From assembly GCA_017853575.1 (NCBI GenBank), contig JAFMJI010000006.1, positions 1 through 64,000 of the forward strand: a stretch of 64,000 nt of DNA, given 5' to 3'. How positions within the stretch are numbered: the first letter of the stretch is position 1; each line of letters opens with the position of its first letter. The position numbers were made by a program, and so were the translations under genes. This stretch comes from Chitinophagaceae bacterium (lineage in GTDB: Bacteria; Bacteroidota; Bacteroidia; Chitinophagales; Chitinophagaceae). The notes beneath the pieces were generated by a model, which saw only the letters and a list, made by a program, of their open reading frames with translations, had not been told where the DNA came from and did not search any database. Below are positions 1 to 64,000 of the stretch, one piece after another.

Positions 1-87
1 TTCACCTCTTCCCATACCGAACAGAGAAGTTAAGCCCCTCATGGCCGATGGTACTAGATTTTCTGGGAGAGTAGGTAGGTGCCATAT
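1..87 (+). rRNA. rrf: 5S ribosomal RNA, 3' part
   Basis: The first bases carry the conserved 5S core (CCCATACCGAACAGAGAAG, then GTTAAGCCC-like and GGGAGAGTAGGT blocks). The 5' end, and presumably 23S and 16S, lie before the window. The 3' end is placed where the homology fades, just before a rho-independent terminator, so the boundary may be off by a few bases. Confidence 0.93.
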
Positions 88-93
88 TTATTA

Positions 94-127
94 AAACCCT
101 GATCGTTCATTCGATCAGGGTTTTTTA
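94..127 (+). terminator. Terminator of the rRNA operon
   Basis: An 11-bp stem (AACCCTGATCG pairing with CGATCAGGGTT) around a short loop is followed by a run of T. It sits directly after the 5S gene and is a clear rho-independent terminator. Confidence 0.9.
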
Positions 128-170
128 TTTTCAACCATTCAAGCTTCTTCGTATTTATTATCTTCCCTGC

Positions 171-1160
171 ATGATCCTTGCACTGGTCACTTTCTTTTCC
201 TCTTTTCTTCTCTCAAATAGAACCGACTCCCTTCAAGCTTTTCATCTGAATGGCTTCGCACAAGGAACTTCCTATCACATCACTTACTATGCAAATTATA
301 ATCAAGTCGATAAAATAGAAATTGACAGACTCCTTAATCAAATCGACTCATCAATGTCTCTCTACAAACCATATTCCCGCATCAATCTGTTCAATCATCA
401 AATCCGCGGTATAACGTTGGATCAGCACCTGTATTCGGTTGTAAAAAAAGCAATTGAAATTTCTGTGATCACCAATAAAGCATTTGATATCACCTGTAAA
501 CCCTTGATTAATCTGTGGAATCATCAATCAACTAGAAATCTAACCCCAACAGATCAACAAATAAAAAATATTCTTAACACAATTGGATCTGAACATCTTA
601 TCATTAAAAAAGACAGTCTGCTAAAAGACAATCCACTTGTTCAAATTGATTGCGATGGTATCGCACAAGGGTACTCGGTAGATCAAATTTCACAACTTTT
701 CAAACAAAAAAAAATTCAAGATTTTATTGTAGAACTGGGTGGCGAAGTTTATGCTAGCGGCCACCCTCCTGGAAAAGCAGCATGGAATATTGCCATACAA
801 TCACAACCGTCAGAATCCTTGGCAAATGATTCTACCACGATCAAGCTTTCCAATTTTGCCATTACTACATCAGGACGCATGAGCAAGGTTAAAAAAATCG
901 GATCTAAATATTACAGCCATATCCTCAATCCCAATACAGGCAAACCACTTCAATCAAAAATTATATCAGTAACTGTACTTGCAAGAGACGCGATGACAGC
1001 AGATGCACTCGACAATGCACTGATGGTTTTGGGAATTGATCGTTCCTTGAAATGGCTGCAACAATACCCAGAGATAGGAGTGTTGATTCAATATCTAGAT
1101 GATCACGGAGTCGTTCAAAAAAGAACGAATGAATTTTTCAGAAAATTCTTATCCAATTAA
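171..1160 (+). CDS. apbE: FAD:protein FMN transferase (ApbE/Ftp family)
   Basis: This 329-residue protein matches ApbE, which transfers FMN from FAD onto a threonine of target flavoproteins (for example Na+-translocating NADH dehydrogenase or Rnf subunits) on the outer face of the inner membrane. A hydrophobic N-terminus (residues 1-15) is followed by the family pattern: GTSYHITYY near residue 32, SMSLYKPYSRINLFN, AFDITCKPLINLW, the flavin-binding IDCDGIAQGYSVD, VELGGEVYASG, the TSGR..K..YSHILNPNTGKP block and the metal-binding A..ADA near the end. Length is normal for the family. The coding end overlaps the convergent aldo/keto reductase by 4 nt. Its substrate is not encoded nearby. Confidence 0.93.
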   Translation: MILALVTFFSSFLLSNRTDSLQAFHLNGFAQGTSYHITYYANYNQVDKIEIDRLLNQIDSSMSLYKPYSRINLFNHQIRGITLDQHLYSVVKKAIEISVITNKAFDITCKPLINLWNHQSTRNLTPTDQQIKNILNTIGSEHLIIKKDSLLKDNPLVQIDCDGIAQGYSVDQISQLFKQKKIQDFIVELGGEVYASGHPPGKAAWNIAIQSQPSESLANDSTTIKLSNFAITTSGRMSKVKKIGSKYYSHILNPNTGKPLQSKIISVTVLARDAMTADALDNALMVLGIDRSLKWLQQYPEIGVLIQYLDDHGVVQKRTNEFFRKFLSN

Positions 1161-2032
1161 GGAACATCAAAGCCATTTGATGCTCTTAATAACATATGCC
1201 ATTCTTCATTTGTCATTTCAATGGAATGTGCATCCAGTGAGGCTTTTATGCGTTCTATTTTTGTAGTGCCCAGCACTGGTATAACTCCTGAAGGATGCTT
1301 CATCAGCCAGGAAATCAATATTTGATAAAAACTTGCATTGTATTTCTCCCCTAAAATATTTGCCATGGATACTATCCTTCTGCTCTTTTCATCTTCAGCA
1401 TCCAAATGAATTTTACCTGCACCCATCGGTGACCAGGCCTGCGGAGTAATATTTTTTTCTATGCATTGGTCTGTAACACCATTGTAAAATGGACTTGTAT
1501 GGACAATTGACAATTCAATTTGATTTACTTCCAAAGGAAATAAATTGTGTAACATGCTGAATTGGGTTGTCGTAAAATTTGAAACACCGAAATGTTTTAC
1601 TTTTCCCGCTTTTTTTAAAATACTGAACGCCTCTGCTATTTCATGTGGATTCATCAATGGGTCTGGACGATGAATCAACAGCAGGTCAATATAGTCAGTA
1701 TGAAAATTCGTGAGCGATTGTTCTACAGACGATAAAATATGTGTCTTGGAAGTATTGTAAGATTTGATTTGATGAAGCGGCCGATTGGGGGTAAGCATGC
1801 ATATGCCGCACTTGGTTATGATCTGCATCTTGCTCCTCAGGGATGGATCAAGCTTTAATGCAGCTCCAAATTCCTCCTCTGTTGTATAATGCCCGTAAAT
1901 ATCTGCGTGATCAAAAGTGTAAACACCTGTTTCAAGTGTTTTTTTAATTTGTGATAAATATTCTTGTGTATTGAACTTGGCACCCCACTGGCCCCAACTC
2001 ATACATCCTGCAATAACGGTTGATGATTTCAT
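1157..2032 (-). CDS. Aldo/keto reductase, YdhF-like
   Basis: The 291-residue product is an NADPH-dependent aldo/keto reductase TIM barrel. The catalytic tetrad is visible: D41 and Y46 in DHADIYG, K74 in ITKCGI and H121 in LLIHRPDP. The DHADIYG.Y..EEEFG segment and the KCGI motif resemble E. coli YdhF, whose physiological substrate is uncertain. The N-terminus (SSTVIAGCMSWGQWG) fits the first strand of the barrel, supporting the chosen start. It is monocistronic in appearance and converges on apbE with a 4-nt overlap. Confidence 0.92.
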   Translation of the reverse strand: MKSSTVIAGCMSWGQWGAKFNTQEYLSQIKKTLETGVYTFDHADIYGHYTTEEEFGAALKLDPSLRSKMQIITKCGICMLTPNRPLHQIKSYNTSKTHILSSVEQSLTNFHTDYIDLLLIHRPDPLMNPHEIAEAFSILKKAGKVKHFGVSNFTTTQFSMLHNLFPLEVNQIELSIVHTSPFYNGVTDQCIEKNITPQAWSPMGAGKIHLDAEDEKSRRIVSMANILGEKYNASFYQILISWLMKHPSGVIPVLGTTKIERIKASLDAHSIEMTNEEWHMLLRASNGFDVP

Positions 2033-2078
2033 AAAAAAAATTCAACCGCAATATACTGATTGCTGTCTATGATTGAAA

Positions 2079-2327
2079 CTAACGCTGAGGAGCTCTTGCT
2101 TCACTTGCAATGATCTTCCTGCCCATGACTTCGGTTTCATGGATGGCAGCAATCGCTTTCAATCCTTGATCATTGTCCGGCATTTCAACAAATCCGAATC
2201 CTTTGCTGCGCCCGCTCATCTTGTCCATGATGATTCGTGCAGAAGAGACTTCTCCATGTGGACTAAATAACTCAGTGAGTGATTCACTTGTCATTTTGTA
2301 ATTCAAATTACCTACGAAAATGTTCAT
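2079..2327 (-). CDS. RRM-type RNA-binding protein
   Basis: This 82-residue protein is a single RNA recognition motif. RNP2 is IFVGNL (residues 3-8) and RNP1 is SKGFGFVEM (residues 41-49), with the aromatic residues that stack on RNA bases present. Such stand-alone RRM proteins are common in Bacteroidota and cyanobacteria and are often linked to cold or stress adaptation, but the RNA targets here are unknown. The C-terminus is a short basic tail (ARAPQR). A polypyrimidine stretch made of hexamer repeats lies just upstream in the leader. Confidence 0.94.
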   Translation of the reverse strand: MNIFVGNLNYKMTSESLTELFSPHGEVSSARIIMDKMSGRSKGFGFVEMPDNDQGLKAIAAIHETEVMGRKIIASEARAPQR

Positions 2328-2351
2328 AATAGCCTTTTTAATTTTTGAGAA

Positions 2352-2369
2352 GAAGCGGAAGCGGAAGCG
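2352..2369. repeat. Hexanucleotide tandem repeat (GAAGCG x3)
   Basis: Three exact tandem copies of GAAGCG lie between the L,D-transpeptidase stop and the RRM gene start. On the transcribed strand this is a pyrimidine-rich CGCTTC tract in the RRM leader. Copy number could vary by slippage; no function is shown. Confidence 0.7.
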
Positions 2370-2379
2370 GGGAGCAGGC

Positions 2380-3957
2380 CTAATTCAGAATCATTTTCTT
2401 GAGCTGCAAATCTCTGCTGTATACATCTTTGCTGAAATTCAACACACCATCTGAATCCACAAATGCCGTGAGATAAACAACGTATACAGGAACTGGCTTC
2501 TTTAAAGGTACAAACTTTTCTATTCTACTTATCATTGCACTATCAATCGCTTCCTCTGTCCATTGACCCTGGTTGGATAATAAGAACATTGCCAGCTTCT
2601 TAGGCTCTGAAATCCTAATACAACCATGGCTAAAAGTTCTGGTTGATTCATTAAAAAGCATCTTGCTAGGGGTATCATGCAAGTAAATATCATACCCATT
2701 GGGAAATACAAACTTTACTCCACCCAATGCATTCCATGGGCCAGGCAGCTGACGAATGATATTGCCAGACCATTCCATATGGTTATCAGAAAGATAGTTG
2801 CTCTTTTTTTTGATTGCAGGCAACACCTCTTTTTTCATGATATTGTTTGGAACATTCCAATAGGGGCTAAATACGATATATTTCATATCACCCTTGAAAA
2901 TGGCAGTTCGATTGGTTTCTTTTCCAACAACCGCTTTGCATGAAAATGCCAAGCTGTCCTCATTGTAAACATATAATCTAAACTGCGGAATGTTCACCAT
3001 TAAATATGAGCTGTTTGTTATTCTCGGCAACCACCTGCACCTTTCCATATTCAATATAATTTGTTCGATACGGTCCTTGACCGAAATATTCATTTCAAAG
3101 ATGGTCAACCTGCTTACGACCCCATCCGCTTTTAGTCCGTGAGATTGCTGAAATTTTTTAACTGCATATTCTAATTCAAGGTTGAAAAGATTACTTGTAT
3201 CAGTACTTGTAAATTCACCCCCCTTAATTAAACGCTTTTTTATCTCTACAACAGCAGTTCCGCTATCACCATACTTCAAATTTTTTTTTGATGAATGAAT
3301 CGTGTCCCATCCTCCATTTTTTTCAATTTGATGATATTTCCCAAGCTGAAGTTTAAGTAAATCGTATTGCTGGAACATTTGATTATTCACAGATGAGGTG
3401 TCTCCTTCTAAGATTTTCTGCAGTATTTTTATATAGTCGGCCTTTTTCCTGGGGATATACCATTCCAATGCCTTGCTTTCATCTTCTGAAATTCCAGATA
3501 AAAGTTTTTTTGCAAAATGTAAATATTGTGAAGTCTGCATCAACTCAGCTTCAACTCTTTCAATACTCTCAGGCGATTCCATGATTTCTACATAGTCACT
3601 ATAAAAGGGAATATCCAAATTCATTCCATCCTCTTTCATCTTAATGATTCGGTTATATAAAATATTTGCTTGCTCAATCATACCGGTACTGTCAAACCAA
3701 GCCATTGAGTAGTTTCTGTTCCGATAAAATTGATAGAGCTCTTTTTGAAATTCGATGAAATGACTGTGTTCTTTGATGAAACGCGCTATAGCGGTACTAT
3801 CTAGTTTTATTTCCTGCTGGTTGCTAAAATTTCCAGCCAACTCTTTTGGAAGCAGCGTATCGATATTGGGCGTGGTATGTGTGATGGATGTCCTACCATT
3901 GCTATTACATGCAGACATAGCAAGCATCACTAAAATTATATTTACAAGCCATCGCAT
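2380..3957 (-). CDS. L,D-transpeptidase lipoprotein (YcbB/LdtD-like)
   Basis: The 525-residue product begins with a lipoprotein signal ending in a LAMSAC lipobox, so it should be anchored in the cell envelope. A long helical scaffold is followed by a peptidoglycan-binding domain around residues 225-290 (LKYGDSGTAV...AVKKFQQSHGLKADG) and a C-terminal YkuD catalytic domain with the S-H-G-C-I-R signature, catalytic C446 and H444. The layout matches YcbB-type enzymes that make 3-3 peptidoglycan cross-links or attach proteins to peptidoglycan. It follows the rplI terminator and probably has its own promoter. Confidence 0.93.
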   Translation of the reverse strand: MRWLVNIILVMLAMSACNSNGRTSITHTTPNIDTLLPKELAGNFSNQQEIKLDSTAIARFIKEHSHFIEFQKELYQFYRNRNYSMAWFDSTGMIEQANILYNRIIKMKEDGMNLDIPFYSDYVEIMESPESIERVEAELMQTSQYLHFAKKLLSGISEDESKALEWYIPRKKADYIKILQKILEGDTSSVNNQMFQQYDLLKLQLGKYHQIEKNGGWDTIHSSKKNLKYGDSGTAVVEIKKRLIKGGEFTSTDTSNLFNLELEYAVKKFQQSHGLKADGVVSRLTIFEMNISVKDRIEQIILNMERCRWLPRITNSSYLMVNIPQFRLYVYNEDSLAFSCKAVVGKETNRTAIFKGDMKYIVFSPYWNVPNNIMKKEVLPAIKKKSNYLSDNHMEWSGNIIRQLPGPWNALGGVKFVFPNGYDIYLHDTPSKMLFNESTRTFSHGCIRISEPKKLAMFLLSNQGQWTEEAIDSAMISRIEKFVPLKKPVPVYVVYLTAFVDSDGVLNFSKDVYSRDLQLKKMILN

Positions 3958-3976
3958 TCATTTGAAAATTACACAA

Positions 3977-4012
3977 TAAAAAAAGCCCCCTGAGAATCAG
4001 AGGGCTTTTTTT
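3977..4012 (-). terminator. Terminator after rpsF-rpsR-rplI
   Basis: An A-rich/T-rich stem with the core GCCCCCTGA / TCAGAGGGC and T runs on both flanks lies just beyond the rplI stop codon. It should end the ribosomal protein operon. Confidence 0.85.
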
Positions 4013-4025
4013 AAGTTATGTTTTG

Positions 4026-4472
4026 TTATTCTGCAACTATTTCCAATTCAATTTCAGTTTCGTTACCATTGCCAAAATCAACTTTTGCTTTGTAGGTGCC
4101 CAATTCCTTGATCTCATCGATCAAATGAATACGGCGACGATCAATCTCGTATCCTTTTTGCTCACGGATGCCTTTGGCAATCTGAACTGTAGTAACGCTT
4201 CCGAAAATTTTTCCGGTGGTACCAGTTTTAGCACCAATTTTAACGGCACCTTGCTGAAGGGCAGCAATTACTTTGTTGATTTCTGCCAACATTTTCTCTT
4301 CCTTCTTTCTGATTTGCTTGAGACGCTCTTCCAATTGTTTCAAATTAGAAGGAGATGCTTCCACAGCCATCTTGTTGGGGATGAGAAAATTTCTTGCATA
4401 ACCATTCTTTACGGTTACCACTTCGTTGGCACCACCAAGGTTGTTAACATCTTGTATTAAAATGATCTGCAT
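4026..4472 (-). CDS. rplI: 50S ribosomal protein L9 (bL9)
   Basis: The 148-residue protein starts MQIILIQDVNNLGGANEVV and continues with VKNGYARNFLIPNKMA, the N-terminal RNA-binding domain of bL9, then the long central helix (residues ~45-75) and the C-terminal domain. Length is standard. It is the last gene of the rpsF-rpsR-rplI operon, 5 nt from rpsR, an arrangement typical for bacteria. Confidence 0.98.
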   Translation of the reverse strand: MQIILIQDVNNLGGANEVVTVKNGYARNFLIPNKMAVEASPSNLKQLEERLKQIRKKEEKMLAEINKVIAALQQGAVKIGAKTGTTGKIFGSVTTVQIAKGIREQKGYEIDRRRIHLIDEIKELGTYKAKVDFGNGNETEIELEIVAE

Positions 4473-4477
4473 GTTTC

Positions 4478-4744
4478 TTATTTTAAAAGGTCAGTTACAT
4501 AAGGCAACAAAGCCATTTGGCGCGCACGCTTGATCGCTTCAGATACCTTGCGCTGATATTTCAATGAATTTCCTGTAATGCGGCGAGGCAACATCTTACC
4601 CTGCTCGTTCAAGAATTTCTTGAGGAACTCAGCATCTTTGTAATCGATATAACGGATACCATACTTCTTGAAGCGGCAGAATTTCTTCTTAGGCTGCTCA
4701 GTTTTAATGGCGGTTAGATACTTGATTTCATTTGCTTTTGCCAT
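4478..4744 (-). CDS. rpsR: 30S ribosomal protein S18 (bS18)
   Basis: The 88-residue product contains the S18 core: [19 protein letters not shown] followed by PRRITG and the basic [21 protein letters not shown] helix region. bS18 binds next to bS6 on the 30S platform, which agrees with its position 4 nt after rpsF. No zinc-binding cysteine pattern is seen. Confidence 0.98.
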
Positions 4745-4748
4745 GAGA

Positions 4749-5105
4749 TTAACCCTCCACTAATTTTTCGGTTCCAGTTGATACACCACTTCTTTTTTTC
4801 TTGTTGTACTCGACGGCGTACTTATCGAGTTTGATAACAATGTGACGGAGTACCTGCTCGTCACGCAGGAGCTGAATCTTCAGCTTTTCATTCATGTCGG
4901 TTGGCGCTACATATTCCATCACCCAGTAGATACCAGTGGTCTTCTTCTGGATAGGGTAGGCCAGTGATTTCAACCCCCAGGGGTTGCTATGAACGAGTTT
5001 ACCACCGCCAGCGGCGATAAAATCGACATATTTTTTCTGAACAGACTTGAATTCGTCCTCGCTCAGAACAGGGGTAAAAATCACCATCAATTCATAATTT
5101 TGCAT
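4749..5105 (-). CDS. rpsF: 30S ribosomal protein S6 (bS6)
   Basis: The 118-residue protein begins [19 protein letters not shown] and has the ferredoxin-like bS6 fold signature, including [17 protein letters not shown] and [13 protein letters not shown]. It lacks the polyglutamate tail of E. coli. It is the first gene of the operon with rpsR and rplI and has a TACCTTTG element 34-41 nt upstream of its start. Confidence 0.98.
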
Positions 5106-5138
5106 AATACCCTGTATTTGTTAGTTAATAATGGGTTG

Positions 5139-5146
5139 CAAAGGTA
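5139..5146 (-). promoter_or_regulatory. Candidate -7 element for rpsF operon
   Basis: On the minus strand the sequence reads TACCTTTG, an exact match to the Bacteroidota TAnnTTTG -7 element, about 34 nt before the rpsF start. A -33 TTG at ideal spacing is not clear. Confidence 0.6.
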
Positions 5147-5285
5147 ATGCAAACAAGGCATTTTCAGCCAGTTTTTCCTACATTTTTGTCTTCTTTCTGC
5201 CCCTGAAACCTAGATAATTGCGTGTCAACCTGTCATTTTTACCCTTTGGCACTTCATTTGACCTAAGCGGTTTAAAACCAATCAT

Positions 5286-7124
5286 ATGCAAAAGGGACAA
5301 ATACGTGTTCAAACAGAGAATATCTTCCCCATCATCAAGAAATTCCTCTACTCAGACCACGACATTTTTCTGAGGGAATTGATCGCAAATGCAGTGGATG
5401 CCACGCAAAAACTAAAAACCTATGCTTCCTCAGGCGAAGCAAAAGGAGAATTGGGAGAATTGCGCATTGATGTTGCAGTAAATAAGGATGAGAAAACCAT
5501 CACGATATCAGACCGAGGCGTGGGTATGACTGCAGCGGAAGTTGATAAATATATCAATCAGGTTGCATTCTCAAGTGCAGAAGAATTTCTTGAAAAATAC
5601 AAAGGACAAAATGAAGCAAATATCATTGGACATTTTGGATTGGGATTTTACAGTGCCTTCATGGTAAGTGAAAAAGTTACCCTGAAAACACTTTCATACA
5701 AAGAAAATAGTGAAGCAGTTGCATGGGAGTGTGACGGGAGTCCTGAGTTTACGTTGACGCCAACTGAAAAAACAGAACGTGGTACAGCAATAACCCTTCA
5801 TGTCAATAATGAAAGTGAAGAATTTCTGGATGCGTTCAAGATTAAAAATATTCTTGAAAAATTTTGCAAGTTTTTACCCGTGCCCATCTTCTTTGAAGAC
5901 AAACAAATCAATACCCCAAATCCTGCATGGGTAAGAAAACCTGCAGAATTGGAAGCAAAAGATTATGAAGAGTTTTATAAAACTTTGTATCTTTTTAATG
6001 AAACACCTTTGTTTTGGATTCATTTGAATGTTGATTATCCGTTTAACCTTACCGGTATTTTATACTTCCCCAAAATCAAACAGTCATACGAAATCCAAAA
6101 AGATAAAATTCAATTATACTGCAATCAGGTTTTTGTTACAGATGAAGTAAAAGACATCGTTCCAGAGTTTCTTATGCTGTTGCAAGGTGTGATCGACTCA
6201 CCTGACATTCCACTGAATGTAAGTAGAAGCTATCTGCAGGGTGACCCCAATGTTAAAAAAATCAACAGTCACATAACCAAGAAAGTTGCGGATAAGTTGG
6301 ATGAAATCTTTAGAAATGAAAGAACTGAATTTGAGAAAAAGTGGGAGAGCTTAGGTTTATTTGTGAAGTATGGTATGATAACAGATGATAAGTTTCGTGA
6401 GAAAGCAGACAAGTTTCATATCATGCAAGATGCAGCGAACCCTGAAAAATACTACACCTTAGAAGAGTATAGAACTGAGGCAGAAGGGTTGCAAAAAAAT
6501 AAAGATGGTAAGCTTGTAATTCTATACACTACCGATGCAATCCAGCAAGATGCTTATATCAAATCCGCTCAGGACAAGGGCTACAAGGTGGTGAAGATGG
6601 ATACATTGGTGGATGCTTCCTTTATTAGTCAAATTGAATCAAAATGGGAAAATGTTCAATTTACAAGAGTTGACTCAGAAATAACTGATAATTTGATCGA
6701 TAAACAGGATGACAGTAAATCTGTTCTAACAAAGAAAGAAGAAGAAAAACTGAAATCATTGTTCGAGTTCAAAGTGCCTGACATTACAATCAATGTTGAA
6801 GTGAAAGGATTGAGTCCTGAAATGCCTCCAGTGGTTGCTACACGTCCAGAGTTCATGCGCAGAATGAAAGACATGGCTGCCATGAGTGGACCAATGGGAA
6901 GTTTTTATGCGAGCATGCCTGATGAAGTATTGTTGACTGTAAATGGGAACAACACAATTTTTTCATCATTGTTAAAAGAGAAAGATAAAGGCTTGCAGGA
7001 AAAACAAATTAGAAATCTTGCTGATCTGGCATTGCTCTCACAGGGTATGCTCAAAGGGGGACAACTGACTGATTTTATCAGCCGAAGTGTTGACCTGATG
7101 AAAGCGACTCCAACTAAAGATTAA
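5286..7124 (+). CDS. htpG: Molecular chaperone HtpG (Hsp90)
   Basis: The 612-residue protein is bacterial Hsp90, an ATP-dependent cytosolic dimeric chaperone. The N-terminal GHKL ATPase domain shows FLRELIANAVDA (ATP/Mg asparagine), DRGVGMT and GHFGLGFYSAFMV (ATP lid). The middle domain carries the NVSRSYLQGDPNVKKI segment with the gamma-phosphate-contacting arginine region. The C-terminal dimerisation domain follows; residue numbers for the last 90 positions look somewhat divergent from E. coli. Length is normal. It stands alone between a divergent rpsF operon and a terminator. Confidence 0.97.
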   Translation: MQKGQIRVQTENIFPIIKKFLYSDHDIFLRELIANAVDATQKLKTYASSGEAKGELGELRIDVAVNKDEKTITISDRGVGMTAAEVDKYINQVAFSSAEEFLEKYKGQNEANIIGHFGLGFYSAFMVSEKVTLKTLSYKENSEAVAWECDGSPEFTLTPTEKTERGTAITLHVNNESEEFLDAFKIKNILEKFCKFLPVPIFFEDKQINTPNPAWVRKPAELEAKDYEEFYKTLYLFNETPLFWIHLNVDYPFNLTGILYFPKIKQSYEIQKDKIQLYCNQVFVTDEVKDIVPEFLMLLQGVIDSPDIPLNVSRSYLQGDPNVKKINSHITKKVADKLDEIFRNERTEFEKKWESLGLFVKYGMITDDKFREKADKFHIMQDAANPEKYYTLEEYRTEAEGLQKNKDGKLVILYTTDAIQQDAYIKSAQDKGYKVVKMDTLVDASFISQIESKWENVQFTRVDSEITDNLIDKQDDSKSVLTKKEEEKLKSLFEFKVPDITINVEVKGLSPEMPPVVATRPEFMRRMKDMAAMSGPMGSFYASMPDEVLLTVNGNNTIFSSLLKEKDKGLQEKQIRNLADLALLSQGMLKGGQLTDFISRSVDLMKATPTKD

Positions 7125-7129
7125 TTTTC

Positions 7130-7153
7130 AAGGTCCGGAAACGGACCTTTTTA
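7130..7153 (+). terminator. Terminator after htpG
   Basis: AAGGTCCG and CGGACCTT form an 8-bp stem around a GAAA tetraloop and are followed by a T-rich tract. It lies between the convergent htpG and recJ genes, overlapping the recJ stop codon region, and may serve both. Confidence 0.85.
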
Positions 7154-8863
7154 TTTTTCTGCAAAGTTGAAGTCAATGACTTTCATTTGGAGAGAGGTTT
7201 TCCCATTAAAGTAATTTTCTTCTATGGTGAACACAATGTCTAATTTTTCAGGTTGATCCAGTATTTCATATTTCTCAGCAAGATTGAATCCAATCCCATT
7301 CATCCTTGCACCGTCTTGTACAATTTCAAACCTTAGGTGATCTTCTTTCACAATTTTACAACCATTGTTCAGGACATTTTTTACACAAAACACTGGTTTT
7401 GGATTTTCTGGTCCGAAAGGTTCCATTTGTTGAAGAATGTTATAAAAGGAAAAACTGAGGTCTTTCAATTTGATTTCTGTATCTATCTCAATTTCAGGAA
7501 TCATGTCATCCTCTGTAAGGATTTCATTTGCAATATTTTCAAATTCGGTTTTAAAGGTAGAAACATGATCAGGGGATATGGTCATTCCAGCAGCAAAATA
7601 GTGGCCTCCAAAAGCTTTTAGCAAATGACTGCATTTGTCTAGCCCTTCATAAATATTAAATCCTGCGATGCTTCTGGCACTACCAGTATAATACTCACCG
7701 CTTTTTGTCAACACAATCGTTGGTTTGTAAAATCTTTCAAGCAGCCTGCTTGCGACGATGCCCAATACACCTTTGTGCCAGCTGTCATTGAAAACAACAA
7801 TCGTTTTTTTCAAATGGGCATTTTCTTCCAGTTGAATCTGAGCAAGGGCTTCTTCTGTTATAGAACTATCAGCTTCTTTTCTGTTTGTATTTTCAGACTG
7901 TAACGTTAACGCGATTTCTTTTGCCTTGTTTATATCTTTTTCAATAAATAATGCCACTGCTCTTTTTGCATCACCCATTCTTCCTGCTGCATTGATGCGA
8001 GGTCCAATTATGAAAGAGAGTCCATTGATGGATATTTGACTTTTCAGAGAGCTCTGTTCTATCAATGCTTTAATGCCTATGTTGGGATCAGTGTTTACTT
8101 TTTTTAATCCATGGTAAGCGATTGTTCTGTTTTCGCCTGTGATTGGTACGATATCTGCAGCGATGGCAGTGGCAACCAAATCAAGGTATTTTTGGAAATA
8201 TTCATTGTTTAATTTCAATTGAATGCACAATGCGTGTATGAGTTTGAGTCCCACACCACAACCACATAGTTCTTTATAGGGGTAACTGCATTCGGGTTGT
8301 TTTGGATTCAAAATCGCAATTGCAGGTGGTAAAATATTTCCAGGTAAGTGGTGGTCGCAAATGATGGTGTCAATATCAAAGTCTCTTGCTTTTTGAATCA
8401 GCTCGACTGATTTTATCCCGCAGTCTAGTGTAATTAAAAGTGAAAAATTATTTGTGTGTGCGTATTCAATGCCTGCAGACGAAAGTCCATACCCTTCTTT
8501 GTATCTGTCAGGGATGTAGTATTCAATTCTTTTGGAGGGATACACAAAGCTTAAGAAATCATACATGATGGAAACGGAAGTTGTGCCATCCACATCATAA
8601 TCTCCATAAATTAGAATTTTCTCATTCTCTTTGATGCTTTTTAATATTCTTTCCACTGCAACGTCCATGTCTTTCATGAGAAATGGATCATGTAATTCAT
8701 TCAATTGAGGCCTGAAAAATGCTTTTGCTTGATCAAAGGTTTTGATGCCTCTGTTTTCGAGCATGTTACAGATAATAGGGTGTATGCGCAAGTCGTCGCA
8801 CAATTTTTTTGCGACTGCTTGATCGAAGCCCTTAAGTTTCCATCTTTTTTGAGCAATGTTCAT
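7151..8863 (-). CDS. recJ: Single-stranded-DNA-specific exonuclease RecJ
   Basis: The 570-residue protein is a DHH-family 5'-3' exonuclease acting in recombination and mismatch/base-excision repair. Metal-binding motifs are visible: GDYDVDG (87-93), LDCG (147-149 region), CDHHLPG with DHH at 170-172, then the DHHA1 domain with FNDSWHKGVLGIVASRL and GGHYFAAG. The C-terminal OB-like domain (FGPENPKPVF) is present. Length is typical. Its start codon overlaps the stop of the polyprenyl synthase gene (TAATG), so the two are probably translationally coupled. Confidence 0.97.
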   Translation of the reverse strand: MNIAQKRWKLKGFDQAVAKKLCDDLRIHPIICNMLENRGIKTFDQAKAFFRPQLNELHDPFLMKDMDVAVERILKSIKENEKILIYGDYDVDGTTSVSIMYDFLSFVYPSKRIEYYIPDRYKEGYGLSSAGIEYAHTNNFSLLITLDCGIKSVELIQKARDFDIDTIICDHHLPGNILPPAIAILNPKQPECSYPYKELCGCGVGLKLIHALCIQLKLNNEYFQKYLDLVATAIAADIVPITGENRTIAYHGLKKVNTDPNIGIKALIEQSSLKSQISINGLSFIIGPRINAAGRMGDAKRAVALFIEKDINKAKEIALTLQSENTNRKEADSSITEEALAQIQLEENAHLKKTIVVFNDSWHKGVLGIVASRLLERFYKPTIVLTKSGEYYTGSARSIAGFNIYEGLDKCSHLLKAFGGHYFAAGMTISPDHVSTFKTEFENIANEILTEDDMIPEIEIDTEIKLKDLSFSFYNILQQMEPFGPENPKPVFCVKNVLNNGCKIVKEDHLRFEIVQDGARMNGIGFNLAEKYEILDQPEKLDIVFTIEENYFNGKTSLQMKVIDFNFAEK

Positions 8864-9825
8864 TATCTCTTTCTTTCAGTTGTATATCGCACAAGGGTCT
8901 CCAGACTATCTCTGGTGGATGAAGGAGGGAAGGAGTGTAATATTTCCAGTGCCTTGGTTTTGAATTCATCCATTTTTTGCACTGTATATTCGATTCCTCC
9001 AGATTTTTTTACTTCTTCAATGATGAAGTTTACGCTTTCTTTTCTTCTATTGCTGTTCTTAAGTAAGTATTTTAATTGTTTTCTCTTGTTATTATCAGCA
9101 TTCTGTAGTGTGTAAATAATCGGCAGTGTTAATTTTTTTTCTTTAATGTCGTTGCCTGTTGGTTTGCCCACATCTTCTGTTCCGTAATCGAAGAGATCGT
9201 CTTTGATTTGAAATGCGATGCCTGTATATTCTCCAAACAATTTCATTTTTTCAATGAATTGATCATCGTCGGTTGTTGAGTTTGCTCCAGCTGCACAGGC
9301 GGATGCAAGAAGAGATGCGGTTTTGTTTTTAATGATGTTAAAATAATCTTCTTCTGTGATATTCAATAGCCTTGATTTTTCGAGTTGCAATAACTCGCCT
9401 TCACTCATGCGGCTTACTGCATCAGATAAAATATGCAATGTTTTAAAATCATTGTTTTCAAGTGAAAGCAACAATCCTTTGGCGAGCAAATAATCTCCGA
9501 CCAACACAGAGGCTTTGTTTTTCCACAGGGCATAGACAGAAAAATATCCTCTTCTTTCAGTCGCTTCATCGACCACATCATCATGTACCAGTGTTGCAGT
9601 ATGAAGCAGCTCTACCAGAGATGCTGCCCTGTATGTTTTTTCATTAATCTCTCCGCAAAGTTTTGCTGAAAGAATGACGAACATAGGTCTTAGTTGTTTC
9701 CCCTTTGTGCGAACAACATATTTTAAAATTCTGTCAAGTAAAGGAACATTGCTTTTGACTGCATTTTTAAATAACTCTTCAAATGCTTTTAGCTCAGATT
9801 TTATATGATCACTCGAAGTGGACAT
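8863..9825 (-). CDS. All-trans polyprenyl diphosphate synthase
   Basis: This 320-residue enzyme is a trans-isoprenyl diphosphate synthase of the IspB/HepT group, which makes the side chain of menaquinone or another quinone. The first aspartate-rich motif is DDVVD (82-86) followed by RRG, the second is DDLFD (209-213) after QIK; KGKQLRP near residue 41 binds the allylic pyrophosphate. Chain length cannot be read reliably from the sequence. It is the upstream member of a two-gene unit with recJ. Confidence 0.93.
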   Translation of the reverse strand: MSTSSDHIKSELKAFEELFKNAVKSNVPLLDRILKYVVRTKGKQLRPMFVILSAKLCGEINEKTYRAASLVELLHTATLVHDDVVDEATERRGYFSVYALWKNKASVLVGDYLLAKGLLLSLENNDFKTLHILSDAVSRMSEGELLQLEKSRLLNITEEDYFNIIKNKTASLLASACAAGANSTTDDDQFIEKMKLFGEYTGIAFQIKDDLFDYGTEDVGKPTGNDIKEKKLTLPIIYTLQNADNNKRKQLKYLLKNSNRRKESVNFIIEEVKKSGGIEYTVQKMDEFKTKALEILHSFPPSSTRDSLETLVRYTTERKR

Positions 9826-9961
9826 GAATAGTCGACAAAACTACACAATATTTTTTCAGCAACATGTTCATGCAATTAAACTTCAGTCTTGAATGATAGT
9901 CAACTACATCTAAATGTTATTAGTGCCAAATGCTAAAAAAAAATAAAAAAACTCAGCGCAA

Positions 9962-9994
9962 TTGAGGGTTCTCGAATGATATCAATTAAATTTG
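9962..9994 (+). promoter_or_regulatory. Candidate promoter for the envelope-protein pair at 10034
   Basis: TTG at 9962 and TAAATTTG at 9987-9994 are separated by 22 nt and lie 40 nt before the start codon. The -7 match is exact to TAnnTTTG; the spacing is slightly long. Confidence 0.45.
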
Positions 9995-10033
9995 TGATTC
10001 ATAAATGTGTTTTTTCAATTTTAACCATATAAT

Positions 10034-10909
10034 ATGATAAAGAAAAAGTTTTTACTCGTTGCCCTGATGATAGCAGCTGCATTTATTGCAGAAGCTCAGG
10101 TATCCTCAACTGGCGGATATGATTGGAGAGACTCATCACTTGTGCCTCCAAGTCGTATGGAGCAGCATTATGAATTCATGAACAACCAGTACAATTTTCC
10201 TGCAAAACCAAGAAGCCAATGGGAACTAGGTGTTAAAGTTGGAGCTCCAATTGTGAATGGTGATGTAGATGCAAGCTTTCCTGGAATTGGATTTGGTTTG
10301 CATGCCAGAAAATCACTTGGTTATCTTGTTTCTCTGAGGGGTGATTACACATTCGGAATTGCACGTGGTGTTGGCCCAAGATATATTACAGTTCCTGCAA
10401 TTTTAAATCCAGCTTGGGCTGCTTATCCTGCTGGTAAATTGTATTATAATTATAAAACAACTGTAAATGAACTTTCTTTAAATACCATCATCAGCTTAAA
10501 CAACATCAGCTTTCATAGAGCTGAGCCAAAAGTTTTGTTGTACGGTTTAGCAGGTGTTGGATTCATGTTTTATAACACCAAAGTTGATGCGTTGAATGGA
10601 AGTGCACCTTATAATTTTGCTGCAGGTATGACCAATGCAAACGTGAAAGCCATGTTAGATGGTACTTACGAAACAAATGCTGCCACAACTGGCAGTAAGC
10701 TGAAGCCTATAGCTAATTTCGGTTTTGGTGCTTCATTTAAATTATCTAACAAGGTGAATGTTTCATTTGAAGACAGAGTGAGCATGTTGAACGATGATTT
10801 ATTGGATGGCGTCAAATACTATTATCCGATTGCTGGAACACCAGTTGTCTCCAATAGAAATGACCTCTATAATTTCCTTTCTTTTGGAATCAACGTCAAC
10901 TTGTTCTAA
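10034..10909 (+). CDS. Predicted outer-membrane beta-barrel protein
   Basis: The 291-residue product has a clean signal peptide (basic MIKKK, hydrophobic core, cleavage after EAQ near residue 22). The mature part is rich in alternating aromatic/polar strands (for example WELGVKVGAPIVNGDV, SLRGDYTFGIARG, LYGLAGVGFMFYNT, NFGFGASFKLSNKVNVSFEDRV) and ends in SFGININLF-like FLSFGINVNLF with a terminal aromatic, as BAM substrates do. I do not recognise a specific family; the pattern suggests an outer membrane barrel (OMP_b-brl-like). The next gene, 30 nt away, encodes an OmpA-like protein, so the two may work together in the envelope. Confidence 0.75.
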   Translation: MIKKKFLLVALMIAAAFIAEAQVSSTGGYDWRDSSLVPPSRMEQHYEFMNNQYNFPAKPRSQWELGVKVGAPIVNGDVDASFPGIGFGLHARKSLGYLVSLRGDYTFGIARGVGPRYITVPAILNPAWAAYPAGKLYYNYKTTVNELSLNTIISLNNISFHRAEPKVLLYGLAGVGFMFYNTKVDALNGSAPYNFAAGMTNANVKAMLDGTYETNAATTGSKLKPIANFGFGASFKLSNKVNVSFEDRVSMLNDDLLDGVKYYYPIAGTPVVSNRNDLYNFLSFGINVNLF

Positions 10910-10939
10910 AGGCTGCTTAATCAATTAAAAAATCTCATT

Positions 10940-11710
10940 ATGAAACTTAATAGAATTATAACTGCCCTCTTTTTAGGATTGTTCCTTGTGATGGGTCATG
11001 ATACTTTTGCTCAGAAAAAAACCAAATCTGTTCAGCCGCTTTACTGGGTGAACCCACTCAACTTTGTTTATTCAGAGTTGAATTCACCAAAGAGAATGAA
11101 AATGCCAAAGGTGGTTATTCAAGATGCTGATGGTGATGGTGTCGCTGATCAATTTGATAAAGAGCCCAAAACACCTGCAGGTGCTCCTGTTGATACACAT
11201 GGTGTTAGTAGAGATACCGATGGGGATGGAGTTCCTGATTATAAAGACAAGCAGTTGATTACTCCAACTGAATGCCAACCTGTCGATGTAAATGGTGTAG
11301 GCAAATGCCCAGACCCTGAGTGTTGCAAAAACATTGCTCCAGCTCCTGTGGTTTGTGCCGTAGGAAATATCCCAAGTGTTGTATTTAAAAAAGGTTCTAT
11401 CCAGTTGTCAAATGATGCGCAAGCATTGTTGGCATCCACTGCTGATAGATTAAAAAACAATCCAACATGTAAATTGCTCATCACCGGTTATGCACAAGCC
11501 ACCAAAGCAAGTCAACAGCTTAGCTGGGATAGAGTAAATGCCATCATTAACTATTTGGTGGAAAAACAGGGGATCTCTGCAGAGCGCCTCATCAATAAAT
11601 ATGGCCAAGGAGACGGCGATATGAATACGGTAGATTTTTCTGCAACCTCAGAAAATACTTCAGGTCCCAACACCGTTCCTGCACCTCATCCAAATTTGCG
11701 CAAAAACTAA
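10940..11710 (+). CDS. OmpA-family protein with thrombospondin type-3 repeats
   Basis: The 256-residue protein has a signal peptide (residues 1-24, ending TFAQ). Two calcium-binding TSP3-type repeats follow (DADGDGVADQFDKEP near residue 56 and DTDGDGVPDYKDKQ near residue 92), then a Cys-rich linker and a C-terminal OmpA/MotB-like domain (residues ~140-225). That domain keeps the LSWDRVNAIINYLVEKQGI helix and arginine, but the usual H-T-D-x-x-G loop is shortened to GYAQATK and lacks the aspartate that binds diaminopimelate. Peptidoglycan binding is therefore doubtful. It follows the predicted barrel gene by 30 nt and is closed by a terminator. Confidence 0.85.
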   Translation: MKLNRIITALFLGLFLVMGHDTFAQKKTKSVQPLYWVNPLNFVYSELNSPKRMKMPKVVIQDADGDGVADQFDKEPKTPAGAPVDTHGVSRDTDGDGVPDYKDKQLITPTECQPVDVNGVGKCPDPECCKNIAPAPVVCAVGNIPSVVFKKGSIQLSNDAQALLASTADRLKNNPTCKLLITGYAQATKASQQLSWDRVNAIINYLVEKQGISAERLINKYGQGDGDMNTVDFSATSENTSGPNTVPAPHPNLRKN

Positions 11711-11728
11711 TATTTCAGACAAATTCTT

Positions 11729-11757
11729 AAAAGGCCCTCTTGAAGGGCCTTTTTTTA
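11729..11757 (+). terminator. Terminator after the OmpA-like gene
   Basis: AAAAGGCCCT pairs with AGGGCCTTTT across a CTTGA loop and is followed by seven T residues. Confidence 0.92.
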
Positions 11758-11795
11758 TGAGGTTTTTAACCTGAAAATGAATGTTTTAGGAGTAG

Positions 11796-11826
11796 TTTCA
11801 CATCTTGATCCATTTACTTACCTTTG
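11796..11826 (+). promoter_or_regulatory. Promoter of bamD-rpoZ
   Basis: TACCTTTG at 11819-11826 is an exact Bacteroidota -7 element; TTTC at 11796-11799, 19 nt upstream, approximates the TTTG -33 element. The ATG is only 10-13 nt after the -7 box, so the transcript would be nearly leaderless. Confidence 0.65.
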
Positions 11827-11835
11827 TCGCCCTTT

Positions 11836-12714
11836 ATGATGTATAGAGTACTCCTCATATTGCTCTTATTCTCAACAACTTCATGTACTTTTTTCAAGAA
11901 AGTATTCAAAAAGAAAAAAGAAGAAGTGGTGCTGAATGAGTCCTCTCGGTTTGGACAAGTCCTGAAAAGCAAGGATTATGAATTCAAATTGAAGATGGCC
12001 AATTTATACTACGACAAAAAAGATTTCCGCAAGGCACAGATTCTATTCGAAGAGGTATTCCCTGTATTTAAGGGCACGCCTCAGCATGAAGACCTTTATT
12101 ATAAATACGCTAACTCCCATTTTAACCTGCGTGATTATTTAACAGCAGAAAACCTGTTTAAGGGTTACATCGAGGTTTTTCCCAATAATCCCCGTGCTGA
12201 GGAAGTTGAATATCTCCAGGCCTATTGCTATTATAAACAATCGCCCAAAGCCGAGTTGGAGCAGGCAAATACGATCAAGGCAATCGGCATGATGCAGATT
12301 TACCTCAATAGCCATGCAAATTCCAGCAGGAAGGCAGAAGCGGAGGAAATTATTTTGAAACTTCAGCAGAAACTCGAACTAAAAGAGTTCCTCTCTGCCC
12401 AATTATATTTTAATGTAGGTCAGTTCAAAGCAGCAGCCCTGGCATATACTACATTGATGAATAATTACCCCGATTCTGAGAAGGGAGACCAGTATAAACT
12501 CATGGCTATCAAGGCTTACTACCGTTTTGCTACTATGAGTATCGATGATAAAAAATTCGAGCGTTATAGCAAGGTGATCACAGAAGTAGAGGACTTTCAG
12601 GACCGGTTTCCTCAAAGTAATTTGCTCAAGGAAGCTGAACGTTACTTAACTTTGTCGAAGAATAACTTAAAAAATATAAATAATGAGCAGACTGCGCAGA
12701 CAGTTGGGAAGTAA
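11836..12714 (+). CDS. bamD: Outer membrane assembly lipoprotein BamD (YfiO)
   Basis: From the ATG at 11836 the product is 292 residues, with a lipoprotein signal ending LLFSTTSC. The remainder is a chain of TPR-like helix pairs (YDKKDFRKAQILFEEVF, YKYANSHFNLRDYLTAENLFKGYIEVFPNNPRAEEVEYLQAYCYY and further repeats), the BamD/YfiO architecture. BamD is the essential periplasmic lipoprotein partner of BamA in outer membrane protein insertion. A longer reading from TTG at 11824 is possible but overlaps the promoter -7 box, so ATG is preferred. The end overlaps rpoZ by 32 nt. Confidence 0.92.
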   Translation: MMYRVLLILLLFSTTSCTFFKKVFKKKKEEVVLNESSRFGQVLKSKDYEFKLKMANLYYDKKDFRKAQILFEEVFPVFKGTPQHEDLYYKYANSHFNLRDYLTAENLFKGYIEVFPNNPRAEEVEYLQAYCYYKQSPKAELEQANTIKAIGMMQIYLNSHANSSRKAEAEEIILKLQQKLELKEFLSAQLYFNVGQFKAAALAYTTLMNNYPDSEKGDQYKLMAIKAYYRFATMSIDDKKFERYSKVITEVEDFQDRFPQSNLLKEAERYLTLSKNNLKNINNEQTAQTVGK

Positions 12715-13024
12715 CCTTACAAATGTAGCTGAAACGAAGGACTTGAACGAAATCAAGTTAAAAACAGGTAATGTGTATGAATCTATTGCCATCATAGCCA
12801 AAAGAGCAGGACAAATCAACATTTCCTTGAAAGAGGAATTGCATAACAAATTAGAAGAATTTGCCAGCCACACCGACAGCCTGGAGGAGATTCACGAAAA
12901 CAAAGAGCAAATCGAGATTTCTAAAGCATATGAGAAAATGCCTAATCCAGCATTGCTCGCTACACAGGAATTTATGGAGGATAAGGTGTACTTCAGAAAA
13001 AATGAAGAAGATCTCTTCCGTTAA
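12683..13024 (+). CDS. rpoZ: RNA polymerase omega subunit (Bacteroidota type)
   Basis: The 113-residue protein contains TGNVYESIAIIAKRAGQINISLKEELHNKLEEFASHTDSLEEIHENKEQIEISKAYEKMPNPALLATQEF in order, the pattern of the Rpb6/omega family found after BamD in Bacteroidota. Omega stabilises the beta' subunit in the RNA polymerase core. The gene starts inside bamD (32-nt overlap), implying coupled translation. The N-terminal 25 residues are less conserved, so a slightly later start cannot be excluded. Confidence 0.88.
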   Translation: MSRLRRQLGSNLTNVAETKDLNEIKLKTGNVYESIAIIAKRAGQINISLKEELHNKLEEFASHTDSLEEIHENKEQIEISKAYEKMPNPALLATQEFMEDKVYFRKNEEDLFR

Positions 13025-13043
13025 TAGAATAAATGATTTTGTA

Positions 13044-13076
13044 AAAAAGGCGATGGGTTTCCATCGCCTTTTTTTA
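13044..13076 (+). terminator. Terminator after rpoZ
   Basis: A perfect GGCGATGG / CCATCGCC stem with a GTTT loop is flanked by A6 and T7 runs. Confidence 0.94.
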
Positions 13077-13086
13077 GCTTTCGACT

Positions 13087-13094
13087 TAGATTTG
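13087..13094 (+). promoter_or_regulatory. Candidate -7 element for porD
   Basis: TAGATTTG matches TAnnTTTG and ends 8 nt before the ATG at 13103, implying a transcript with almost no leader. The -33 region would fall inside the preceding terminator's T run. Confidence 0.55.
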
Positions 13095-13102
13095 TATCTA
13101 AT

Positions 13103-14020
13103 ATGATTAGAAAAATCCTCTTCACATTACTATTGATCACTTTAAATCAGGCATTCTCACAAGAGATAAATGCAAAAGTAAATGTGGTGTATGCACAAAT
13201 CAGCAGCAATGTTGACAAGCGGGTTTTTCAGAATTTGCAAACCTCACTTCAGAATTTTATCAACAAAAGAAAGTGGACTGCTGATAATTTTGAAACCAAT
13301 GAAAAGATCGAATGCAGTTTCCTGCTCAATATTCAATCTGTTGTCGAATCAAATGTATACAAAGCAACGTTGACTATTCAAGCAGCCCGACCAGTATTCA
13401 ATACCAGTTATGTTTCACCATTGATTAATTTTATTGACAACGATGTTGTATTTCGTTATGTTGAATTTCAGCCAATAGAATTCAATGAAACACGTATTTC
13501 AGGAACAGAACCATTGGCGGCAAATCTTGCAGCAACCATTGCATATTACGTCAATATCATATTGGGGTTAGATTATGACAGTTTTTCTCCAAAGGGCGGA
13601 GATCCATATTTTCAAAAGGCAAATCTTATCGTCAATGCTGCACCCGAAGGAAGAAATATTTCAGGGTGGAAGGCTTTCGATGGTTCTCGAAACCGTTATT
13701 GGCTTTCTGAGAATTTACAAAACAGTAAATATGCCCTTGTGCACGATGCATTGTATACGTATTACAGAAAGGGAATGGATCAAATGATCGCTAATGAGAA
13801 TGATGCCAGATCACAGTTGATTGTAGCGCTTGGGCATCTCTCAAAAGTGCATGCAGAAACTTCCAATCTGATGATCATTCCATTCTTCTTTCAAGGAAAG
13901 GCGGATGAAATTATCAGAACCTTTAAAAAATCATCAGTACAGGAAAAAAATCAGGTAGCAGAACTCTGCTCAAAAATGGATATCACAAATGCTTCCAGGT
14001 ATAATTCAGAATTGAAATAA
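13103..14020 (+). CDS. porD: PorD-like T9SS protein (DUF4835)
   Basis: This 305-residue secreted protein (signal peptide to about residue 19, ..NQAFSQ) has the DUF4835 pattern: INAKVNVVYAQISSNVDKRVFQNLQTSLQNFINKRKW in order, then FETNEKIECSFLLNIQ, a conserved ANLAATIAYYVNIILGLDYDSFSPKGGDPYF block and GWKAFDGSRNRYWLSENL. DUF4835 members have been linked to type IX secretion as PorD, although their exact role is not settled. The window also carries a PorV/PorQ-family protein and a PorU-like sortase, in line with a working T9SS. Its stop overlaps the start of the DUF4296 gene (TAATG), indicating an operon. Confidence 0.85.
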   Translation: MIRKILFTLLLITLNQAFSQEINAKVNVVYAQISSNVDKRVFQNLQTSLQNFINKRKWTADNFETNEKIECSFLLNIQSVVESNVYKATLTIQAARPVFNTSYVSPLINFIDNDVVFRYVEFQPIEFNETRISGTEPLAANLAATIAYYVNIILGLDYDSFSPKGGDPYFQKANLIVNAAPEGRNISGWKAFDGSRNRYWLSENLQNSKYALVHDALYTYYRKGMDQMIANENDARSQLIVALGHLSKVHAETSNLMIIPFFFQGKADEIIRTFKKSSVQEKNQVAELCSKMDITNASRYNSELK

Positions 14021-14376
14021 TGAGGCAATATTTTCTACTTACAATTTGTCTAATGTGTTTTTACGCCTGTTCCAACAAGAAAGATGGTGAATTGATTGGT
14101 AAAAATAAGATGATGGACCTCATCACTGAAGTCTCCCTGGCTGATGCATATGCAGAAACATATGTTCTCAAAGATAGTTCGCTGAAAAAAGACAGTGTCC
14201 TTCAGCAAGAATTGAACGCGGTATACAAAATCAATAAAATCACTCCTGAACAATTCGCCCTTAGTTATAAATACTATAGCAGCAATCCAATGCTTTTCAA
14301 AGAAATCATCGACTCTGCTCATGCAAGAGCATACCGAAAAAAAGACAGGATCTATTTATCAACCAGTGTTAAATAA
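14020..14376 (+). CDS. DUF4296 lipoprotein
   Basis: The 118-residue product has a lipoprotein signal (..MCFYAC, lipobox-like) and a helical DUF4296 domain: LITEVSLADAYAETYV, then YKINKITPEQFALSYKYYSSNP. DUF4296 proteins are small Bacteroidota envelope lipoproteins of unknown function. It is coupled to porD by a one-base stop/start overlap and followed 6 nt later by the unknown gene at 14383. Confidence 0.8.
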   Translation: MRQYFLLTICLMCFYACSNKKDGELIGKNKMMDLITEVSLADAYAETYVLKDSSLKKDSVLQQELNAVYKINKITPEQFALSYKYYSSNPMLFKEIIDSAHARAYRKKDRIYLSTSVK

Positions 14377-14382
14377 GCAGTT

Positions 14383-15141
14383 ATGTTTTTAACCAAAGAT
14401 GACTTAAAGCTTTCGTATGGAGTTGATTTGCATATAGGCGCTAAATTTGTTGATAGATCGGTGCCATTAAACAATCTTTATTGGAAAAATAGAACCATTT
14501 ATTTGCCAGGAGCTCCGGGCTATATTTTCATCCCTATTTATTTTGATATACTTCGAAGATCAGGCGCATCATTGGATGAGTTGTTCGATGAGTCTTTTCT
14601 TCAAAGTAGCGAATCTATATTACATAGTGCAGCCCTTCATGAGTATGAGGAAATAACTTGGATGCAACATGTGGGCCAGGTGATGGATGCCATCAAGGAT
14701 CGTGTAGTTCACAAGGATTTTTTCCAACAACTATCTACTTATGCTATGCAAGAACGGCCAGCCAAGATACCTTCACTCCCTTTTGGATCTGTATTTCCTT
14801 CATTGAACAGGGCAGACAGTTATTTGTTCTTGCTCTCCACCATTCAGTCAAATTCATTTGACATAAATAAAGCATTAAAGGGCTGGTATGCATTGATGAC
14901 CTATTTTTTATTGATGGATGATCTGGCGGATATCAGAGAGGATATAAAAACTGGTCAGGCCAATGCCCTGCTGGATGCAGGTCTTGATGATCATGGTGAA
15001 AAACTAATCAGTCAGATGATCGACAACAGCATCGATGACATGGAATTAATCAATCCGGTTATGGCCAATCGTATCGATCATAAAAAAAGCCTGATTGATT
15101 TGCATGGATTAATACAATCAATCAGACTTGGAAATCAGTAA
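14383..15141 (+). CDS. Uncharacterised protein with DDxxD-like motif
   Basis: I do not recognise this 252-residue protein. It has no signal peptide and looks mostly helical in the second half. It contains a D-D-L-A-D segment (179-183) followed by REDIKTGQANALLD, which resembles the aspartate-rich helix of isoprenoid synthases, but the second metal motif is not evident and the protein is short, so enzymatic activity is not claimed. It is 6 nt after the DUF4296 gene and in the same direction, so it is probably in the porD-DUF4296 operon. It converges on ssb. Confidence 0.7.
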   Translation: MFLTKDDLKLSYGVDLHIGAKFVDRSVPLNNLYWKNRTIYLPGAPGYIFIPIYFDILRRSGASLDELFDESFLQSSESILHSAALHEYEEITWMQHVGQVMDAIKDRVVHKDFFQQLSTYAMQERPAKIPSLPFGSVFPSLNRADSYLFLLSTIQSNSFDINKALKGWYALMTYFLLMDDLADIREDIKTGQANALLDAGLDDHGEKLISQMIDNSIDDMELINPVMANRIDHKKSLIDLHGLIQSIRLGNQ

Positions 15142-15150
15142 CTCGTCGAT

Positions 15151-15543
15151 TTAAAACGGAAGATCGTCGCTTTCATTGCCGCCTGCATTACCGGCAACTG
15201 ATGCTTCTTCATTTGAAGAATCTCCCTTCGCTCCCCCTAACAATTGAATGCTCAGTACTCTCATAGTAAGAGATGTGCCCTGGGTGCCATCGTTTTTTGT
15301 GTAACCTCTTACTTCAGGACTGCCTTCAGCAAAAACCAACTGTCCTTTTTTTAAATAAGGCGCTATGGCAGTTCTATCAGTCCAATACGCACATTCAACC
15401 CAAGTGGTTTTCTCTTTCTGGTTTCCAGATGCGTCTTTGTAGCGCTCACTGTGTGCAACACTAAAATTGATAACATTCTTCCCGTTCACGACATTCGTTG
15501 TGCAATCCTTGCCAAGATGTCCAATTACCTGTAGCTTTATCAT
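15151..15543 (-). CDS. ssb: Single-stranded DNA-binding protein
   Basis: The 130-residue protein is an SSB. The OB fold spans residues 1-105 (VIGHLGKDC, NFSVAHSERYKDASG, TTWVECAYW, YLKKGQLVFAEGSPEVRGYTKNDG) and is followed by a short linker and the acidic tip ESDDLPF that recruits replication and repair partners. The linker is shorter than in E. coli SSB. It could be the main or an accessory SSB. Confidence 0.96.
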   Translation of the reverse strand: MIKLQVIGHLGKDCTTNVVNGKNVINFSVAHSERYKDASGNQKEKTTWVECAYWTDRTAIAPYLKKGQLVFAEGSPEVRGYTKNDGTQGTSLTMRVLSIQLLGGAKGDSSNEEASVAGNAGGNESDDLPF

Positions 15544-15663
15544 AATAGATTATTTATTTTCTAAAGTTCAATCAAAGTAAATGCAATTGCAGGTGTAAAA
15601 AATCAAACTATTCAGATAGTTTTCCACTTATTTTGCGTTGAAAATTCATTCATACTACTTATC

Positions 15664-16740
15664 ATGGATAAAATAATTCAACATAAGGTTATCGAGCAAT
15701 TTGTGATGCAAGTTTTTCTAGAAATGGGATGCAGCAATGAACATGCCAAGCAGGCTACAAAAACTTTGCTGGATGCAGATTTGCGGGGAATTGATTCGCA
15801 TGGCGTTGCCAGGTTGTCTGGATATATCCGACTTTGGGAAGTAAATCGCATTAATTCTAAACCATCAATTAAAATCGTGCATGAAACACCTTCAACGGCT
15901 GTTGTGGATGGCGACAGTGGTTTAGGGCTGGTGGTTGCACCCTATGCAATGTCAGTTGCTGTAGAAAAAGCCAAAAATGTTGGAACGGGTTGGGTCAGTG
16001 TGTGCAACAGCAATCATTTCGGAATTGCTGCATCTCATGCAATGCTTGCTCTTAATGAGGAAATGATTGGAATGGTAATGACCAATGCAAGTGCACTTGT
16101 TGCACCAACTTTCTCAAAAGAAAGAATGTTAGGTACCAATCCGATTTGTGTGGCAGTACCAGCAGGAGAAGAGCCACCATTCATTGCCGATTTGGCAACT
16201 ACTACAGCTGCAAATGGGAAATTAGAGATTCTCCAAAGAAAAGGTGAGGATGCTCCAGTAGGCTGGATCCAAGATCAAGATGGGAATTCCGTTCAAAATG
16301 CCCATGCTCTTAAAAATGGAGGCGCATTGCTGCCATTGGGTGGAGATCGGGAACATGGAAGCCACAAGGGGTATGCACTCGGTGCAATAGTAGATATTTT
16401 CTCTGGTGTGCTGAGTGGTGCAAATTTTGGTCCCTGGGTTCCACCGTTTCCTGCATATGTTCCGATGCCTGAAAACCAACCAGGAAAAGGAATTGGACAT
16501 TTCTTTGGTGCGATGAGGATAGATGCATTCAGAAAATCTGAAGATTTTAAGAGAGATATGGATCTCTGGATCAGGCGATTTAGAAATGCAAATCCAATAA
16601 GGGAAAATCAACCTGTATTGATACCAGGTGATCCTGAAAGAGTCTGCCATGCTGATAGAGAAAAGAATGGGATTCCGTTGGTTGAATCGGTATGGACAGA
16701 TTTGCAATCTATCGCACAAAAATTCAACATCAAACTTTAA
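15664..16740 (+). CDS. Malate/L-lactate/ureidoglycolate dehydrogenase family (Ldh2) oxidoreductase
   Basis: The 358-residue enzyme belongs to the Ldh2/MDH2 family of NAD(P)-dependent 2-hydroxyacid dehydrogenases, unrelated to classical MDH/LDH. Characteristic blocks are LLDADLRGIDSHGVARL (residues ~35-51), VSVCNSNHFGIAA, MLGTNPICVAVPAG, DLATTTAANGKLE and the GSHKGYALGAIVDIFSGVLSGANFG nucleotide-binding region. The substrate cannot be told from sequence. It is followed by lysC after 28 nt. Confidence 0.9.
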   Translation: MDKIIQHKVIEQFVMQVFLEMGCSNEHAKQATKTLLDADLRGIDSHGVARLSGYIRLWEVNRINSKPSIKIVHETPSTAVVDGDSGLGLVVAPYAMSVAVEKAKNVGTGWVSVCNSNHFGIAASHAMLALNEEMIGMVMTNASALVAPTFSKERMLGTNPICVAVPAGEEPPFIADLATTTAANGKLEILQRKGEDAPVGWIQDQDGNSVQNAHALKNGGALLPLGGDREHGSHKGYALGAIVDIFSGVLSGANFGPWVPPFPAYVPMPENQPGKGIGHFFGAMRIDAFRKSEDFKRDMDLWIRRFRNANPIRENQPVLIPGDPERVCHADREKNGIPLVESVWTDLQSIAQKFNIKL

Positions 16741-16745
16741 CTTTG
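16738..16745 (+). promoter_or_regulatory. Candidate -7 element for lysC
   Basis: TAACTTTG overlaps the stop codon of the preceding gene and lies 23 nt before the lysC ATG at 16769. It supports that start over the longer upstream reading. No clear -33 TTTG at standard spacing. Confidence 0.5.
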
Positions 16746-16768
16746 CAATCCCTTTAAAAAAGCATGAA

Positions 16769-18091
16769 ATGAAAATAATGAAGTTCGGCGGAACCTCTGT
16801 GGGAAAGCCAGAGAGAATGTTTCAGGTGGCAGAATTGATTACAAGAGATGAGGAAGCCAAGATTGTTGTGTTGAGTGCGCTCAGCGGAACCACAAATGCC
16901 CTGGTCGCAATAGGCGATGCCATGTTGAATGGCGACAAGCAGAAGGCGAGTGATTTAATCGAAACATTGCATGAGCATTATAAAAATTTCATCAAAGGAC
17001 TTCTTCAGAAGGTGAAAATTCAGGAAAAAGCTTCCGGCATCATCAATGAACATTTTGATTTTTTACGCATCATTTTAAAAATATCATTCAATGATGCCTT
17101 GAACAAGGATATTTTGGCACAAGGAGAATTGATGAGTACAAAATTGTTCAGCTGCTATCTAGAAGAGAAAAGGTTGGATCATGTATTGCTACCCGCATTG
17201 GATTTTATGTCAATCGACGCAAACGATGAACCACAAGTTCCAACTATAAAAAATAAAATTTCAAAGGCACTCGAACCCCATGCTGGTAAGAAATTATTCA
17301 TCACACAAGGATATATTTGCCGCAATGCAAAAGGTGAAGTTGATAATTTGAAAAGAGGAGGAAGCGACTATTCTGCGTCTTTAATGGCAGCTGCGGTAAA
17401 TGCAAGTGTATGTGAAATATGGACTGATATCGATGGCATGCACAACAACGACCCTCGCATCGTTCAATCAACCAAACCTGTCGAACATCTTAGTTTTGAT
17501 GAGGCTGCTGAATTGGCTTATTTCGGTGCAAAGATTCTTCACCCTGCTTCAATTTGGCCTGCACAGCATTATAATATTCCTGTAAAATTGTTGAACACAA
17601 TGGAGCCTGAAGCAAAAGGCACCATCATCTTAAAAGATGCGGAAAGAGATGGAGTGAAAGCTGTCGCAGCGAAAGATGGTATAGTTATGTTGAAAATCAA
17701 GAGCAGCAGAATGTTGTTGGCATATGGGTTTTTAAGAAAAATTTTCGAAGTATTCGAGAAGTACAGAACATCCATCGACATGATTACAACATCCGAGGTG
17801 GCAGTATCAGTCACCATTGACAATACACAGTACCTGGATGAAATTGCTAAAGAGCTTCAGCCACTAGGTGAATTAGAAGTCATCAATCAGCAAACAATTG
17901 TTTCTGTTGTTGGAAATAAACTGACGCAAAACAGCAACCTCATGATGCGTTTATTCGACTCATTGAACAATATTCCGGTAAATATGGTAAGCTATGGAGG
18001 AAGTCTCCACAACGTATCTATTCTTGTACCAACTTCTTTGAAGAATGATACATTAAAGGCCTTGAACAAAGGTCTGTTTGGAATGGATTAA
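16769..18091 (+). CDS. lysC: Aspartate kinase
   Basis: The product from ATG 16769 is 440 residues and starts MKIMKFGGTSVGK, the diagnostic kinase N-terminus. RGGSDYSASLMAAAVNA and the EIWTDIDGMHNNDPRIV block complete the amino-acid kinase domain (1-~285), and two ACT domains follow (~300-440) that normally mediate feedback inhibition by lysine or threonine. It is monofunctional, without a homoserine dehydrogenase domain. It makes aspartyl phosphate for Lys, Met, Thr and diaminopimelate synthesis. An upstream in-frame extension to 16628 lies inside the previous gene and is rejected. Confidence 0.95.
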   Translation: MKIMKFGGTSVGKPERMFQVAELITRDEEAKIVVLSALSGTTNALVAIGDAMLNGDKQKASDLIETLHEHYKNFIKGLLQKVKIQEKASGIINEHFDFLRIILKISFNDALNKDILAQGELMSTKLFSCYLEEKRLDHVLLPALDFMSIDANDEPQVPTIKNKISKALEPHAGKKLFITQGYICRNAKGEVDNLKRGGSDYSASLMAAAVNASVCEIWTDIDGMHNNDPRIVQSTKPVEHLSFDEAAELAYFGAKILHPASIWPAQHYNIPVKLLNTMEPEAKGTIILKDAERDGVKAVAAKDGIVMLKIKSSRMLLAYGFLRKIFEVFEKYRTSIDMITTSEVAVSVTIDNTQYLDEIAKELQPLGELEVINQQTIVSVVGNKLTQNSNLMMRLFDSLNNIPVNMVSYGGSLHNVSILVPTSLKNDTLKALNKGLFGMD

Positions 18092-18110
18092 ATAACTGCG
18101 ATCATATTGA

Positions 18111-19160
18111 TTATAAAATCAACATGGCATCTCCGTAGCTGAAAAATCTATATTTATCCTTGATGGCTTTCTTGTATGCTTCCATTGTTAAATCATACCC
18201 TGCAAAAGCACAAGCCATGATCAGCAATGAAGTCTTCGGTAGATGAAAGTTTGTGATCAAAGAATCGCAAATAGAAAATTCATGAGGAGGGTGGATGAAT
18301 ATGTTGGTCCAACCCTCAGAAGGTTTCAACAATTTATCTGCCGTAAACGTGCTTTCAAGTGCTCTCATGGTGGTTGTGCCTACTGAGCAAATACGGTGAC
18401 CTTCTGATTTTGCTTTGTTAACAATTTTACAGGCTGTTTCATCAACTTTGAAATATTCGGCCTCCATTTTATGTTTGCTGAGGTCTTCTACTTCAATTGC
18501 CCTGAATGTTCCTAGTCCTGTGTGCAATGTGACTTCAGCGAAACGAATGCCTTGAATTTCCAATCTCTTAATCAATTCAATGGAAAAGTGTAAACCAGCA
18601 GTTGGAGCTGCAACAGCACCTTCATGTTTTGCATAAACTGTTTGGTATCTTTCTTTGTCCGTTTCGTCTGGTTTACGTTTGATGTATTTTGGAAGGGGAG
18701 TCTCTCCAAGTGTATTTAGAATCTCTTTGAACTCATCATCACTTCCTTCAAATAAAAAACGAATGGTTCTTCCTCTGGATGTAGTGTTATCGATTACTTC
18801 TGCAACCAACTCTTCTGCATCTCCAAAGTATAATTTATTGCCCACTCTTATCTTTCTTGCAGGATCAACAATTACATCCCATAATCTGTTTTGCTTGTTC
18901 AATTCTCTCAACAAAAAAACCTCAATTTTTGCACCAGTCTTTTCTTTTCTGCCGTACATTCTTGCAGGAAATACTTTCGTATTGTTCACTACAAATACAT
19001 CTTTCTCTTCAAAGTATTCTTGTACGTCTTTAAACATCCTGTTCTCAATTACACCTGTGTCTTTGTGAACGACCATTAATCTGGCGTCTTCTCTTCTTTT
19101 GGTGGGAGTTTGTGCAATAAGGTTGAGTGGAAAATCGAATCTGAATTGAGAAAGTTTCAT
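18111..19160 (-). CDS. queA: S-adenosylmethionine:tRNA ribosyltransferase-isomerase QueA
   Basis: The 349-residue enzyme makes epoxyqueuosine in tRNA from 7-aminomethyl-7-deazaguanine and SAM. Family blocks are [25 protein letters not shown] (N-terminus), [45 protein letters not shown] and the C-terminal [20 protein letters not shown]. Length is standard. The ~100-nt leader between a TAATTTTG element (19268-19275, minus strand) and the start showed no recognisable preQ1 riboswitch. Confidence 0.96.
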
Positions 19161-19335
19161 GCTTTTAAATTTTAAATGCCTGAAACAAACCTAGATGTCT
19201 ATACATAGCTGACACCTTGCATCAAACCTGATCTTACGGCACCAGATTTGTCTTGGCAATTGAGGTGCAAAATTAATAAAAAATGTCCTTTTGTATTATA
19301 AAACTATTCAGACCTTAAATAGAATACTGTGGATA

Positions 19336-20106
19336 TCAGAACCGGAGGTGTCTAACTGTTAATCCGTTGTTGATCAACTGTTTAAGCGACTCAATGCCCA
19401 ACTGGACATGTGTTTCTACGAAATTAGCAGTTACTTTTTTATCACTTTCTTCAGTTTTGACTCCCTCTGGAATCATCGGCTGATCGCTGACCATCAAAAT
19501 GGCACCCGTTGGAATCTTGTTGTAAAAGCCTACTGAGAAAATAGTGGCAGTTTCCATGTCGATGGCGTATGCCCTGATTTTTTGTAAGTATTCTTTGAAA
19601 TCCAAGTCATGCTCCCAAACCCTTCTGTTGGTGGTATAGACTGTGCCTGTCCAATAGTCGAGTTTATGATCACGTATCGTAGTGGAAATTGCTTTCTGAA
19701 GCGCAAAAGCAGGCAATGCGGGCACCTCTGCCGGGAAATAATCATTCGATGTTCCCTCTCCTCTGATGGCTGCAATTGGTAAGATGAGGTCGCCGATGCT
19801 ATTCCTTTTTTTCAATCCGCCACATTTGCCTAAAAACAATACTGCCTTGGGTTCTATAGCAGTAAGTAAATCCATCACGGTAGCTGCAGTTGGACTTCCC
19901 ATGCCAAAATTGATGATGGTGATTCCATCAGCAGTGGCAGATTGCATAGGTTTGTCTTTACCTAAAATCTCTACATTATTCCACTTTGCAAACAGCTCAA
20001 CATAGTTGCTGAAATTGGTAAGTAGGATATAAGGACCAAAATCCTCCAGCTTTCTACCAGTATATCTAGGCAGCCAATTTTTGACAATTTCTTCTTTGTT
20101 TGTCAT
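19336..20106 (-). CDS. amn: AMP nucleosidase
   Basis: The 256-residue protein matches the short Bacteroidota AMP nucleosidase, which hydrolyses AMP to adenine and ribose 5-phosphate. The nucleoside phosphorylase-like fold shows INFGMGSPTAATVMDLL, VLFLGKCGGLKK, LPIAAIRGEGTSNDYFP, TNRRVWEHD and AIDMETATIFSVGF (the ME-E purine-binding region) plus SDQPMIPEGVKT. E. coli Amn is much longer because of an extra N-terminal domain, which is missing here as in relatives. It is divergent from the gene at 20145. Confidence 0.92.
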   Translation of the reverse strand: MTNKEEIVKNWLPRYTGRKLEDFGPYILLTNFSNYVELFAKWNNVEILGKDKPMQSATADGITIINFGMGSPTAATVMDLLTAIEPKAVLFLGKCGGLKKRNSIGDLILPIAAIRGEGTSNDYFPAEVPALPAFALQKAISTTIRDHKLDYWTGTVYTTNRRVWEHDLDFKEYLQKIRAYAIDMETATIFSVGFYNKIPTGAILMVSDQPMIPEGVKTEESDKKVTANFVETHVQLGIESLKQLINNGLTVRHLRF

Positions 20107-20144
20107 CTTTTTCTTTCATCAAATTTACTGATTACTTTGCAAGC

Positions 20145-20582
20145 ATGATTGCTTTAGATTTTCCTGATCCGGATTTTAAAATACAAAACACTGCAAAAGG
20201 ACCAGAAATATGGGATCATTTCCGTAAAAAATGGATATCCCTTCAGCCTGAAGAGTGGGTGCGACAAAATTTTATCAATTGGATGATGAAAGTTCAGCAA
20301 ATCCCATCAGCATTTATTTCTGTTGAAAAAGGATTAAATGACAACAGCAATAAACGATATGATATTCTTGTATTTGATCAATCACATCAACCTTGGATGA
20401 TTGTAGAGTGCAAGTCATCTGATGTAAAATTGGATGAAAAAGTTCTTATGCAAATTCTTGCTTATCATCGAACATTGCAGGTACAGTTTATTGCAATTAC
20501 AAATGGTAATGAGTGTTTTGTTGCGGATATAAAAAAAGCGAACCAACCATGGCTCGCTTCTTTTCCAAAATTCTACATATAA
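20145..20582 (+). CDS. Restriction-type nuclease-domain protein (HSDR_N family)
   Basis: Starting at ATG 20145 the product is 145 residues. It resembles the stand-alone type I restriction R-subunit N-terminal domain (HSDR_N_2) seen in many Bacteroidota genomes. A PD-(D/E)xK-like core is visible: RYDILVFD, then IVECKSS with the E-x-K pair. No methylase or specificity subunit is nearby, so it is probably not a working restriction system. A longer in-frame reading begins at TTG 20100 but overlaps the amn start, so ATG is preferred. It converges on the glutamate dehydrogenase gene. Confidence 0.8.
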   Translation: MIALDFPDPDFKIQNTAKGPEIWDHFRKKWISLQPEEWVRQNFINWMMKVQQIPSAFISVEKGLNDNSNKRYDILVFDQSHQPWMIVECKSSDVKLDEKVLMQILAYHRTLQVQFIAITNGNECFVADIKKANQPWLASFPKFYI

Positions 20583-21995
20583 TCAAGGGAATATTCCTAG
20601 TTCCAAATAGCTGTTTCCAACTTTTTCTATTGCAACAACAAAAGCAGCTGTTCTCATGTTTGGAATTTCCGGATACTTGCTCCAGCAAGCAAAAATTTCA
20701 TTGGTCGCTTTAATCATCGTGTCTTCCAATCCACTTCTTACCAAATCAATTTCATCAGGGCCATGCACCAGTATTTTTTTCTGTTCTGGTTTGATCGTAT
20801 TGCCGGTCATGCTTTCAATCTGTGCAACAATATTTGCATTTTGATTTTCCATGAATCTTCTTTCAAGTCTTCCGTATGAAACGTGACTTAAATTTTTCAA
20901 CCACTCAAAATATGATACTGTTACACCACCTGCATTCAAATACATGTCAGGCACAACAAGTACACCTTTTTTAGTGAGGATATCATCTGCTTCAGGAGTA
21001 AGAGGACCATTCGCAGCTTCACCGATGATTTTTGCTTGAATCTTATCAGCATTGTCTTTGTTGATCACATTTTCCAATGCAGCTGGAATTAAAATATCAC
21101 AAGGTGCTTCGAGTCCATCTGTATTTTTATTGAAGTTCTTTGCGCCAGGGAAATTTAATATTGATCCAGTTTTTTTTCTGTGTTGAAAAACTGCCTCAAC
21201 GTCTAAACCTTTTTCATTATAGATAGCACCCTCATACTCGATGAGTCCAACTACCAATGCACCTCCCTCTTGAAAGAATTTTGCAGAATGATATCCAACA
21301 TTTCCAAGTCCCTGAACGATTACTTTTTTACCTTCAATTCCAGTATTAAGTCCAAGGCGCTTCATTTGCTCTTCATGCTTGCACACTTCTCTAACACCAT
21401 AGAAAACCCCTAATCCTGTTGCTTCGCGTCTTCCTTTTACACCACCCTGTGTTACAGGTTTTCCAGTGACACAACCAATGGCTTCAACCTGACCTGGATT
21501 CATTGTAACATAGGTATCCAAAATCCAAGACATTTCTCTTTCGCCAGTTCCGTAGTCGGGTGCAGGTACATCTTCACCGGGGCCAATAAATTTCTTTTTA
21601 ATTAGTTCACTTGTGTATCTGCGGGTAATTTTTTCTAGCTCGTAAGTGGAATATTTTTTAGGATCGATGGAGATACCACCTTTTGCACCACCAAATGGAA
21701 CATTTACAATGGCACATTTGTAGGTCATCAATGCTGAAAGTGCCATTACTTCATCTAGGTTAACCATTTCACTAAAACGGATACCTCCTTTGCATGGTAA
21801 TTTGTGATGGGAGTGTTGTACGCGGTATGCTTTGATTACTTCAACCTTATCTCCAATTTTTACTGGAAAATGCAACCTGAGCACACTGTTACACTGTTTG
21901 ATTTGCTCTAGAATTCCCTGATCAAAATTGGTGTATTTGGCAGCCTTGTCAAAACTTTTACAGACTGCATCAAAAAACTTATATTCTTCTGCCAT
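20583..21995 (-). CDS. gdhA: Glutamate dehydrogenase (Glu/Leu/Phe/Val dehydrogenase family)
   Basis: The 470-residue protein interconverts glutamate and 2-oxoglutarate plus ammonia. Conserved blocks include HHKLPCKGGIRFSEMVNLDEVMALSALM with substrate-binding lysine, KCAIVNVPFGGAKGGI, PAPDYGTGEREMSWILDTY with the catalytic aspartate, and a Rossmann GLGNVGYHSAKFFQEGGA. The internal ATG at 21995 (MAEEYKFF) is chosen over TTG at 22019. NAD or NADP preference cannot be fixed by eye. It follows ccmD by about 40 nt in the same direction. Confidence 0.93.
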   Translation of the reverse strand: MAEEYKFFDAVCKSFDKAAKYTNFDQGILEQIKQCNSVLRLHFPVKIGDKVEVIKAYRVQHSHHKLPCKGGIRFSEMVNLDEVMALSALMTYKCAIVNVPFGGAKGGISIDPKKYSTYELEKITRRYTSELIKKKFIGPGEDVPAPDYGTGEREMSWILDTYVTMNPGQVEAIGCVTGKPVTQGGVKGRREATGLGVFYGVREVCKHEEQMKRLGLNTGIEGKKVIVQGLGNVGYHSAKFFQEGGALVVGLIEYEGAIYNEKGLDVEAVFQHRKKTGSILNFPGAKNFNKNTDGLEAPCDILIPAALENVINKDNADKIQAKIIGEAANGPLTPEADDILTKKGVLVVPDMYLNAGGVTVSYFEWLKNLSHVSYGRLERRFMENQNANIVAQIESMTGNTIKPEQKKILVHGPDEIDLVRSGLEDTMIKATNEIFACWSKYPEIPNMRTAAFVVAIEKVGNSYLELGIFP

Positions 21996-22037
21996 GGCAA
22001 GATTTTTTATTGGGTGCAAAGCTCGGTCGAAGTAGAG

Positions 22038-22244
22038 TTATTCCTTTTCGAGTTTGGATATCTTTTTATCCAGGCGGACTAGGTATGCGATGAGTCCGAC
22101 TAAAATAGTTGTTAAAACTGCAACAACCACATAAATTTTCCCGTTTGATCGCATGGTATTTGCCATCGTTTCTTCTTGAGCTTGTGAAGTACTAGAAAAC
22201 ATTATCGCTAACAGTAGCAATATGAATTTGTTCAATTTATTCAT
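22038..22244 (-). CDS. ccmD: CcmD-like small membrane protein
   Basis: This 68-residue protein has a cleavable-looking or anchoring N-terminal hydrophobic segment (1-22), a second transmembrane helix (YVVVAVLTTILVGLIAYLV, residues ~39-57) and a charged KKISKLEKE tail. Bacteroidota CcmD-family proteins look like this and help release holo-CcmE during cytochrome c maturation. It overlaps the ccmC stop by 8 nt, supporting the assignment by context. Confidence 0.8.
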   Translation of the reverse strand: MNKLNKFILLLLAIMFSSTSQAQEETMANTMRSNGKIYVVVAVLTTILVGLIAYLVRLDKKISKLEKE

Positions 22245-22932
22245 TGCTGAATTTTTTATCTTTTATTAATGCTAGCCTGATTTTCAAACTTGTAATCCAA
22301 GCGCCTAAAAGTGTCCAACCAATAACGGCAGGATAAAATACCATTCTCATCCTGGCGTCAATATCATTGAAATTCAATGCAGGATTTCCTTCCTGACCAG
22401 GATGTAAGCTTGGTAACAACCTTGGAATAATCCAAATAGTTGGGAAAAGCATGGCGTATGCAAAGATGTTATACACAGCACTTACCCTTGCTTTTTGATC
22501 AATGTCTGTAACAGAGTTTCTTAAAATAAAATATGCGCCATATACAAGAAGAGCGAGTGCTGCACCAATGAGTTTTGGTTCTCTCATGATGGATCCCAAT
22601 GATGCATAAGCAGGGTTGTTAGGGTCTGCCCATGTGTAACTGGCCCATATCGCACCTGTTAGATATCCAAGAATTCCCATGAATGATCCCACACTTGCAT
22701 ATTCTTTTGCTTTGATGTCGTGAATGATGGCTCTATTGTTTAGGTACCGAATGCTGTGTATTACAGAGATGGTGAAGAGAATCATCATCGCAAACCACAT
22801 GCAAACATGGAAGTACAGGTTTCTGATGGTTTCACCTAATTGGGTTAGTTCCGGAACAGGTAACAAAAAACCACCAATTACTGCATAGAGTAAAAGTATG
22901 ATTGATAACAATTTCCACCAGGTAAGACGCAT
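22237..22932 (-). CDS. ccmC: Cytochrome c biogenesis protein CcmC/CcsA (heme handling)
   Basis: From ATG 22932 the product is 231 residues with about six transmembrane helices. FHVCMWFAMMILF carries a likely heme-ligand histidine, and AIWASYTWADPNNPAY corresponds to the degenerate tryptophan-rich WWD region; it is less Trp-rich than in proteobacteria. CcmC presents heme to CcmE. The upstream TTG at 22953 is a less likely start. It lies between ccmB and ccmD, consistent with a ccmBCD operon. Confidence 0.88.
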   Translation of the reverse strand: MRLTWWKLLSIILLLYAVIGGFLLPVPELTQLGETIRNLYFHVCMWFAMMILFTISVIHSIRYLNNRAIIHDIKAKEYASVGSFMGILGYLTGAIWASYTWADPNNPAYASLGSIMREPKLIGAALALLVYGAYFILRNSVTDIDQKARVSAVYNIFAYAMLFPTIWIIPRLLPSLHPGQEGNPALNFNDIDARMRMVFYPAVIGWTLLGAWITSLKIRLALIKDKKFSNE

Positions 22933-22968
22933 GATTAAATGCTTAAAATTCAAAATTAGGTTGTTCGA

Positions 22969-23691
22969 CTAATCTTTCCATAAAAATGGAAACAAAATCA
23001 CCGATAAGATGATCATCAATAAGTCAAATGCCAATAAAAGAGCGATCATTTGAAATGGAATGCCATTGTTAAAAATTTCACCAAATGCTGTTTTGGATAA
23101 TCTAACCAACATCATCAGTTGTGGCAAAATCAATGGAAATCCCAGAATAGCCATCAATGAAGCCTGTTGAAGTGCCTTTGAAGCAATCGCTGCCAGCATT
23201 GTAAAAATCAGTCCGAGTCCGCAACCTCCCAAAATCCCGATCATGCAAAAAGAAAAATAATTCGATGTTGGATTTCCCAACATGACAGTATAAACAAGTA
23301 GATTGATGGTGCTCATCGCAATCATCAGCACTGCATTGTATGCCAATTTTGATAGAATGAAGGCAACAGGAGAGGTGATGGTATAGTAATAAAGCTTTCT
23401 TCCTTTTGCCTCTTGAAGGAAGCTTTTAGCAACTGCATTGATGCAGATAAATAACTGTGTTATCCAAAAAATTGCATTCCAAGTTGAAGCATCGGGGTCT
23501 TCCAATGTCAGATAAATAACAAAAATTGTTGAAGCGATGTAAAGAAGTATTCCGTAGAGTGTATGCTGCTGTCGTGTTTCAAGCAACAGATCTTTTTTAA
23601 GCAACGCTGATATTTGTCTACTGTTTTTCAAATTGATGTTATGAATGAAAGCAAGACCTGCATCTGGCCTCGTAATGATCTTTTTCTCCAA
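22969..23691 (-). CDS. ccmB: Heme exporter/ABC permease subunit CcmB
   Basis: The 240-residue protein has six predicted hydrophobic helices and the CcmB start pattern (LLKKDLLLETRQQHTLYGILLYI, then AIFWITQLF and EAKGRKLYYYTITSP). CcmB is the membrane part of the CcmAB ABC complex in cytochrome c maturation. No ccmA ATPase is in the window. The reading from ATG 23691 overlaps the end of tdk by 53 nt, and the first 15 residues may not be real. Confidence 0.9.
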   Translation of the reverse strand: MEKKIITRPDAGLAFIHNINLKNSRQISALLKKDLLLETRQQHTLYGILLYIASTIFVIYLTLEDPDASTWNAIFWITQLFICINAVAKSFLQEAKGRKLYYYTITSPVAFILSKLAYNAVLMIAMSTINLLVYTVMLGNPTSNYFSFCMIGILGGCGLGLIFTMLAAIASKALQQASLMAILGFPLILPQLMMLVRLSKTAFGEIFNNGIPFQMIALLLAFDLLMIILSVILFPFLWKD

Positions 23692-24202
23692 TCACCACTT
23701 GATTGGTGTTGTTTGAAATTCTATAGGAGTAACTTGCTACACCACCACATTGCATGCAAACCGCATGCAACTTAGTTACAAAATTTGCAATAGACAACAA
23801 TTGTGGCATTGGGCCAAATGGATTTCCAGCATAGTCCATGTCTAATCCGGCTACAATTACTCTTTTACCATCATTGGCAAGTTGCCCAACAATATCCAAA
23901 ATTTGATGGTCAAAAAATTGTGCCTCATCAATTCCAATCACACCAAATTCATTTGCACTTTTCAATATTTCTATCGCATTGTTTACTGCAGTCGCAGGAA
24001 TGGTTGTTTCATTGTGTGAAACGATATTGCTGCTATGATATCGATTATCCAATTGCGGTTTAAAAATTCCAACTTTTTGATTGGCAATTTTTGCTCTTTT
24101 CAATCTTCTGATCAGTTCTTCAGTTTTGCCTGAGAACATGGATCCGCAAACGACTTCTATCCATCCAGATTTTTGTGCAATATTGCTCGGTTCTGTAAAC
24201 AT
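23639..24202 (-). CDS. tdk: Thymidine kinase (type II)
   Basis: The 187-residue enzyme phosphorylates thymidine to dTMP in the salvage pathway. The P-loop is GSMFSGKT (20-27), followed by the VIGIDEAQFF Walker-B-like segment with catalytic Glu, and four zinc cysteines in the C-terminal part (AVCMQCGG and RCRSC). Length is typical. It starts 4 nt after the waaA stop, in one transcription unit with waaA and probably ccmBCD. Confidence 0.96.
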   Translation of the reverse strand: MFTEPSNIAQKSGWIEVVCGSMFSGKTEELIRRLKRAKIANQKVGIFKPQLDNRYHSSNIVSHNETTIPATAVNNAIEILKSANEFGVIGIDEAQFFDHQILDIVGQLANDGKRVIVAGLDMDYAGNPFGPMPQLLSIANFVTKLHAVCMQCGGVASYSYRISNNTNQVVIGEKDHYEARCRSCFHS

Positions 24203-24205
24203 GAA

Positions 24206-25444
24206 TTATATGATGTTTGAATGCTGTAAAAATACCATAATTCGTGAAGTTGCACCTGTATTTGATTTTACATAGGTTGCAGCTGCCTGACTTTCGTCTT
24301 CAAGTTCTTTATGATTTTCTAACAAGAATTTAATTTGTTTGTGTAATCTTTCTTTTTTATCAAAGCTATACCCACAGCCTATTTCAATCATAGCGCTTGC
24401 TTCTGCAGCTCTATCGTAATTTGGTCCCCAGAAAACAATTTTGCCATAAACTGCTGCTTCAAGAATATTGTGAATTCCTGCTTTATTAAAGCCACCGCCA
24501 ACGTATGCTATTGTTGAATACCTATATATTTTTGAAAGCATGCCAATGGAATCTATGATCAATACGTTACAGGATTCTTCAGTAGAATATTCGCTTAAAC
24601 AAACAGCATTTTTAAACAATGACTTGATAGTTGAAATATGAGATGAATTGATCTCATGAGGTGCAATGATTAGTTTTAAACTTGGATGTTGTTCTTGTAC
24701 ATATGCCAATGCTTCCTCGTCTTCTTTCCAAGTACTCCCGGCGATTAAAACTGGACCATGATTGCAGAAATTTTCAATCATGTCATGCTTGAATGATTCA
24801 GTCAGTAACTGATAAACCCTGTCAAATCTTGTATCTCCCGAAACTGTTACAGGTGTTTGAATATTGATTGATGATAGCAAATTTTTTGATCGCTCATCCT
24901 GCACAAAAATATGTGTAAACAAGTCGAGCATCTTCCTGAAAAATTTTCCAAATAGTCCAAAATATGCTTGACTTGGAAGAATGATGGCGGAAATCAATAT
25001 GGTTGGAATTTTTCTGTTGTTCAAATTTTTCAAATAATGATACCATAATTCATACTTGATAAAAATGGCAAGGGATGGATTAATCAGGTCAATAAAGTCT
25101 TGAGCATTTTTTTTCCCATCCATTGGTAAATAAAATACATAATCAGCACCTGCATAATTTTTTCTTACTTCATATCCGGAAGGGGAGAAAAAAGTGACCA
25201 AAATTTTATACGTTGGATGCAAATGTTTGATGGATTCAATCAATGTTCTTCCCTGTTCAAATTCCCCAAGTGAGGCACTATGAATCCAAATCAGTTTATG
25301 CTCATTTCTATCGACAGCAGATGATATTTTCGCCCTCCATTCCTTTCTTCCACGGACCCATGCCTTTGCTTTTGGATGGATGGTGCTTGCTAGCCTGATC
25401 CCAAGCTGATAAAAAATGATGAATATGTTATATGCAAACACCAT
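24206..25444 (-). CDS. waaA: 3-deoxy-D-manno-octulosonic acid (Kdo) transferase
   Basis: The 412-residue glycosyltransferase adds Kdo to lipid A precursor at the inner membrane. An N-terminal membrane helix (1-20) is followed by IHSASLGEFEQGRTLIE (the S-x-GE catalytic region), TFFSPSGYE, a second Rossmann domain with GSTWKEDEEAL, APHE, YVGGGFNKAGIHNILEAAVYG and FGPNYD. Length is normal. It is the first gene of the leftward group waaA-tdk-ccmBCD. Confidence 0.94.
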   Translation of the reverse strand: MVFAYNIFIIFYQLGIRLASTIHPKAKAWVRGRKEWRAKISSAVDRNEHKLIWIHSASLGEFEQGRTLIESIKHLHPTYKILVTFFSPSGYEVRKNYAGADYVFYLPMDGKKNAQDFIDLINPSLAIFIKYELWYHYLKNLNNRKIPTILISAIILPSQAYFGLFGKFFRKMLDLFTHIFVQDERSKNLLSSINIQTPVTVSGDTRFDRVYQLLTESFKHDMIENFCNHGPVLIAGSTWKEDEEALAYVQEQHPSLKLIIAPHEINSSHISTIKSLFKNAVCLSEYSTEESCNVLIIDSIGMLSKIYRYSTIAYVGGGFNKAGIHNILEAAVYGKIVFWGPNYDRAAEASAMIEIGCGYSFDKKERLHKQIKFLLENHKELEDESQAAATYVKSNTGATSRIMVFLQHSNII

Positions 25445-25499
25445 GATAATGAATCTTTTGCGAAGCTAAGTCCTTATCCTGGATTGCACCGTTTTTTCT

Positions 25500-25507
25500 T
25501 AACTTTG
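25500..25507 (+). promoter_or_regulatory. Candidate -7 element for the sugar-nucleotide operon
   Basis: TAACTTTG matches TAnnTTTG and lies 20 nt before the first ATG of the operon; the -33 element is not obvious. Confidence 0.55.
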
Positions 25508-25526
25508 CCGCCACCAAATCAAGCAC

Positions 25527-26654
25527 ATGATACCCATCCAAATGGTGGACTTAAAAAAGCAATATGCCAAGATCAAAAATGAAGTTGATCTTGCTGTTGA
25601 AGCTGTGATGGAATCTTCTTCCTTTATCAATGGAAAAGCTGTGAGTGATTTTTCGAATCACCTATCGGCATACCTGAATGTTAAGCATGTTATCCCATGT
25701 GCAAATGGAACGGATGCCCTGCAAATAGCCATGATGGCGCTAGGACTTGAACCAGGAGATGAAATCATTACTCCTTCTTTTACATATATCGCAACAACAG
25801 AAGTGATTGCATTATTGAGGTTAAAGCCTGTTTTTGTTGAAGTGGATCCAAAAACTTTTTGCATAGATCCTGATGCAATTTTAAAATCCATCACTCCTAA
25901 AACAAAGGCCATTGTCCCCGTCCATTTATTTGGACAATCTTCTGAGATGGAAACTATTTTGAAAATTGCGAAAGAGCATAATTTATATGTGATTGAAGAC
26001 AATGCCCAGGCAATAGGGGCGGATTATACTTTCAGCAATGGGGTTACTAAAAAGACTGGTACCATGGGGGATATTGGATGTACTTCCTTCTTTCCTTCAA
26101 AAAACCTGGGATGTTTCGGAGATGGAGGTGCGTTGTTTACCAATAGTGATGAACTCGCTGAGAAAATTAGAATGATTGCCAATCATGGTCAAAGTAGAAG
26201 ATATTATCACGATGTGGTTGGATGTAATTCACGGTTAGATTCTATTCAAGCGGCAATACTTGATATCAAATTGAAACATTTAGATGAATATAATGATGCA
26301 AGGTTTAACGCAGCAGAATATTATACCAGCGCTTTTGCTGACAATCCCCGCATCAAAACCCCATTTATCTCAACTGGAAACAAACATGTATTTCATCAAT
26401 ACACCTTGATTTTGGATGGAATTGATCGAAACCAATTGATTGAAAATCTTGCATCTGTTCAAGTACCCGCCATGATTTATTATCCAGTGCCTGCGCATAG
26501 GCAAAAGATGTTTTCATTCCTGAATCTCCCTCAGGTTGATCTGCCTGAAACCGACTGGTTGACCGAAAGAGTGTTTTCTTTGCCAATGCATACTGAATTG
26601 GATCAAGCGCAATTGAATTATATCATAGAAAAAGTAAATTATTTCACCAATTAA
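25527..26654 (+). CDS. DegT/DnrJ/EryC1/StrS-family sugar aminotransferase
   Basis: The 375-residue PLP enzyme transaminates nucleotide-linked keto-sugars for surface polysaccharide. Visible landmarks are CANGTDALQIAMMAL, GDEIITPSFTYIATTE, VPVHLFGQ, EDNAQAIGA and the PLP lysine K192 in FFPSKNLGCFGDGG. Sequence resembles WbpE/WlbC-type enzymes acting on UDP-3-keto-GlcNAc derivatives, but the exact substrate is inferred only. It leads a five-gene operon with ugd, rfbB, rfbC and rfbD. Confidence 0.9.
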   Translation: MIPIQMVDLKKQYAKIKNEVDLAVEAVMESSSFINGKAVSDFSNHLSAYLNVKHVIPCANGTDALQIAMMALGLEPGDEIITPSFTYIATTEVIALLRLKPVFVEVDPKTFCIDPDAILKSITPKTKAIVPVHLFGQSSEMETILKIAKEHNLYVIEDNAQAIGADYTFSNGVTKKTGTMGDIGCTSFFPSKNLGCFGDGGALFTNSDELAEKIRMIANHGQSRRYYHDVVGCNSRLDSIQAAILDIKLKHLDEYNDARFNAAEYYTSAFADNPRIKTPFISTGNKHVFHQYTLILDGIDRNQLIENLASVQVPAMIYYPVPAHRQKMFSFLNLPQVDLPETDWLTERVFSLPMHTELDQAQLNYIIEKVNYFTN

Positions 26655-26663
26655 ATTAACCTC

Positions 26664-27977
26664 ATGAAAATAGCTGTTGTTGGTACAGGGTACGTTGGAC
26701 TCGTAACAGGAACTTGTTTTGCTGAGAAGGGTAATGAAGTAATATGCATAGATATCGATCAAGAAAAAGTTGATAAACTGAGTAATGGTAAGATTACTAT
26801 TTATGAGCCTGGACTTAATGATCTGTTTCTTCGAAATCTAAAAGAAGGAAGATTGAAATTCAGTAGTTCACTTCAAGAAAGTATAAAAGATGCAGAAATA
26901 ATTTTTCTTGCTTTGCCCACACCCCCTGGTGAAAATGGAACTGCAGATTTGAAATATATACTTGGTGTTGCGACTGATCTCGGGAAAATTATTAAAAATT
27001 ACGTTGTAGTCGTTGATAAGAGTACTGTGCCTGTTGGTACTGCCGATAAAGTAAGAGCAGCCATTTCAAAAAATGCAAAAACAGAATTTGATGTTGTTTC
27101 AAACCCAGAGTTTTTAAGAGAAGGGGTTGCTGTGGATGATTTTATGAAACCCAACAGAATTGTAATTGGTGTAGAAAGTGATCGGGCAAAGAAAATCATG
27201 AATGAGCTATATGCTACTTTTTCAAGGGCTGGTACACCGGTTATTCATATGGATATCCGTTCTGCGGAGCTTACGAAATATGCAGCTAATTCTTTTTTGG
27301 CAACCAAGATTACTTTCATGAATGAGATTGCCCAACTTTGTGAGAGAATGGGAGCGGATGTGGATATGGTTAGATTAGGCATTGGATCAGATGAGCGAAT
27401 AGGGAAAAAATTTTTATTCCCAGGTATTGGTATCGGAGGGAGTTGTTTCCCAAAAGATATTTTTGCTTTGGTCATGAGTGCAAGCGAATTTGACTATGAC
27501 TTTAAGATTCTGAATGCGGTAATGAGCGTGAATGCAATGCAACGTTTGCATTTGGTCTCTAAAATCAATCAATACTATAATGGTAATTTGTCTGGAAAGC
27601 ATTTTGCATTATGGGGACTTGCGTTCAAGCCAAATACAGATGATATCAGAGAAGCACCATCTTTATATATGATCGATGAATTGCTTAAACAAGGAGCATC
27701 TTTGTGTGCGTTTGATCCAGAAGCTACTGAAAATGCAAAAAAACATTTTGGAAATAAAATCAACTTTGCAGAAAATCAATATGATGCACTCGAGAATGCT
27801 GATGCATTGATCATTGCAACCGAATGGAATGAATTTAGATCGCCCGATTTTCAAAAAATAGAAAATAGGCTTAAAAGAAAAGTAATATTTGACGGAAGAA
27901 ATCTTTTTGAAAACAATACTATGAAACAACTGGGATATCACTATGAAAGTATTGGTCGATCAGTTGTAAGTCAGTAA
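26664..27977 (+). CDS. ugd: UDP-glucose 6-dehydrogenase
   Basis: The 437-residue enzyme oxidises UDP-glucose to UDP-glucuronate. The N-terminal NAD-binding motif is VVGTGYVGLVTG, followed by ALPTPPGENGTADL, DKSTVPVGTADKV, NPEFLREGVAVDDF, and the catalytic C261 in GIGGSCFPKDI; the UDP-binding C-terminal domain has WGLAFKPNTDDIREAPSL. Starts 9 nt after the aminotransferase stop. UDP-GlcA would supply acidic sugars for the envelope. Confidence 0.95.
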   Translation: MKIAVVGTGYVGLVTGTCFAEKGNEVICIDIDQEKVDKLSNGKITIYEPGLNDLFLRNLKEGRLKFSSSLQESIKDAEIIFLALPTPPGENGTADLKYILGVATDLGKIIKNYVVVVDKSTVPVGTADKVRAAISKNAKTEFDVVSNPEFLREGVAVDDFMKPNRIVIGVESDRAKKIMNELYATFSRAGTPVIHMDIRSAELTKYAANSFLATKITFMNEIAQLCERMGADVDMVRLGIGSDERIGKKFLFPGIGIGGSCFPKDIFALVMSASEFDYDFKILNAVMSVNAMQRLHLVSKINQYYNGNLSGKHFALWGLAFKPNTDDIREAPSLYMIDELLKQGASLCAFDPEATENAKKHFGNKINFAENQYDALENADALIIATEWNEFRSPDFQKIENRLKRKVIFDGRNLFENNTMKQLGYHYESIGRSVVSQ

Positions 27978-27986
27978 AATTAAACC

Positions 27987-29036
27987 ATGAAAAAAATACT
28001 CGTTACAGGCGGTGCAGGATTTATAGGATCTCATGTTGTGAGATTGTTTGCAAAAAAATATCCTGATTACAAAATTGTAAATCTTGATGCACTCACGTAT
28101 GCAGGAAATTTAGAGAATTTAAATGATGTTGAAAGTCTTTCTAATTACTCTTTTGTAAAAGGAGATATAACTGACGAGACTTTTATTGATCAGCTTTTTG
28201 CCAAAGAACATTTTGATGCTGTCATTCATCTGGCCGCTGAGAGTCATGTCGATCGCTCTATCATGGATCCGCTCTCTTTTGTAAAAACCAATATCTTGGG
28301 TACGGCCGTTTTGTTAAATGCTGCCAGAAAGTATTGGCAAGATATGAATGGCAAATTGTTTTATCATGTATCAACCGATGAAGTATATGGCTCATTGGGT
28401 GAATCTGGTTTCTTTACTGAAACAACTCCATATGATCCACATTCTCCGTACTCAGCTTCAAAAGCCTCATCCGATCATCTGGTGAAAGCGTATTTTGATA
28501 CCTATGGCTTGCCGGTTGTGATCTCAAATTGTTCAAACAACTATGGCTCACATCAGTTTCCGGAGAAACTTCTTCCATTGATGATTAACAACATTGTACA
28601 CTCTAAACCACTTCCAGTCTATGGCAAAGGAGATAATGTTCGTGATTGGTTATGGGTGGAGGATCATGCAAGAGCAATCGATGTAATTTTTCATAAAGGT
28701 AAATTGGGCGAAACTTATAATATTGGTGGATTCAATGAATGGAAAAATTTAGACATTGTTCACTTGCTTTGCAAGATCATGGATAAAAAATTGAATCGTG
28801 CAGAAGGAGAGAGTGCAAAATTGATCACATTTGTCAAAGATCGTGCGGGCCACGACAAGCGTTATGCAATCGATGCAACAAAGCTTAATAAAGAATTAGG
28901 CTGGACCCCATCTTTGCAATTTGAAGAAGGATTGGATAAAACAATCGATTGGTATCTTGCAAATGGCGAGTGGATTGAAAATGTTACATCGGGTGCATAC
29001 AAAGATTATTATAAAGATCAATACGTAAGCAGATAA
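27987..29036 (+). CDS. rfbB: dTDP-glucose 4,6-dehydratase
   Basis: This 349-residue short-chain dehydrogenase has GGAGFIGSH (8-16), the DE pair at 131-132 in STDEVYG, and Y155-x-x-x-K159 in PYSASKASSDHL, all diagnostic for RmlB. It makes dTDP-4-keto-6-deoxyglucose for the dTDP-rhamnose pathway. It is 9 nt after ugd and 2 nt before rfbC. No rfbA thymidylyltransferase is in this window. Confidence 0.96.
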   Translation: MKKILVTGGAGFIGSHVVRLFAKKYPDYKIVNLDALTYAGNLENLNDVESLSNYSFVKGDITDETFIDQLFAKEHFDAVIHLAAESHVDRSIMDPLSFVKTNILGTAVLLNAARKYWQDMNGKLFYHVSTDEVYGSLGESGFFTETTPYDPHSPYSASKASSDHLVKAYFDTYGLPVVISNCSNNYGSHQFPEKLLPLMINNIVHSKPLPVYGKGDNVRDWLWVEDHARAIDVIFHKGKLGETYNIGGFNEWKNLDIVHLLCKIMDKKLNRAEGESAKLITFVKDRAGHDKRYAIDATKLNKELGWTPSLQFEEGLDKTIDWYLANGEWIENVTSGAYKDYYKDQYVSR

Positions 29037-29038
29037 TT

Positions 29039-29590
29039 ATGCAAATAGAAGCAACAGATTTCGCCGGACTCTATGTCATTACTCCTAGGGTGTTCAATGA
29101 TGAAAGGGGTTACTTCTTCGAGAGCTACAATGATTCAGTTTTCAAGAATAAGCATGGGATGGATTTTACATGGGTGCAGGATAATCAGTCGCATTCAACA
29201 TATGGAGTGATCAGAGGATTGCACATGCAAAAATCGCCACATGCTCAGACAAAACTTATCAGGGTATTACAGGGAGAAATTTTGGATGTTGTAGTTGATA
29301 TGCGAAAGAGTGAAAAAACATTTGGAAAAGTATTCTCCATTCAATTATCAGCACATAACAAAAAACAATTATTCATCCCTAAAGGATTTGTCCATGGTTT
29401 TTCAGTATTAAGTGAAACCGCTGATGTGCTGTATAAAATAGATGACTTCTACCACAAAGAATCAGAAGTAGGGGTGATATACAATGATGCGGAATTGAAC
29501 ATCGACTGGAAAGTGCCTGTTGAAAAGCAACTTGTTTCCGAAAAAGATCTTGTTTTGCCTGCATTTAAAGAAGCAACCTATTACGAATAA
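29039..29590 (+). CDS. rfbC: dTDP-4-dehydrorhamnose 3,5-epimerase
   Basis: The 183-residue cupin-fold protein shows the RmlC sequence: GLYVITPRVFNDERGYFFESYN, QDNQSHSTYGVIRGLHMQ with the catalytic histidine, VLQGEILDVVVDMR and FIPKGFVHGFSVLSETADVLYK. Length matches the family. It catalyses the double epimerisation in the dTDP-L-rhamnose pathway. Confidence 0.96.
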   Translation: MQIEATDFAGLYVITPRVFNDERGYFFESYNDSVFKNKHGMDFTWVQDNQSHSTYGVIRGLHMQKSPHAQTKLIRVLQGEILDVVVDMRKSEKTFGKVFSIQLSAHNKKQLFIPKGFVHGFSVLSETADVLYKIDDFYHKESEVGVIYNDAELNIDWKVPVEKQLVSEKDLVLPAFKEATYYE

Positions 29591-29596
29591 TTTAAC

Positions 29597-30457
29597 ATGA
29601 AGAAAATTCTCGTAACGGGTGCAAATGGTCAGCTTGGTAAAGAGTTGCGAGACATCGCTACCAATTTTCCTCAATATGAATTCCTCTTTTTGTCGAGAGA
29701 AGACATGCCTATTCATCATTATGAATTGGTGAGAAATACTTTTGATGGATTTAAACCTGATTATTGTGTTAATTGCGCAGCGTATACTGCAGTTGACAAA
29801 GCAGAGCAGGAAATTGAATTGGCAAATATCATCAATGCAGAATCTGTGGGTATTCTTGCAGCTATATCCAGAGAACATCATTGTAAGTTCATCCATATTT
29901 CAACCGATTATGTTTTCAGTGGAGATTCTCCAAAACCTTATGTTGAAATCGACACTACTTGTCCAGTTTCTGTCTATGGTAAAACCAAATTGGCAGGTGA
30001 GCTTGAAGCGTTGAAACAAAATCAAGATACCATCATCATAAGAACGTCTTGGGTCTATTCTTATTATGGCAACAACTTTGTCAAAACCATGATGCGCCTG
30101 ATGAGAGAAAGGGCAGAGATATCTGTTGTAAATGATCAAATTGGAAGTCCTACTTGGGCAGCTGATTTAGCTTCATTCATTATCCATATCATTTCGTTTC
30201 CTGAGTGGCATGCTGGTATTTATCATTTCTCCAATACTGGAGAAATAAGTTGGTATGATTTTGCAGTGGAAATAAAAAAACTCATCAAGAGCAATACGAT
30301 CATACATCCTATCCCAACTTCTGCTTATCCAACCCCCGCCCAGAGACCGGCGTTTAGTCTATTGGATAAGTCAAAAATCAAAACAGTTTTTGGATATACA
30401 CCCCCAGATTGGAAGCAAAGCCTTAAACAATGCATTGATCGCCTGCAGGCTTCTTAG
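29597..30457 (+). CDS. rfbD: dTDP-4-dehydrorhamnose reductase
   Basis: The 286-residue reductase begins MKKILVTGANGQLGKELRD and contains NCAAYTAVDKAE, ISTDYVFSGD and the catalytic YGKTKLAGE, then RTSWVYS. It completes dTDP-L-rhamnose synthesis. It is the last gene of the sugar-nucleotide operon. Confidence 0.95.
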   Translation: MKKILVTGANGQLGKELRDIATNFPQYEFLFLSREDMPIHHYELVRNTFDGFKPDYCVNCAAYTAVDKAEQEIELANIINAESVGILAAISREHHCKFIHISTDYVFSGDSPKPYVEIDTTCPVSVYGKTKLAGELEALKQNQDTIIIRTSWVYSYYGNNFVKTMMRLMRERAEISVVNDQIGSPTWAADLASFIIHIISFPEWHAGIYHFSNTGEISWYDFAVEIKKLIKSNTIIHPIPTSAYPTPAQRPAFSLLDKSKIKTVFGYTPPDWKQSLKQCIDRLQAS

Positions 30458-30464
30458 TATCGCG

Positions 30465-30472
30465 TATATTTG
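30465..30472 (+). promoter_or_regulatory. Candidate -7 element for the OsmC-metZ unit
   Basis: TATATTTG matches TAnnTTTG and ends 17 nt before the OsmC-family start codon. No clear -33 partner. Confidence 0.45.
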
Positions 30473-30489
30473 TACCCACAATTTATTTT

Positions 30490-30924
30490 ATGGCATTGAT
30501 GGAAGCGGTTTTGTCTGAGAGAGACTTTGGAATGGACATCCGTGATGCGGATGGTCATATCATGCGCATGGATATTCCTGTTGATCAGGGTGGAAATGGA
30601 TCTGGATTCAGACCAATGCAAACGATCTTGGCTGCTTTGTGCGGATGCAGTTCAGTAGATGTTATCAGTATACTAAAGAAACAGCGTCAGGAATTAACTG
30701 ATTTAAAAATAGAGGTTGATGGGAAAAGGGAGGAAGGTAAAGAACCTTCATTGTGGAAAGAGATTAGCGTGAAATTTAAATTAGCTGGTACGATGGAAGC
30801 TGCAAAGGCAAAACGTGCAGTTGATCTATCTATTGAAAAATATTGTTCAGTTGCAGAGACGCTCAGAAAAGCAGGGGCAATTATTGACTATGAGGTTTTT
30901 TTAAATGGGACAAAAATTGATTAA
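30490..30924 (+). CDS. OsmC-family protein
   Basis: The 144-residue protein resembles the YhfA branch of the OsmC/Ohr superfamily: GGNGSGFRPMQTILAALCGCSSVDVISILKKQRQ in order, then a C-terminal helix with YCSVAETLRKAGAI. The cysteines of CGCSSVD and YCSV would be at the peroxidase-like site, but activity in this branch is not established. It is 18 nt before metZ. Confidence 0.85.
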   Translation: MALMEAVLSERDFGMDIRDADGHIMRMDIPVDQGGNGSGFRPMQTILAALCGCSSVDVISILKKQRQELTDLKIEVDGKREEGKEPSLWKEISVKFKLAGTMEAAKAKRAVDLSIEKYCSVAETLRKAGAIIDYEVFLNGTKID

Positions 30925-30941
30925 CAATTAATTCATTCATA

Positions 30942-32102
30942 ATGCGGCCAGAGACATTAGCAATTAGAACCCAAACAGAAAGAACAGGTGAAAAAGAGCA
31001 TTCCACTCCACTTTTTCTCACCAGCAGTTTCGTATATGATTCCGCAGAAGACATGGCTGCTGCATTTGAAGATGATACGTTGGATGTAAACATCTATTCT
31101 CGATTCTCTAATCCGAGTGTTGATGAGTTCGTAAAGAAAGTTTGTTTGATGGAAGGTGCTGAAGATGGCATTGCCACTGCAACCGGAATGGCAGCTGTTT
31201 TTTCCTCCTTTATGACTTTTGTGTCTGCAGGCGATCACATCGTTTCTGCTTCAGCAGTATTTGGATCAACACATGCCATCCTAACAAAGTATTTGCCAAA
31301 GTGGGGAATTGAATATAGTTATTTTGATATGAATAAGCCAGAAACCATTGAGGGCTTGATCAAGAAAAATACCAAGTTATTATATGTTGAAACACCTTCC
31401 AATCCCGGTTTGGACATCATTGATTTGAAATTCGTTGCAGATATCTGCAAGAAGCATAACATATTATTTGTTGTAGATAATTGCTTTGCAACCCCTGCAG
31501 TTCAGCAACCGATTCAATTTGGTGCAGATCTTGTACTTCATTCTGCAACAAAATTCATGGACGGACAAGGTAGGGTGTTGGGTGGAGTTGTAGTAGGTAA
31601 AAAAGATTTGATCAAGCAAATGTACCTCTTCATCAGAAATACTGGTCCCTCTTTGAGTCCATTCAATGCGTGGGTTCTTTCAAAAAGTTTGGAAACATTG
31701 TATGTGCGCATGGATAAACATGCTTCAAATGCATTGTATATCGCAAAAAAACTTGAAGGACATCCAGCATTAAGTTGGGTTAAATATCCAATGTTGGAGT
31801 CGCATCCACATTACAAAATCGCTATAAAACAAATGAGTAATGGTGGTGGAATACTTACATTTGAATTGAAAGCCGGACTCGATGGAGGCCGAAAATTTCT
31901 CAATAATCTTACTTGGTTGTCGATGACGAACAACCTTGGAGATAGCAGAACCATAGCTTCACATCCTGCAAGTACAACACACTCAAAACTCACTCAAGAG
32001 GAAAGACAAGCAGTTGGAATTACTCCTGGCTTGATTAGGCTTTCAGTGGGATTGGAGCATCCCGATGATATCATCGAAGAGATTTTGGGGGCATTGAAAT
32101 AG
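30942..32102 (+). CDS. metZ: O-succinylhomoserine sulfhydrylase
   Basis: The 386-residue PLP enzyme belongs to the Cys/Met transsulfuration family. RFSNPSVDEF, the GMAAVFSSFM segment, VETPSNPGLDIID and VDNCFATPAVQQP are family blocks; K204 in LHSATKFMDGQGRVLGG binds PLP and the DGQGR-V-L-GG form is typical of MetZ. It makes homocysteine by direct sulfhydrylation. Cystathionine-forming activity cannot be ruled out from sequence. Confidence 0.88.
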   Translation: MRPETLAIRTQTERTGEKEHSTPLFLTSSFVYDSAEDMAAAFEDDTLDVNIYSRFSNPSVDEFVKKVCLMEGAEDGIATATGMAAVFSSFMTFVSAGDHIVSASAVFGSTHAILTKYLPKWGIEYSYFDMNKPETIEGLIKKNTKLLYVETPSNPGLDIIDLKFVADICKKHNILFVVDNCFATPAVQQPIQFGADLVLHSATKFMDGQGRVLGGVVVGKKDLIKQMYLFIRNTGPSLSPFNAWVLSKSLETLYVRMDKHASNALYIAKKLEGHPALSWVKYPMLESHPHYKIAIKQMSNGGGILTFELKAGLDGGRKFLNNLTWLSMTNNLGDSRTIASHPASTTHSKLTQEERQAVGITPGLIRLSVGLEHPDDIIEEILGALK

Positions 32103-32146
32103 TTTATTCTAGTTAAATTACATGACAAAATATAGGCAGGCTTGTC

Positions 32147-32839
32147 ATGAAACATCTTTTACTGATTGCTCTTTTTGCTTTTATTGGTATTTCAACTAGC
32201 GCACAAGTTCATACGGGAGCATGGATGCGTAGACTAGATACATCTGTTCAATATCTAACAATTGTTGATCAATACTTTGTCATCACTACTTTTAATCTTG
32301 AAGAAAAGAAATTTTATCAAACGCGCGGTGGTACGGCTGTAATGGATGGGAAGCAAATGACTGGTGTGATTGAATTCAACACAACAGAAAAATCAGAAGT
32401 TAAATCGAGCTATACGTACAATTATACATTCAATAAGAAGGATTTGGTCATGCCAATTGGAGGTATAGAAAAAACTTGGACATGGGTGGACGATGCAAAT
32501 GCAGGCTTGGCTGGTAATTGGCGTATTACCGGTCGTATGCAGGATGGAAAATTTGTTACCATGAATCCAGGTGCGAGAAAAACTATTAAAGTGCTTTCTG
32601 GTACTCGATTTCAGTGGACTGCAATCAATACCGATACGGGCGAGTTTTTTGGAACTGGGGGAGGATATTACACCTTTAAGGATGGAAAATACTCTGAACA
32701 TATTGAGTTCTTTTCTCGCGACGCAACAAGGGTTGGAAGTTCACTGAGTTTTGATGCTTCTATTAAAGACGGGAATTGGCACCACAGTGGTAACAGTTCA
32801 AAAGGTGATCCTATATTTGAAATTTGGAGTAGGAAATAA
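32147..32839 (+). CDS. Secreted protein with an internal duplication, unknown function
   Basis: The 230-residue product has a signal peptide ending STSAQ (about residue 19). The mature part appears to contain two related beta-rich units: the first around FNLEEKKFYQTRGGTAVMDGKQMTGVIEF and the second around INTDTGEFFGTGGGYYTFKDGKYSEHIEFF, each followed by a strand-rich tail. This suggests a lipocalin-like or similar barrel fold, but I recognise no named family. It sits between metZ and the pentapeptide gene. Confidence 0.7.
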   Translation: MKHLLLIALFAFIGISTSAQVHTGAWMRRLDTSVQYLTIVDQYFVITTFNLEEKKFYQTRGGTAVMDGKQMTGVIEFNTTEKSEVKSSYTYNYTFNKKDLVMPIGGIEKTWTWVDDANAGLAGNWRITGRMQDGKFVTMNPGARKTIKVLSGTRFQWTAINTDTGEFFGTGGGYYTFKDGKYSEHIEFFSRDATRVGSSLSFDASIKDGNWHHSGNSSKGDPIFEIWSRK

Positions 32840-32860
32840 TGTACAATTTTAATCGTCAAA

Positions 32861-33427
32861 ATGGAGCTTATTGAAGAAAAGGTATTTGAGGGGCTTGATT
32901 TTTCTAGTCAAAAATTTGAAATTGCTGAATATGAACATTGTAAGTTTATCAAATGCAATTTTCATGAAACAGATGTTAGAGGAGCTGTATTTTCAGATGT
33001 AATTTTTGACCAATGCGATTTGGCAATGATGAAAATTAATAACTCAAGTTTTCGTGAAGTTGTATGCTCCTCATGTAAAATGATTGGGATTCAATTTGAG
33101 CACATCAATCCATTTGGATTAAGTGTAAAGTTTGTTGACACTAATTTGGATCATTCAAACTTCTATAAAGTGATAATGCGCAAAACCAATTTTATTAACT
33201 GCTCTTTAAAGGAAGTTGATTTCAGTGATTCAGATCTTACAGCGTGCGTCTTTGATAATTGTGATTTTCACCTAGCTATATTTGATTCAACTGTTTTAAA
33301 TAATGCCAATTTTAGAACTTCATATAATTATTCAATTGATCCAATCGCGAATAAAATTAAACAGTCCAGGCACAGCTACCCTTCAGTCTTGGGATTGGTT
33401 AATCAATTAGATATACTTATTGATTAA
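32861..33427 (+). CDS. Pentapeptide-repeat protein
   Basis: The 188-residue protein is built of A(N/D)LXX-like pentapeptide units with F or I at the central position (CKFIKCNFHETDVRGAVF, CVFDNCDFHLAIFDSTVL), expected to fold as a right-handed quadrilateral helix. It ends with NANFRTSYNYSIDPIANKIKQ in order, as in a widespread family of small soluble pentapeptide proteins. Some family members mimic DNA, such as Qnr; no such role is shown here. Confidence 0.88.
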   Translation: MELIEEKVFEGLDFSSQKFEIAEYEHCKFIKCNFHETDVRGAVFSDVIFDQCDLAMMKINNSSFREVVCSSCKMIGIQFEHINPFGLSVKFVDTNLDHSNFYKVIMRKTNFINCSLKEVDFSDSDLTACVFDNCDFHLAIFDSTVLNNANFRTSYNYSIDPIANKIKQSRHSYPSVLGLVNQLDILID

Positions 33428-33501
33428 TTAAGAATTTTTGAACTCAGCCACCTTTTTTGGAAAAACGACCCCAACATGATAGAAATCAATCGGGGTCTTT
33501 T

Positions 33502-33627
33502 GTTCTGATTAGTAGTAATCAAATTTACCAATTTTTTCCCCCCCCTGATTATTTTCTCAACGATGAATACACATATAAAAAACCCCTATACAAATTCATG
33601 TATAAGGGTATTACTACTAACCAGAAC
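33502..33627. repeat. Long inverted repeat with nested hairpin
   Basis: Arms GTTCTGATTAGTAGTAAT and ATTACTACTAACCAGAAC pair at 17 of 18 positions over a 90-nt interior that itself folds a hairpin. It could be a structured RNA, a small mobile remnant or a protein site; nothing in the sequence decides. Confidence 0.6.
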
Positions 33628-33920
33628 CTTAAATGAATTCATTGTTTGGTTTGGTGGTCAAATCTAAATAAACTTTTGTTGAGTTATTAAAATATTTTAA
33701 AAATTATTTCAACTATTGAATTACAGGTTTTATTTCAATGTTTTAGTTATGTTCTAATCATTGTTTTTTTAGTTTAGAAATACATTTTCAGTGTATTCAA
33801 TCCACTACAATTTTTAGAGGTAAAAATTGAAACAAAATAATAGTTAGGATAACTTTTTTGTCCTGTATTTTCACTTCAAATCGGATAAGAAATCGGACAA
33901 AAACGACGATTTTGACAATA

Positions 33921-33965
33921 AAAAGACTCGTAAATCATTGATATACAATTCATTACGAGTCTTTT
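33921..33965 (-). terminator. Terminator of tRNA-Gln
   Basis: A 13-bp perfect inverted repeat, AAAAGACTCGTAA with TTACGAGTCTTTT, has a 19-nt loop and ends in T on the minus strand, 5 nt past the tRNA 3' end. Confidence 0.85.
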
Positions 33966-33969
33966 AAAG

Positions 33970-34040
33970 TTGCCCGACCTGGATTCGAACCAAGACAAAC
34001 AGAACCAAAATCTGTCGTACTACCATTATACTATCGGGCA
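33970..34040 (-). tRNA. tRNA-Gln (anticodon TTG)
   Basis: On the minus strand the acceptor TGCCCGA pairs with TCGGGCA, the D and T arms are regular (TTCGAAT T loop), and the anticodon stem ACAGA/TCTGT holds loop TTTTGGT, giving anticodon TTG. CCA is not encoded. Confidence 0.95.
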
Positions 34041-34112
34041 TCCTAATGGGTTGCAAAAATAAGTGATTTAGAAAGAAGATCCCAAAATTAAAAACGACAA
34101 TTTCAAGGCAGT

Positions 34113-35396
34113 TTACTGCTGTTTTACCAAATGGTGATTTTTCTTGCCCCTTTGTACAACAATATAACCTCCGGCTAAAAGTTGACTCTTATCAATGATA
34201 AAACCAACATCAGTAATTTTTTCCTTGTTAACACTCACTCCACCACCTGCAACCATTTTCCTCGCTTCCCCTTTGCTTGGAAATATACCAGTCTCTGCAA
34301 GGAAACTGACAACATCTATACCACTCGATATGTGTGAAGATGAAATTGTATGAGTGGGTACACCCTCCATTGCTTGAAGCAAACCTGCTTCATCCATTTC
34401 TCTGAAATTGATATCGTCTTTTTTTCCAAAAAGTTGTTCTGTAGTTTGCTGAGCCATCTCACATTCCTTCTCTCCATGTACAAAACTTGTGATGGCAGTT
34501 GCTAGTTTTTTCTGAAGAATTCTTGCACCTGGATCTTTGGAATGTTCCTGAATCAACTGATCAATTTCATTTTTTTCAATCAGTGTAAAAATCTTGATCC
34601 ACTTCTCCGCATCCGCATCCGCAGCATTCAACCAAAATTGATAAAATTGAAAAGGCGAGGTTTTCTCCGCATCCAGCCATACATTTCCTTTTTCAGTCTT
34701 GCCAAACTTGCCACCATCAGCTTTTGTGATCAATGGACAAGTAAATGCAAATGCCTCACCAAAAGCCTTTCTGCGTATAAGTTCTGTTCCTGTAGTAATA
34801 TTTCCCCACTGGTCACTTCCACCCATCTGTAGCTTACAGTTCTTGTTTTGATACAACCAGAAAAAATCATATCCCTGCATTAACTGATATGCAAACTCTG
34901 TATAACTGATTCCCGTATCTCCTTCAATTCTTTTTTTCACACTGTCTTTCGCCATCATATAGTTCACAGTGATATGCTTGCCTACATCTCTCAAAAAATC
35001 AATGAATCCCAATCCTTTGAACCAATCATAATTATTGACGATCTCAGCACAATTTTTTTTGGATGAATCAAAATCGAGATATTTTTCCAACTGCTTTCTT
35101 ACACCCGCCACGTTTTTTGAAAGCGTTTCTTCATTCAGCAAATTTCTTTCTTCACTCTTACCGCTGGGATCACCCACCATCCCCGTTGCACCTCCTACCA
35201 ATGCAAGTGGTTTATGCCCTGCACGCTGTAAATGGTACAACAGTAAAATTGGTACCAGACTGCCAATATGCAAGCTGTCTGCTGTTGGGTCAAAACCAAT
35301 ATAACATGTAGTGGATTCCTTTTTTAACTGCTCCTCGGTTCCAGGCATGATGTCCTGAATCATTCCCCTCCATTTGAGTTCCGCAACTATGTCCAT
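34113..35396 (-). CDS. tyrS: Tyrosyl-tRNA synthetase
   Basis: From ATG 35396 the enzyme is 427 residues. Class I landmarks are CYIGFDPTADSLHIGSLV (HIGH variant), QMGGSDQWGNITTG and the KMSKS variant KFGKT; the C-terminal S4-like RNA-binding domain follows (MVAGGGVSVNKEKITDVGF). A 24-residue upstream in-frame extension is rejected because a promoter -7 box lies inside it. It is divergent from the PorV-like gene. Confidence 0.96.
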   Translation of the reverse strand: MDIVAELKWRGMIQDIMPGTEEQLKKESTTCYIGFDPTADSLHIGSLVPILLLYHLQRAGHKPLALVGGATGMVGDPSGKSEERNLLNEETLSKNVAGVRKQLEKYLDFDSSKKNCAEIVNNYDWFKGLGFIDFLRDVGKHITVNYMMAKDSVKKRIEGDTGISYTEFAYQLMQGYDFFWLYQNKNCKLQMGGSDQWGNITTGTELIRRKAFGEAFAFTCPLITKADGGKFGKTEKGNVWLDAEKTSPFQFYQFWLNAADADAEKWIKIFTLIEKNEIDQLIQEHSKDPGARILQKKLATAITSFVHGEKECEMAQQTTEQLFGKKDDINFREMDEAGLLQAMEGVPTHTISSSHISSGIDVVSFLAETGIFPSKGEARKMVAGGGVSVNKEKITDVGFIIDKSQLLAGGYIVVQRGKKNHHLVKQQ

Positions 35397-35412
35397 CGCT
35401 AAAATATTTCTG

Positions 35413-35444
35413 CAAATGTAACAAGGAATCAAAACATGCCCCAA
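35413..35444 (-). promoter_or_regulatory. tyrS promoter
   Basis: On the minus strand TTGG (35441-35444) and TACATTTG (35413-35420) are 20 nt apart, a good Bacteroidota promoter, ending 17 nt upstream of the tyrS ATG. Confidence 0.7.
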
Positions 35445-35574
35445 GCGCAATAAATCTCCCTGTATCACGTTGTTTTTCTGAGGCCGATGGAAGATATTTG
35501 GATTAACTTCGTTAGATCCAATATCTCAGAGAAATTACCGATTAAGTTTTACTCATAACCCATACTTTCTGGAT

Positions 35575-36708
35575 TTGGAGGCTCGTTTTTTTATTCCTGT
35601 AAAAGCTTGTTTCTTTTTGATCGTGCTACTTCTTTCATTTGAAGGAAAAGGGCAGTTCAGAAAGTATTCCAATGAATTCATGAACATAGGTGCTGGAGCT
35701 CGTGGACTCGCTATGGGGGGTGCACAAATTGCAACTACAGAAGATGCCTATGCCGGATTCTGGAATCCTGCTGGACTTTCTGAATTGAGAGGACATTCTT
35801 CTTATTCTTTGATGCATGCTGAATATTTTGCCGGAATTGGTAAGTATGATTATTTCTCAACTGCCTCACCCATTGGAGATCCTGCCAAGGCAACCTCTGG
35901 CTTGGGCATCAGCGTGTTAAGATTCGCAGTAGATGATATTCCAAATACATTGTTCCTGGTAGAACCAGATGGAACCATCAACTATAACAATATTCGTTCC
36001 TTTTCATCTGCTGATTATGCAATGCTAATTTCATTTGGACAAACCTTGTTCAGTGATACTGAAAAAAATTTCTCATTCGGAACCAATGCAAAAGTGATTC
36101 ATCGCTCAGTTGGAAAATTCGCAAAAGCCTGGGGCGTTGGTTTGGATGCAGGGTTGCAATACAGGTCAGATAAAATAAGTTTTGGGTTAGTTGTCAGAGA
36201 TATTACCACAACATACAATGCTTGGCGTTTCTCATTTACTGACAAGGAAAAAGAGATGCTTTATCTTTCAAATAATCAAATTCCTATAAAGTCAGTTGAA
36301 TTGACTGCACCTCGTCTGTATCTAGGTGCAGCTTACAACTCTGATCTCAATGAAAAATTTTCAATCATGGGGGAACTCAATCTTGAATTGAGTTTTGATG
36401 GTCAACGAAATGTGCTGTTGAGCTCCAAAGTAATGAACATGGATCCTCGCATAGGAATTGAGATGAATTATGCCAAAACCATTGCTTTGAGAATGGGGGT
36501 GTATAATTTTCAAAGAGGATTGAAGGATGGTGATACAACGAATCTTTCTAAAGTATGGATCTATCAACCTGGTGTTGGCGTGGGATTTAATATTAAGCAA
36601 TTCAGAATTGATTATGCATTTACCAACCTGGCCAATCAATCAAACCCATTGTATACCCATGTGTTTTCATTGCATCTGAGACTTCCAACCAAAAAGTATA
36701 TTTATTGA
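35575..36708 (+). CDS. PorV/PorQ-family outer membrane protein
   Basis: This 377-residue barrel protein has a signal peptide ending EGKGQ (about residue 26). The mature part begins SNEFMNIGAGARGLAMGGAQIATTEDAYAGFWNPAGL, a PorV/PorQ/UPF0164 (FadL-like) hallmark, and ends in a strand rich C-terminus. In T9SS, PorV carries cargo to the sortase PorU, and here the next gene encodes a PorU-like sortase, starting 4 nt before this stop. No upstream in-frame ATG exists, so a TTG start at 35575 is used. Confidence 0.82.
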   Translation: MEARFFIPVKACFFLIVLLLSFEGKGQFRKYSNEFMNIGAGARGLAMGGAQIATTEDAYAGFWNPAGLSELRGHSSYSLMHAEYFAGIGKYDYFSTASPIGDPAKATSGLGISVLRFAVDDIPNTLFLVEPDGTINYNNIRSFSSADYAMLISFGQTLFSDTEKNFSFGTNAKVIHRSVGKFAKAWGVGLDAGLQYRSDKISFGLVVRDITTTYNAWRFSFTDKEKEMLYLSNNQIPIKSVELTAPRLYLGAAYNSDLNEKFSIMGELNLELSFDGQRNVLLSSKVMNMDPRIGIEMNYAKTIALRMGVYNFQRGLKDGDTTNLSKVWIYQPGVGVGFNIKQFRIDYAFTNLANQSNPLYTHVFSLHLRLPTKKYIY

Positions 36709-39700
36709 TGCTGAAGAAATTATCTCATATCATTTTATGCTTTTTTATTTTGGAGTCAGTTCATGCCCAAACTGATTTTGGCAACGAATGGATCAAGGAC
36801 TTCAGCAAAAAATATTACAAGATTCAAGTAGGGAAAGATGGTCTTTACAGGATTGGTTATGATGTTCTAAAAAAACTGGGACTTGAAAACACCAATGCAG
36901 ATCATTTTCAGCTTTGGAACAATGGCGTTGAGTTACCTATGTATACTACTCAGTCAAATACAACATTAAACCCTGATGGTTTTCTTGAATTCTTTGGAAA
37001 AATGAATGATGGAAAGTTGGATACAAAAATGTATCAGAACCCTAAATACCAAACTTCTGATAAATGGAGTTTATTGACAGATACGGCTGTATATTTTTTA
37101 ACTACGAATCAATCCTCCGTCAATCTCAGATATGCAGTTAAAACAAATAGTTCTTCCACCAGTAACCTCACTCCAGAAGAATATTTTAATTATACCTATC
37201 GCTATGCTTTCAAAGATCAAATTAATCCAGGCAGTCCGAATGTAATCGCGGGCGTAAATGTTTACTCTTCAAGTTTTGATGAAGGTGAGGGCTGGACAAG
37301 TCGAGGAATTACTTCATCAAATGCTCTTAAACTTACCATTTCAAACCTACAAGTATCATCGAGTGGACCTGATGCAAGTATGCGGCTTAATTTTTTTGGA
37401 GGTTCGTTGAACACTAGACAAGTCAGTGTTCAAATTGCTGGAAATTCAGTAATCAATTCATTTCCACTTGCAGGATTCAGCAGCAAAGACACAACTGTTC
37501 AAATAGTAAAGACAAAACTAGCCGGATCGTTTACGATGGACATTATCAATGCAAGTTCTTCTGTATATGATCAGTACATGGTCGGACAATTAGAAATAAA
37601 CTACCCTAGAAAATTTGATTTTGGGGGAGCAGCAAATTTTGAATTTTCAATAGAACCAAGTTCATCAGATAAATTAATTGAGATAACATCATTTAAGTTT
37701 GGTAGTAATGCATCAATACTTTATGATCTAACAAATCAACAGCGATATGTAGCCGAGATTAAAGGAAATAATCTAAGGTTCTTGGTTCCAGCCAATTCCC
37801 AGAAAAGAAACTTCGTTTTGATGAGTGTTGATGTTGATGAACTAAATACAGTTGGAGCAATTGTTGAGCATAAATTTATAGACTTTTCTAATCTCTCAAA
37901 TCAGGGGGATTATATCATCATCACTGATTCGATGCTTCGAAAAAGTAAAGCAGGGGATGCAATTGAAAACTACAAACAATATCGTTCGGGTGCTGCTGGT
38001 GGGAATTTCAACGTGTTGGTTGCCGATGTTTCACAAATAACTGATCAGTTTGCTTATGGGATCAAGAAACATCCGCTGGGAATTAAAAAGTTTATTCAAT
38101 TTGCAACAGTATTCTTCAAGCCTAAAGATATTTTACTAATAGGGAAGGGAGTGACATATGATCAATTTCGTATCAATGAATCTTCAGTCTATGCTAATAA
38201 ACTAAATCTAGTTCCAACTTTTGGAAGTCCAGCCTCCGATCATATCCTGGCATCCAATGAATTGGGACCAATTGCACAAATTCCGATAGGTAGGTTATCC
38301 GTCATCAATGGAGACGAGCTGAATGCTTATTTGGAAAAGCTCAAGCAACATGAAGATCTTATGAGTACAGGATCATCATACCAGACTGTTGATAAAAAAG
38401 GTTGGACCAAGAATGTATTGCATTTGGTTGCAGGTGGTGTTGTTCAGCCGGTAGTAACTGGATATATGAATGATGCAGCCAAAAAAATCAAGGATACATT
38501 GTTTGGCGCAAAAGTCACATCGATCGAAAAAACAACAGCTGCCTCAGTTGAATCAGGAAATAATACGCAGATTGATCAAATGTTTGAAAATGGATTGGGT
38601 ATTGTGAATTATTTCGGTCACTCATCTTTGAATTCGATGGAATTCAATTTGGATGACCCTGCACGTTTTAACAATCCAGGCAAGTATCCACTTTTTCTAG
38701 CTAATGCTTGCACAGCAGGGAATAATTTTTTCTATGATACTTTACGTATTCTTTCAAATAAAAAATCAATTTCAGAGGCGTATATCCTTGAGCCACAAAA
38801 GGGAAGTATTGCATTCGTAGCGAGCACACACTATGGAATTTTGATGAACCTGAATGATTTCGTACAAAGATTTTATGATCGTTTGGGTAAGCTAGATTAT
38901 GATAAAACATTAGGAGAAATTCATCAGAGAACCATGACCTCGCTCCAGAAAGACTTTGGTAATTCACCCAACAATCTTACTACAATGGAACAAATTTTGC
39001 TGCACGGCGATCCAGCAACAAAATTATATCCGCATCCGAAATCAGATTATGTGATTGAAGACCCATTGATCACTGTTGCTCCACAACCACTGACCATCGC
39101 AGAGTCTTATTATGATGTAAAGGTTGTTGTACGAAACATCGGACTAGCCCGAAATGATTCCGTAAAAGTTACAGTAAAAAGAGATCGCCCAGATGGCTCA
39201 AGTGAAATACTCTCCAGTAAGTTAATGGCGCTTAATTATGGTGATTCAATTCAGTTAAAATTCCTGCTGGATCCTAAAAAAGATTTGGGGCAACAGACAA
39301 TTGCTGTTACTGTTGATCCTGATAATTTAATTGATGAAGTGAGTGAATCAAACAATACAGTGACAAAAAAAATAAATGTTCTAGATAATGATATTAAGCC
39401 TGTATTTCCTACAGACTTCGCTATAGTTAATAAATGGCCTGTTAAGCTTTCCGCCAGTATCGGAAATTTCTCTGCATCAGGTGCTCAGTATGTTTTTCAG
39501 GTTGATACAACTTCAAACTTTAATTCCCCGATATTGGATAGCACCCTCGTTTCATCTAATGGAGGACTTATTGAGTATTTACCCAATATTAGAATTGCAG
39601 ACAGCACTGTTTTATTTTGGCGTGTAGCAAAGAAGCCAAGCGCCGGAATATCTTATAATTGGTTTTCTTCATCTCTTGTATACATATCAAAATCCGAGGA

Positions 39701-41759
39701 AGGCTGGAATCAGTCGAGCTATTATCAATTCCTGAAAAATCAGGTTACAAATTTTGAATTTGATCAGTCAAGGAATTTAAATTTTTCAAAAAAGAATCTC
39801 ACGTTGTATGTTCAGTCAAAATTAAAATCAACCACAACTTCTTACAACTCAGTTGAAGTGGGTAACAATGTGGTATACAATCAAAGTTGTGATGCAGCAT
39901 TTGGAACACTTGAATTTTCTTTGATCACGAAACGAACAGGAAAACCCATCAAAAACACCACACCTCCAGCTGTATCCAAGTTTTCGAGTTTCGTGCCTGC
40001 TGCATGTTTTTTAAATACAGATTTGTATCAATACTGGTTTAATTATAACTCACAACAAGGAAGAAATGATGCAGCTAATTTCTTTAATTATGTTCCTAAC
40101 GGAACGCTTCTGGTTTTAAATCACTGGAATAAAAAAGAGGATAATACGCTAAAGACAGTTGATCAGTGGAACAAAGACGCATTGTATAACAAACTTATTT
40201 CTGTTGGTTTTACACTGATTGATTCGTTTAAATCCAATCTTCCTTTCAGCTTGGTAGCATATAAAAATGACCTTGGAGAATGGAGTCTTCTTCAACAGAA
40301 AATTGGTAAGAGCTCAAGCGATGAATTGTCTGTTGAGCAGGCATTTGAGGCCATTGAAACTTCTGGAAAAATGAGCTTCCCAATAATTGGACCTGCCAAA
40401 AATTGGAAATCCATTTCATTGAATATGAAGTCACTTGAATCGCCAACGGATGATAATTCAACGTTGGAAATTACAGGCGTTGATAACAATTTAAGAGAGA
40501 CACAACTTTACCTGGGATCTATCGTCAAATCTGCTATGTTGTTTTCAAAGGATACAACACTGTCGTTTATAGATGCATCAAAATATCCATGGATCAAGTT
40601 CACGCTTTATCAAAATGATGCAACGAAACAAACTCCATCCCAGATTAAATATCTTCAAGTAAAGTATGAGCATGTTCCCGAGGGTGCATTGGGTGATGTT
40701 GCAAATACTACATTGATTTCATCCATGGATAAGGGGAGCAATTATCAGTTTCAGGCAAGTTTTAAAAATATCAGCAACACGGCTTTTGATAGTGTTAAAG
40801 TAGTTTGGAAAATTACCGATGATAAAAACCGTGATTCCATTTTATTTGATGGACTCAAGAAAAAATTAAATTCAGGAGATACCATTCAGTTCAGCAGGAC
40901 GCTTGATACGAGAAAACTTTCAGTTAATAATTTAATCTCGCTCAGTGTGAATCCTCAAAATGCTCAGCCAGAGCAATTCATGTTCAATAATTATTTGCAA
41001 ACGAAGTTAAGATTGATAGAAGATGCCATCCCACCCATATTGGATGTCACTTTTGATGGGGTACATATTCTTAACCGTGATATCGTATCATCGAAGCCCC
41101 AGATTTTGATTGAATTGAAAGATGACAATGCTTTTCTTCCATTGAACGATACAGCGCTCTTCAACATTCGGTTAAGATATCCTGATGGCATTATCAGGCA
41201 AATAAGATTTGATGGAGATACGTTGAAGTTTAGCCCTTCCAGCAATCCTCCTGGAGGAAATAATAATACGGCTGTCATCAATTTCAAACCTTTGCTGAGA
41301 ATGGATGGAGAATATGAATTGTTGATTACTGCAAAAGACAGAAGTGATAATGCATCAGGAGCAACAGATTTCAGTGTATTGTTTCAAGTGGTGAATCAAT
41401 CCATGATCACCAATCTGCTCAATTATCCAAATCCATTTACAACTTCAACTGCTTTTGTTTTTACATTAACCGGTTCTGAATTGCCAACCTATATGAGAAT
41501 TCAAATCTTAACCATCACGGGTAAGATTGTGAAAGAAATTTCAATGGCTGAATTGGGCCCCTTGAGAATTGGCAACAACATTACTGAGTATAAATGGGAT
41601 GGCCGAGATCAATATGGACAATTACTCGCAAACGGTGTTTATTTATATAGGGTTATTACGGATATCAAAGGAAAGAAAATCGACAAGCTGAGTGCAGGCT
41701 CTTATAATACTGATCAGTATTTCAAAGCCGGGTATGGAAAGATGTATCTGATGAGATAA
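36705..41759 (+). CDS. porU: PorU-like T9SS sortase (C25 cysteine peptidase), long form
   Basis: A 1684-residue secreted protein (signal ending VHAQ). The N-terminal region resembles the PorU pro-part (KYYKIQVGKDGLYRIGYDVLKKLG), then a gingipain-like C25 peptidase domain follows with candidate catalytic H639 in NYFGHSS and C669 in ANACTAGN. Immunoglobulin/CARDB-like domains come next (about 781-890 and 1340-1440), and a C-terminal FlgD-like/T9SS sorting-type domain (NYPNPFTTSTAFVF...ANGVYLYRV). PorU attaches cargo to lipopolysaccharide. This protein is much longer than the ~1150-1300 residues of canonical PorU, matching a PorU2-like form. It overlaps the PorV-like gene by 4 nt; the lasso cluster begins 9 nt after it. 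Confidence 0.85.
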   Translation: MMLKKLSHIILCFFILESVHAQTDFGNEWIKDFSKKYYKIQVGKDGLYRIGYDVLKKLGLENTNADHFQLWNNGVELPMYTTQSNTTLNPDGFLEFFGKMNDGKLDTKMYQNPKYQTSDKWSLLTDTAVYFLTTNQSSVNLRYAVKTNSSSTSNLTPEEYFNYTYRYAFKDQINPGSPNVIAGVNVYSSSFDEGEGWTSRGITSSNALKLTISNLQVSSSGPDASMRLNFFGGSLNTRQVSVQIAGNSVINSFPLAGFSSKDTTVQIVKTKLAGSFTMDIINASSSVYDQYMVGQLEINYPRKFDFGGAANFEFSIEPSSSDKLIEITSFKFGSNASILYDLTNQQRYVAEIKGNNLRFLVPANSQKRNFVLMSVDVDELNTVGAIVEHKFIDFSNLSNQGDYIIITDSMLRKSKAGDAIENYKQYRSGAAGGNFNVLVADVSQITDQFAYGIKKHPLGIKKFIQFATVFFKPKDILLIGKGVTYDQFRINESSVYANKLNLVPTFGSPASDHILASNELGPIAQIPIGRLSVINGDELNAYLEKLKQHEDLMSTGSSYQTVDKKGWTKNVLHLVAGGVVQPVVTGYMNDAAKKIKDTLFGAKVTSIEKTTAASVESGNNTQIDQMFENGLGIVNYFGHSSLNSMEFNLDDPARFNNPGKYPLFLANACTAGNNFFYDTLRILSNKKSISEAYILEPQKGSIAFVASTHYGILMNLNDFVQRFYDRLGKLDYDKTLGEIHQRTMTSLQKDFGNSPNNLTTMEQILLHGDPATKLYPHPKSDYVIEDPLITVAPQPLTIAESYYDVKVVVRNIGLARNDSVKVTVKRDRPDGSSEILSSKLMALNYGDSIQLKFLLDPKKDLGQQTIAVTVDPDNLIDEVSESNNTVTKKINVLDNDIKPVFPTDFAIVNKWPVKLSASIGNFSASGAQYVFQVDTTSNFNSPILDSTLVSSNGGLIEYLPNIRIADSTVLFWRVAKKPSAGISYNWFSSSLVYISKSEEGWNQSSYYQFLKNQVTNFEFDQSRNLNFSKKNLTLYVQSKLKSTTTSYNSVEVGNNVVYNQSCDAAFGTLEFSLITKRTGKPIKNTTPPAVSKFSSFVPAACFLNTDLYQYWFNYNSQQGRNDAANFFNYVPNGTLLVLNHWNKKEDNTLKTVDQWNKDALYNKLISVGFTLIDSFKSNLPFSLVAYKNDLGEWSLLQQKIGKSSSDELSVEQAFEAIETSGKMSFPIIGPAKNWKSISLNMKSLESPTDDNSTLEITGVDNNLRETQLYLGSIVKSAMLFSKDTTLSFIDASKYPWIKFTLYQNDATKQTPSQIKYLQVKYEHVPEGALGDVANTTLISSMDKGSNYQFQASFKNISNTAFDSVKVVWKITDDKNRDSILFDGLKKKLNSGDTIQFSRTLDTRKLSVNNLISLSVNPQNAQPEQFMFNNYLQTKLRLIEDAIPPILDVTFDGVHILNRDIVSSKPQILIELKDDNAFLPLNDTALFNIRLRYPDGIIRQIRFDGDTLKFSPSSNPPGGNNNTAVINFKPLLRMDGEYELLITAKDRSDNASGATDFSVLFQVVNQSMITNLLNYPNPFTTSTAFVFTLTGSELPTYMRIQILTITGKIVKEISMAELGPLRIGNNITEYKWDGRDQYGQLLANGVYLYRVITDIKGKKIDKLSAGSYNTDQYFKAGYGKMYLMR

Positions 41760-41768
41760 AATATTTTT

Positions 41769-42884
41769 ATGTGTGGAGGGGACGCGGGAACCATTTTCAA
41801 ATGGTTACTTGATGATGTTGTGAGCAAAAATATTGAAGAATCAACCTTGCTTGACTGGGAAGCTAGGCACAGGGTTCTTTTATATCCTTTCATTCTTGCA
41901 AATAAGAGAAAATTATTTTCAGCAGATTTTTTAAAATTATGCAGATCCAATTATCTGAAAAATTATGCGCAGGTCTTACAAGTAGAACACTTCCTCCAAA
42001 ATTTCAATGAATTTCTTTCCGCTCATTCTTCTCATGCAATTGTATTGAAGGGTGTTCCCGTTGCAGAAAATTATTATCCTGATAAATTTACACGGCATTC
42101 AAGGGATGTCGATGTGTTGGTTGAACAACATCAAGTCGATTTTATAGCAGAATGGCTAAAGCTTGAAGGATTTCACTTGGATAGTGATTATTTTTTGTAC
42201 AATAAAAAACAGCAAGAAGTTTTCTTAAAAAACAATCATCATTTTTGCTTTCATGGAACAAATGAAAGGCTTCCTTTGATTATAGAATTGCATTGGAAGC
42301 TCAGATCCAATGAAGATATCTGCAATATCAATCCTTTTGATAAAGGATATTCGTGGTTGAAAACATCTTATGATCATCTGTTTACCTTACATCATATCGA
42401 TCAATTCATTTATCTATGTGTACATGGTACTGAGCATGGATGGTATCGACTGAAATGGTTGTCGGATCTGCCATTTTTATGCCAAAGGATCAATTTAGAA
42501 TGGAATTGTGTAAAAGCCCGTGCCCATGAATTGAATGCGCTTGAGCATGTTGAGCTTTCTCTTTATTTGATTCATCATTTCACAGGGAAAATATTAATAC
42601 CGGGTACTGAAATACATTCATTTAATAAAGACATCAAAATAAAAGTATCCAAATTGCTAAGTCGAATCAATCAATCTGCTCTTATTGAAACTGGTTACCT
42701 GGCGGCAGTTCGACAAATTTTGTTTCTGTCCTCATTTAACAATAGAAAATGGAGTTTGAATTTTTGGATGAAGTGGTCGATATCTCCAGCTGATTGGAAA
42801 AGTTTTCCACTGCCGAATTGCCTATTCTTCCTTTATTATCCAATGCGACCAATTTTTTGGTTAATTAGAAAATCATTCAGATGA
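41769..42884 (+). CDS. Nucleotidyltransferase of the lasso-peptide cluster (NTP_transf_5-like)
   Basis: The 371-residue protein has a nucleotidyltransferase signature: VLKGVPVAENYYPDKFTRHSRDVDVLVEQ, with LKG (93-95), a conserved arginine and the metal-binding DVDVLV (113-118). Such proteins recur beside lasso-peptide and PqqD/B2 genes and some are reported to act on a phosphoserine at the end of the precursor. It is the first gene of the cluster, 9 nt after the PorU-like gene, and its ATG overlaps by 4 nt with the kinase gene that follows. Substrate here is inferred. Confidence 0.8.
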   Translation: MCGGDAGTIFKWLLDDVVSKNIEESTLLDWEARHRVLLYPFILANKRKLFSADFLKLCRSNYLKNYAQVLQVEHFLQNFNEFLSAHSSHAIVLKGVPVAENYYPDKFTRHSRDVDVLVEQHQVDFIAEWLKLEGFHLDSDYFLYNKKQQEVFLKNNHHFCFHGTNERLPLIIELHWKLRSNEDICNINPFDKGYSWLKTSYDHLFTLHHIDQFIYLCVHGTEHGWYRLKWLSDLPFLCQRINLEWNCVKARAHELNALEHVELSLYLIHHFTGKILIPGTEIHSFNKDIKIKVSKLLSRINQSALIETGYLAAVRQILFLSSFNNRKWSLNFWMKWSISPADWKSFPLPNCLFFLYYPMRPIFWLIRKSFR

Positions 42885-43777
42885 AATTCTTGAATTATTG
42901 GGCATATGGGTTGAGGGTGGCCTCCGAAATGGAATTTCCTGAATTGTACACTAGGTTTGAAGATGGAATACCTGATCTGCGTATTCATCTTCGTAGTATA
43001 AATTTATTGGAAGGAAAAATTGATCAAAATGCAACTTATTCATTTAAATCTCACAACAATATATTTTATGTTCATGTTAAGTCGGTCGCATTTTATGAAA
43101 TTTCCAATGGTATTAATATTACCATTTATCCATATCAAGATGCTCTGATTTCTGACATACGCGTTTATTGTTTATCGAATGCATTTGCTGCAGCACTTCA
43201 TCAAAGAAAAATCATGCCACTGCATGCAGGCGCAATTAGAAATAATGATAAAATTTCATTGATCATGGGGAATACTGGTTCAGGTAAATCCACTTTGCTT
43301 TATCATTTAATGCAAAAGGGATATAAGGTTTTCTCTGATGATGTCGTAGTTGTTTCTACCAGGAAAGGTAGTAATGAAACGAGTGCAACTTCTTCATATC
43401 CCATGATGAAATTATGGAAACATCAAATGAAAGGTATGGGTTTGGATAATGGGCAACAGGTTAGAAGTGGAGTAGATAAATTTCCTTTTTTATTTCATGA
43501 ACAATTTGATATTCATGCTCGAAAAATCGAGAAAATAATCATCTTAAAAGTTGTTTCGGGGCTAACTACATGTACTGTTCGAAAACTGAAAGGAATTGAG
43601 AGTGTGATCTTGTTATTCAACCAGATTTATAGAAAAGAATATTTAAATAGAACTGACTATATTTCTTCTTTATCGCTTTTGTCGTCAATGGCAAATAATA
43701 TTCCTTGTTATGAAATCAGCCGTCCAATGTTTCATTCAACTGAAATTGAGCTTGCAAATCTTTTCACCAAAATCTGA
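42881..43777 (+). CDS. HPr-kinase-like protein (predicted precursor-peptide serine kinase)
   Basis: The 298-residue product has the HprK C-terminal kinase fold: LHAGAI (H115), a P-loop GNTGSGKS (130-137), and DD (153-154) in the GYKVFSDDVVVVS segment. It lacks the phosphoserine phosphatase features of true HprK and no PTS gene is nearby. Relatives (PadeK/ThcoK type) phosphorylate the C-terminal serine of lasso precursors, and the candidate precursor here ends in serine. It starts within the last codons of the nucleotidyltransferase. A hairpin lies at its end (43774-43799). Confidence 0.85.
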   Translation: MKFLNYWAYGLRVASEMEFPELYTRFEDGIPDLRIHLRSINLLEGKIDQNATYSFKSHNNIFYVHVKSVAFYEISNGINITIYPYQDALISDIRVYCLSNAFAAALHQRKIMPLHAGAIRNNDKISLIMGNTGSGKSTLLYHLMQKGYKVFSDDVVVVSTRKGSNETSATSSYPMMKLWKHQMKGMGLDNGQQVRSGVDKFPFLFHEQFDIHARKIEKIIILKVVSGLTTCTVRKLKGIESVILLFNQIYRKEYLNRTDYISSLSLLSSMANNIPCYEISRPMFHSTEIELANLFTKI

Positions 43778-43856
43778 GAGAAAAATATCATTTTCTCAGG
43801 GTTTATTCTGATTATGTAAATCATTTATTCTTTTCATTTGCACTTAATTTAGGGAA

Positions 43857-44129
43857 ATGAAAAAACTGATAAAGAACAATTTACTGGATGGGGTAAAAGT
43901 TTATGATGAAGTATTTATGGTAGATCTGGAAGCAGATAAGTATTATGCCTTAAATCCCACGACAGCTTATATCTGGGACTTGATCTACATGCCGGTCAGT
44001 GTTGAGGAATTGAAGCAAAAAATACTTCAACGGTATAATGTCGATGAAAATATTGCAACAAATGCTTTGGAAAATATATTAAAAGAGATGATAAAAAGGA
44101 AAATGATTATTGAGTGTATTGAAGAGTGA
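43857..44129 (+). CDS. PqqD-like lasso-peptide B1 leader-recognition protein
   Basis: The 90-residue protein is a PqqD/RRE domain: VYDEVFMVDLEADKYYALNPTTAYIWDLI, then a helix-turn-helix-like tail. In lasso systems this B1 domain binds the precursor leader and delivers it to B2. The 80-nt gap upstream suggests it starts a second translational block B1-B2-C-A. Its stop is 1 nt before the B2 start. Confidence 0.9.
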   Translation: MKKLIKNNLLDGVKVYDEVFMVDLEADKYYALNPTTAYIWDLIYMPVSVEELKQKILQRYNVDENIATNALENILKEMIKRKMIIECIEE

Positions 44130-44130
44130 G

Positions 44131-44553
44131 ATGCTCAAGAAAAAAATTCTGTTGATTACATTGCTACATTTAATTGTATTTATATTTATACAGCTATTTT
44201 CTTTTGTCAGGGTATTGAAAATCCTCAACTATTTTCGACACACATCAAGCGATGATTTTTCTGGAAAAGATGTATACGGATTGGCAGAATATTATCATAG
44301 AATTATTACATTATCGCATTTTAAAAATCCAAGTTGCTTAGAGGTAGCATTGATGTTGACCTTCTTGATGAATAGGCGAAATGTTCCAACTGAATTTTGT
44401 TTAGGCATTGCACGATTAGATGGCAGTTTGACGGCTCATGCATGGTTGACATTTCGGGGGAAACTATTGGGGCAACCATTTCAAGCTGATGAATTCCTAC
44501 AAGTTTTCTCATCATCCAAAATAAGTCCAATTGAAGTTTGCAGGAAGTTTTGA
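44131..44553 (+). CDS. Lasso-peptide B2 leader protease (transglutaminase-like)
   Basis: From ATG 44131 (1 nt after B1) the protein is 140 residues with an N-terminal hydrophobic segment (6-28). The transglutaminase-like core shows C69 in NPSCLEVALML and H103 in TAHAWL, the Cys-His pair used to cut the leader in ATP-assisted B2 maturation. Upstream TTG at 44110 lies inside B1 and is not preferred. The end overlaps the cyclase TTG by 23 nt. Confidence 0.88.
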   Translation: MLKKKILLITLLHLIVFIFIQLFSFVRVLKILNYFRHTSSDDFSGKDVYGLAEYYHRIITLSHFKNPSCLEVALMLTFLMNRRNVPTEFCLGIARLDGSLTAHAWLTFRGKLLGQPFQADEFLQVFSSSKISPIEVCRKF

Positions 44554-46228
44554 TGGCAATTTGTTATCTGCGCTGAATGGAGAAATTGTTCAACAAGATG
44601 GATTGCAATTGCTTGGTTGTGTTGAATTATATCACCGGGATGAATTAAGCGATCAACTGGGCATCAGACATATTGATTTACACAATTATTCTGATGTTGT
44701 GTTGGTGCTATTCGCGTACAAAAAATGGGGTAAGAACTTTTTCAAATATTTGTACGGCGCTTGGTCATTTGTGCTCTGCGATGTCGACAATAAAGTACTT
44801 CTACTATCACGCGATCCTTCAGAGAACAGTAGTTTGTTTTATTTGTTCAAGGGGCATACATTGTTTTTTTCGAGTTTCACGACTTTCTTCAACGACAGCA
44901 CTTTGTTTGATCTTGAAATTGATCGAGATGAATTTATACGATTGAGTCTTAGGCTTGTTGGAAATTCAAGAGGTAAAACAATTATCAAGGAACTACACAA
45001 TCTTTGTCCTCAATCCTTTTTAATATGTGATGCTGAAATGCATATAGAAAGCGTTGAATTTCTACAGGAAGTAATTCCTGTTGTAAGATTTAAAAAGGAG
45101 AAAGATTATTTCCTGCAATTCAGGTCATTGATGGCTGAAGCAGTCATGTGTCGACTTCGTGGCGCAAATAGACCAGGTATATTCTTGAGTAGCGGATTGG
45201 ATTCTACAACAGTTTGTAGTTTCTTATTAAAATCATCTGATCCAGGTAAAATTATCCATACATATACAAGCGTTCCCAATTTTATTGATGAACATGATAA
45301 TCTGGATAGTGTATCCGAGCTGCCATTGGTTGAATATTTCTTAAAAAAGTTTTTAAATGTAAAATCTTCTTTTCTCCAATTCCCCAATGCTTTATTAGAT
45401 GCTCAATTCAAGAATGCTGACATTTTAAATCTTTTCAACCCAATTATTCATTCAAACAGCTTTTGGTTGAAAGGGATACTTGAACAAGCAAGATCTGATG
45501 GAGTTGATAGGATGTTCACGGGTCAGATGGGGAATTATTCAATTTCATTCAAAGGACAGCAATCTTCTTTGTCTTTATCCATTTCAAGATGGATGAATTA
45601 TATCTTTTCAATGTTGTTTGGAGATTATCATTTCAAAAAGCAGCAATGGAAATATTCTGTAATTCGAGATGATTTGATAAGCAGTTTGAGCAAATCGAAA
45701 TCTTTCAAAGCTGAATTTAAACTGGGGTATAATCATTCTTTGTGTACTTCAACATTCAGGAAAAAAGCATTTAAAAAAATTCATCGATTTGCATCTGTAC
45801 AATGGTCTCTGCTGGGGCATGAGTTCGGAATTAGGGTGGTAGATCCCACTTGCGATATTAGATTGATGAATTTCCTGGACTCGATTCCTTCAACCATCTT
45901 TAATCGAAAAGGGATATCTAAATATCTTTTGAAGCAAGCCATGTTAGGGATTCTTCCAAGCAGAATTTTATTCAATCGAATTCCTAAGCCACAGTCTGCA
46001 GATATTGGAAAACGCTTAGAAAGGGAGAATTTTCTATCTGATATTGTTGATAATCTGTTTGACAAGTATAAAAATTCCAATTTCTTTGATGTGAGAAAAT
46101 TGAAGGCTATACACGTGCAATTGATGGCAACTGGGAACAAACAACAGCAACATGTATTGAGCTTTCATTTATTGTACATGATTTCAATGATAAACTGTTA
46201 TGATCAATTACACGGAGCAAGGACCTGA
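44531..46228 (+). CDS. Lasso-peptide cyclase C (asparagine-synthetase-like)
   Basis: The 565-residue protein has an AsnB-like fold: a degraded N-terminal Ntn domain (MKFAGSFDGN) without the catalytic Cys2, so no glutaminase, then an ATP-pyrophosphatase PP-loop SSGLDS (220-225), and a C-terminal domain. This is the lasso C enzyme that adenylates the ring Asp/Glu and forms the macrolactam with the core N-terminus. It starts at a TTG overlapping B2 by 23 nt; an in-frame stop lies three codons upstream, so no ATG is available. Its end overlaps the precursor gene by 29 nt. Confidence 0.88.
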   Translation: MKFAGSFDGNLLSALNGEIVQQDGLQLLGCVELYHRDELSDQLGIRHIDLHNYSDVVLVLFAYKKWGKNFFKYLYGAWSFVLCDVDNKVLLLSRDPSENSSLFYLFKGHTLFFSSFTTFFNDSTLFDLEIDRDEFIRLSLRLVGNSRGKTIIKELHNLCPQSFLICDAEMHIESVEFLQEVIPVVRFKKEKDYFLQFRSLMAEAVMCRLRGANRPGIFLSSGLDSTTVCSFLLKSSDPGKIIHTYTSVPNFIDEHDNLDSVSELPLVEYFLKKFLNVKSSFLQFPNALLDAQFKNADILNLFNPIIHSNSFWLKGILEQARSDGVDRMFTGQMGNYSISFKGQQSSLSLSISRWMNYIFSMLFGDYHFKKQQWKYSVIRDDLISSLSKSKSFKAEFKLGYNHSLCTSTFRKKAFKKIHRFASVQWSLLGHEFGIRVVDPTCDIRLMNFLDSIPSTIFNRKGISKYLLKQAMLGILPSRILFNRIPKPQSADIGKRLERENFLSDIVDNLFDKYKNSNFFDVRKLKAIHVQLMATGNKQQQHVLSFHLLYMISMINCYDQLHGART

Positions 46229-46349
46229 TGACAAGTTAGCGTGGATAGAGCCTGAAATATTGGACTTAGATATCAGAGAAACGAGTAAAAACTTTATACA
46301 GTGTGATGGTATAGGGGTGCCAGGGGAGGATTATGCTTGTTTTTCCTGA
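46200..46349 (+). CDS. Candidate lasso-peptide precursor (A)
   Basis: A 49-codon ORF too short for usual gene lists. It starts with ATG inside the cyclase gene (29-nt overlap). The leader has the W-x-x-P-x-I-x-x-L-D-I-x-E-T pattern (W15, P18, L23-D24-I25, T28). Cleavage two residues before the core (T at -2) would start the core at K30 with D36 at position 7; starting at S29 gives an 8-residue ring and at T28 a 9-residue ring. Core cysteines are C35 and C47, and the last residue is S49. It carries no other acidic residue within 6-9 positions. Context (B1-B2-C directly upstream) is the strongest support. Confidence 0.8.
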   Translation: MINYTEQGPDDKLAWIEPEILDLDIRETSKNFIQCDGIGVPGEDYACFS

Positions 46350-46382
46350 TGCGTAAGGCCTAAAGTTTTATTTCATATTGAT

Positions 46383-46413
46383 TTTGGTGAAATCAAGTCT
46401 TTCTTTATCTTTG
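46383..46413 (+). promoter_or_regulatory. rpsU promoter
   Basis: TTTG (46383-46386), 19 nt, then TATCTTTG (46406-46413), an excellent match to the Bacteroidota promoter, 27 nt before the rpsU start. It separates housekeeping rpsU from the lasso cluster. Confidence 0.75.
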
Positions 46414-46439
46414 CAATCCTTAAAAACTGGAGAAACTAT

Positions 46440-46637
46440 ATGTTAATCATCGATTCAAAAGATTGCGAAAACATTGACAAGGCACTAAAGAAGTACAAGA
46501 AGAAGTACGAAAAAGCGAAAACTCTTTTGCAACTTCGTGAGCGTCAATCATTTACAAAACCTTCTGTGAAACGCAGGGGTGAGGTGCTTAAGGCAATCTA
46601 CAAGCAAAAGATCCAAAACGGAACAATCGAGGCATAA
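46440..46637 (+). CDS. rpsU: 30S ribosomal protein S21 (bS21)
   Basis: The 65-residue basic protein has the S21 pattern: N-terminal DKALKKYKKKYEKAKTLLQLRERQSFTKPSVKRR. It binds near the anti-Shine-Dalgarno end of 16S rRNA. In Bacteroidota bS21 helps occlude the anti-SD, which fits the weak SD sites seen in this window. Confidence 0.96.
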   Translation: MLIIDSKDCENIDKALKKYKKKYEKAKTLLQLRERQSFTKPSVKRRGEVLKAIYKQKIQNGTIEA

Positions 46638-46686
46638 GCCTTAAACCGATATTTAAACTTAAGTAGTCATAGAGTTCAGTAACTTT

Positions 46687-47604
46687 ATGACTACTTTTTT
46701 TATGCCCATTCTCTTACCGGAAGCCATTAGTTTATTTCAGGATTTCATCAAATTTGAGAGAAGGTACTCCACCCATACCATAAGGGCGTACAAAGATGAT
46801 TTAAAGCATTTCTCACAGTTTCTAAAGTCGCAGTTTGCAGTCGATCTTGTTGATCAGATAAATGCTTCAATGATAAGGACATGGATGGCAGCTTTTGCAG
46901 CACAGAAAGTATTGCCCAGAACGATCAACAGAAAAGTTTCAACCCTAAAGTCGTTTTTTAAATTTTGTCTGGTAAAACAATGGATGGAAGTGAGTCCGGC
47001 AAAAACCATCCAAGTATTGAAAACCAAAAAACGCCTACCAACATATGTTGAACAGGAGCAGATCGAAAATCTGTTGCGGAATGATTTTTTCCCAGATGAT
47101 TTTGATGGAAGAATGGAATATCTCGTAGTGGTTATTTTATATCAAACCGGGATGCGTGTGAGTGAGTTGGTAAATCTTAAAGACACGCAAATAGATTTGT
47201 CACGCGCGCAAATCAAAGTATTGGGCAAGGGTAACAAAGAGCGGGTGATCCCCATTGGAAATGAACTGATTTCAATAATTAAAAATTACATCGAAGAGAG
47301 GAATAAAATCAACATGGAAGACTTCTCAAAACAATTCTTGGCGAACAGCAGGCATAAACATCCAACTGCGCGTCAATTGTATTCCATCGTCAAAAAATAT
47401 CTTTCGTTGGTGACTACTGCCGATAAGAAGAGTCCACATGTATTGAGACACAGTTTTGCAACACATTTAACTTCCAATGGGGCAGAGTTGAATGCTGTCA
47501 AGGAGTTGCTGGGGCACAGCAGTTTGGCGGCAACCCAAGTGTATACACACAATAGCATTGACAGGCTACGAGACATTCATAAGAAATCGCATCCAAAGGG
47601 ATGA
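46687..47604 (+). CDS. xerC: Tyrosine recombinase XerC/XerD
   Basis: The 305-residue protein has the SAM-like N-terminal DNA-binding domain (12-~105) and a catalytic domain with R157 in TGMRVSEL, K181 in KGNKERVIPIG, H251 and R254 in HVLRHSFATHL, H277 in LGHSS and Y286 in YTH. This is the chromosome-dimer resolving Xer family; its place between rpsU and hpf is a normal Bacteroidota neighbourhood, so it is not evidence for a mobile element. XerC versus XerD is not settled by eye. Confidence 0.88.
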   Translation: MTTFFMPILLPEAISLFQDFIKFERRYSTHTIRAYKDDLKHFSQFLKSQFAVDLVDQINASMIRTWMAAFAAQKVLPRTINRKVSTLKSFFKFCLVKQWMEVSPAKTIQVLKTKKRLPTYVEQEQIENLLRNDFFPDDFDGRMEYLVVVILYQTGMRVSELVNLKDTQIDLSRAQIKVLGKGNKERVIPIGNELISIIKNYIEERNKINMEDFSKQFLANSRHKHPTARQLYSIVKKYLSLVTTADKKSPHVLRHSFATHLTSNGAELNAVKELLGHSSLAATQVYTHNSIDRLRDIHKKSHPKG

Positions 47605-47706
47605 TTTAGGTTTTATTTAAGAGGATTTTTTTTGTTGAACTTTCAATTTTTTATTAACTTAAGTGTTGACAAGCAGTCGCATCTTAAACATTAAAAAAGT
47701 TGGGTT

Positions 47707-48006
47707 ATGACAGTAAACATTCATTCATTACACTTTGATGCAGACAGTAAATTATTGGATCATGTGAACAAGAAGATTTCAAAATTATCTAGTCACCATG
47801 ACAAGATCATGACTGTTGATGTGTATTTGAAATTGGACAATGTGATGCACCAGATTAAAGACAAAATTGCTGAGATCAGGGTAAAAATTCCCAAGCGAGA
47901 ATTATTTGTAAAACAGACCACCAAATCATTTGAAGAGTCCTTCGATATGGCATTGGATTCTGTATTGGTTCAGATCAAAAGGGTCAAGGAAAAACAGTTT
48001 GCATAG
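47707..48006 (+). CDS. hpf: Ribosome hibernation-promoting factor (short HPF/YfiA)
   Basis: The 99-residue protein starts MTVNIHSLHFDADSKLLDHVNKKISKL and has the beta-alpha-beta-beta-beta-alpha HPF fold with basic KRVKEKQ at the end. It inactivates 70S/100S ribosomes in stationary phase. It lies after xerC and before the tRNA cluster. Confidence 0.93.
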   Translation: MTVNIHSLHFDADSKLLDHVNKKISKLSSHHDKIMTVDVYLKLDNVMHQIKDKIAEIRVKIPKRELFVKQTTKSFEESFDMALDSVLVQIKRVKEKQFA

Positions 48007-48045
48007 AGGTGGATAGAATTCTTTCTAAATTTCTACTTCAAAATT

Positions 48046-48074
48046 TTTGCATTTGACATTTTCCGTTACCTTTG
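48046..48074 (+). promoter_or_regulatory. Promoter of the tRNA-Thr/Tyr/Gly/Thr cluster
   Basis: TTTG (48046-48049) and TACCTTTG (48067-48074) are 17 nt apart, slightly tight, 83 nt before the first tRNA. This likely drives the four tRNAs. Confidence 0.65.
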
Positions 48075-48156
48075 CATTCCCCAAAAAATGGGGTAGATCT
48101 TTATTTCTAAACTTTTCCTGGTAAATAAGTCAAGATAAGTTTTTCCAACATCAAAA

Positions 48157-48232
48157 GCCAGAGTAGCTCAGCTGGTAGAGCAGCTGATTTGTAATCAGCT
48201 GGTCGGGGGTTCGAGTCCCTTCTCTGGCTCCA
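48157..48232 (+). tRNA. tRNA-Thr (anticodon TGT)
   Basis: Acceptor GCCAGAG/CTCTGGC, standard D arm, anticodon stem GCTGA/TCAGC with loop TTTGTAA (TGT), T loop TTCGAGT. The 3' CCA is encoded (48230-48232). Confidence 0.96.
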
Positions 48233-48269
48233 TTGATCATTGGATCTTATTTGTTGTGAAAAACATAGC

Positions 48270-48352
48270 GGGCAGGTTCCAGAGCGGCCAAATGGGGCGG
48301 ACTGTAAATCCGCTGTCTTTCGACTTCAGTGGTTCGAATCCACTCCTGCCCA
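48270..48352 (+). tRNA. tRNA-Tyr (anticodon GTA)
   Basis: Acceptor GGGCAGG/CCTGCCC; anticodon loop CTGTAAA gives GTA; the long variable arm makes it a class II tRNA of 83 nt. CCA is not encoded. Confidence 0.96.
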
Positions 48353-48393
48353 CACCCAATTTTTTGGGTTCGGCAACTATTTACCATTAAAAT

Positions 48394-48466
48394 GCGGGAG
48401 TAGCTCAGTTGGTAGAGCGATAGCCTTCCAAGCTATAGGTCGCGGGTTCGAGCCTCGTCTCCCGCT
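48394..48466 (+). tRNA. tRNA-Gly (anticodon TCC)
   Basis: Acceptor GCGGGAG/CTCCCGC; anticodon stem ATAGC/GCTAT with loop CTTCCAA (TCC). CCA is not encoded. Confidence 0.96.
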
Positions 48467-48494
48467 CACAACCGCCTGGCTGTGCGGTGTTTAT

Positions 48495-48569
<75 letters not shown>

Positions 48570-48612
48570 TTTACCCTGGAAAAAATACTTTTTTAAATCG
48601 TCTCAAAGTCAA

Positions 48613-48620
48613 TAACTTTG
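48613..48620 (+). promoter_or_regulatory. Candidate -7 element for tuf
   Basis: TAACTTTG matches TAnnTTTG, 43 nt before the tuf ATG; a T-rich stretch lies at the expected -33 position. tuf may also be read from the tRNA promoter. Confidence 0.55.
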
Positions 48621-48663
48621 CGGCCGTTTCAATAGTTAGTAAAAAACATAAAAACAGATAACA

Positions 48664-49851
48664 ATGTCTAAAGAGACCTTCAAGCGGGACAAACCCCACG
48701 TTAACATTGGTACAATCGGACACGTTGACCATGGTAAGACAACATTAACTGCTGCCATTACTGAGATTCTTTCTAAAAAAGGTCTCGCACAGGCAAAGAA
48801 GTACGACGAAATTGACGGTGCACCTGAAGAAAAAGAAAGAGGTATCACCATCAACACTGCACACGTTGAGTACGAAACTGCTTCTCGTCACTATGCTCAC
48901 GTTGACTGTCCAGGTCACGCTGACTACGTTAAAAATATGATTACTGGTGCTGCCCAGATGGACGGCGCTATTCTTGTGGTTGCCGCTACAGACGGTCCAA
49001 TGCCACAAACTAAAGAGCACATCCTTCTTGCTCGTCAGGTAGGTGTACCTCGTATCGTTGTGTTCATGAACAAGGTTGACCTTGTTGATGATCCTGAATT
49101 GCTTGACCTCGTTGAGATGGAAATCCGCGAAGAGTTGACCAAGAGAGGTTTTGATGGAGACAATACTCCGATCATCAAAGGTTCTGCAACTGGCGCATTG
49201 GCTGGTGAAGAAAAATGGGTTGCAACTGTAAATGAATTGATGGATGCAGTTGATAGCTATATTCCATTGCCTCCTCGTCCAGTTGATCTTGCCTTCTTGA
49301 TGTCAGTAGAAGACGTATTCACCATCACTGGTCGTGGTACAGTTGCTACAGGTCGTATCGAGCGTGGTAAAATCAAAGTTGGTGAAGGTGTTGAAATCGT
49401 GGGTATGCAGGAAGATAAGCTTGTATCTACAGTTACAGGTGTTGAAATGTTCCGCAAATTGTTGGATGAAGGTGAAGCTGGAGACAATGCAGGTCTACTT
49501 CTCCGCGGTATCGAGAAAAAAGATATCCGTCGTGGAATGGTAATCTGTAAGCCAGGTTCAATCACTCCTCACACTGAATTCAACGGTGAAGTATACGTAT
49601 TGAGCAAAGATGAAGGTGGACGTCATACTCCATTCTTTAACAAGTACCGTCCTCAGTTCTACTTCCGTACAACGGACGTAACAGGTGAAGTTGAACTTCC
49701 AGCTGGTACTGAAATGGTGATGCCTGGTGATAACATCAACTTGAAAGTGAAGTTGATCCAACCAATCGCCATGGAAAAAGGATTGAAATTCGCGATCCGC
49801 GAAGGTGGCCGTACAGTGGGAGCTGGACAGGTTACAGAGATCCTCAAGTAA
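48664..49851 (+). CDS. tuf: Elongation factor Tu
   Basis: The 395-residue GTPase has GHVDHGKT (19-26), the DCPGH G3 motif and NKVD, then domains II and III. It carries aminoacyl-tRNA to the ribosome. High conservation throughout. It is followed by a hairpin and tRNA-Trp. Confidence 0.99.
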
Positions 49852-49901
49852 GATTTGATCGGTTGACCTCGCCTGAGTTTAACCACAAAAGTTATAATAG
49901 C

Positions 49902-49936
49902 AGCAAAGTACCTGGAGATCCTCTGGGTACTTTGCT
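49902..49936 (+). terminator. Hairpin between tuf and tRNA-Trp (possible attenuator)
   Basis: An 11-bp perfect stem (AGCAAAGTACC / GGTACTTTGCT) with a 13-nt loop precedes tRNA-Trp by 8 nt. It lacks a strong T tract, so it may be a processing or attenuation site rather than a full terminator. Confidence 0.55.
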
Positions 49937-49944
49937 TCTTAAAG

Positions 49945-50015
49945 ACGGGCATAGTTCAATGGTAGAATAGAGGTCTCCAAAACCTTTGATCTGGGTTCGA
50001 ATCCTAGTGCCCGTG
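49945..50015 (+). tRNA. tRNA-Trp (anticodon CCA)
   Basis: Acceptor ACGGGCA/TGCCCGT, anticodon stem GAGGT/ACCTT with loop CTCCAAA (CCA). CCA tail not encoded. The tuf-trpT-secE order is widespread. Confidence 0.95.
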
Positions 50016-50068
50016 CAAAAGAAAACTTTGGGTAACTTTACTGCCCCTTGTTTTAAAACCCAAAACAG

Positions 50069-50263
50069 ATGAACAAAATACAATCATATCTCAGCGACTC
50101 TTACAAAGAGCTCATGGAGAAAGTGACCTGGCCAAACTGGCAACAACTTCAACAATCAACCATGATTGTTTTGGTTGCAACATTGGTAATTACTGCCATT
50201 GTTTGGGTACTGGACCTTGGAAGTAGCACTGCACTTAAATTCGTTTATTCATTGTTTAAGTAA
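50069..50263 (+). CDS. secE: Preprotein translocase subunit SecE
   Basis: This 64-residue protein has the short Bacteroidota SecE form: an amphipathic start (SYKELMEKVTWPNWQQLQQST, the conserved W-P motif) and one transmembrane helix (MIVLVATLVITAIVWVLDL). It stabilises SecY. Its stop overlaps the nusG start (TAATG). Confidence 0.94.
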   Translation: MNKIQSYLSDSYKELMEKVTWPNWQQLQQSTMIVLVATLVITAIVWVLDLGSSTALKFVYSLFK

Positions 50264-50829
50264 TGGAAGAAATAACAACACAACAAGAAACCAAGTGGTA
50301 TGTGCTCCGCGTGATCTCTGGAAAAGAGAAAAAGGTAAAGGAGTATTTGGATAAGGATATCCTCCGCAATGGTTGGGACAAAGTCATCAAGCAGGTATTC
50401 CTGCCTGTTGAAAAGGTTTACAAAGTGCAGAATGGAAAAAAAGTAATGCGCGAACGTAACTTTTACCCTGGTTATGTGATGATTGAATGTGTAGGGGGTA
50501 AGCTCCATGATGATATCATCAGTGCCATCAAGAATACCACCAATGTTATCCATTTCCTTGGAAAGGAAAATCCGATTGCATTGAGAAAGGCTGAAGTCAA
50601 CAAAATGCTCGGTAAGATCGATGAAATGAGCGATGCAGGTGGAATGACCATGAGTGAACCATTCATCATTGGTGAAACCATCAAAATTGTAGACGGTCCA
50701 TTCAATGATTTTAATGGTGTAATTGAAGAAGTAAACGACGAGAAAAAGAAATTGAAAGTAACAGTGAAAATCTTTGGAAGATCAACTCCTGTTGAACTCA
50801 ATTACATGCAGGTGGAAAAAATATCTTAA
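50263..50829 (+). CDS. nusG: Transcription termination/antitermination factor NusG
   Basis: The 188-residue protein has the NGN domain (KWYVLRVISGKEKKVKEYL, FYPGYVMIE) and the C-terminal KOW domain (IVDGPFNDFNGVIEEVNDEKKKLKV). Standard length and position. A terminator follows, so rplK starts from its own promoter. Confidence 0.97.
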   Translation: MEEITTQQETKWYVLRVISGKEKKVKEYLDKDILRNGWDKVIKQVFLPVEKVYKVQNGKKVMRERNFYPGYVMIECVGGKLHDDIISAIKNTTNVIHFLGKENPIALRKAEVNKMLGKIDEMSDAGGMTMSEPFIIGETIKIVDGPFNDFNGVIEEVNDEKKKLKVTVKIFGRSTPVELNYMQVEKIS

Positions 50830-50846
50830 GCAAGAAATTTGAAAAT

Positions 50847-50877
50847 AAAAAAAGGGAAGCATTGCTTCCCTTTTTTT
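50847..50877 (+). terminator. Bidirectional terminator between nusG and H1-like gene
   Basis: AAAAAAAGGGAAGC and GCTTCCCTTTTTTT flank an ATT loop, giving A and T runs on both sides, suited to both converging genes. Confidence 0.92.
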
Positions 50878-50895
50878 ATTGCAGTGCATGATTGA

Positions 50896-51189
50896 TTAAA
50901 ACAATGAACCTTGTCCACCTTCATTATTGGTGGTAGGAGCTGGAGTTTCTACTGCAACTGGCGCTGGATTCAATACTGGCGCAGCTGTTGGCTTACTAAC
51001 TTTTTTTACTGATTTTTTCTTGGCTGCTTTTTTGGGTGCAGCTTTTTTAACTGCTTTTTTTGCAACTTTTTTAGGAGCAGATTTTTTTGCTGCTTTTTTT
51101 GGCGCAGATTTTTTTACTGCTTTCTTTGCAGTTTTTTTCACTGCTTTTTTTGGAGCAGCTTTTTTCTTGGATTTTTTTGAAGATGCCAT
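50896..51189 (-). CDS. Histone H1-like Lys/Ala/Pro-rich protein with C-terminal clamp-like motif
   Basis: The 97-residue protein is 70% Lys/Ala/Pro repeats (KKA, PKKA, VKK units, residues 4-70) like eukaryotic H1 tails and bacterial Hc1/AlgP-type proteins, expected to be disordered and to bind DNA. A Pro/Ala-rich acidic spacer (~71-90) leads to the final residues GGQGSLF, where Q-x-S-L-F fits the beta-sliding-clamp-binding consensus. It lies on the opposite strand between nusG and rplK. Confidence 0.85.
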   Translation of the reverse strand: MASSKKSKKKAAPKKAVKKTAKKAVKKSAPKKAAKKSAPKKVAKKAVKKAAPKKAAKKKSVKKVSKPTAAPVLNPAPVAVETPAPTTNNEGGQGSLF

Positions 51190-51346
51190 CTTGTTTGAAT
51201 TTTTTGGTGAGTTTGTATGGTATTTACAAATTACATCTTTATGTATTCCCTTTCACATTCGATATCAGTATTTTATCTAGATTTATTCCACCGTATTTTT
51301 TGCTCATGGCAGCCCTGAAAAGCAGGAGGGAGGCTTTTAAAAAATG

Positions 51347-51378
51347 CTTGGCCAATTAAAGAATCTCACCTACCTTTG
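51347..51378 (+). promoter_or_regulatory. rplK promoter
   Basis: TTG (51348-51350) and TACCTTTG (51371-51378) are 20 nt apart, a strong Bacteroidota promoter, 84 nt before rplK. Expected to drive rplK-rplA-rplJ-rplL. Confidence 0.75.
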
Positions 51379-51462
51379 CCGCCCCAATCGAAAGTTCTTT
51401 TTTTGAAAGGATTTGGGAGTCCTGTCAATTGACCGGACGCTATCACCAAAAAAAACAAACAT

Positions 51463-51906
51463 ATGGCTAAGGAAATTTCTGGCTATGTAAAGTTGCAGGT
51501 AAAAGGCGGACAAGCCAATCCTGCACCTCCTGTTGGTCCCGCACTCGGTTCCAAAGGTGTAAACATCATGGAGTTCTGTAAGCAGTTCAATGCCAGGACG
51601 CAAGACAAAATGGGTAAAGTATTACCTGTTGTCATTACAGTTTACTCAGACAAATCATTTGACTTTGTTATCAAGACACCACCTGCAGCAGTTCAATTGC
51701 TGGAGGCCAGCAAACTTCAAAGTGGTTCCAAAGAACCTAACCGCTCTAAAGTGGGTAAGGTTACCTGGTCACAGGTTGAGGCGATTGCAAAAGACAAGAT
51801 GCCCGATTTGAATTGCTTTACGGTTGACAGCGCTATGCGCATGGTTGCCGGTACTGCAAGAAGCATGGGTATTACAGTTGAAGGTAAAGCCCCTTGGGAA
51901 AATTAA
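51463..51906 (+). CDS. rplK: 50S ribosomal protein L11 (uL11)
   Basis: The 147-residue protein begins with the L11 N-terminal domain ([21 protein letters not shown]) and has the C-terminal rRNA-binding domain. It forms the GTPase-associated centre with L10. rplA follows after 27 nt. Confidence 0.98.
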
Positions 51907-51933
51907 TTGATCACAGCTTAAATCTGAATCAAG

Positions 51934-52626
51934 ATGGGAATCACTAAAAAAAGAAAAGCCGTTGCTGGCAAAGTGGATGATAAAAAAGTTTATTCACTTG
52001 CTGAAGCATCAGGACTCGTAAAACAAGTAAACACAACAAAATTCGATAGTTCGGTTGACCTTCATATTCGTTTGGGTGTTGATCCTAAGAAAGCTGATCA
52101 AGCAATTAGGGGTACAGTTACACTTCCTCACGGAACCGGTAAAACCAAAAAAGTATTGGTGCTTTGCACACCCGACAAAGAAGCAGAAGCTACTGCAGCT
52201 GGTGCTGATTTTGTTGGTTTGGATGAGTTCATCACCAAAATTGAAGGTGGCTGGACAGACATCGATGTAATCGTAGCAACTCCATCTGTGATGCCAAAAA
52301 TTGGTAAACTCGGTAAGGTGCTCGGTCCACGTAACCTCATGCCCAACCCCAAAACAGGTACTGTAACAAACGACGTATCTGCAGCGGTGAAGGATGTAAA
52401 AGCAGGAAAGGTTGCCTTCAAGGTAGACAAAGCTGGAATTGTACACGCTTCCATCGGTCGCGTTAGTTTCACTCCAGAAAAAATTGCTGAAAACAGCATG
52501 GAATTGCTGAATGCGATCATTAAAGCAAAACCATCTTCAGCAAAAGGCACATACCTGAAAAGTGTATTCATGGCAAGTTCCATGAGTCCATCTATCGCAG
52601 TTGACACAAAAGTGCTTGTACATTAA
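51934..52626 (+). CDS. rplA: 50S ribosomal protein L1 (uL1)
   Basis: The 230-residue protein has the L1 core, including [39 protein letters not shown] and the C-terminal [21 protein letters not shown]. Standard length. Confidence 0.98.
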
Positions 52627-52662
52627 TTCAAGCAAACATTGTAAATAATTAAAAAGCTTAAC

Positions 52663-53175
52663 ATGACTAAGCAAGAAAAAAATGAAGTGATTGATGTGCT
52701 AAAGGAGAAATTCGGACAGTACAACAATTTCTACATCACCAATACAGAATCACTTTCAGTAGAACAAGTAAGTAATCTTAGAAGATTTTGTTTCGACAAG
52801 AAAGTTGAAATGAAAGTTGCAAAAAATACCCTCATCCGTAAAGCATTGGAATCCATCGATGCTGAAAAATATGCAGGTGTATATGATGCATTGAACAACG
52901 TAACAGCGTTGATGTTCTCTGAAAATCCAAAAGAGCCTGCATTGATCATCAGCTCTTTCCGCAAACAAGGCAATGTAGAGAAGCCTGTGTTGAAAGCAGC
53001 TTTCATCAATGGAGATATTTTTGTGGGCGACAACAACTTGAAAGCACTGACTGAGATCAAGACGAAGAACGAATTGATCGGAGAGGTGATCGGATTGTTG
53101 CAATCTCCTGCCAAGCGCGTATTGGCTGGATTGTTGCATCACCACGAAAAACAAGGTGCAGCAGCAGCTGAATAA
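52663..53175 (+). CDS. rplJ: 50S ribosomal protein L10 (uL10)
   Basis: The 170-residue protein starts MTKQEKNEVIDVLKEKF and shows VKVAKNTLIRKAL-type VEMKVAKNTLIRKALES. It anchors the L7/L12 dimers. The 95-nt gap to rplL holds a CCGCT...AGCGG hairpin. Confidence 0.97.
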   Translation: MTKQEKNEVIDVLKEKFGQYNNFYITNTESLSVEQVSNLRRFCFDKKVEMKVAKNTLIRKALESIDAEKYAGVYDALNNVTALMFSENPKEPALIISSFRKQGNVEKPVLKAAFINGDIFVGDNNLKALTEIKTKNELIGEVIGLLQSPAKRVLAGLLHHHEKQGAAAAE

Positions 53176-53270
53176 TTTGTAAAAACCCAACGCCACTGAG
53201 GTTTAAATGTGGCATATTTTATAACCATCCGCTGGAGCTTAAGCTGTGAAAGCGGTTAAAAATTAAAAAC

Positions 53271-53645
53271 ATGGCAGACGTAAAAGCATTGGCTGAACAA
53301 TTAGTAGGCCTTACAGTAAAAGAAGTTCAAGAATTGGCCGACGTATTGAAGGCTGATTATGGTATCGAACCAGCTGCAGCTGCAGTTGTAGTAGCAGGTG
53401 GTGGCGGTGGTGCCGCAGCTGCTGCAGAAGAGAAATCTACATTTGATGTAATTCTCGTAAACGGCGGTGCAAGCAAATTGGGTGTTGTGAAGGTTGTTAA
53501 AGATCTCACTGGACTCGGATTGAAAGAAGCAAAAGATCTCGTTGATGGCGCTCCTAAGCCAGTAAAAGAGGGTGTCTCTAAAGCAGAAGCAGACGATTTG
53601 GCTGCTAAGTTGAAAGAGGCAGGTGCTGAAGTTGAAATCAAGTAA
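53271..53645 (+). CDS. rplL: 50S ribosomal protein L7/L12 (bL12)
   Basis: The 124-residue acidic protein has the N-terminal dimer domain, a glycine/alanine hinge (residues ~36-55) and the conserved C-terminal domain [34 protein letters not shown] terminator follows. Confidence 0.98.
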
Positions 53646-53669
53646 TCACCCCGATACTTTCAAAAAATT

Positions 53670-53696
53670 AAAGCCGGATTCGTCCGGCTTTTTTTA
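53670..53696 (+). terminator. Terminator after rplL
   Basis: AGCCGGA / TCCGGCT stem with a TTCG tetraloop and a T7 run. It separates rplL from rpoB. Confidence 0.93.
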
Positions 53697-53730
53697 TGGG
53701 TTTTTTAGCATAGAACTGCTCCCCCAAATA

Positions 53731-53762
53731 TTTGTCCAATTGCCCCAATTCCCTTAACTTCG
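53731..53762 (+). promoter_or_regulatory. rpoB promoter
   Basis: TTTG (53731-53734), 20 nt, TAACTTCG (53755-53762): a near-consensus -33/-7 pair, giving a ~135-nt leader before rpoB. Confidence 0.65.
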
Positions 53763-53902
53763 CAGTCCTTTAAATTGGGCTAATTACAATTTGACCTCCT
53801 GAAACAACATAAAAAGTTGAAAATCAATTACTTAAAGAAGTAACTGGAAAGGGTGTCTTATTGCATTTTGGTCCGATAACACGTTAAAAAGCACATCAGA
53901 CT

Positions 53903-56900
53903 ATGTCATCAGCAAAAGTGGCTTCAAAAAGAGTGCATTTTGGTAAGGTAAAACACCTTGCAGAAACTCCAGATTTGTTAGAAATTCAAATTCAATCCTT
54001 CAAGGATTTTTTCCAGTTGGAAACTACTCCAGACAAGCGTAACAATGAAGGGTTGTTTAAAGTTTTCAAAGAGAATTTTCCCATCAATGATACTAGGAAC
54101 ATCTTCATGTTGGAGTTCCTTGATTATTTCATCGATCCACCCCGTTACACCATCGAAGAGTGTATGGAGCGCGGACTCACTTATGCAGTTCCTCTCAAAG
54201 CTAAATTGCGTTTGAGTTGTAACGATGAGGAGCACGTTGATTTCCAAACCATCGTGCAAGACGTGTTTCTTGGAAACATCCCTTACATGACTCCCCGTGG
54301 AACTTTCGTGATCAATGGTGCTGAAAGGGTAGTGGTTTCTCAATTGCACCGTTCACCTGGTGTATTCTTCGGACAATCACTTCATCCAAACGGAACAAAA
54401 ATTTATTCTGCACGTGTGATTCCTTTCAAAGGCGCATGGATGGAATTTGCAACCGATATCAACAACGTGATGTACGCGTACATCGATCGTAAAAAGAAAT
54501 TCCCTGTAACTACTTTGCTTCGTTCAATCGGATTTGAAACCGATAAAGACATTCTTGAATTGTTCGGAATGGCAGATGAAGTAAAAACAGAAAAGAAAAC
54601 CCTAGATAAACTTGTTGGCAAACGTCTTGCTGCAAGAGTATTGAAAACATGGGTGGAAGATTTTGTGGATGAAGATTCTGGTGAAGTTGTTTCACTCGAA
54701 AGAAATGAAGTTGTTCTTGAGCGTGATACTGTGTTGTCTGAAGAGGACATCACCACCATTCTTGAAACTGGTGTGAAGAGCATCTTCATTCAGAAAGAAG
54801 AAGTAAGTGGAGACTATGCGATTATCTACAACACATTGAACAAGGATACTTCTAACTCTGAATTGGAAGCAGTTCAACATATCTACAAACAATTGCGTGG
54901 TGCAGATGCGCCAGACAATGAAACTGCACGTGGCATCATCGATAAATTGTTCTTCAGCGACAAGCGTTATGATCTTGGTGAAGTGGGTCGCTACAAGATC
55001 AACAAAAAATTAAACCTTAACTATGGTTTGGATCAAAAGACCCTTACCAAAGAAGATATCATCGAAATCATCAAATACCTCGTTCGCCTTACCAATGGTA
55101 AAGCAGAGATTGATGACATCGATCACCTCAGCAACAGACGTGTTCGTACAGTTGGTGAACAATTGTATGCACAGTTTGGTGTTGGTCTCGCGAGAATGGC
55201 ACGTACCATCCGTGAGCGTATGAACGTGCGTGACAATGAAGTGTTTACTCCAGTTGATTTGATCAACGCGCGTACACTTTCTTCTGTGATCAATTCTTTC
55301 TTCGGAACATCACAGTTGTCTCAGTTCCTCGATCAAACCAATCCGCTCAGTGAAATCACCCACAAGCGCCGTATCTCTGCGCTCGGTCCCGGTGGTTTGA
55401 GCAGAGAGCGTGCAGGTTTCGAGGTGCGCGACGTACACTATTCACACTACGGTCGTTTGTGTACCATTGAAACACCAGAAGGTCCAAACATTGGATTGAT
55501 CTCTACGCTTTGCGTACACGCAAAGATCAATGAGATGGGATTCATTGAAACTCCTTATCGTAAAGTGAACAATGGTAAGGTAGAAGTGAAAAAATTGACA
55601 TACCTCAGTGCGGAAGAAGAAGATACAGCAAAGATTGCACAGGCAAACGTACCTCTAACTGAAAAAGGTGAGTTCGCAGAAGATAAAGTAAAAGCAAGAC
55701 AAACAGGCGACTTCCCAATTCTCGAGCCTAATGAAGTGGAATTCATGGACGTTGCACCAAACCAAATTGTTGGATTGAGTGCATCTTTGATTCCTTTCCT
55801 AGAGCACGACGATGCCAACCGAGCATTGATGGGATCGAACATGCAACGTCAGGCAGTTCCTTTAATTAAACCTGATGCACCCATTGTTGGTACTGGATTG
55901 GAAGCAAAAGCTGCGCGTGATGCACGTATTCAGTTGCATGCAGAAGGAGAAGGTGTGGTTGAATTTGTGGATGCAAATGAAATCCATGTTCGTTACGAGC
56001 GTGATGAAGCTCAAAAACTTGTAAGTTTTGAAGATGATTTGAAAGTTTATCGCTTAACGAAATTTATCAAAACAAACCAAGAGACTTCTATAACACTTCG
56101 TCCTGCTGTTGCTAAAGGACAACGTGTTAAAACAGGTGATTTCTTGACGGAAGGATACGCTGTAAAGAATGGTGAACTGGCATTGGGACGTAACTTGAAA
56201 GTTGCCTTCATGCCTTGGAAAGGATACAACTTTGAAGATGCGATTGTAATCAATGAAAAAGTTGTTAGCGAAGATCTGTTCACTTCTATTCATATTTCAG
56301 AATTTGAATTGGAAGTACGCGATACTAAATTGGGTGAAGAAGAATTGACTCCAGATATTCCAAACGTCTCTGAAGAAGCAACAAAGGATTTGGATCAATA
56401 TGGTATCATCCGCATCGGTGCTCAAGTAAAAGAAGGAGATATCCTGATTGGAAAGATTACTCCAAAAGGTGAGAGCGATCCAACCCCAGAAGAGAAATTG
56501 TTGCGTGCCATCTTCGGTGATAAAGCTGGTGATGCAAAAGATGCATCATTGAAAGCTCCAAGTGGAACGGAAGGTGTAGTGATTGGCAAGAAATTGTTCC
56601 AGCGTGCCAAAAAAGACAAAAACTCAAAAGCAAAAGAAAAAGCTGCTCTTGAGAAATTGGAAGCTGTACACAATCAAAACGAAAAAGATATCCTTGATTT
56701 GTTGGTAAACAAATTGCAGACTTTGTTGAAAGACAAAAATTCTGCTGGTGTATCAAACAACTTCGGGGAAGTGATCATTGGCAAAGGTTCTAAGTTCAAT
56801 GCCAAAGCATTGGCTGGTATTGATTATCAAAATATCAATCCATTGGGTTGGACTGGCGATGTCAAGATCGATGATGCAATCAATACATTGTTACATAACT

Positions 56901-57712
56901 ACAATATTCGTTACAACGAAGAATTGGGTAGATACAAAAGAGAGAAATTCAACATCTCTATCGGTGATGAACTTCCAGCTGGCGTATTGAAACTTGCAAA
57001 AGTTTATCTCGCAGTAAAGCGTAAGCTGAAAGTGGGAGATAAGATGGCAGGTCGCCATGGTAACAAAGGTATTGTAGCGAAGATCGTTAGGGCTGAAGAC
57101 ATGCCATTCCTCGAAGATGGAACCCCGGTGGATATCGTATTGAATCCATTGGGTGTACCTTCTCGTATGAACCTCGGACAGATTTATGAAACCATTCTTG
57201 GATGGGCAGGTGAGAAACTTGGAATGAGATTCTCTACTCCAATCTTTGATGGTGCATCTGTTGATGAAATCAAGAATTTGATTGACAAAGCTCAATTGCC
57301 AAGCTTCGGACACACCTATCTATATGATGGTGAAACAGGAGAGCGATTCCACCAAAAGGCAACAGTTGGTATCATCTACATGCTGAAACTACATCACATG
57401 GTGGATGATAAGATGCACGCACGTTCTATCGGTCCATACTCTTTGATCACCCAGCAACCGCTTGGTGGTAAGGCTCAGTTCGGTGGACAGCGTTTCGGAG
57501 AAATGGAGGTTTGGGCACTCGAAGCATACGGTGCATCCAACATTCTTCAGGAATTGCTCACTTTGAAATCTGATGATATCATCGGAAGGGCTAAAACCTA
57601 TGAATCAATTGTGAAAGGAGACAACGTTCCAAAAGCTGGAATACCTGAATCCTTCAATGTATTGGTTCATGAGTTACGCGGATTGGGATTGGATCTCAAG
57701 TTTGATAACTAG
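53903..57712 (+). CDS. rpoB: RNA polymerase beta subunit
   Basis: The 1269-residue protein is complete: N-terminal [16 protein letters not shown] region, the rifampicin-site block [30 protein letters not shown] in order, the [13 protein letters not shown] segment and a C-terminus [15 protein letters not shown]. It forms the core enzyme with beta'. Remarkably a strong terminator and an opposing gene follow immediately, so rpoC is not downstream. Confidence 0.98.
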
Positions 57713-57738
57713 TCAACATCAAACCAAATATAACTGTA

Positions 57739-57768
57739 AGTCCTCCGCAATTGCGGAGGACTTTTTTT
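57739..57768 (+). terminator. Terminator after rpoB (bidirectional)
   Basis: A 12-bp perfect palindrome AGTCCTCCGCAA / TTGCGGAGGACT followed by T7; it lies at the junction of rpoB and the convergent esterase gene. Confidence 0.93.
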
Positions 57769-58642
57769 ATTTCTTCATGATGTGCTTGAAAAATTCCCAA
57801 GAGTATAGATGTATGTCAACATCATTGGGGTAATCGTGCTTGCCTCCAATCACTTTTAAAAGGACTACTTCTTTCTTATTTCCTGTATAACTGTATTTCT
57901 CGATGGTCTTCCCGTCATTGGGATCGTTGTCTGGTAATAGTTCCATGCTTGCCTTGCCCTTATATCCAGCGAGAGTTGCCCAATATTGAAATGTTTTATC
58001 TGTAGACACAACCTTTCCAAAATTTCCACTGTTTAAAATCACCTCACCTCCTTCATATGGATTGGTTTTATCTAATGTTCCGTTGGTTATCATGATGTTC
58101 ACTGGTTTGTTCAGTGCAATACAATCGAAATTGGTAGAGTCTGGAAGATTTGCTATGATGGCTGAAACAGCTTTAAAGCGGTCTGGCATGGTCATGGCCA
58201 TTTTATAAGCCATGTGACCTCCTCCAGAAGTTCCAATCACAAATACTTGCTTTCTGTCTACCTGGTATTTTTCAACAAAATAGTTGATCATTGATTGAAA
58301 GAAAGCCTGTTCATCAATGTCGATTTTGTTTGATTCAGCTGGAGAAGATTTTCTGCATTCGTTCCAGAAACCTTTGTATCCAAATGGGAATACAGCAATA
58401 AAATGTTCTGATGCACTTGCTTTTGCAATGGCTGGAACCCTTGCCAGCATTTGATTTCCGTTGCCTCCTGAACCATGCAAAATGAAAACCAAACTTTGAT
58501 TTTTTAAATACTCAATCGGCTTTGTAAATATAAATTTTCTATTGATGCTATTTATATTGAGTGAGTCAGCAATAATATTCTCTTGTGCATATACATGAGA
58601 GATCAATATTAGTATCAATAAAAGTGAATTAACGATTTTCAT
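57767..58642 (-). CDS. Secreted alpha/beta-hydrolase, PHB depolymerase/feruloyl esterase-like
   Basis: The 291-residue protein has a signal peptide ending HVYAQ (20) and an alpha/beta-hydrolase fold. LVFILHGSGGNGNQ supplies the oxyanion region; G-T-S-G-G-G (137-142) holds nucleophile S139; a C-terminal GGKHDYPN holds the histidine. LpqC-like esterases of this type act on short ester bonds in the periplasm or outside. Substrate unknown. Confidence 0.87.
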   Translation of the reverse strand: MKIVNSLLLILILISHVYAQENIIADSLNINSINRKFIFTKPIEYLKNQSLVFILHGSGGNGNQMLARVPAIAKASASEHFIAVFPFGYKGFWNECRKSSPAESNKIDIDEQAFFQSMINYFVEKYQVDRKQVFVIGTSGGGHMAYKMAMTMPDRFKAVSAIIANLPDSTNFDCIALNKPVNIMITNGTLDKTNPYEGGEVILNSGNFGKVVSTDKTFQYWATLAGYKGKASMELLPDNDPNDGKTIEKYSYTGNKKEVVLLKVIGGKHDYPNDVDIHLYSWEFFKHIMKK

Positions 58643-58676
58643 ATAATATGTTGTATTTCAATTTAGTTCAATAAAT

Positions 58677-58708
58677 AAAAAAAGAGAAGCAATTGCTTCT
58701 CTTTTTTT
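58677..58708 (-). terminator. Terminator after the PiT gene
   Basis: AAAAAAAGAGAAGCAATTGCTTCTCTTTTTTT is a near-perfect palindrome with A/T runs on both sides, ending the phosphate operon. Confidence 0.92.
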
Positions 58709-58723
58709 ATTGGTCTATTTAGA

Positions 58724-60433
58724 TTAATTGAACAAGGTGGTTATCCAATAAATGAGTGCTGCCAGCAATCCACTTACTGGAATGGTAAGTATCCACGCAA
58801 CCAGTAAGGAAGAAGTAACGCCCCATCTTACTGCGCTTAATCTTTTTGTAGCTCCAACACCAATGATAGAACCTGTAATAGTATGTGTAGTTGAAACCGG
58901 AATACCCATTTGTCCTGTAAAAAATAATGTAAAGGCTCCTGCAGTTTCAGCTGCCACCCCTTCCAATGGAGTTACTTTTGTGATCTTGGTTCCCATCGTC
59001 TTAACAATTTTCCATCCACCACTCATGGTGCCAAGTCCGATTGCCAAATAACATGCAATTGGCACCCAGTTTGGTAATTGCCCAAAGTCTTGTATGCTGC
59101 CGTTGGCAATCAATGCTGCACCAATGATACCCATCACTTTTTGCGCATCATTTCCACCGTGCCCAATACTAAATGCAGCAGAGCTGAATAGCTGCAATTT
59201 TTTAAACATGGATGCAATGGAATAAGCGGTTGGTGTTTTAATTTTTTCAACATACAAGTAAACCAATACAAACAGGATTGAAGTAAATATAATTCCCCAT
59301 ACAACATTTCCATTTTCTGATTTTTCAATATCCTTTTTAAATGATTTCTGAATATTGAATTTCTCAATTTTAGATTTGATCTTGCTGCTGTTTTTTGGAT
59401 CAATCGGGTAGATGGTATTAATGTTGATAATTGTGCTGTCAATAGTGATCTCCTTTTTTAAATATTGCTTTAAAGGTTCTTTGTATTTTTCGGTTTCTGT
59501 TTTTGCAATATCATATTCCTTTTTCTTTTCAGCATTATCAGTTGAAAGTGCTTCTAATACCAGGAAGTCATTTGCGTTTCTAACCTCATCTTTTAACTTA
59601 CTTACCTCAATCTCACTTAGGAGTCCGTTCCCATAGGCAAATGAAGCTATTGAGTCTGCACCCAAATGGTCGAAGTCTTTCATTTTAGGAGCCAATATAT
59701 TATAGACATCTTTAGCTTTGCTTAATTTCTTTTCTGCTGTAGCAAGTTCCTCTTTGGCTTTTTCGTTGGTTGGCTCTGCGCTTAGCGTAGCCTCAGCCTT
59801 TTCATAATCAGCTTTGTATTTATCAAGTTTGATAAACTTTACCAATCCTTCGTCCATCTTTGATTCTTCAAAACGGTCAAACATCCAAACCGTGAGTGCT
59901 GTTGTAAGCGCGATTAATACAATCCTCAACCAAATATTTCTCATGATGGTAATAATGGTGATGAAAATTGAAATGGCCATTCCGATCATTGGTGCAAGGA
60001 ATATGAACATCACTGTTTTGATGATCGTTTGACTTTCAACAATTTTATCCCATGATATGGAAAATCCATTGTCTTGAATCGCGTGGGCAATAGCAGCACC
60101 AGCAAATCCACCTATTAATGTATGTGATGAGGAAGATGGGATGCCATACCACCATGTTAGTAGATTCCAAAAAATTGCAGCAATGAGTCCTGCCAGGATA
60201 ACATTCAGTGTAATAAATTCTTTGTTTACAGTCTTGCTGATGGTGTTGGCAACTGCGTGATCCTGAAATATCCAGTATGCTGCAAAATTGAAAATTGCAG
60301 CCCAAAGTACAGCTTGAAAAGGGGTGAGTACTTTTGTAGAAACTACGGTTGCAATTGAATTGGCGGCATCGTGAAATCCATTAATATAATCAAACAGCAG
60401 GGCCAGAACGATGATGACGAGTAACATTGTCAT
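58724..60433 (-). CDS. Inorganic phosphate transporter (PiT family) with large central insert
   Basis: The 569-residue integral membrane protein has both PiT signature blocks: GFHDAANSIATVVSTK near the N-terminus and SIGHGGNDAQKVMGIIGAAL in the second half, typical of Na+ or H+:phosphate symporters. Between the halves (about residues 195-375) is a charged, coiled-coil-rich segment, much longer than in E. coli PitA. It is the last gene of the operon with DUF47 and the OprP-like porin. Confidence 0.92.
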   Translation of the reverse strand: MTMLLVIIVLALLFDYINGFHDAANSIATVVSTKVLTPFQAVLWAAIFNFAAYWIFQDHAVANTISKTVNKEFITLNVILAGLIAAIFWNLLTWWYGIPSSSSHTLIGGFAGAAIAHAIQDNGFSISWDKIVESQTIIKTVMFIFLAPMIGMAISIFITIITIMRNIWLRIVLIALTTALTVWMFDRFEESKMDEGLVKFIKLDKYKADYEKAEATLSAEPTNEKAKEELATAEKKLSKAKDVYNILAPKMKDFDHLGADSIASFAYGNGLLSEIEVSKLKDEVRNANDFLVLEALSTDNAEKKKEYDIAKTETEKYKEPLKQYLKKEITIDSTIININTIYPIDPKNSSKIKSKIEKFNIQKSFKKDIEKSENGNVVWGIIFTSILFVLVYLYVEKIKTPTAYSIASMFKKLQLFSSAAFSIGHGGNDAQKVMGIIGAALIANGSIQDFGQLPNWVPIACYLAIGLGTMSGGWKIVKTMGTKITKVTPLEGVAAETAGAFTLFFTGQMGIPVSTTHTITGSIIGVGATKRLSAVRWGVTSSLLVAWILTIPVSGLLAALIYWITTLFN

Positions 60434-60459
60434 TTTAGTAAATTTTTCTAATGTTTAGC

Positions 60460-61107
60460 TTATGCGTATTTGATAATGATAGACTCAATCACATTCCCCA
60501 CATCTTCACATTTATCAGTTGCGATTTCTAATACTTGATAAATTTCCCTTTTCTTGATTACTTCTTTGAAGTCTTGTTCGTTGCTGAAGAGCATTTCAAT
60601 ACTCATATCAAATACATCATCTGCTTGATTCTCTATGCTGTTAATTTTTACCAACGCCTCAGTCATTTCGCGTAAATTCTTCATATCTCTCAATCCATTG
60701 ACAGCCTTTTTGGTTTCAAGGCATCCTTGAAGAATCATTTCTGTCATTTTCTTGATGCCTGTATCATTTGGATTTATTTTATAGAAATTGATTTTCTTGC
60801 CTGATGCATAGATATAATCAGCAATATCATCTAGTGCTGTTGCCAGGTGATGGATGTCCTCTCTGTCAAATGGTGTGATGAAATTTCTGCCTAACTCAGT
60901 AAAAATTGTATGTGTAAGGTCGTCGTTTTTGTGCTCAAGATCTTCGATTTTCACCAGAATACTGGCTCTTTTGTCTTCATCTGGTTCATTTACCATTTCC
61001 TGAAGTGTGATCGCCATTTTATGAACGGTTTCCGCTACTTCTTCGAATAAACTGTAAAAAATTCTGTCCTTAGGTAAAAAGATCTTAAAAAATGAATTGG
61101 CTGCCAT
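60460..61107 (-). CDS. DUF47/PhoU-like phosphate transport accessory protein
   Basis: The 215-residue helical protein matches DUF47 (TIGR00153, YkaA-like): LEHKNDDLTHTIFTELGRNFITPFDREDIHHLATALDDIADYIY, then a PhoU-like bundle. It is thought to regulate the adjacent PiT transporter. It is 26 nt before the PiT gene. Confidence 0.93.
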   Translation of the reverse strand: MAANSFFKIFLPKDRIFYSLFEEVAETVHKMAITLQEMVNEPDEDKRASILVKIEDLEHKNDDLTHTIFTELGRNFITPFDREDIHHLATALDDIADYIYASGKKINFYKINPNDTGIKKMTEMILQGCLETKKAVNGLRDMKNLREMTEALVKINSIENQADDVFDMSIEMLFSNEQDFKEVIKKREIYQVLEIATDKCEDVGNVIESIIIKYA

Positions 61108-61125
61108 CTTGTTATGTTTAAAAGT

Positions 61126-62337
61126 TTAAAAATTTATTTGTGCCTGTAATCTAAGTAATCTACCTTTTTGATCGTTTGACTTAAGCTTACTGTCTTCAAA
61201 TTGTCTATGAGAAATCACATATGAAGCAGTTAGCTCAAAAAATTTATTTAATTGCCATTCTAATCCCGTTTCCAATTCTCTAATGTGATAGCTTCTTGCA
61301 TCAAGTTCCTGCTTTTTCCCCCCATCGTAAGATTGATATCTGCTAAATGGGAAGAAGTATTCATCTTTTTTCTTTCCCTTCACTTTATAGCTGACCAAGG
61401 CATAGCCTCCTTTCAGATTTTTTTGTTCAATTGAATCCTTTATGGGATTGTATCTTGGGCCAGAGCCAACATTATATTCTGCTTGAATTCCAAGCGGCTT
61501 GGGATATAGCGTAAGACTACCTGCAACCCTTTTATCATTGAATTCAAAGGTTTTAATGGCTTTTACACTTGCACTTCTGCTTTCTGTGGGTATAAGAAAC
61601 TTGCCTGCAAAGGCCTGAATACCCGGTTCAATAATTTGATTTCCTACTTGAAATGGATAGCTTAGTCTAGATACAACATGTAATGAATTGTTCAGCTCTG
61701 GTTTGTTGGCTGTTTGTCCATTGTATATTCCAAAGCCAAAAACTCCATAATCTCCGGATCCTTTTAGGTTATCTTTTACTAAAGCGGCTAACAATGTTCT
61801 AATTTTTGCAGGCGCATAATAGAAAAAGGCACCCATGTCTCTTTCATTTGGAACACCTGAATTCAATGCATCGGATCTGTCAAGTGGAAGTCTGTTTTGA
61901 GAGGATTGCATGTTCTCAAAACCGTAAGGAACTTTGCTTTGCCCCAATCTTACTCTAAATTCATTTTGTTTGTCAAATCCCAAATCAAGATAAGCATCTC
62001 TGATCTGCAATAATTGTAGAGTGGTACCTGTACTGCTAGCAAAATCCGGTTGCACATAAAAATAAATTCTGTCAGTCAGGTTTCCGCTGAAAACCAATCT
62101 TCCTCTTCTGATGGAGAATCCTCCACCTTCACCCCATGATTTATCACATTGCTCGCATTTCAGGTTTGGATTGGTTTCCAACAACCTGTTGTATCGAAAT
62201 TGAAAATATCCACGCATTGAAATTGTTTCATACCAATGCTTGACATCTTTTTTTTCAATTGACTGACTAAATGAACTCGTGGAAATGTTCATACATGCTA
62301 TAAATAAGCATATAGTGATATAGGATGGTTTTCTCAA
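61126..62337 (-). CDS. OprP/OprO-like phosphate-selective porin
   Basis: The 403-residue outer membrane protein has a signal peptide ending SSFSQ and aromatic-girdled beta strands; SMRGYFQFRYNR and FSIRRGRLVFSGNLTDRIYFYVQPDF are OprP-family blocks, and LRLGQSKVPYGFENMQSSQNRLPLDRSDALN is conserved. It ends in F. Together with DUF47 and PiT it forms an outer-to-inner membrane phosphate route. Selectivity for phosphate is inferred from context. Confidence 0.88.
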   Translation of the reverse strand: MRKPSYITICLFIACMNISTSSFSQSIEKKDVKHWYETISMRGYFQFRYNRLLETNPNLKCEQCDKSWGEGGGFSIRRGRLVFSGNLTDRIYFYVQPDFASSTGTTLQLLQIRDAYLDLGFDKQNEFRVRLGQSKVPYGFENMQSSQNRLPLDRSDALNSGVPNERDMGAFFYYAPAKIRTLLAALVKDNLKGSGDYGVFGFGIYNGQTANKPELNNSLHVVSRLSYPFQVGNQIIEPGIQAFAGKFLIPTESRSASVKAIKTFEFNDKRVAGSLTLYPKPLGIQAEYNVGSGPRYNPIKDSIEQKNLKGGYALVSYKVKGKKKDEYFFPFSRYQSYDGGKKQELDARSYHIRELETGLEWQLNKFFELTASYVISHRQFEDSKLKSNDQKGRLLRLQAQINF

Positions 62338-62429
62338 AACAGGTTTTCTTTTAATTGCAGCACAAAAGTGAGAAAACAGAAGGGAGAATTGGTGGATTCT
62401 GTATTATCAAATTGTTACCAAATAAAATT

Positions 62430-62486
62430 GCCCCGCTAAGAATAGCGGGGCGTTGCAATTAAAAGATAAAAATGCGTTTGCATTTT
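62430..62486 (-). terminator. Terminator hairpins after the TIGR02206-type gene
   Basis: On the minus strand AAAATGC / GCATTTT (62469-62486) is followed by a T-rich tract; further on a GCCCCGCTA / TAGCGGGGC hairpin (62430-62451) lies before a weak T tract. The remaining intergenic bases (62338-62569) show no gene. Confidence 0.7.
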
Positions 62487-62569
62487 ATACCTGAGCCTTT
62501 CGGCATCGGCAAAATTGCTTTTTCAACATAAACTTATAGTTAACAGAAAATGAACCAATTATGAAATTC

Positions 62570-63259
62570 TTATTTAAAGACATTCAAGCTGTTTAACGAC
62601 GTCTTGATATGAAAAATATGGTATAAAATCAGAAAATGAATAATTGCCAGTCCCTCAAAAACCAGGATATACCAGGGCCATTTCCCAACTATCAATGGGT
62701 TATCTACAATGGGTGGTGCCAACAGGTACATGTAATTTGACCCGGTTACCCAATTGAAACTTCCAATCACCAATACGGCAAATTGAATAAATACAAAGGC
62801 CTTCATCCATGAACCTTTATCTGGTCTGAAATCTCTGTGCTTGATTAGAAAAATACTCGCCAAGAGCAAACCACCATGACTGATAAAATATCCATAATAC
62901 AGGTATCCATCCCTTCCTAAGTCAAACTCTGGAGTGAGCAGGGAGTGAAATCCACCAGTGATGCCCCAATAAAATAATAAGTTGGCAAGAATGGCATTGT
63001 ATCTAAACAGGGAAACAATCGCAATCAATCCACTGATCCCGCACAAGTGCAATGGCAGGTTTTCTCTGACACTCCATGTTCCTATTGTCCAACTGTACCA
63101 ATTTTCAATCAACAGATTCAAAAGCAAGATCGCCCCCAGAAGTTTTCCATAGTTTGGATGCCTGGCCCAAGTAATATACCTGGGAAGATTGGTCAAGACC
63201 AGGATCAATCCCAGAACAATGGATATACAAATCCACCATTCCTGTGTAAATGGATCCAT
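62570..63259 (-). CDS. TIGR02206-family (YwaF-like) membrane protein
   Basis: The protein has about six transmembrane helices with the YwaF/TMEM164-like blocks NLPLHLCGISGLIAIV, LLFYWGITGGFHSLLTPEFD and ISHGGLLLASI, conserved histidines in each. No function is assigned. Start choice is uncertain: ATG 63259 (229 residues) is used; ATGs at 63274 and 63310 are in frame. Confidence 0.85.
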   Translation of the reverse strand: MDPFTQEWWICISIVLGLILVLTNLPRYITWARHPNYGKLLGAILLLNLLIENWYSWTIGTWSVRENLPLHLCGISGLIAIVSLFRYNAILANLLFYWGITGGFHSLLTPEFDLGRDGYLYYGYFISHGGLLLASIFLIKHRDFRPDKGSWMKAFVFIQFAVLVIGSFNWVTGSNYMYLLAPPIVDNPLIVGKWPWYILVFEGLAIIHFLILYHIFHIKTSLNSLNVFK

Positions 63260-63357
63260 GGTTACGTGTCTCATGCAATTGATTTTGATGAATATCCGAA
63301 AAAATATCATAAATCAATAATACAAAACAAGAAAGGAGCCATATATTGCCAACCACC

Positions 63358-64000
63358 ATGAGAAGAATTTCTTTTCTTGTGATTTGCCTCCTCAGCTGTA
63401 TCCTTGACGGATACTGCCAAGCTATTCCAGCTCAATCGATTAAAGGAAGGATTGTTGAAAAATCCATTAAAACCTCTATTGCTGCAGCAACAATTGTATT
63501 GCTGGAAAATGAACAAAGGACATTCCTTTCAGATTCAAATGGCTATTTCAACATTCCAAATATTCCAGTTGGTAGAAAATCAATCCTTATTACGCACATC
63601 GGATTCAAGCCCGTCAACCTCAACAACCTCATGCTTGAATCGGGCAAGGAACTGGTGCTAAATGTTGAGATGGAAGAAGATCTTTCGGTGAACAAAGAAA
63701 TCATCATCAAATTAAATCGCAATAAATCCAAGCCCATCAACGATTTGGCAATGGTGAGCGCCAGGATGTTCAGTGTGGAAGAAACCAGGAGATTTGCTGC
63801 TGGACTCAATGACCCTGCAAGAATTGCCTCCACTTTTGCTGGTGTGGCCAGCGCAGGAGATGGGAATGGCCTGATCATCCGTGGAAATGCACCCAATGGG
63901 TTGCTTTGGAGATTGGAAGGGGTTGATATCCCAAATCCTAACCACTTCGCAAGAGTTGGAACGTCTGGAGGTGCCATTTCAATATTAAGTGCTCAGCTGC
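63358..64000 (+). CDS. TonB-dependent receptor, 5' part (runs off the window)
   Basis: An open frame from ATG 63358 continues to the last base (214 codons). A signal peptide (to about residue 19-24) precedes a CarboxypepD_reg-like domain (IKGRIVEKSIKTSIAAATIVLLE... FLSDSNGYFNIPNIPVG, ~26-105), then a plug-domain start (GNGLIIRGNAPNGLLWRLEGVDIPNPNHF, ~175-203). The plug motif is slightly divergent. Such receptors import siderophores, vitamins or glycans using TonB. The substrate is unknown. Confidence 0.88.
   Translation, partial: MRRISFLVICLLSCILDGYCQAIPAQSIKGRIVEKSIKTSIAAATIVLLENEQRTFLSDSNGYFNIPNIPVGRKSILITHIGFKPVNLNNLMLESGKELVLNVEMEEDLSVNKEIIIKLNRNKSKPINDLAMVSARMFSVEETRRFAAGLNDPARIASTFAGVASAGDGNGLIIRGNAPNGLLWRLEGVDIPNPNHFARVGTSGGAISILSAQL

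Follow-up and report, generated by a model that had tools for sequence, protein, structure and literature searches.

A small precursor gene in last place of a probable lasso-type RiPP operon in Chitinophagaceae, and a Lys-Asp spacing rule in the cores of its genus

Canonical lasso peptide clusters place the precursor gene (A) first, and the leader of paeninodin carries an aromatic-x-x-P...T signal. Graspetides, a second family relevant here, are cyclised by ATP-grasp ligases and use Lys as a side-chain partner in their macrolactams. To our knowledge, all characterised lasso cyclases close the ring on the alpha-amine of residue 1. The available parts of three sources are consistent with alpha-amine closure at that residue (PMC13352647; PMC9266682; PMC12670498). 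The described systems closest to the locus presented here are those of the paeninodin/pseudomycoidin type, which have a kinase, with or without a nucleotidyltransferase, and a split B1/B2. According to the accessible portion of one paper, lasso kinases carry His-Lys-Asp-Asp and modify the C-terminal Ser, and the pseudomycoidin nucleotidyltransferase PsmN adds a hexose to the phospho-Ser (PMC9266682). Class III lasso peptides are defined by one ring-to-tail disulfide, and side-chain macrolactams are the hallmark of graspetides, again as far as the excerpts of these sources go (PMC13352647; PMC9266682; PMC13097080).

The DNA analysed here, referred to as the window throughout, is a stretch of 64,000 nucleotides (64 kb) from a Chitinophagaceae bacterium. 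The original prediction placed an unlisted lasso-peptide precursor gene of 49 codons at 46200-46349 on the forward strand, and the ORF is present as described (product MINYTEQGPDDKLAWIEPEILDLDIRETSKNFIQCDGIGVPGEDYACFS). As had been claimed, it shares 29 nt with the end of the cyclase ORF, its leader has W15, P18, L23-D24-I25 and E27-T28, and B1, B2 and C lie upstream. Pfam models of all three are over their cut-offs. Just upstream of B1 are kinase and nucleotidyltransferase-like genes that the prediction had not included. The operon order in the window is NTP_transf_5, HprK-like kinase, PqqD/B1, B2, C and A, followed by rpsU and a xer-type recombinase gene (xer assigned by eye). The features are as follows:

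41769-42884, + strand: NTP_transf_5 nucleotidyltransferase-like protein (PF14907 1.1e-35, above cut-off)
42881-43777, + strand: HprK-like kinase (TIGR04352 4.4e-10 and PF07475 8.9e-5, both below cut-off)
43857-44129, + strand: B1, PqqD-like leader-binding protein (PF05402 6.7e-13, above cut-off; NF033536 2.7e-11, below its cut-off)
44131-44553, + strand: B2, transglutaminase-like leader peptidase (PF13471 5.3e-12 and NF033537 lasso_biosyn_B2 1.4e-12, both above cut-off)
44531-46228, + strand: C, asparagine-synthase-like cyclase with the PP-loop LSSGLDS kept (PF00733 1.6e-19, above cut-off)
46200-46349, + strand: precursor gene A, 49 codons plus stop (homologues and codon-level conservation)
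46200-46286, + strand: leader, codons 1-29 (W15, P18, L23, T28), W-to-T distance 13, predicted cut after S29
46287-46346, + strand: core KNFIQCDGIGVPGEDYACFS, identical in five genomes, fits the Lys-Asp +6/+7 rule
Core residues, + strand: Lys1 at 46287-46289, Asp7 at 46305-46307, Cys6, Cys18 and C-terminal Ser20
46440-46637, + strand: rpsU, right-hand neighbour outside the cluster

The B2 ORF is open from a TTG at 44110 and its start is uncertain. The window cyclase scores below the cut-off of NF033535, the lasso-specific NCBIfam cyclase model. The LSxGxDS motif is kept in the 14 genus cyclases that were read, none of which has a Cys at position 2. No transporter gene was found in the window operon, and no ATP-grasp family appears among the matches listed for the seven proteins at 41769-46634 (for the kinase, the best 25 of 28). 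The precursor itself matched no family in Pfam or NCBIfam. It is, however, the only ORF in the window to match a strict leader motif (W-x2-P-x-[LIVM]-x2-L-x4-T plus a core of 10-45 residues), whereas 60 windows simulated on its dinucleotides averaged 0.03, so that no better candidate, which would have counted against the prediction, emerged in the 64 kb. A second hidden precursor in the window was also considered and rejected, as the strict motif finds this ORF alone and a loose leader motif stays near background (10 matches against 6.6 per simulated window). The cut after S29 is inferred from the rule that Thr occupies position -2, as given in the part of the metanodin paper at hand (PMC12670498). 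A core starting at C35, with a nine-residue C35-E43 ring, was rejected, as it would put the Thr at -7 and could not be transferred to relatives (judged by eye).

The window is like the paeninodin/pseudomycoidin type in having B1, B2, C, an HprK-like kinase with His-Lys-Asp-Asp (by eye, the His of PLHAGA, the Lys of GSGKST and the Asp-Asp of FSDD) and a C-terminal Ser, and its leader shares the aromatic-x-x-P...T of paeninodin. The likeness to the paeninodin type drawn in advance holds up in the leader, and also in the kinase and in the Ser at the C-terminus. The window also has a nucleotidyltransferase-like gene as in pseudomycoidin (PMC9266682, in its available part), although homology to PsmN was not compared. 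It differs from this type in placing A last, in conserving two core Cys, in having no transporter gene in the operon and in that its genus follows a Lys-Asp rule instead of joining residue 1 to an Asp or Glu at 7-9. With class III (BI-32169, 9401-LP1) the window would share a single ring-to-tail disulfide, C6-C18, if a K1-D7 ring closes, but the sequence, the kinase, the seven-residue ring and the Lys at position 1 are unlike class III. In most genus members the first Cys would lie in an N-terminal tail outside the proposed ring, an arrangement that fits none of classes I-IV as set out in the accessible parts of two sources (PMC13352647; PMC9266682). The proposed Lys-Asp ring would resemble graspetides in being a side-chain to side-chain lactam; unlike graspetides, the window has an asparagine-synthase-like cyclase together with B1/B2 and a lasso leader. 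Citrulassin has Leu at residue 1, so the range of first residues is wider than any short set of examples. Lys1 after the T-x cut lies outside the examples G, C, S, A and N (metanodin) found in the available text of PMC12670498, and this is a weak criterion as these are examples only. Metanodin, as described in the same portion of that paper, is like the window in that its precursor gene needed manual curation, in its T at -2 and in an unusual residue 1, but it has Asn there with normal position-one closure and comes from a gammaproteobacterium (PMC12670498). No Lys-closing lasso cyclase was described in the titles and abstract openings among the listed matches to open-licence PMC papers on Lys, side-chain or isopeptide closure, which is not proof of absence, and a search of the open-licence PMC literature for lasso peptide together with Sediminibacterium had no match.

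Using the 49-residue product as query, strong matches (E 1.3e-18 to 3.6e-17) were obtained in 4 of 197 other genomes (G013, G022, G024 and G039). All four belong to the genus of the window, a set of 41 genomes with its own included, and carry an identical core. With the cyclase as query, 17 of 198 genomes gave matches of E 2.3e-40 or better, and these all belong to the same genus; weaker matches are probably ordinary asparagine synthases, although they were not verified singly. The relatives are mostly MAGs. The cluster lies at one site, in the order tyrS (minus strand), a gene just under the PorP/SprF cut-off, Peptidase_C25 (porU-type), nucleotidyltransferase, kinase, B1, B2, C, A and rpsU. 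A small leader-bearing ORF directly follows the cyclase in all 15 genomes in which the cyclase-to-rpsU stretch is readable (the window, G013, G024, eleven further C-to-rpsU gaps and G030); contig ends interrupt this stretch in G006, G026 and G036, which are not counted. The prediction would have been refuted by the lack of a conserved small ORF at this position, and the opposite is seen. It had also called the last place of A unusual, and A is last in the window, yet A-last is the rule in these 15 loci. Ten genomes of the genus in which no clear cyclase was found (G005, G007, G015, G019, G020, G023, G028, G032, G033 and G040) have no leader-bearing ORF within 1.3 kb upstream of rpsU; the stretch in G014 is interrupted by a contig end. 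Two of the lasso criteria are satisfied, namely B1/B2/C genes beside the precursor and a leader with aromatic-x-x-P and, at the predicted cut, Thr at -2. Judged on sequence comparison, 46200-46349 is a real gene, the precursor (A) of the B1-B2-C cluster. The claim of a lasso precursor thus stands for the precursor, through position and leader in 15 of 15 genomes, but lasso topology has not been demonstrated and the cores of the genus do not follow the rule that joins the N-terminus to Asp or Glu, fitting instead a Lys-Asp rule that the prediction had not noticed.

Some variation surrounds this site. G011 has an opposite-strand ABC transporter gene between the nucleotidyltransferase and the kinase, and its A is separated from rpsU by a riboflavin synthase gene; several relatives have a nucleotidyltransferase-kinase gap of similar size, which is not seen in the window, G024, G008, G025 or G026. 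The porU-type protein (35575-41759 in the window) is matched only weakly in G022, G039, G016 and G037, as if lost en bloc with the peptide cluster. The link is not strict, as G032 has a strong porU-type match without a cyclase being found.

All five genomes of the window clade share one and the same 20-residue core, although 5-13 of its 20 codons differ in each pair; every difference is synonymous, with 0 amino-acid changes. The W-to-T distance is 13 in all five members, and the leader ends in Ser in three of them and in Thr in the other two. By contrast, the enzymes are only 31-49% identical among the three identical-core genomes that keep them. Identities to the window in G024 and G013, respectively, are 46% and 49% for C, 31% and 35% for B2, 35% and 44% for B1, and 44% and 42% for the kinase (the latter partial, as the G013 contig begins inside the kinase gene); those for xer are 72% and 75%. 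That the core is frozen although its enzymes have diverged so far suggests that the peptide has a partner that is itself conserved, for example a signal receptor, and is not caught in an arms race. Recent horizontal transfer as the cause of the frozen core was rejected, as the 5-13 synonymous differences that separate the 20 core codons of each pair argue against it.

A wider comparison covers 15 distinct precursors, namely that of the five-genome clade (counted once), the eleven ORFs from further C-to-rpsU gaps, G030, G037 and contig C240 of the G024 bin. These were picked by leader motif and position and not by Lys or Asp; however, the Lys-Asp spacing was spotted on these 15 cores and then tested on them, so the tests are after the fact. 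The cores are also related by descent, and for two of them (G037 and C240) the locus has no cyclase. Pairwise identity between cores has a median of 27%, with G025/G030 at 68% and G018/G037 at 52%. The first T at least 11 residues past the W sits at exactly 13 in all 15 precursors, and every core ends in Ser. Exactly two Cys are present in 14 of the 15 cores, C240 having none. Counted from the T-x cut, there is a single Lys in every core (0 of 50,000 pool permutations), a count that rests on that cut, since in G037 a further Lys directly precedes it. An Asp is found at Lys+6 in 11 cores and at Lys+7 in the other 4. When residues were shuffled within cores, this +6/+7 spacing occurred in a mean of 2.3 of 15 cores and in all 15 in 0 of 100,000 shuffles. 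Lys-Asp at +6/+7 ranks first when all 400 residue pairs are compared over 15 pairs of neighbouring offsets (15 against at most 12 in 60 shuffles), and the rule holds in 12 of 12 cores without G030, G037 and C240. The normal expectation of Asp or Glu at core position 7-9 after the T-x cut is met in 6 of the 15 cores, which is chance level (permutation mean 5.6). The Cys also show a pattern relative to the Lys: a T-x-to-Lys segment of at least 5 residues has exactly one Cys inside (11/11), whereas with a shorter segment both Cys lie downstream of the Lys (3/3 cores with Cys).

We consider it likely that the window encodes a lasso-type RiPP operon of the order nucleotidyltransferase, kinase, B1, B2, C and A, in which the ring pair across the genus would be Lys(i)-Asp(i+6/7) and the amine would most likely be that of the Lys side chain, given that the pairing is found wherever the Lys falls in the core. 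What the sequences themselves show is the gene and how it is conserved, the spacing within the leader, and the rules for Lys, Asp, Cys and Ser. In the pathway that we propose, where cut site, bond, disulfide, phosphorylation, threading and activity are all inferred, B1 would bind the W-P-L-T leader and the HprK-like kinase likely phosphorylates the C-terminal Ser of the precursor, which the nucleotidyltransferase may decorate further. B2 would then cleave after T28-S29, and C would activate Asp7 with ATP and couple it to Lys1, giving a seven-residue ring. Cys6 and Cys18 could pair as a ring-to-tail disulfide. Across the genus, the 0-12 residues before the Lys would remain as an N-terminal tail. 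The spacing of 6 or 7 implies a ring of seven or eight residues, which if closed through the Lys side chain would have 26 or 29 atoms, compared with 25 or 28 in an ordinary lasso ring of eight or nine residues. A seven-residue lasso ring has 22 atoms (PMC13352647, from the part available). In the window the N-terminus rule and the Lys-Asp rule both give K1-D7 and, the Lys being residue 1, this peptide offers no way to distinguish closure through the alpha-amine from closure through the epsilon-amine.

A bolder form of this proposal, for which we see an even chance, is that of a lineage of asparagine-synthase-like cyclases that would join the side chain of a single, usually internal, Lys to Asp in a ring of seven or eight residues, with a free N-terminal tail tied by disulfide to the C-terminal tail, a topology outside lasso classes I-IV and a precursor that selection also keeps in species without the cyclase. 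If a Lys-closing lineage is true, the recognition of precursors would change, since Asp or Glu at 7-9 is what is normally expected; the N-terminus would be freed for extension and a new enzyme for Lys-Asp stapling would be at hand.

The same Lys-Asp spacing would result if B2 cleaved right in front of the one Lys, however far that lies from the T, such that the Lys is residue 1 and closes through its alpha-amine to give canonical lassos with rings of seven or eight residues. We regard this as unlikely, although it deserves to be kept in mind; the Lys-Asp ring is common to it and to the preferred explanation, and our estimates for the two overlap. It would need only canonical ring sizes and no new chemistry, the T-x cut already precedes the Lys in the window clade, and having one Lys per core would prevent a second cut. 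Against this, the T is fixed and the Lys follows 2-14 residues later, which would demand a floating cut, and one of the two conserved Cys would be lost in 11 of 14 cores. As the longer T-x-to-Lys segments hold one Cys and the shorter ones none, this stretch appears to remain part of the product, which favours a side-chain nucleophile over a floating cut.

An ordinary lasso, cut at T-x with the N-terminal alpha-amine closing on Asp or Glu at 7-9 (K1-D7 in the window, with a class III-like C6-C18), would leave the Lys rule to another cause, for example a salt bridge or a folding charge. D7 is rightly placed for this in the window core, and the 6 of 15 genus cores that fit the normal rule count against the Lys-Asp ring. 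The normal rule also fits 12 of 17 cores from other Bacteroidota loci, which were chosen by eye with the position of the T a matter of judgement (especially in G517, G596 and the proteobacterial L268), as well as a candidate in G212 outside the 17. It fits the cores of a Flavobacteriales relative (A1-D9) and a proteobacterial relative (A1-D8), both with more distant cyclases, and other parts of the phylum have cores that start with Lys and carry Asp at 7 or 9 (G644, G590 and G573). Within the genus, however, the normal rule performs at chance whereas Lys-Asp is met in 15 of 15, and we think an ordinary lasso distinctly unlikely. A motif search at 45 Bacteroidota B2 loci, whose matches supplied the 17 comparison cores, left many without a convincing precursor. 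In another family, precursor-like ORFs lie near B2-type genes in G478 (L203 5519-5641) and G512 (L204 6560-6679), and their cores have no Asp or Glu at 7-9 and no Asp anywhere.

Some precursors of the genus stand at loci without the full set of enzymes. G022 and G039 have lost everything between tyrS and a point inside C, with the same junction in both, and a cyclase remnant is left, shorter in G022 (by a further 58-nt gap) than in G039. The precursors beside these eroding remnants are intact:

L032 8242-8394: orphan precursor of G022
L033 7940-8098: orphan precursor of G039

These two genomes represent well separated species, as xer differs in amino acid at 16% of codons. Their A genes have 14 synonymous and 3 other codon differences, and codons 14-50 contain 11 substitutions with 0 amino-acid changes, where 7.8 would be expected (0 of 20,000 simulations). 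The orphan precursor in G022 and G039 is kept under purifying selection. No B1 or B2 above cut-off was found genome-wide in either bin (87% and 84% complete), nor any complete cyclase, only the G039 remnant beside A. With the enzymes dropped from the locus and the precursor kept, the role of the peptide is directly testable in these species. G037 (L246 3457-3606) has an intact A adjoining tyrS, with a core unlike that of the window clade; there is no B1, B2 or cyclase on its 6.4-kb contig and no cyclase match in the genome, an 82% complete MAG. Contig C240 of the G024 bin (L250 3635-4260) carries a truncated gene of the type found upstream of porU, an intact B2 and then the Cys-less precursor. 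No cyclase or B1 was seen on it, and it is possibly a contaminant (bin contamination 7%). In G016 (L249 4191-4610) a precursor remnant forms an in-frame fusion with the first part of the gene that lies upstream of porU, and its core is frameshifted (by eye); it is the decayed counterpart of the intact orphan precursors.

Since G022, G039 and G037 keep a precursor without a cyclase being found, the ring may not be essential. For the orphan precursors we can offer no firm explanation beyond two options: the peptide may work unmatured, or its enzymes may be encoded at another place in the genome. Taken to its end, this line of thought would have the peptide need no maturation, any longer or ever, and act in linear or disulfide-closed form with the cluster optional. 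The deletion junction common to G022 and G039, their unchanged precursor residues and the missing enzymes there and in G037 all speak for this, but we find it improbable. The three genomes are incomplete and the genome-wide look excluded the kinase and nucleotidyltransferase, the leader motif is also retained, which suggests that a leader-binding enzyme still acts, the G016 remnant is frameshifted, and the ten genomes that lack the cluster have no such ORF upstream of rpsU either. That the ORF between cyclase and rpsU is a chance frame and no gene might be entertained because short ORFs are common (101 of at least 30 aa overlap the surrounding 12 kb), but it is refuted by the synonymous-only core changes in five genomes and the purifying selection in G022 and G039, alongside the fixed leader spacing and constant position.

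Beyond the genomes compared above, a contig search with the window cyclase alone gave no relative, and one with a 14-sequence cyclase alignment (A1) gave 16 loci. By title these are 8 Chitinophagaceae bacterium, 4 other Chitinophagia, 2 'uncultured bacterium', 1 Flavobacteriales and 1 proteobacterium, and the sample names of some presumably point to lakes (Erken). The G025 row of alignment A1 continues into the precursor because cyclase and precursor are in one frame. At L264 (3968-6076) one open frame of 702 aa spans cyclase and precursor, which may mean a fusion of enzyme with substrate or an internal start of A at MNNNLETW.
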